A stretch of 22,951 nt of DNA from Parvularia atlantis (Eukaryota > Opisthokonta > Rotosphaerida), in assembly GCA_943704415.1 (NCBI GenBank), contig CALSCO010000471.1:1-22951 (forward strand), given 5' to 3'. The notes beneath the pieces were generated by a model. That model worked only from the letters and a program-made list of their open reading frames with translations, was not told the origin of the DNA and did no database searches. The position numbers were made by a program, and so were the translations under genes. How positions within the stretch are numbered: position 1 is the stretch's first letter; each line of letters starts with the position of its first letter. This document shows, in pieces, positions 1 through 22,951 of the stretch.

Positions 1-19
1 CTCCCCTGGCGCCACGCAC

Positions 20-731
20 GATGGTCGTGCCGCGCGATGCACCGGTCGCACCACGCGCAGTGCTTGGACCGCGCTGGCTTGCCGGTCTTGCACGTGTCAC
101 ATACGGCGCCCGGGCGGTAGAGCACGTAGTCGGGCCGGTAGACTTCGAGCAGGCCGGCGACGTTGTGCGGCGTGACCGTGCCCGGGTCGACCAGGCACGC
201 GGCCGCGTACAGCCCGAGCATGAGCGCGAGGATGATCGGGACGATAACGACGTGCACGGGCGAGGTGTAGGTCGCACGCCACACGTGCGGCCACGCCGTC
301 GTCGCAAAGATGCCGAGCGCGCCCGAGACCAGGGCCATGTAGAACAGCTGCAGCAGCGGGTTGGGCCGCAGGAAGACCCACGTGCCCGTGCTCTCGATCA
401 CCTCGCTCGCACGCACGCCCAGCACCCGCCGCGACACCGCGCGCACCGTCACCGGTAGCGTCGTCGTCATCCACACAAACGCGCGCCCCACGAGCCCGCC
501 GCGTGCCACGTCCTGTGCGCTAGCGGGTCAGAGCTGGGGTTGAGCGCACGCGCACGCGCACGCGCACGCGGATGCCCGCGCCCAACGCACCGACGGCCCG
601 CAAAGCATCAGCACTAGCACCGCCGTGCCGACCAGCAGCAGACCCGCCGCGACCTGGTGCGCGTGCGGCGGCCGAATCAGCGCGCGGCGCGGCGGCACCC
701 GCGCGCCACGCACCACGAGCGCGATGAGCAT
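20..731 (-). CDS. DHHC-type protein S-acyltransferase, SWF1/ZDHHC4-like (partial; continues past left edge)
   Basis: Exons 591-731 and 20-512, with an intron at 513-590 (CTGAC branch, CACAG acceptor). The ATG is at 731. The product is a multi-pass membrane enzyme that transfers palmitate to cysteines. Hydrophobic stretches sit near the start (AAGLLLVGTAVLVLML), around LLYMALVSGALGIF, and around VVIVPIILALMLGLY, just before the family's DPG motif. The zinc-binding core CDTCKTGKPARSKHC and then CDRCIARHDH are clear. The reading breaks at a GTGCGTG donor right after 'DH' plus one base, so the next exon, beyond the left edge, should finish the catalytic DHHC. The 'LYRPG..C.TC...KPARSKHC' spacing is typical of SWF1/ZDHHC4; I infer ER/Golgi location from that. 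The start codon lies 24 bp from that of SMG9 on the other strand. Confidence 0.88.
543..571. repeat. CGCACG tandem repeat inside DHHC gene intron 1
   Basis: About four copies of a GCGCAC/CGCACG hexamer lie within intron 513-590. No other role is visible. Confidence 0.75.
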
Positions 732-755
732 GGCTGGAGCGCGGTTAATGACACC
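732..755. promoter_or_regulatory. 24-bp divergent spacer between DHHC gene and SMG9 start codons
   Basis: Start codons on opposite strands face each other across 24 bp. The plus-strand start has A at -3 (ACC before ATG) and a TGAC at 749-752. There is no room for two separate promoters plus 5' leaders. Either both transcripts are nearly leaderless, or each 5' UTR lies antisense to the other gene's first exon. No TATA box was seen. Confidence 0.45.
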
Positions 756-1925
756 ATGGCGACCCGAGGACGCGGAGAGCGCGACGGTGGCGAGCGCGAC
801 GTGCGCGGGCGCGGGCGCGGGCGCGGGCGCGGACGGGGTGCCGTGGGAAGTACCGCCGCGGCGTACGAGTACCGGCGCGACACGTCGACGTCGCCGTCAG
901 CGTCACCGGCTGCGTCGCCCGCGCCGCTGCCGCCCACGCCGGGCAAGGTTGTCATCCTCGGACGCGCAAAGACGCCCGCCGAGCCGCCGCCGCCCGCTGC
1001 GCCCACGCAGCACCCCGCGGCGCTGTCCGTGCTGTTGTGGGACGAGCGTGGGGTGGTCAACGCCGCCGCGATGCAGGCGGTGCGGCGCCGGTGTGCGCTT
1101 GTGCGCTGTGTCGCTCTTAACCAGGCGCGCGTGCACCCAGATGCTCGGCGGCCCGCACGTCGCGGCCCCGGTCATCGCGGTCATCGGACGGCGCGGCACG
1201 GGCGTGTCGACGCTTGCGGCGGCACTCGCGTCGCGGCCGCTGTGTGCCGCAAGAGACGCGCCTGTCACCGCGGTGCTCGGCGTTGACCGCTGCGTCGTGC
1301 TCGACGTGCCTGTCATCCCGGGCGGGCTCAGCCAACTTGCACTCGCTCTCGCCGTTAGTGGCGTCGCCGTCATCGTGCAGCGCCAGGACCAGCTAGACGG
1401 TGCCTTGTTGGACCTGCTGCGACGCGCAGCCTCGACCGCGTCACCCCCTGTCGAGCCCGCGTGCCGTGCGTCCGCCGTCCTTGCCCGTGCTCGCCCGCTT
1501 GACTGACTGCACGCGCAGTGTTTGTCTTTAACGACGTCACCGCTCCCACGCCCTCGCAACCCGACGCCGCCCAGCGCCGCCACGCGCAGGCCGTGCAAGT
1601 GGGGCTCGGGCGCGCGCCGCGCTTCCGGTCGCTCCGCAGCGCCACCGCTTTCCGCTGCGGGCAGTGTTACCTTGTGCCGCACGACGCTGCCGCCGTCGCA
1701 GCCGCAGCCCACGACGACGACGACGTTGACGCGTTTCGCACGCACAGCTTTGAGTGCGTCGTGCGGGCGCTGCGGACGGACGTGCGCGCGGTGCGTGCGT
1801 GCGGGCAGCCCTGGGTGCGTGCTCATTGCGGTGCGCAGGCCGTGCGTGCAAGCACCATCACACCCGCAGCGATCGCCAAGCGATGGGACGATATCCGTGT
1901 GTCCACCACAGACACGCCGCTCTAG
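756..1925 (+). CDS. SMG9: SMG9-like nonsense-mediated decay factor
   Basis: Exons 756-1079, 1141-1465, 1519-1790 and 1839-1925 give 335 residues (human SMG9 is about 520). In other species SMG9 pairs with SMG8 to control the SMG1 kinase that phosphorylates UPF1. The N-terminus is a run of RG repeats and a Pro/Ala-rich linker. A pseudo-GTPase domain follows: strand VIAVI, then GRRGTGVST at residues 124-132, then VVLDVPVI, which matches the SMG9 'LDTQPI' strand. Exon 3 gives FVFND (family FVLNK) and the QCYLVP strand. The C-terminus ITPAAIAKRWDDIRVS matches the family's 'TEKNWFHYAARIWDGVRKS'. Removing the last intron makes the LRTDVRA..IAKRW segment the same length as in human. The P-loop lysine is replaced by valine. 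The stop codon overlaps that of NSP1. Confidence 0.85.
1922..1925. other. CTAG shared by the stop codons of two convergent genes
   Basis: The plus-strand TAG at 1923-1925 ends SMG9, and the minus-strand TAG at 1924-1922 ends NSP1. Because CTAG is palindromic, both stops occupy the same four bases, so each 3' UTR must lie inside the other gene. Confidence 0.85.
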
Positions 1926-4684
1926 TACCGCCGCGCCGCGCGCTGCTGGTCCTCCTTGACCTCGCGTGTGCGCCTTGTCACGTCCTGCAGCCGCGCACGT
2001 CAGCACTGGCGCACACGCGCACCAACGCGCACAGGCACCTGCAGCCGTGACTGCAGCTGCGCCGCTGTCTCGTCGATGTACTGCAGCGTGGCCAGATGCG
2101 CGTTGAGCACCTGCATGATCTGCGTCACCTGCGGTGGCGTACGTGAGTGACCGGCCCGTGCGCTCGTGGTAACGACCGTGCGCACCGGGTTGTCGTCACG
2201 CGGCGCCTGGTTGATCTTGCGCGTGATCGTCTCGAGCGACTCGCCCATCTCGTCCACCTCCTTGTTGAGCTTCTCCGCAAGCGTGTAGCTGCGGCCACAG
2301 TCAGCCCGCGTCGCCCACACAGCCCGCACGTGCGCACAATCGCTCTCGTTCCTCATCGGCCGCGTGCGCCGGCGGGTTCTGCGCGATCATCTGCGTGCGA
2401 CCGTGCCGTCAGTGCGGAGGTTGCGCGCGCTGACAAGCACGCACCTCATTCACGCTCTTCTCGAGCGACTCCAGCTGCTCGCTCAGGTCCGTCTGCTGAG
2501 AGTCGATGTACGTGAGCGTGTCGTCAACTTCTTGCTGCTGGCGCTGCACGTCCGTGACGTCTGCCACGAGCGCGACGATCTGCGGCGGGTTGGCCTTCAG
2601 GCGCACCGTGCACGCGCGCGCGCCACACCTTCTCGCCATTCTCGATGATCGCACGGTCCCGCTGCGCGACCTGCTTGGCCTGCTCGCGGAACGCCTTGAC
2701 GTGGCCGTCGAGCTCGGCGTTCCACTTGTTCAGCACGTCCTCGACCGTCTTGGCCTTGAGCGCGGCGCTGGCGTTATCGGTCGCGGGCTTGGAGGCAGCT
2801 GTTGCTGTTGCGGCCGACGCTGCGGCGGCTGTCGTCGCAGCCGGTGCGGTGGCGCTGGGTGTGCCGAAGCTGAAGCCGCCTGGAGCCGCTGTGCCAGTCA
2901 ACACTGCCGGTGTCGGTGTCGCCGTCGCTGCCGGTGTCGTGGTCGCAGCGGGTGCCGCTGTTGCGGTAAGCGCAGCGGAGGACGCGGCCGTGGCTGCGGC
3001 GGGTGTGCCAAACGAAAAGCCGGGCGCACTGCCGCTCGGAGCCGCCGCAGGTATGGCGGACGCAGCCGTTGTTGCGGTCGAAGTCGCAGCGGGAGCGCCA
3101 AAGGAAAAGCCGGGCGCAGCAGCCGCTGTCGCCGTTGCAACGGGGGTCGTGGTCGCAGCCGGGATCGTGGTCGCAGCCGGGGTCGTGGTCGCTGCTGGTG
3201 CGCCGAACGAGAAGCCGGGCGCGGCAGCAGGTGTCACCGCAGCCGGTGCCGCGGTCGCTGCCGGTGCCGCGGTCGCCGCGGGAGCACCGAAAGAGAAGCC
3301 GGGCGCACCGCCACTTGGCGCCGCCGTCGCGGCGGGGGTCGTGGCCGCAGCGGAAGCGCCAAAGGAAAAGCCAGGCGCCGCACCGCCAGCGGCCGGCTTG
3401 GTCGGCGCAGACGCGACAGCTGCGCCTGTGCCTACATCACGTCAGCTGCATCGACAAAGGGAGCACGCGCACACACCCGGGTGGTCAGCCGTGCATGACG
3501 CGCACTTGGTCAGCTCGGGACTATTGTGCGAGAGGCAGGTCGTGCACTGCCACCTGCGAACGCGACAGCACCAGGTCAGCTGCAGCACAGATGCGACGGG
3601 CGCACGCACTTGTCGCCCGTCGACGCCTTGGCTGGCGCCCTGTGCATGTGTCGTCAGTGGCCGCGATCGCGCCGCGAGCAGCCACGTACGCCTTGGCCGG
3701 GTCAGCGGGTGTGAACGAGAAACCGCTCGCTGGTGCGGTGCCAGGCTTGCTAGCGGGTGCGCCAAAGATCGGTGCCGCCGTCGGCGCCGCAGCCTGGCCC
3801 GGGGTCGCGCCAAACGTCGGCGCCGCAGCCTGGCCCGGGGCTGCGCCAAACGTCGGCGCCGCAGCCTGGCTCGGGGCTGCGCCAAACGTCGGCGTCGCTG
3901 GCTTCGCAGCCGCCTGCGCTTGCTGGCTGGCGCCAAACGCTGGACCGGCTGGCTGACCAGCGGCAGGCGCACTGAAGCCAAAGGCAGGCTTGGCCGCAGC
4001 GGCCGCCTGAGGCTGTTGCTGCGCGGCGCCGCCCAACGTGAAGCCTGCGCCACCACCAAAGGCCGGCGCCGCTGCCGTGCCCGCCGGCGCGCCAAAGCCA
4101 GCTGCGGGCTTAGCTTGCTGGCTGGGCACGGTAAAGCCGCCGCCGAAAGCGGGTGCGGCCGCCGAACCCGTCTGCGCCCCAAATGCGCTTGTGCCGGTAG
4201 CGGGCTTGGCCGCCTGCTGGGTACCGGAGCCAGACGGCTGAGCACCGAAGCCGGTCGAGGCGGGCTGTGTGCCAAAGCCAGTCGGGGCGGGCTGCGTGCC
4301 AAAGCCAGTCGGGGCGGGCTGAGCGCCGAAGCCAGTCGGGGCGGGCTGAGCGCCGAAGCCAGTCGGGGCGGGCTGAGCATTGAAGCCGGTCGTCTGCTGA
4401 GCTCCGCCAAAGCCGGTCGGAGCGGGTTGAGCGCCGAAGCCGGTCGGAGCGGGCTGAGCATTGAAGCCGGTCGTCTGCTGAGCACCGCCAAAGCCGGTCG
4501 GAGCGGGCTGAGCGCCGAAGCCGGTCGAGGCGGGCTGCGTGCCAAAGCCGCTCGCTGGAGGACCCCCGCCAAAGCCAGCCGGGGGCGCGGCCTGCTGACC
4601 GAAGCTGGTGAAGGAGAAGCCTGTGCACGCGCCGTCAGCCCGCGGTCGACCGCGCTCGCTCCTGTACGCACCTGGTGCAGCCAT
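1922..4684 (-). CDS. NSP1: NSP1/Nup62-type FG nucleoporin with an internal RanBP2-type zinc finger
   Basis: Ten exons: 4672-4684, 3690-4620, 3610-3639, 3477-3553, 2629-3425, 2445-2579, 2338-2390, 2186-2288, 2039-2128 and 1922-1984, giving 763 residues in phase. Nsp1/Nup62 anchors the central-channel FG nucleoporins of the nuclear pore. Residues 1-320 are FG repeats (TGFGAQPAP units, then PTFGAAPGQ units, then GFSF). Residues 326-348 are a zinc finger, W-x-C-x2-C-x3-N-x6-C-x2-C, closest in style to Nup153. Residues 351-575 are GFSFGAP-type repeats. From about 575 to the end is the Nsp1_C coiled coil: VLNKWNAEL, IIENGEK, DEERERFYTLAEK and ILNAHxxxLQ-type residues (QVLNAHLATLQYID). Exon 1 holds only 13 coding bases. 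The start is 26 bp from that of the methyltransferase gene. Confidence 0.9.
4240..4560. repeat. 27-bp coding repeats of NSP1 FG region
   Basis: Tandem, slightly varied units encode TGFGAQPAP / TGFGTQPAS / TGFNAQPAP on the minus strand. Further looser FG units (PTFGAAPGQ) run from about 3770 to 3900. They form part of the disordered FG domain that binds transport receptors. Confidence 0.85.
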
Positions 4685-4710
4685 GTTGCAAAGTGCCACA
4701 GGCCAACGTC
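4685..4710. promoter_or_regulatory. 26-bp divergent spacer between NSP1 and TRM3 start codons
   Basis: The NSP1 ATG (minus, 4684) and the methyltransferase ATG (4711) are separated by 26 bp. An in-frame upstream codon at 4675 would overlap the NSP1 start, so 4711 is preferred. The spacer carries AAAGTGCCAC and CCAACGTC, with no TATA box. It has no TGAC, unlike the other divergent spacers. Confidence 0.45.
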
Positions 4711-7700
4711 ATGGGGCCACGTGGCGGACGCGTCGTGCTCGACCTGCTCCGTGCCCACGGCGTGCGACCGCGCGCCCTGGTCGACGAGCTGCTGGCGCGC
4801 GTCGATGCAAGCACGGCTTACACGATCGCAGAGGTGCTGGCCGGCATGGGCAGCGACGACGCCGAGGCGATGGAGGTGCGCCCCGGCACACACAGCTCAG
4901 CGCGCCTGACCCTCGCACCCCTCCTAGGTCGCGCTCGAGGTCTACCGCCGGGGCGTGCTGCCGCAGCTGCGCGGAGGCGACAGCGATGTGGCGCGCATCC
5001 GTGCGTGCACCCTCAAACCGTGATGCGCCCACCTCTAAGTGCACCGCAGTGCTCCAGGCGATCGTGCCGCAGACAACGTCCCCGGTCGACGGCCGCCTCG
5101 GCGCCGAGGTCGTGGCTGACGCCGTCGCGATGCTGCGCGAGCTCGCCAGCAACACCCCGATCGGCTCGGCTGACCGGTGCGCGCTGCTGTACCCGCGTGC
5201 CCATCGCCAACCCGCTCGCAGCTTTGGCCTTGAGCCGCTGTGGACGCCCGATCTCGGCTGCGCGCTCGTCCGCAGCATCGGCACGGTCCTGGTCGTCGAC
5301 AACTGCGCCGCGCTGGTGCACATGCCGCTCCTGCGGCGCTGTCGACGTACCAACCCACGCTCGCGCTACAGACGCCCGCGCTCGTTGAGCGCATCGCCGA
5401 GGCGATGTTTGCCGCAATCGAGAGCGACGCCGGCCCCGTGCGGCGCCTCTGCATCGACGTGCTCCTGCCGCAGCTCTTCGTCTGGGACGCCCAGCACGGC
5501 CTCGGCCGGCGGCGCGACTGGGCCGAGGTGCGGCGGGATCAGTTGGTGCCGTGAGCTGAGACGCGCGCACATGACAAGCGGCTCTGGGAGCTCGTCAAGC
5601 AGCTGCTGCGGTTGCACGCAGAGCTGCGCGAGGACGCGTACGGCATCTTGGCACGCCTGGTCGACGCCGCGGCGGCCGCGATCGATTTGCGCCTGGACCA
5701 GGACTTTTTCACGATTGTGCAGCAAGGCCTGGAGGGCGTCGGCGGCGCCCTCGCAAACAAACGGAGCACCTACGCGCTGCGCCGCGTCATCCAGCTCAGC
5801 GGCGACCTCACCCTTGCTGTCAACGCAGACTTGGACAGTAAGCCGTGGACGCGGTACTTCTGCTGGAGTGCCGCACAGGCCAAGCAGCTGACGCACCTCT
5901 GGAACGCCTTCTTCACGCTGTGCGACACCCTGGACCAGTCGAGCGTACACCTGGTCAAGGTGGGCGCTCCGTGTCGGTGCACGCACGGGTGCTGACACGC
6001 CACAACCAGGCGGTCTGGGGCGAGCTCGAGTGCATCATGCTCGGCACGCCGGCGCTGGACGCGTCGTGGTGGGCGCTGCTCCTGCGCAAGGTGGGCGCTG
6101 GCCGCTGCCCGCGCTCGTGCCTGATAGCAGCGCTAGGGCATGACGCACGACCCGACCATACGGCGCTTCGTGCTGCACCGTGTGCTCGAGTCGACGAGCG
6201 AGCCGTTCCTGCGCAAGCTGTCCGACGACGCCTCCTGGGAGCTGGTCTTTGCGCCGCTCCTCGCCGCGTGCAACGAGGCCGCGCTTTACAAGACCATCGG
6301 CTTCAGCGCAATCTCGGCCATGGGCGAGCTCCTTGTGTCGTTCCTGCACCGCACGCACGCGGCGCTGGTCAACGCGGACGCCCAAATCGTGTTCCTCCGC
6401 CGCGTTCTGCGCTCGGCCGCCGTGCACCACTACCACAGCACGCTCATGATCCACGTGCTCCAGTTTCTGACTGAGGCCGTACCGACGTCCGGGCACTCCC
6501 ACTTTCTCGACAAGGCCGACATCAACCTCGTCGTCGACATCGACGCCGGCTTCTTCAACGAGCGGTGCGCAGCCAGCCAGTCGCTCATGTTCATGCTCAT
6601 GCTCATGCGATCTACAGCGCCACAGCGAAGCGCGGGCTCATTCGCTGGTATCTGCTGTCGCTCGTCATCTCGCGTTCAGACGCCCCCGCGCTCGACTTTG
6701 ACACCGTCGCACTGTACGCGTGTCGCGCGTGTCCCGCGTGCGCGCAGGCCGGCTGACCCCGCACGGCCCCGGCAGGCTGCTGCACCAGCTGTACGAGCCC
6801 GAGCTGCTGGCGCTGCCAGACGGCGCGCTTGCGCAGCCCGTGCGGTCGTGGCTCCGAGCGGCGCCGTTGGCGGTGCGCTGCGGCATGCACGCAATGTCCT
6901 GTTTACATGCCGCCGCAGGATGCTCTCGCCGAGGAGGCACGCCGGGTGCTGCAGACGGACACGGCCGCGCTGTCCAGCGATGGTGCGCGCCGGTTCGTTC
7001 TCGATCTCGTGCGCTGCGCTCACGCCGCCCGCGTTGCAGACATGACCTTTGACCGCGCCTGCGAGCGCCTGAACCGCCTGTGCGCCTTTGCAAGCGCCGA
7101 CAGCCCGGCGATCCAGGGACTGCGGTCGGAGCTGTGGCAGCAGGTGGACGCGTGGACCGCGCAAGGGTTGGCGGCGCCGCTCGAGACGCCCGCGCTGGCT
7201 GTGCTCGCGGCGATGGACGCGTGCAACGGATCGACTTCGGCGAGCCTGTTGCGCACGATCGGCGAGCGCTGCTCGTCGTCGTGGGCACGCGTGGACGTTG
7301 CAGACGCGGGGCCATCGGTGCTGCGGACGATGCGAACGATCTGGCGCTTTGCGCGTGTCTGCAACGCTCTCGTGAGCGCAACGCCCGCGGATGCCTTGCG
7401 TGCGGACGACGTGAGCGACTGGGCGCGGTCAACGGCGAGCGCGTGCCGAGCGCAGCTGGACGCGCTGCACCCAGCGACGTCGGCCGTGGCGCGGCAAGTG
7501 CAGCTCGTGTGCACCACGACCGTCGCGGCGGTCGCTGTTGCCGCCCTCGCCAGCGGCCGCGGCGTGCACGCGCTCGGTGACGAGCACGCGGCTCTGGTGC
7601 AGTCGCTGCTGCAAGCGCGCATCGTCCGGCCGCATGACGCGACCCTCAACCAGTTGCGTGAGCTCGCGCATGACCGTGAATGAAAAACTGACGCCGGCAC

Positions 7701-10700
7701 GGCAGCCCGGAATGGCACGCACTTGTCGAGCGCTTCCAAGCGGACAAGTGGGCCGCGCTCGAGCAGCTGGTCGCACAGGTAGCTGGCGCCCTGCCGCCGT
7801 CGCTCATGGTGCGCGTCGCCCGTGCGGCCTGCCCGCGGCTGACGCTCTCGCGCGGCCCAGGACGCCCTGCGCACCGTGTGGGCCGGCAGTGTCGAGGCGC
7901 TGTCCATGGTCGCGGCGACCGAGTGCGGCCCCGTGCTGAGGGTCATGGAGCGCTGCGCGGCCGTGGGCGTGCCCGCCGACCTGCTCACGGTCGATGATGT
8001 GCGCGCGGCACTGCAGGCACCATCCGGGCGCTGCTAGTGCTGACTCGCCACACGCCGCAGCTGCACGACGCCTGCTCGGCCGTGTGGGCGCTCGTGCGCG
8101 AGCTGTGGGACTACCAGGCACCGAGCACAGCCCTCCTGACCGCGGTGGCACCGGTCGTCTTTGCACCGGTACTCTTCCGCCACCACCCGGCCTTCCACGC
8201 GCCGGACGGGCCGCTACAGACGGTGTGCGCCGCGCGGTGCCAGCGTGATCGCTCAACGTGCTCGCAGCTCCTCGCCAAGGTGCTCAAGGCCGGCGAGGGC
8301 CGCGCGCACATTCTCGCGGTCGTCGCGCGCCACTTCCACCGCGTCTGGACCGACGACGAGACCCTCCCGGCATTCGAGCACTACCTGCCCGCGGTGGTCG
8401 AGATGCTGCTGTTTGGACCGTGCAAGTGCGCCCCTCGCGCGCGCGCGCGCGCTCGTGCGTGCTCGCGCGCGCCCGCGCTGACCTCGTACAGGACCCCGCG
8501 GCGGAGTGACTTTGTGGCGGCGGAGCTGCTGGACGAGGAGACGCGCACGGGCCCGAGCGAGGAGCAGACGGCGCAGTCGATCGCGATGGACCGCGAGGGC
8601 ATCGTGCGCGCCTACATGAACGCTCTCCTGGCGCACCTGCGGCCGGGCGTGGCGCGCCATGTCGAGTGCGGCCTGATGGTGCTCAACCGCCTGCTGTACG
8701 GCAAGCACGCAACCACGAGCGCGCGCGGCGTCTTTGACAACACGCCCGAGCATCGCCGGCGGGTGCGCGGTCCGCTTCTGGCCCGCTTCTGGCGTCGATC
8801 GAGCACGGAAGGCCCACTCAGGCCGCGCGCAGATGCGGCTGTGGCAGTCAGTGCTGGTGCTGCTGCCCCTCGAGCGCGACGCGGAGCAGCTGCGGCGCAT
8901 CGTCGAGCGCTGCTTCCAGTACCTGATTACGCAGGAGCACTCGATCAGGTGCGGCCCCTTCTCGCCTTGCCAGCGCACAGCTCACGGCCAGCGCGCGCAG
9001 CGTGCGCTACCTAATCGAGTTTGTCATTGTGCGCTGTGTCTGCGCCGAGCCCAGCCTCGCGAGCGGGTCTTTCCTGATGTGCGCTCTGCTCGCCGCGCAG
9101 TCATGGTGTGCGTGAGACTGATCCACGCACGGGCGCGGCGCAGCCACTGGCGCGATTTCAACGAGCGCGCGGCCGTGATGTGCTCGATGGGGTCGATGAC
9201 GCTCATTATCGGGCGCAGCCTGCGGGCCCAGGCGCAGGCGACGTTTCTGCAGGAGGCGATCCCGCTGATGCTGCCGTGGGGCGTGTGCAACCACTACAAC
9301 GTGCGCCTGATGGCCGTCGTCACCTGCCAAAAGCTGTGCGAGATTGCGCAGACGGTCACAGTCGCGCCGCGGTGCGTCCACCCGTGGATGCGGTGCGCCG
9401 CTGACCGCGGTCGGCAGCGAGATGGAGGCAGCGGTCGCGTCCAACGTCTACCTGGGCTTTGTCAACGACAACCTTGAGTACCAGCGGCACCGCGAGAAGC
9501 TCGAGGAGGAGTTTTTCTTCGACCGCTTTGACCTGCAGCGCGACTACAGCTGGCAGTTTGTCTTCCACGACGTGCTCGTGATCACCAACGTGGCGCAGGA
9601 CGACGCCATCGGTGCGGTGCGTGCCGTCGGTGGGGTGGGTGGTTGCCGCCTCGCTGACCCGTGCTGAACAGGACATCTTCCACCTGATCGACCCGCGCCC
9701 GCCCACGTTCCTCAACGGCCAGGTGTTGTCGGCGGCGGCACAAGCATCGCGCCTGCGCGGCCAGTGCGTCGCGCGGCCTACGCTTTGGACGTGCGAGGAA
9801 GCTGACTTTTCGGCACGCAGCTACAAGATCGACGTGCGCCATATCCGCAGCAAGCCGTGGCTCGAGGGGGACGCAGACCCGGTTACCGAGCAGCCGCCTG
9901 CGCTGGCAGGGCTATCGCCTGCAATGGCCGCGCCGCAGCGGACGGATGAGGGCGAGGGGCAGGCGCACAACTACCAACGCAAGATCCAGCCCTGGGAGCA
10001 GCTGCTGTCGAGCGACACGGAGGTGACGCGCGAGACCGTGCACGTGCGCCGCAACAGTCAACCTGCGCGCGAGTCGTTCACGCGCCCGTCGGCAGACGCG
10101 CCAGCGGCACGAGCTGATCGTGGTCGCGTCGCTGCTGGACAAGCTGCCCAACCTGGGCGGGATCTGCCGCACGTGCGAGATCTTCAACGCCTCGAAGCTT
10201 GTCCTGGCCGACACGCGCGTGCGTGAGTCGCGCGTGTGCCGTTTGCACGCCGGTTCGCTCACGCACGGCGACGGACAGGTCGTCGACAACCCGCAGTTTA
10301 AGAACGTTAGCGTCACGGCCGAGAACTGGCTCCCGATCGAGGAGGTGCAGGCCGACCGGCTCGAGCCGTACCTGCGCGGGCTACAGGCGCAGGGCTACCG
10401 TGTGCTGGGTGTGGAGCAGACGGCCAACAGTGTCAGCCTCGAGTCGTACGTCTTCCCGGCCAAGACCGTGCTCGTGCTTGGTGCGGCGCGCAGCGTTCCA
10501 AGAGCCGGTTGCTCACGCACACGACCCACAGGGCGCGAGAAGGAGGGCATCCCTGTCGAGCTGATCCAGCTGCTCGACGCGTGCATCGAGATCCCGCAGT
10601 TTGGCCTCCTGCGGTGCGTCTGCTGGTGCGATGCGCGAGGCTTGACTTCTTTAGTCGGCATCGTCAGGTCGCTCAACGTGCACGTCAGCGGCGCCATCCT

Positions 10701-10746
10701 CGTGTGGGAGTACACCCGGCAGCGGCTTCTTCGGTCGCGTTCGTAG
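4711..10746 (+). CDS. TRM3: TARBP1/Trm3-type tRNA (guanosine-18-2'-O)-methyltransferase
   Basis: I model 24 exons and about 1583 residues (human TARBP1 has 1621). Introns: 4876-4927, 5001-5049, 5316-5371, 5528-5578, 5960-6009, 6091-6136, 6565-6617, 6720-6775, 6873-6918, 7658-7740 (uncertain), 7809-7860, 7999-8060, 8223-8267, 8420-8491, 8763-8832, 8949-9000, 9079-9143, 9372-9417, 9617-9671, 10038-10095, 10219-10278, 10481-10531, 10614-10667. The enzyme 2'-O-methylates G18 of the tRNA D-loop using S-adenosylmethionine. The last 160 or so residues are a SpoU fold: motif 1 LPNLGGICRTCEIF, motif 2 VLGREKEGIP, motif 3 IPQFGLLRSLNVHVSGAI. The long N-terminal part is a helical, repeat-like array, weakly conserved as in the family. 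At 7658-7740 no ordinary splice keeps frame with the likely continuation PEWHALVERF. Confidence 0.88.
8433..8452. repeat. Alternating GC tract inside TRM3 intron 8420-8491
   Basis: A run of alternating C and G, able in principle to form Z-DNA, placed wholly in an intron. A similar shorter run occurs at about 17509-17521, inside RNF141-like intron 17477-17524. Confidence 0.8.
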
Positions 10747-10805
10747 CGGCATGTACAGCGCCACCCGGCAGCGCCCACCCAACCGCACACCGTCCGCCGC
10801 TCACT
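10747..10805. terminator. 59-bp convergent gap between TRM3 and UTP22 stop codons, with palindromic TGTACA
   Basis: Both transcripts must end within or just past this gap. It contains the palindrome TGTACA at 10752-10757, which reads UGUACA on either strand. UGUA is the element bound by the cleavage factor CFIm25 in animals and is part of the algal poly(A) signal. A role here is inference. Confidence 0.35.
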
Positions 10806-13800
10806 TCAACTCACGCGCTCGACAATGTCGCCAGCGAGCACGCGCATGGCCGTGAGCAGGGACGCGGCGCGCGGCGCAACACGGCCAGTGTCGCCCGGCT
10901 GCACGGGCTCCATGGCGTAGGCGTGCGCGACCTGTCGCACGGCGTCACCACGCGCGGTCCGCGCCAGACGGGGCGCACCTTGAACGGCTGTGCGTCAAAC
11001 ACGGCCGGGCGCCACTTGACGGCGATCACGTTGCTGCCGTACGTGTCATGGAAAAACAGCGCCAGATGCCCAAACTCGCGCTGCGTGCATGGCCGCGTTA
11101 ACCCGAAGCAGCACCACGCACAAGCACGCACGCGCAGGTCGCGCAGCAGCTGATCGACCGGGTCAAACGCTACCAGCGGCATCGACGTCACGCGCGCGGC
11201 GCGCAGATTCTTGAACACGGCACCGCTGCCCACCGCCGCGTTAGCTGCAAGCGCCAGCGTGCTGCGGTGCGCACCCGTACGCGCCGCTCTCGAGCCACGC
11301 CGCCGCGCCGACGGCCCCGCACGCGCGCGGGTTGCTGGCGTTGCGCAAGTGCAGCAGCGCGTCGTACTCATCCAGCGGCGTGACAAAGAGCGACTGCCGA
11401 GCGGGTGAGCACGCTGTGCACGCGCGTCTGTTGCCGTGCGCGCACCCCGTAGTCAAACTGCCAGAGCGAGAATAGGCCACTCGCGAGCCGCTCGATGCCA
11501 GCCTGCGACGCGACGCGTCAGAAAGGGCGGACAGCGGTCTCGCATCGTAAAGCACACCCGTGCAAACTCGCGCGCGCGCCGCAGCACGACGGCAGACGGG
11601 CGCTCGCCACTCCACACGGTCCCCGTCTCGTCGTAGCTTGAGAGCGCCATCACCACCGGCCCGCCCTTGCGCGCGCGCGCCAGGGCGCATGAGCGCGCAC
11701 CACCCACCGCCACTGGCTGCTGCGGGCGCACCTTTCGGCCATTTGGGTCGACCGCCGCGCGCACGCGATCAAACGTCTTTGCAAAGCGGTCGCGGTCGGC
11801 CGCCGTGAGGTCACCGGTCCAGTCGGCGACAATGGGGCTGGCAGCAAACACGCGTCAGCAGCGCACGCACACCTGCTGCGACACGACGCGCCTCGTCGCA
11901 AAGTCGTGCCGTGCCAGCAGCTCGAGCGTGCGATGAAACCCGGCGAGGCCCGACGCTGGCGGCGTGTAGAGCGGCGCGGGTGGGACAAACACGTGCGCGA
12001 CCAGGCACTCGACCAGCTGCGACACACGCGTCAGCAAGGCGCTGCAATCCGTTGCGTGGCACACCTCGAGCGACACGTCGTCCGCGAGCAGGTGCACGGC
12101 AAGCCAGCGATGCGTGATGCGCACGGCGGGCGCGTAGAAGACGTGCCGCTGCGCAAACGCGCGCACGCTGCCCGCGTGCCGCACCGTGTGCTCGTACATC
12201 GACTTGAGCTGCGCGCGGGGCGGGCATCAGCACGTGAAGCGCGCCTCAGGCGCAAAGCGCACCTCGGCAAGCTCGTGTTGGCCGGCCTCGTCGTGTCGCT
12301 GCTGCTCGAGGAGCGCCAGCCGGCGTGGCACATGGATGCGAAAGCGGAAGACAAAGCCGTCGCGCAGCACGTCAAGCCACTCAGCCGTGGCCTCGCACAC
12401 GGCGTCCGCGTGGGCCTCGCTGCGAGCGCTCTGTTGTCAGCGCGACCGTGCGCCCCTTGCACCGTGCAGCTCACCGGAGCAGCTTGGCCAGGCGGAGGTA
12501 CATCGCAGCGAGCGCGTGCACGATCGCTTCGAGATCGTCAGGCCACGCCGTCGTGTGCTCGACCTGCGCGGCCGAGGCTTCAGCGGGGACAGAGCCGTCC
12601 AGTCACAACCGTGTCGCGCACCTGCATCACCGCCTCGTGCACGGGCGTGTACGGCGGCAGCGAGAGCGTTGAATCTTCGGCAGACGGCTTGGGCGGGAAC
12701 GCGGCAAAGTCGAGCGCAGGCGCGCCAAAGACGGCCGTGCCGCGCAGTCCGGCCGAGACGCCGTGCACGGCGACTATGTCGAGCGGGAAGCCATCGAGCG
12801 CCTGTGCACGCGTGAGCTGGCGCGCTCAGGGGCCGCGTGCCCAGGCCGCACCTTGAGCTGCGCTGTGATCGTCTCAAAGGCGGCCGAGATGGGCGCGGGC
12901 GACTTGGTCACGAGCGGCGGCGCAAAGCGCAGCTTTTGCGGCAGGCGAACGAGCGCGTCGGCCTGGTTGACGAGGTAGACCGGCGCGGCGTCAGTGAGTG
13001 GGGCGCTGCTGGCCGCGTCGACGATGCCGCTGTCGGGTGCAAAGTGGATCGCTGGACAGCGGAGGGGTCAGGCGCAAACAGCACAATACCTCGCTCGAGG
13101 CGACGCACCAAAGTGCCGCTGGAGCAGCCACGCGACCATCTTGGGCACAATCAAGTGGCGATCGCTCGCGGCGACAGCAAACGTCACGGCCTGGTGAGAG
13201 CCGATGCGGGTCGTGAGTACTTGCGCGCATGCTCGCACGGGCGCACACCTCGGCAATGGTGCCGTCTTTGAACCGGCGCAACTCGCTCTTCGATCCCCAG
13301 AGCGACTGGAAGCGCGTGACGGCGTCGGCCTGCAGCAGCGATCGGAAGCGCGTCAGTCGCGGTCGCAGACGCGCACGTCCAGGGCCGGCGCACATCCTCG
13401 GGCGACGGGCCGAGCTCGACGAGACGCAGCGCCTCGGCCGCGTTCAGCACGAGCCCGATGGTCAGGCTGCGTCTCTCAGCTGCCTCGCCGAGCTCGTACG
13501 CTGGCGGAGGCTGCGCGATGCTCCACGGCGTAATGTTGGACGTGTACACGCGCGCGACGCGGAGCCTGACGGCGGCGCAAGGCGGTGAGCGAACAGCGCA
13601 CATGGGTATCACGCACCGGTCGCCCAGGCCGCGCAGCAAGATGCGCGGGATGTTGCGCTGCGCACGCACGTATGCGTCGAGAAAGTCGGGGTGTGCCGTG
13701 CGGAAGGGCAGGTCGGGACGGGTCGCGGCGTCGTCGTCCGACAGGCGCGGAATGCTGCCGCAGCCCGCGGCTCAGTGTGTGCGTGTGCACCGGTCAAGCC

Positions 13801-15821
13801 GCTCGTACCTCACGACGTGGTCAAACTGCAACAGCTGGCTCTTCTTGTGCAGGAACAGCGCGGGGAACGGGTCAGCACCGGTGCTGTCGCCGAGCGCCGC
13901 AAAGCTGATCTGCGCCTCGTGTTGCAGCTGCGCAGCAAGCAGGTCAGCGCCACCGGTGCCACGATGGGACCGAGGCAAGCGTGCCTCGGAGAGCGCGCCC
14001 TTGCTCACGCGCGCGAGCAGGTTGATCTGGTTGTCGACGTCGAGCAGGACGGCATCGTACGCCGAGTGATGCGCCGCAAGCGTGGCCGCATCAGGAGCAG
14101 GCCCGTTGAAGTGCATGCTGTCCTGCTCGAAGCGATACGTCGCTAGCACCGACGGTATGAGCGGCGCTTCCGAGAGCTGGCAGCGCGCACCGAGCGTGCC
14201 GAGCGTGGCCTTGAACAGCTGGTATGACGACATGTGCTTGCTCAGGCGGTGCTGCTGCACGAGCGCGAGCATGATCATCGACAGCAAAAAGCCGTCGACC
14301 TGGCCCTGCGCCTGCGACATGTTGCGCTGGTACAGCCACACCTTGCCGAGCACGATGGCGTGCCGGAAACTGTGCGCACCATCGTTAGGTCAGCACCTCA
14401 CGCGCATGCGCTCACGCAAGCCGCACCCTGCCACCGCGCCGCACATCGCGTGCAGCTGCGCCAGGTGCGACGTAAAGTGCATGTCCTCGAGCACGCCGTG
14501 GTTGTAGAGCGGCGTCGGCACGGCTGAGTGGTGGTGTGTCAGTCGCGCACGCCTTGCGCAGCGCACTGCACACCCTTCTTCTCGTCCGAAAAGTGCGCTC
14601 GCACGCCGTTGCGCGTCGGACCAAGGCGGTCGAGGCTGCGTTGCCCTCAGCGACAGACACGCTCGGCACCAACAGCCGCAGATGCGCACCTGAACACGCC
14701 CGCCGGCAGCATCGGCAGCACGCGCACGACAAAGCCAGACTTGGCGCTCGGCGGCTGCAGCACCGCGACCGGCTTGCTCACGTCGCCGTTGAGCGCCGCG
14801 AAGGTCACGTCGGCCGTCTCGGCGTGCTGCGACAGCGCGGCCACGAGCGTGGCCAGGAAGAAGGCGCGCTTGTGGTGGTAGCGGTAGTTCATGTGGTCCT
14901 TTGGCTGAAACAGGCTCTGCGTGCGTGGGCGTTAGCATCGCGCGTGGGTGCCGCGCACGAGGCGAGAGCACACGGCAGGCATCGTCACGGCCAGGTTGAC
15001 ATTGAGCACGGGCTTGGCGTACGTCTGGAGCAGGAACGACCCAACAACGTGGACGGCTGTGTGCGCGGCCGTGAGCTCAGAGAGATGCAGGCAGACGGGC
15101 GCGGCCACACCGGCTGGCGGCTCAAAGGCAACCTTGAGGTTGCTGACCTCGTCGGGGCGGTAGAACGGCCACACGACGCCGCGTTGCCGCAGCTCGTCGT
15201 ACGCGGCCACCACGGGCTGCGGCGGCGAGGGCTCAAGCTCGCCGACAATGTCCTTGAGGCGGTGCAGGAAGCGCTTGAGCACTTCGAGCTGGCGCTCGGG
15301 CACGCGCATCTCGCTCAGGAGCTCGTCCATCTGCCGACGCCAACGATGTCACGCACATGTGCCGCCAGGCAACGCGCACCTGCAGCTTGAACACGTTCGA
15401 GCGGAAGAGCTCCTCGGTCTCGCGCAGCGTGCGCAGCTCGTCGCTCGTCGGCACCTTGTAGTACTTGCTGCTCTTTTGCGCTGGCTGGTCTGTCGGCGCA
15501 TTTGCCAGTACATCGTCTGCAGCGTCTGTTGGCGCGTGTGCCAGTGCGTCTGCTCCGTCGTCGTCCGCTCCGTCGTCGTCCGCTCCGTCGTCGTCCGCTC
15601 CGTCGTCGTCCGCTCCGTCGTCGTCCGCTCCGTCGTCGTCCGCTCCGTCGTCTTCGACAAAGTCCTCCGCGGGTGCAGCCTCGGGCACGTGCTCCGACTC
15701 GGCCGCACGCGCACGCTGCAGCGACGCTCGTCAGCGCACAGCAGGCGCAGCAGGCGCAGCAGGCGCAGACCTTGACGACGCGCACGCTCGGCGCAGCCAC
15801 GTGGCGCTTGACCGCGGGCAT
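10806..15821 (-). CDS. UTP22: UTP22/NOL6 (Nrap) small-subunit processome protein
   Basis: I model 25 exons and 1245 residues (human NOL6 has 1146). Introns: 10932-10978, 11081-11131, 11226-11274, 11394-11445, 11503-11557, 11666-11731, 11838-11870, 12017-12064, 12209-12262, 12420-12474, 12564-12621, 12802-12851, 13052-13108, 13191-13248, 13330-13393, 13566-13616, 13755-13790, 13928-13984 (GC-AG), 14370-14426, 14524-14573, 14636-14689, 14917-14973, 15331-15379, 15716-15785. It acts in the nucleolus on early 18S rRNA precursors, in a module with Rrp7. Family landmarks in order: KYYKVPTSDELRTLRETEEL, VVGSFLLQTYAKP, KDHMNYRYHHKRAFFL, LGKVWLYQR, LWGSKSELRRFKDGTIAE, LDGFPLDIVAV, VLRDGFVFRFRI, VRITHRWLAVHLL, FGHLALFFHDTYGSNVIAVKW. 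An acidic repeat lies near the N-terminus. The 11666-11731 intron (AAG acceptor) is the least certain. Confidence 0.9.
15552..15656. repeat. 15-bp coding minisatellite, 7 copies, in UTP22 exon 2
   Basis: Six perfect copies and one variant of the unit GCTCCGTCGTCGTCC. Read on the minus strand it encodes a GADDD-type acidic repeat in the N-terminal tail of UTP22. The unit is a multiple of three, so copy changes keep frame. Likely polymorphic. Confidence 0.9.
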
Positions 15822-15841
15822 GCTTGCGTGACAGAACGACG
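15822..15841. promoter_or_regulatory. 20-bp divergent spacer between UTP22 and RRP7 start codons
   Basis: Only 20 bp separate two start codons whose products work in the same ribosome-assembly module. The spacer contains GTGACAGAACGACG directly before the RRP7 ATG, with A at -3. A shared bidirectional promoter, possibly extending into UTP22 intron 1 (15716-15785), would co-express the partners. Confidence 0.5.
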
Positions 15842-17092
15842 ATGTGGGTCACGGTCGCAGTCCGAGTGGCCGCGACGGCCTCCGCGCCCACGCACTGCCT
15901 GTTTGTGCGACGGCACGAAGCGCGCGGCGAGGAGCAGGGCGACGAGACCCCGGTGCGTGGCCACTTTCTGCGCGCAACACGAGACTCACGCAGCCCAAGG
16001 CCGACCGGACGCTCTTCGTCGCAAATCTGCCTGTCACGACGACCGAGGCCGGCCTGCGCGCGCTCTTCGGGGGCCTGCTGGGGCCGGTCGAGGCCGTGCG
16101 GTGCGCGACGTGTGCACGCAGGCGTGGTGCGGCGTGCTTGCTGACACGCGCGTGCGCGCGTGAGAGCAGGTTCACCGCGCTGAAGACGCCGCTGGACGCG
16201 CTCCCGGTGTCGACGCCCGTCGTGCGCGAGCTGCTCGGTGCGGGCTGCGTGCCCGCGCTCGTGGGGATGCTTAGGCAGTGCGCGGTGCAGGGTTGCCGGC
16301 AGGACCAGTGCCACACGGGCCGGGCGCGGCTGCGTACGTCGTGCTCGAGCAAGCCGGTGCGTTGGCGCAGTCGCTTGCGCCGCGCCGCCTCAACAGCGCA
16401 TCGGCGCAGTCACGCCTCAGCAGCTCAAGGCACTTGGGCGGACGCAGGGCCGCGCACCGTCGCTGCTGGTGGACGACTTGTTTGGGACACGCGGTGCGCA
16501 GCCAGGGCGAGCGGCATGAGGCACCGCTAGTGCTCACGTTGCCGCTAGCGTACCTGCGCACGTACGAGGCGCTGCGGCCGGACGAGGACACGTTGAGCGC
16601 GCGTGTAGACGAGCTAATGGGCGAGTTTGAGTTTGCGGAGCGCGAGGTGCCCGTGCACCCTCCCTGGATGCTGAACGGCGCCACTCACGCGCACGCTACT
16701 GCAGACGCGTAAGCGGCTTGTCCGCGAGGAGGTCGGCCCGGACGCGGACGGGTTTGTGCCGGTCACGCGGCGGACCAAGCACGCGCGCACGGGCACGGAG
16801 CGCACGGGCATGGTCGCGGCGGCGAGCACCCGTAGCGCGCTGCGTGCGGGGACTGAGGCCGGCAAGAAGAAGAAGAAGAAGAAGGGCACGGCGCTCCTGC
16901 CGGACTTTTACCGCTTCCAGATGCGCGAGGCCAAGCGCAACGGTGCGCTATCGTGCTGGCCGGCGGCTGAGATCAACGGTGGTGGCCCGTGTGCGCGCGC
17001 GCGCAGACATTGCCGAGCTGCGGCGCAAGTTTGAGGAGGACAAGGCCAAGATCGCGCAGATGAAGGCCGCGCGCAAGTTTGTCGTGGCCTGA
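15842..17092 (+). CDS. RRP7: RRP7 ribosomal RNA-processing protein
   Basis: Exons 15842-15952, 15994-16100, 16170-16237, 16279-16356, 16410-16493, 16531-16646, 16705-16942 and 17007-17092 give 295 residues (human RRP7A has 280). It is needed for 18S rRNA maturation and partners Utp22 in yeast. The N-terminus HCLFVRRHE matches 'HYLYVRPHE'. A divergent RRM follows with RNP2 LFVANL and RNP1-like AAYVVLEQA. The C-terminal RRP7 domain runs DADGFVPVTRR, LLPDFYRFQMREAKRN, then ELRRKFEEDKAKI and KAARKF, nearly the human ending. A run of seven lysines precedes it. The intron starting at 16238 has several frame-compatible acceptors (16278, 16290, 16302, 16308). The intron at 16494-16530 is only 37 bp. 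Confidence 0.9.
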
Positions 17093-17160
17093 GCACCGCC
17101 CTGCGTGCGTGCGTGCGATCGGCAGGCAGAACGGCAGAAAGGCTGTACAGGGCAGGCGTG
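17093..17160. terminator. 68-bp convergent gap between RRP7 and RNF141-like stop codons, with palindromic TGTACA
   Basis: The gap holds a short TGCG repeat and TGTACA at 17144-17149, the same palindrome found in the TRM3-UTP22 gap. It could serve as a two-way 3'-end signal; this rests only on the shared hexamer. Confidence 0.35.
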
Positions 17161-18197
17161 TCATTGCGGCAGCAGCTCGAGCATGCGGTGCACGTCCGCG
17201 GCCATCTGGCGAGCGCGTGGCGGGCGTGAGCGCGTCCGGCGGGCATGACGCGCCGCGGCCGCACCTCGGACGGCGTCGGCGTCTCGGTCAGGACCCAGCT
17301 GTCGGTCGCCGAGCACCCGTCGCGGCGGCAGACGGGGCACTGCATCGCGCGCTGTCACGGGACAGGCCAAGCCGGTCGTCGCGCACAGAGACGCACCTGG
17401 TCGGACGACAGCATCCACGTCGTGATGCACTGCTCGCAGTAGGCGTGCGAGCACGGCAGGCTGATGTTGGCGCGTGCTGGCTTGCGCGTGAGGGGTGGGC
17501 GCGCGAGAGCGCGCGCGCGCGCACCGGCCATGCAGATGATGCACTCGGCGTCGTCGTAGTCAGCGGCGCTCGCAGCGTCAGCACCGGGGGCGCTGCGTGC
17601 GGTCGCCACCGTCAGACACACACACACACACACACACACCGTGACGGCGTGCTTGCGCAATATCGCGTGTGTGCACTCAAAGGTCTTGAGGAAGCTCGAG
17701 CCGAGCAGCGCGGACGGGTTGAGTGCGCCCGACGACGCGCTCATCAGGTCCTGCAGCCGAAAGTAGAGTCGGTAGAACAGCACGAGGGTGAGCTCGCGCT
17801 GGCCGACGACGCTGTGGTCGCGGTCGACCTGGTGCGCGCGCGACGCGTGAGCGCGATGGATCGCTTGCCACGCGGCGCGGGCACTTTCTGGCACAGCACG
17901 CGCGCCGACAGCAGCAGCGCAAAGAGTGGCGCGGGCCGCCCGGGCTGCTGCTGCGGCGCCGTGCCCTCCTTGAGCTTGAAGTAGAGCGTGTGCCCGTCGT
18001 GGTCGGCGAACGCCTCGGCGCTGGTCGCGACAACGACAACGGCGGTCAGTGCATGCCGGCGCGGCGGGCGCACGCGGGCGCGCACGCACGCACATCTCAG
18101 ACGCGTGCACCAGCTCGGCCGCGAGATCGTCCGTGTTGCGCGCGAGCACGTGCTGCGCCACGCGCACGTCCTGTCCGCGCGACACGCGCTGCCCCAT
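17161..18197 (-). CDS. RNF141-like RING E3 ubiquitin ligase, predicted N-myristoylated
   Basis: Exons 18094-18197, 17885-18020, 17638-17828, 17525-17592, 17397-17476, 17265-17339 and 17161-17205 give 232 residues; human RNF141 has 230. The start MGQRVS matches human MGQQIS and fits an N-myristoylation signal (MGxxxS). Then come AQHVLARNTDDLAAEL, LYFKLKEG, the SARVLCQK strand and FYRLYFRLQDL, in the same order as RNF141. The C3HC4 RING spans about residues 161-197: CIIC, LPCSHAYCEQC, CPVC. The tail DSWVLTETPTPSEMAADV matches human ESWVVSDAPTEDDMANYI. It probably transfers ubiquitin at a membrane; the substrate is unknown. The donor of intron 3 lies inside a (GT)12 run. The start is 20 bp from that of the next gene on the other strand. 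Confidence 0.85.
17616..17639. repeat. (AC)12 microsatellite at the 5' splice site of RNF141-like intron 3
   Basis: Twelve AC dinucleotides on the plus strand, so (GT)12 on the coding strand. The modelled donor (intron 17593-17637) lies at its coding-strand start; every GT in the run is a possible donor. Confidence 0.9.
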
Positions 18198-18217
18198 GTG
18201 ACGACGCGCAACAAAGA
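18198..18217. promoter_or_regulatory. 20-bp divergent spacer between RNF141-like and EGF-like gene start codons
   Basis: The minus-strand ATG (18197) and plus-strand ATG (18218) are 20 bp apart. The spacer starts GTGACGACG and ends CAACAAAGA before the plus-strand ATG. A TGAC occurs at 18199-18202. There is no TATA box. Confidence 0.45.
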
Positions 18218-20150
18218 ATGACACGCGTTCACCTTGCGGTGGTGGCGGCGTTCGCGGCGTTCGCGGCGTTCGCGCTGGCGGCCTCGGTGGCGTCGGCGTC
18301 GGCAGCGCACGATGCACAGGGTGCGCGCGTGCCCCGCTTTGGTGGGTCCCCCCTCACGCGGCCGCCGGTGGAAGACGCGCCCGCAGACGCCGTTGCCGCG
18401 CTGACGTGGACGGATCAGACGCGTGGGGCGCTGCGGCGGGCGAGCGACGCGTGGACGAGGCACGTGCAGCACACACACGTGCGCACGGCGGCCGCGTGCA
18501 GTGCTGACGCGTGTCGCGTGGCGCTCAGCCTGGCGGATGCGGCGAGACGGACGCTGCGGCTGCCGGCCGAGGACGATGGGCTGCTGCTGCTCGGGAGTGT
18601 GCCGCAGCCGCAGCCGGCGCCGCGCAAGCCCGCCCGTGCACGCTCGGTGACCGTACGAGCGGCCGCGGGCGTGGGCGTGGACGCGCTCGGTGACGACGAC
18701 GAGGGCGAGGAGCCTGTCGACGCGTCGGCGACCGTGTCGACGGCAACAGCAACGGCGTCGCCCAACCCGCGCCCGTGCTGCGACCCCTACTCATGCAACA
18801 ACCACGGCAAGCCGAGCGCGTACGTGAACGAGACCCAGGTGCGCGCTCGGGTTGGCCGCGCGGCTGCGGCAGCGTGACCGCACACGCAGTCGTACACGTG
18901 CAACGACACGGTCTACACGCCAACGGAGTTTGAAGACCTGGGCCGACCCCTGTGCAACGACTGCCCGCAGTCCGACGACCCGGCCGACTGCGAGGCCATG
19001 TGCTGCACCGCCAACGACAAGGTGCGCACGGCCGACCGAGAGAACGCGACCGGCTGATCCGGCTCGCGCCAGCCTGTCGTTGTGTCGTGCACGTGCGACC
19101 CGGGCTTCAAAGGCCAGTACTGCGACGTCTTCGAGCCGTACTCGTGCACGCTCCGGCTGGCGCGTTCTTGCGCGTTCGCGTGTGTGCTCGGCTGGCCCTG
19201 AACGGGTGCACAGACCAACCCGCCGCTCGACTGCGACGGCTCGCCTGACGTGTCGCCCGCATGCCTCAAATTCAGCACAAAGGAGGTGCGGCCGTGGCGT
19301 GCCCTGCGTGCGTGGTGGCCGACACATACGGCAGGCCGCCGTCGTGACGCTGCGTGTAGGTGTCAATTGTGAGTTTGACGACCCGTCGCTCAACATCACG
19401 TTTGCCGAGTACATGACCAAGTACAACGGCACGCAGGTTCGCCATCGCCCCCCGTGCTGTGCTGCAGGCCGCGCTGACGACGACGACGCGGCAGTACGTC
19501 GGCCCCGTGGTCGTGCGCATCAAGTTCTGGGATTTCAAGAAGCTCAGCAACAACGACCAGACCTACTACGTCTTCCCGCTGCCGGACAGCGACGACATGG
19601 GCGGCGTCCTGACAGGCGCGCCTTGCACGAAAGCGCCTGGCTGCGCACTAATACGGCGCACGCCCAGGGCGCGTCGAGCTGCAGCAAAACATTGTGCCGT
19701 CCGTGATCTTTGCCAACCGCGCGTTCTCGCCCGGCGGGCGGCTGTACTTTGAGATTGGTGCGCTGCCCGGGCTGCCTGCCCTGCCTGCCCTGCCTGCGCT
19801 GCCTGCCCTGCCTGCGCTGCCTGCGCTCCCTGCGCTCTGTTGACAGACGGTCACGTTACAGCGTTTGTGACCGAGCCCATGGGCCTCAGCTCGTCCAACG
19901 TCGATCGGCACTGGATCGACTTTTACGACGGGCCCGGCCCGCTCCCGGCTCTGTCGACGCGCGAGCGCACGATCATCCTCGCGACGGTCCTGCCCATCGG
20001 CCTGGTGCTCATGTGCGCCGCCCCGCCGCTGCCCGCCGCCCGCCGCCTTGCTGACGCTGCGCCTGCGTGGGCATTCCGCGTCGCAGCGTCGCCGTCGCCG
20101 TGTTCGTCGTCGGGCGGGCGCGCGGGTGGTGGAAGCGCAAGAGCGAGTGA
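18218..20150 (+). CDS. Type I membrane protein with EGF-like cysteine motif, family not recognised
   Basis: Modelled exons 18218-18320, 18387-18838, 18890-19021, 19073-19183, 19214-19285, 19335-19436, 19468-19615, 19668-19757, 19847-20012 and 20087-20150 give 479 residues in phase. A signal peptide (VHLAVVAAFAAFAAFALAA) is followed by a Thr/Ala/Pro-rich linker. Next is a cysteine-rich region (CCDPYSCNNHG ... CNDCPQ ... CEAMCC) ending in the EGF signature CTCDPGFKGQYC at residues 235-246. A globular ectodomain follows, with several N-glycosylation sequons (NET, NDT, NIT, NGT). One transmembrane helix lies near 445-468, then a short basic tail GWWKRKSE. An adhesion or receptor-like surface role is a guess. 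The introns at 19184-19213 (30 bp), 19437-19467 (31 bp) and 19616-19667 (GC-AG), and the 3n intron 18321-18386, are the least certain. Confidence 0.7.
19766..19838. repeat. CCTGC-based tandem repeat inside EGF-like gene intron 8
   Basis: Degenerate CTGCCTGCCCTG units fill the intron at 19758-19846. At 89 bp it is longer than most introns here, and the repeat expansion explains the extra length. Confidence 0.85.
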
Positions 20151-20218
20151 CACGCTCAGAACCGGGTGTGGGGCAGTCCAACATGCCGGCGGAAAGGTGA
20201 CACAATCACGCCACAACG
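20151..20218 (+). promoter_or_regulatory. 68-bp tandem gap between EGF-like gene and P450 gene
   Basis: This gap must hold the 3' end of the upstream gene and the promoter of the P450 gene. It contains GTGACACAATCACG about 20 bp before the ATG, echoing the TGAC seen in three divergent spacers. The ATG context is CACAACG with A at -3. No clear poly(A) signal was seen. Confidence 0.35.
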
Positions 20219-22308
20219 ATGCTCCTTGAGCTGCTCACGCAGGCCGCGTGGGCCGCGGCCGTGGTGCTGCTGGCCCTGGCGGCCGTCCGGCTCGTGCAGC
20301 ACGCGCTGTGGTGCCGCGGTTTCGAGGGCGTGCTCGCGGCGCCGGCGTCGCCGTGGGCGCACGTCTCCCTCGTCGGCCCGATAGTCCAGGGCATGCGGCG
20401 CGGCGACATAATGGCACCGCTGCTGGACGCGGCCAAGGGCGGGCCCGTGACGGCTGTGTGGATCATGGGCCAGCCGCTGGTCTTTGTGACGTCGCTGGAG
20501 CTGATGAAGAGCATCGTGCAGAGCGGTGCGCGCGCCGAGACGTGCTGTGGGGGGCGGCTGATCACCTCGTGCAGGCATCAACGGCTACAACAGTCCGCAC
20601 ACGTTTGTGCGCTCGGAGCGGCAGGTGTCACAGATGCGCGAAGTGTGCGTCGGTCGTGCGCGCGCTGGCCAGGCACGACGCTGACCCATCCGACAGCTTT
20701 GGCAAGTCGCTGCTGTTCACGCAGGGCAAGGACTGGCGCTGGCGCCGCAACACGATCATGCCGTTCTTCCAGCCGCGTGTGCTCAACCGCGTGGCCGAGC
20801 CGGCCGTGGCCTTGTTTACGACCGAGCTGTTGCGGACGCTGCGCACGACCGCGGCCGCGTCGACCGGCGGCGTGACCGTGCTCGACGTCGACGGCATCTT
20901 TGTCGAGCTGACGTGCAAGATCATCACAGCGATCCTGCTCGGGGCGGACTTTGACTGGACGCGCACGCCCGTGGGCAGCGCGCGGCACGTGTGTATGCGT
21001 CGGCGCCGGACGGGACGGGCGAGCTGACGCGGCGCGCCCAGGCGGTCGAGTGCGTCACGCGGATCAACGACGTGGCTATCGGGCGCCAGAGCGTGGGCGC
21101 GCTGCAAGTGCCGTTCATGGCATCGAACGCTGAGCGCTATAAGGCCCTGCTCACGGCGTCGCTTGCGCCCGTCGTCAAGCAGATGTGCGTGTGTGTGTTC
21201 TTTTCTTTGGTGGTGGTGGTGGGGCGGTGGCGCGGTGGCTGAGCTTGCCGCGCGTCGGGCGCACGGGGTGACCACGGCACGTCGGGTTGATCGCACGCTG
21301 CAGCCGCGTCAACCTGGCGAGTGCAAGTTCGTCGAGCGAAACCGACTGCCTGCTGGAGCACCTGGCGCGCAACAACGAGTTTACAGACGAAAACCTGGTC
21401 AACGAGGCGATCGCGATGCTGCTCGCCGGTGCGCCGCAGCAGGTAGCCGCAACCCACGGCCGCACGCTGACGCCGCGCAGGCACCGAGACGACGGCGCAC
21501 ACCATGTCGTTCGCGCTGCACGAGCTGAGCAAGCAGCCGGCGCTGCTGCAGCGTCTGCACGATGAGGCAGTGCAGGTGAGAGCGCGCACGTGCCTGTGCG
21601 CAGCGCTTATGGGGCGCCTGTCCAGGTCTTTGGCGACGCGGACGACAGCGGCGCTGCCGTGGACCTGTCAGCGTCGCACCTGGCCAAGCTGTCGTACGCG
21701 GGCTGCGTCTTCAAGGAGACGCTGCGGTGCGGCCGGACCCTCGCGTCGCATGCATACGCCTGACGTCCGTGTGCAGGCTGTACCCGAGCGTGGGCATGAT
21801 GATTGTGCGCGCGATCCAGCCGGCCCAGCTGGGCGAGCACCTGATCCCTGCCGGGACCGACGTGATCCTGAACGTGCGCGGTGCGTGTGCCTCTGCCAGC
21901 GTCCCACCGAGGCCGCGCTCACGGCAGGGCCAGGCATCCTGCGCGACGAGAACCAGTTCCCCGTGCCCGAGGCGTTCCGCCCCGAGCGGTGGTCGCTCAA
22001 CACGGAGGACGTACTCGACGGCGCGAAACAGGCCATTCCGGAGGTGTGGTTCAACCTCGGTGCGCACCAGGTACGCACGTGCGCACGCACGCACGCAGCA
22101 GCAACTGCGGCCAACAGCCCGCCCGCTATCGCAGTGCGCCGGGCGCGCGCTCGCCCTGACCGAGGCCAAGGCGGTCCTGGCGCTGATCGCGCGCGAGTTT
22201 GCCGTCGAGCCGTGCGAGAAGGACTACCGCCCCGTGCTCGTCAACAACGGCCTGGTCAAGCCCAAGGCGGGGCTGACGGTCGCGCTGCGTCTGCGGCGAC
22301 GTGTGTAG
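20219..22308 (+). CDS. Cytochrome P450 monooxygenase (membrane-anchored)
   Basis: Exons 20219-20525, 20575-20644, 20697-20988, 21042-21184, 21304-21428, 21481-21575, 21626-21726, 21777-21880, 21928-22070 and 22135-22308 give 517 residues, the usual size. The N-terminal helix AAWAAAVVLLALAAV should anchor it in the ER. The C-helix WxxxR is present (DWRWRRNTIMP). The I-helix oxygen-binding motif is AGTETTAHT near residue 312, the K-helix is KETLR near 374-378, and FRPERW is the PERF region. The heme loop FNLGAHQCAG is split by an intron exactly before the ligand Cys461. All hallmark residues are present, so it should be an active oxidase. The substrate and CYP family cannot be told from sequence alone. 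It follows the EGF-like gene by 68 bp on the same strand. Confidence 0.93.
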
Positions 22309-22951
22309 CGGCGAGGGTTACACCTGAGTACACAATTGGAACGACAAATTCACGTTCATTCAACATTCATTTCACAACGAGTCACTGCGAGCCATGCACA
22401 CCAAAAAAAAAACGCACTGTGTTTCAGAGGTATAGGCCCCGATGCGGGTCGGACACGCGGTTGTGCAATGCGTGTTCCTTGCCGCAAAAAACTCGAAGCT
22501 GGCCATTATTGGCATGTGCGCCTTGAAGAGCGTGCGCGCACAGTTGACGTCGCGGTTCCACGTCCAATGAGAGACACTTTGGCAGTGCTTGGAAGCCATA
22601 AACCACGACGCGAGGACGCCGAGGCGGGTGTTGGCGTCGATCTGCCGCACGAACTCAGCAAGAAGGCGGTCGACCTCAGGCTGCCGCACGAACTTCAAGT
22701 TGAGTGTTCAGTGAAGCGACGAGCGGCCTTCTCCAGCGCCTGGTGCACAGACATCACAACGGTCGAGTGCTTGGTCTCGTAGTCGCCGGCGTCGTGACGT
22801 TCGGCGAGTAGTGGTAGTAGGCGGATCCTGGAACACATTCACATTACTTTTGTAAATTTGGCAACATGTCTTCTTTTTTTGTTATTTTGATTCTACCAAA
22901 GTGCCCTAAATTGGAAAACAGCTGCTTTTTGTCACTTTTCCATTAAAAAAA
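22309..22951. other. AT-richer segment at the right edge
   Basis: After the P450 stop codon the sequence becomes visibly richer in A and T, most strongly after about 22830, where poly-A and poly-T tracts occur. It contains the putative nuclease fragment at 22372-22838. No host-like gene with GTGCG introns was seen. It may be the flank or interior of an insertion. The last bases are a run of A at the window edge. Confidence 0.6.
22372..22838 (-). mobile_element. Probable degenerate fragment of a Fanzor (TnpB-like) transposon-associated nuclease
   Basis: Two overlapping minus-strand reading frames, 22695-22838 and 22372-22698, read in sequence but are offset by one frame. The upstream part is helical (VVMSVHQALEKAARRF, then LLAEFVRQID, then TRLGVLASWFMASKHC), like the N-terminal helices I associate with Fanzor1. 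The downstream part contains WNRDVNCARTL, which resembles the conserved C-terminal RuvC-III 'RDVNAARNI' motif of Fanzor/TnpB. The central RuvC-I/II region and the C4 zinc finger are missing, so it would be an internally deleted relic. The host base composition changes here. No terminal inverted repeats were identified, and the element may continue past the right edge. An unrelated orphan ORF is the main alternative. Confidence 0.35.

Follow-up and report, generated by a model that had tools for sequence, protein, structure and literature searches.

The window, a stretch of DNA of 22,951 bases (G+C 69%) that was analysed as a whole, carries on its minus strand (4684 to 1922) a gene whose product is, by its predicted domains, a Nup62/Nsp1 protein. 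This channel nucleoporin would have one RanBP2-type zinc finger between two FG regions, and the finger most likely binds Ran, as its similarity to known fingers suggests; taken as a whole we regard this reading as probable, with room for doubt.

Domain Architecture of the Nucleoporin

The predicted protein of 763 residues begins with MAAPG, encoded by exon 1 (4672–4684, with the start codon ATG at 4684), and continues with a first FG region (exon 2, 3690–4620), in which 22 FG dipeptides, in motifs of the types TGFG, PAFG, PTFG and similar, are found in residues 1–310. A linker exon of 30 nt (exon 3, 3610–3639; APAKASTGDK) leads to exon 4 (3477–3553), whose 77 bases, read from 3553 to 3477, translate as K-WQCTTCLSHNSPELTKCASCTADHPG and contain the single zinc finger (residues 326–345, WQCTTCLSHNSPELTKCASC). 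The second FG region, with six FSFG motifs in residues 353–560, lies after the finger and before the Nup62/Nsp1 coiled coil, which starts in the same exon (exon 5, 2629–3425) and extends through exon 6 (2445–2579), exon 7 (2338–2390), exon 8 (2186–2288) and exon 9 (2039–2128) to exon 10 (1922–1984), where the protein ends with QQRAARRY and the stop codon. An earlier note on this DNA had claimed a RanBP2-type finger embedded in an NSP1/Nup62 nucleoporin, and both parts are indeed recognized by Pfam in one spliced protein: the finger matches PF00641 with 30.3 bits in the whole protein (E 2.5e-07; 35.7 bits as a 56-residue piece; cut-off 27), and the coiled coil matches Nsp1_C (PF05064) with 93.1 bits at residues 562–669 (cut-off 24.1). 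Besides Nsp1_C and Zn_ribbon_RanBP no Pfam family matches the protein at E up to 0.01, and the other domains of Nup153 and Nup358 are absent.

The identity of the coiled coil is supported by the PDB, where residues 7–200 of a 202-residue query align to residues 323–518 of human Nup62 (p62) chain 5ijn_H with 115 bits, followed by frog Nup62 (110.9 bits) and by Nsp1 of 5cws (110.3 bits) and 7tbi (109.8 bits), with the 823-residue NSP1 of 7n85 reaching 53.7 bits. The coiled coil thus scores about equally with human Nup62 and with Nsp1 of 5cws, that of Chaetomium. As in Nup62 of animals and Nsp1 of fungi, FG repeats precede the Nsp1_C coiled coil, and the difference from both is the RanBP2-type finger between two FG regions. 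Furthermore, the second FG region contains one Lys/Arg and no Asp/Glu in 208 residues, unlike yeast Nsp1, where the FSFG region is charge-rich.

Relatives of the Zinc Finger

The pattern W-x-C-x2-C-x3-N-x6-C-x2-C, uninterrupted by a stop, occurs a single time when all six frames of the window are read, and in none of 300 second-order Markov windows. When the 56-residue finger piece was compared with the PDB by phmmer, 42 distinct sequences matched at E up to 1, among them fingers of both Nup153 and Nup358. Nup358 chains head the list by a score summed over six to eight fingers, with approximately 8–15 bits each, whereas the best nine one-finger chains are all from Nup153 (22.8–30.9 bits), in agreement with the resemblance to Nup153 fingers that had been suggested earlier. 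The next one-finger chains are ZRANB1/TRABID (22.7 bits), Nup153 of 7mo1 (22.1 bits), MDM4 and TAB2 (21.2 bits each), followed by single RanBP2 finger chains (16.5–20.7 bits), which are interspersed with further Nup153 and TAB2 chains, and by lower matches to ZRANB2 (14.6 bits) and RBM5 (13.6 bits). Five of the 14 one-finger Nup153 chains (18.5–22.1 bits) and all six one-finger RanBP2 chains fall below ZRANB1. By this comparison the Nup153 fingers appear to be the nearest among solved structures, with a modest separation from other RanBP2-type fingers.

The tryptophan, the asparagine and the four cysteines of the finger are identical in all of the 16 Nup358 and Nup153 fingers (14 of them distinct) that were compared position by position. 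With these fingers it shares 7–10 of 20 positions, six of which are the fixed W, N and four C, and the distinct Nup fingers share 6–17 positions among themselves (median nine). The spacing, the W and the N are thus those of Nup153 and Nup358 of animals, as is the context of an FG nucleoporin; the differences are that one finger is present, compared with four in Nup153 and eight in human Nup358, that it is placed in a channel nucleoporin, and that Leu-Ser is found where the animal fingers have Leu-Val. An AlphaFold model of 42 residues, comprising the finger and intron read-through on both flanks and computed without relatives, is of low confidence (mean pLDDT 63.4, pTM 0.34) and forms no part of the argument.

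Possible Origin and Distribution of the Fusion

The finger marks the transition from FG motifs of the GFG, PxFG and related types to FSFG, a position that fits insertion between two older FG regions or the junction of two FG genes. Exon shuffling as a symmetric module is unsupported in its simple form, since the introns on either side of the finger exon differ in phase (2 and 1).

The finger may also be old or lineage-wide in the Nup62/Nsp1 proteins of this group and already present in public protein databases, for which we see little short of an even prospect and which is compatible with the other readings considered here. The sequence collections that were searched are viral, prokaryotic and plasmid and leave room for such a distribution: no relatives of the coiled coil were found in viral, prokaryotic and plasmid sequences, nor any of the finger with its flanks or of the neighboring SpoU methylase exon in viral contigs, results that are uninformative for eukaryotes. 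Against a wide distribution, none of the 42 finger matches in the PDB (E up to 1) is a Nup62/Nsp1 chain, although the PDB includes such chains of 522, 547, 709 and 823 residues. Searches for Nsp1 together with a RanBP2-type finger or zf-RanBP likewise returned no such fusion from the literature covered, which includes few papers from subscription journals, and a eukaryote-wide survey of Nup62 makes no mention of a zinc finger in its main text (PMC2951903). The fusion is also undescribed in the accessible parts of further papers (PMC8421043; PMC13242641; PMC4758718; PMC11825100; PMC9132428; PMC7154859; PMC7072944; PMC8778642).

Predicted Function of the Finger

RanBP2-type fingers have ubiquitin and RNA as well as Ran among their ligands, and the residues next to the conserved positions bear on which of these is to be expected. 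The pair after the second cysteine, Leu-Val in Nup153 and Nup358 fingers, is what we take to be the contact with Ran, whereas ubiquitin-binding NZF fingers have Thr-Phe/Tyr at this place, and RNA-binding fingers of the ZRANB2 type have an Arg pair after the conserved Asn. The finger of the window has Leu-Ser after the second cysteine, and SPELTK follows its Asn, such that neither the ubiquitin pair nor the Arg pair is present. Among the 16 Nup358 and Nup153 fingers the first position is Leu in 10 and the second is Val in 13, while Ser occurs there in none. The earlier suggestion of Ran binding is upheld only in part, as one residue of the presumed contact pair differs, with Ser in place of Val. 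Ran binding would still be the likeliest function, although with one finger alone it may be weak.

In the mechanism that we propose, the coiled coil would hold the protein both in the Nup62-Nup58-Nup54 (Nsp1-Nup49-Nup57) channel complex and in the Nup88/Nup214 (Nup82/Nup159) cytoplasmic complex, and the finger would hang from a flexible FG tether, within the channel as well as at its cytoplasmic opening. A review places Nsp1/Nup62 in the inner ring as well as in the cytoplasmic Nup82/Nup88 complex and states that Nup153 fingers are able to bind RanGDP (PMC13242641). As these do, the tethered finger would bind Ran, chiefly RanGDP, and by raising the local Ran concentration it might help Ran to recycle to the nucleus or assist receptor release.

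A doubtful though real possibility is that the fusion exists but the finger does not bind Ran, and instead has a karyopherin, ubiquitin or RNA as its partner, or serves as a structural spacer or is a degenerate remnant. RanBP2-type fingers have many partners according to one paper, which also cites work in which the finger cluster of RanBP2 docks exportin-1 (PMC7154859); the Ser at the second presumed contact position would suit this alternative, as would the fact that the ZRANB1, MDM4 and TAB2 fingers outscore single RanBP2 fingers in the PDB. A remnant is unlikely, since the four cysteines, the Trp and the Asn are all intact. Furthermore, the two residue pairs that we associate with ubiquitin and with RNA are missing, and the top one-finger matches in the PDB are those of Nup153.

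A loose parallel to a Ran-binding finger in such a setting is offered by TbNup149 of Trypanosoma, in which the fingers are of another kind. TbNup149 is described as a nucleoporin that combines zinc fingers with a few FG motifs; it belongs to a complex equivalent to yeast Nup82/Nup159/Nsp1 and is labelled by Ran proximity, but its fingers are said to have no obvious homology to those of Nup153/Nup358, and the protein has no detectable structural homology to Nsp1/Nup62 (PMC11825100).

Gene Structure and Splicing

The gene model was built from sequence alone and comprises ten exons and nine introns, with a coding sequence of 2,292 nt whose sole stop is the terminal one. The introns are 49 to 57 nt long, all nine start with GT and end with CAG, and in seven of them, including all three that flank the finger region, a CTGAC lies 11 to 21 nt before the AG. 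These three introns and the 77-base exon were recovered at the positions proposed in the earlier note: intron 2 (3640–3689; 50 nt, phase 2; GTACGT..CACAG, CTGAC 13 nt before the AG), intron 3 (3554–3609; 56 nt, phase 2; GTGCGT..CGCAG, CTGAC 21 nt before the AG) and intron 4 (3426–3476; 51 nt, phase 1; GTGTGT..CACAG, CTGAC 15 nt before the AG). Their phases of 2, 2 and 1 join the first FG exon, the 30-nt exon, the finger exon and the second FG exon in one frame, such that the phase consistency claimed for them holds as well. Upstream lies intron 1 (4621–4671; 51 nt, phase 1; GTGCGT..CACAG, CTGAC 13 nt before the AG). The coding sequence of the coiled coil is interrupted by intron 5 (2580–2628; 49 nt, phase 0; CGCAG end, without CTGAC), intron 6 (2391–2444; 54 nt, phase 0; GTGCGT..CGCAG, CTGAC 17 nt before the AG), intron 7 (2289–2337; 49 nt, phase 2; GTGCGC..CGCAG, CTGAC 11 nt before the AG), intron 8 (2129–2185; 57 nt, phase 0; GTGCGC..CGCAG, without CTGAC) and intron 9 (1985–2038; 54 nt, phase 0; GTGCCT..TGCAG, CTGAC 14 nt before the AG).

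The pattern GTRNG..CTGAC..YAG with a length of 40–65 nt was counted 32 times on one strand of the window and 23 times on the other, with nested versions of one intron among these counts, whereas 100 first-order Markov sequences derived from the minus strand contain it 5.7 times on average and 15 times at most; the excess indicates that this intron form is a habit of this genome. For the coiled coil, a frameshift or an intron of 34 nt was considered and dropped in favor of the 49-nt intron 2628–2580, because with the latter Nsp1_C scores 93.1 bits, compared with 83.7 bits for the 34-nt intron, and the best PDB match scores 115 instead of 104.5 bits. The model with the 34-nt intron, which was used for the virus, prokaryote and plasmid searches with the coiled coil, is longer by five residues (ANPPQ) that begin at residue 617; before this point the numbering is identical in both models.

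Around the finger, 14 splicing outcomes were worked through with both models of the coiled-coil intron, namely the fully spliced form, seven forms with retained introns, three with a skipped exon and three with alternative sites. The first FG region is joined to the coiled coil in three of them (the fully spliced form, the one without the 30-nt exon, and one in which the last acceptor is shifted by 6 nt), and all three contain the finger; skipping of the finger exon shifts the frame. In this set of splice forms, the frame is carried into the coiled coil only when the finger exon is included. Methionines are present in the spliced protein at residues 1, 662, 693 and 718 only, and none occurs in the ORF (2524–3441, 305 residues) that gives the second FG region its frame. 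This region consequently lacks an ATG start of its own, and a second gene starting between residues 1 and 662 is unlikely. The earlier view of a single gene is supported by this logic of frame and start codons. It is very improbable that the splice model is wrong and that two genes are present, one for an FG protein that stops near 3521 and a downstream Nsp1-like gene, with the finger outside the mature protein: read-through of introns 3689–3640 and 3609–3554 does leave the FG frame open to a stop at 3521, and retention of both would yield an FG protein of 370 residues, but besides the missing start codons and the frame broken by a finger-exon skip, the introns of the finger region share the form of the gene's other introns, and the first FG exon has two GTRNG donors, of which the one at 3972 alone agrees in phase with the acceptor at 3426 and would require a bypassing intron of 547 nt, roughly ten times as long as the others.

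Within the finger exon, a donor-like site (GTGCGC) is found on the minus strand at 3505. Splicing from this site would delete the second Cys pair and disrupt the frame, and it is possibly a regulated off-switch or simply noise.

Neighboring Genes

The stretch 5555–10746 (plus strand, the nucleoporin gene being on the minus strand) is likely a Trm3/TARBP1 tRNA methyltransferase gene, judged by a SpoU methylase domain (75.1 bits) and a weak TARBP1 match (20.5 bits, below the cut-off of 27). Domains D2, D3 and D5 of Nrap/NOL6 (Utp22) are encoded at 11453–14389 (minus strand), near an RRP7 domain at 16631–17092 (plus strand); Nrap/NOL6 (Utp22) and RRP7 are partners in one ribosome-assembly complex. 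The one PDB match of an Nrap exon is Nucleolar protein 6. An open frame at 15233–15730 (minus strand) with an acidic repeat (DDGA seven times in tandem) could encode a low-complexity N-terminal part of the Nrap protein, or may not be a gene. At 17639–17593 (minus strand) an intron-like stretch begins with a long run of GT dinucleotides, followed by CTGAC and a GCAG end, and lies in a frame that has a RING finger match. A cytochrome P450 gene of several exons lies at 20230–22308 (plus strand), the first part of which has no match in the PDB at E up to 0.01, and at the window edge (3–527, minus strand) a DHHC palmitoyltransferase match of 33.7 bits covers only the first part of the domain. Neither Rfam matches at gathering score nor tRNAs (ARAGORN) were found in the window. 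The density of genes, the short introns and the neighbors Nrap/NOL6, RRP7 and the TARBP1-type SpoU methylase suggest a compact eukaryotic genome, perhaps that of a fungus, a weak indication given the near-equal scores of the coiled coil with human Nup62 and with Nsp1 of 5cws.

Significance

Nup358 is regarded as metazoan- or vertebrate-specific (PMC4758718, PMC9132428), and Ran-binding fingers are assigned to Nup358 and Nup153 (PMC13242641, PMC11825100), in the parts of these sources that were available. It is conceivable, though rather unlikely, that the Ran docking of animal Nup153/Nup358 has been moved into the channel nucleoporin, where every copy of Nsp1 would keep Ran tethered by FG sequence inside the permeability barrier, and this may compensate for Nup153/Nup358 fingers that were lost or never acquired. 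The extra finger in the main channel protein suggests a Ran docking site inside the channel, and a natural finger amid the channel FG domain would permit a direct test of whether Ran held in the barrier alters the rate or direction of transport. The fusion would further show that the domain make-up is changeable even in a widely conserved channel nucleoporin.
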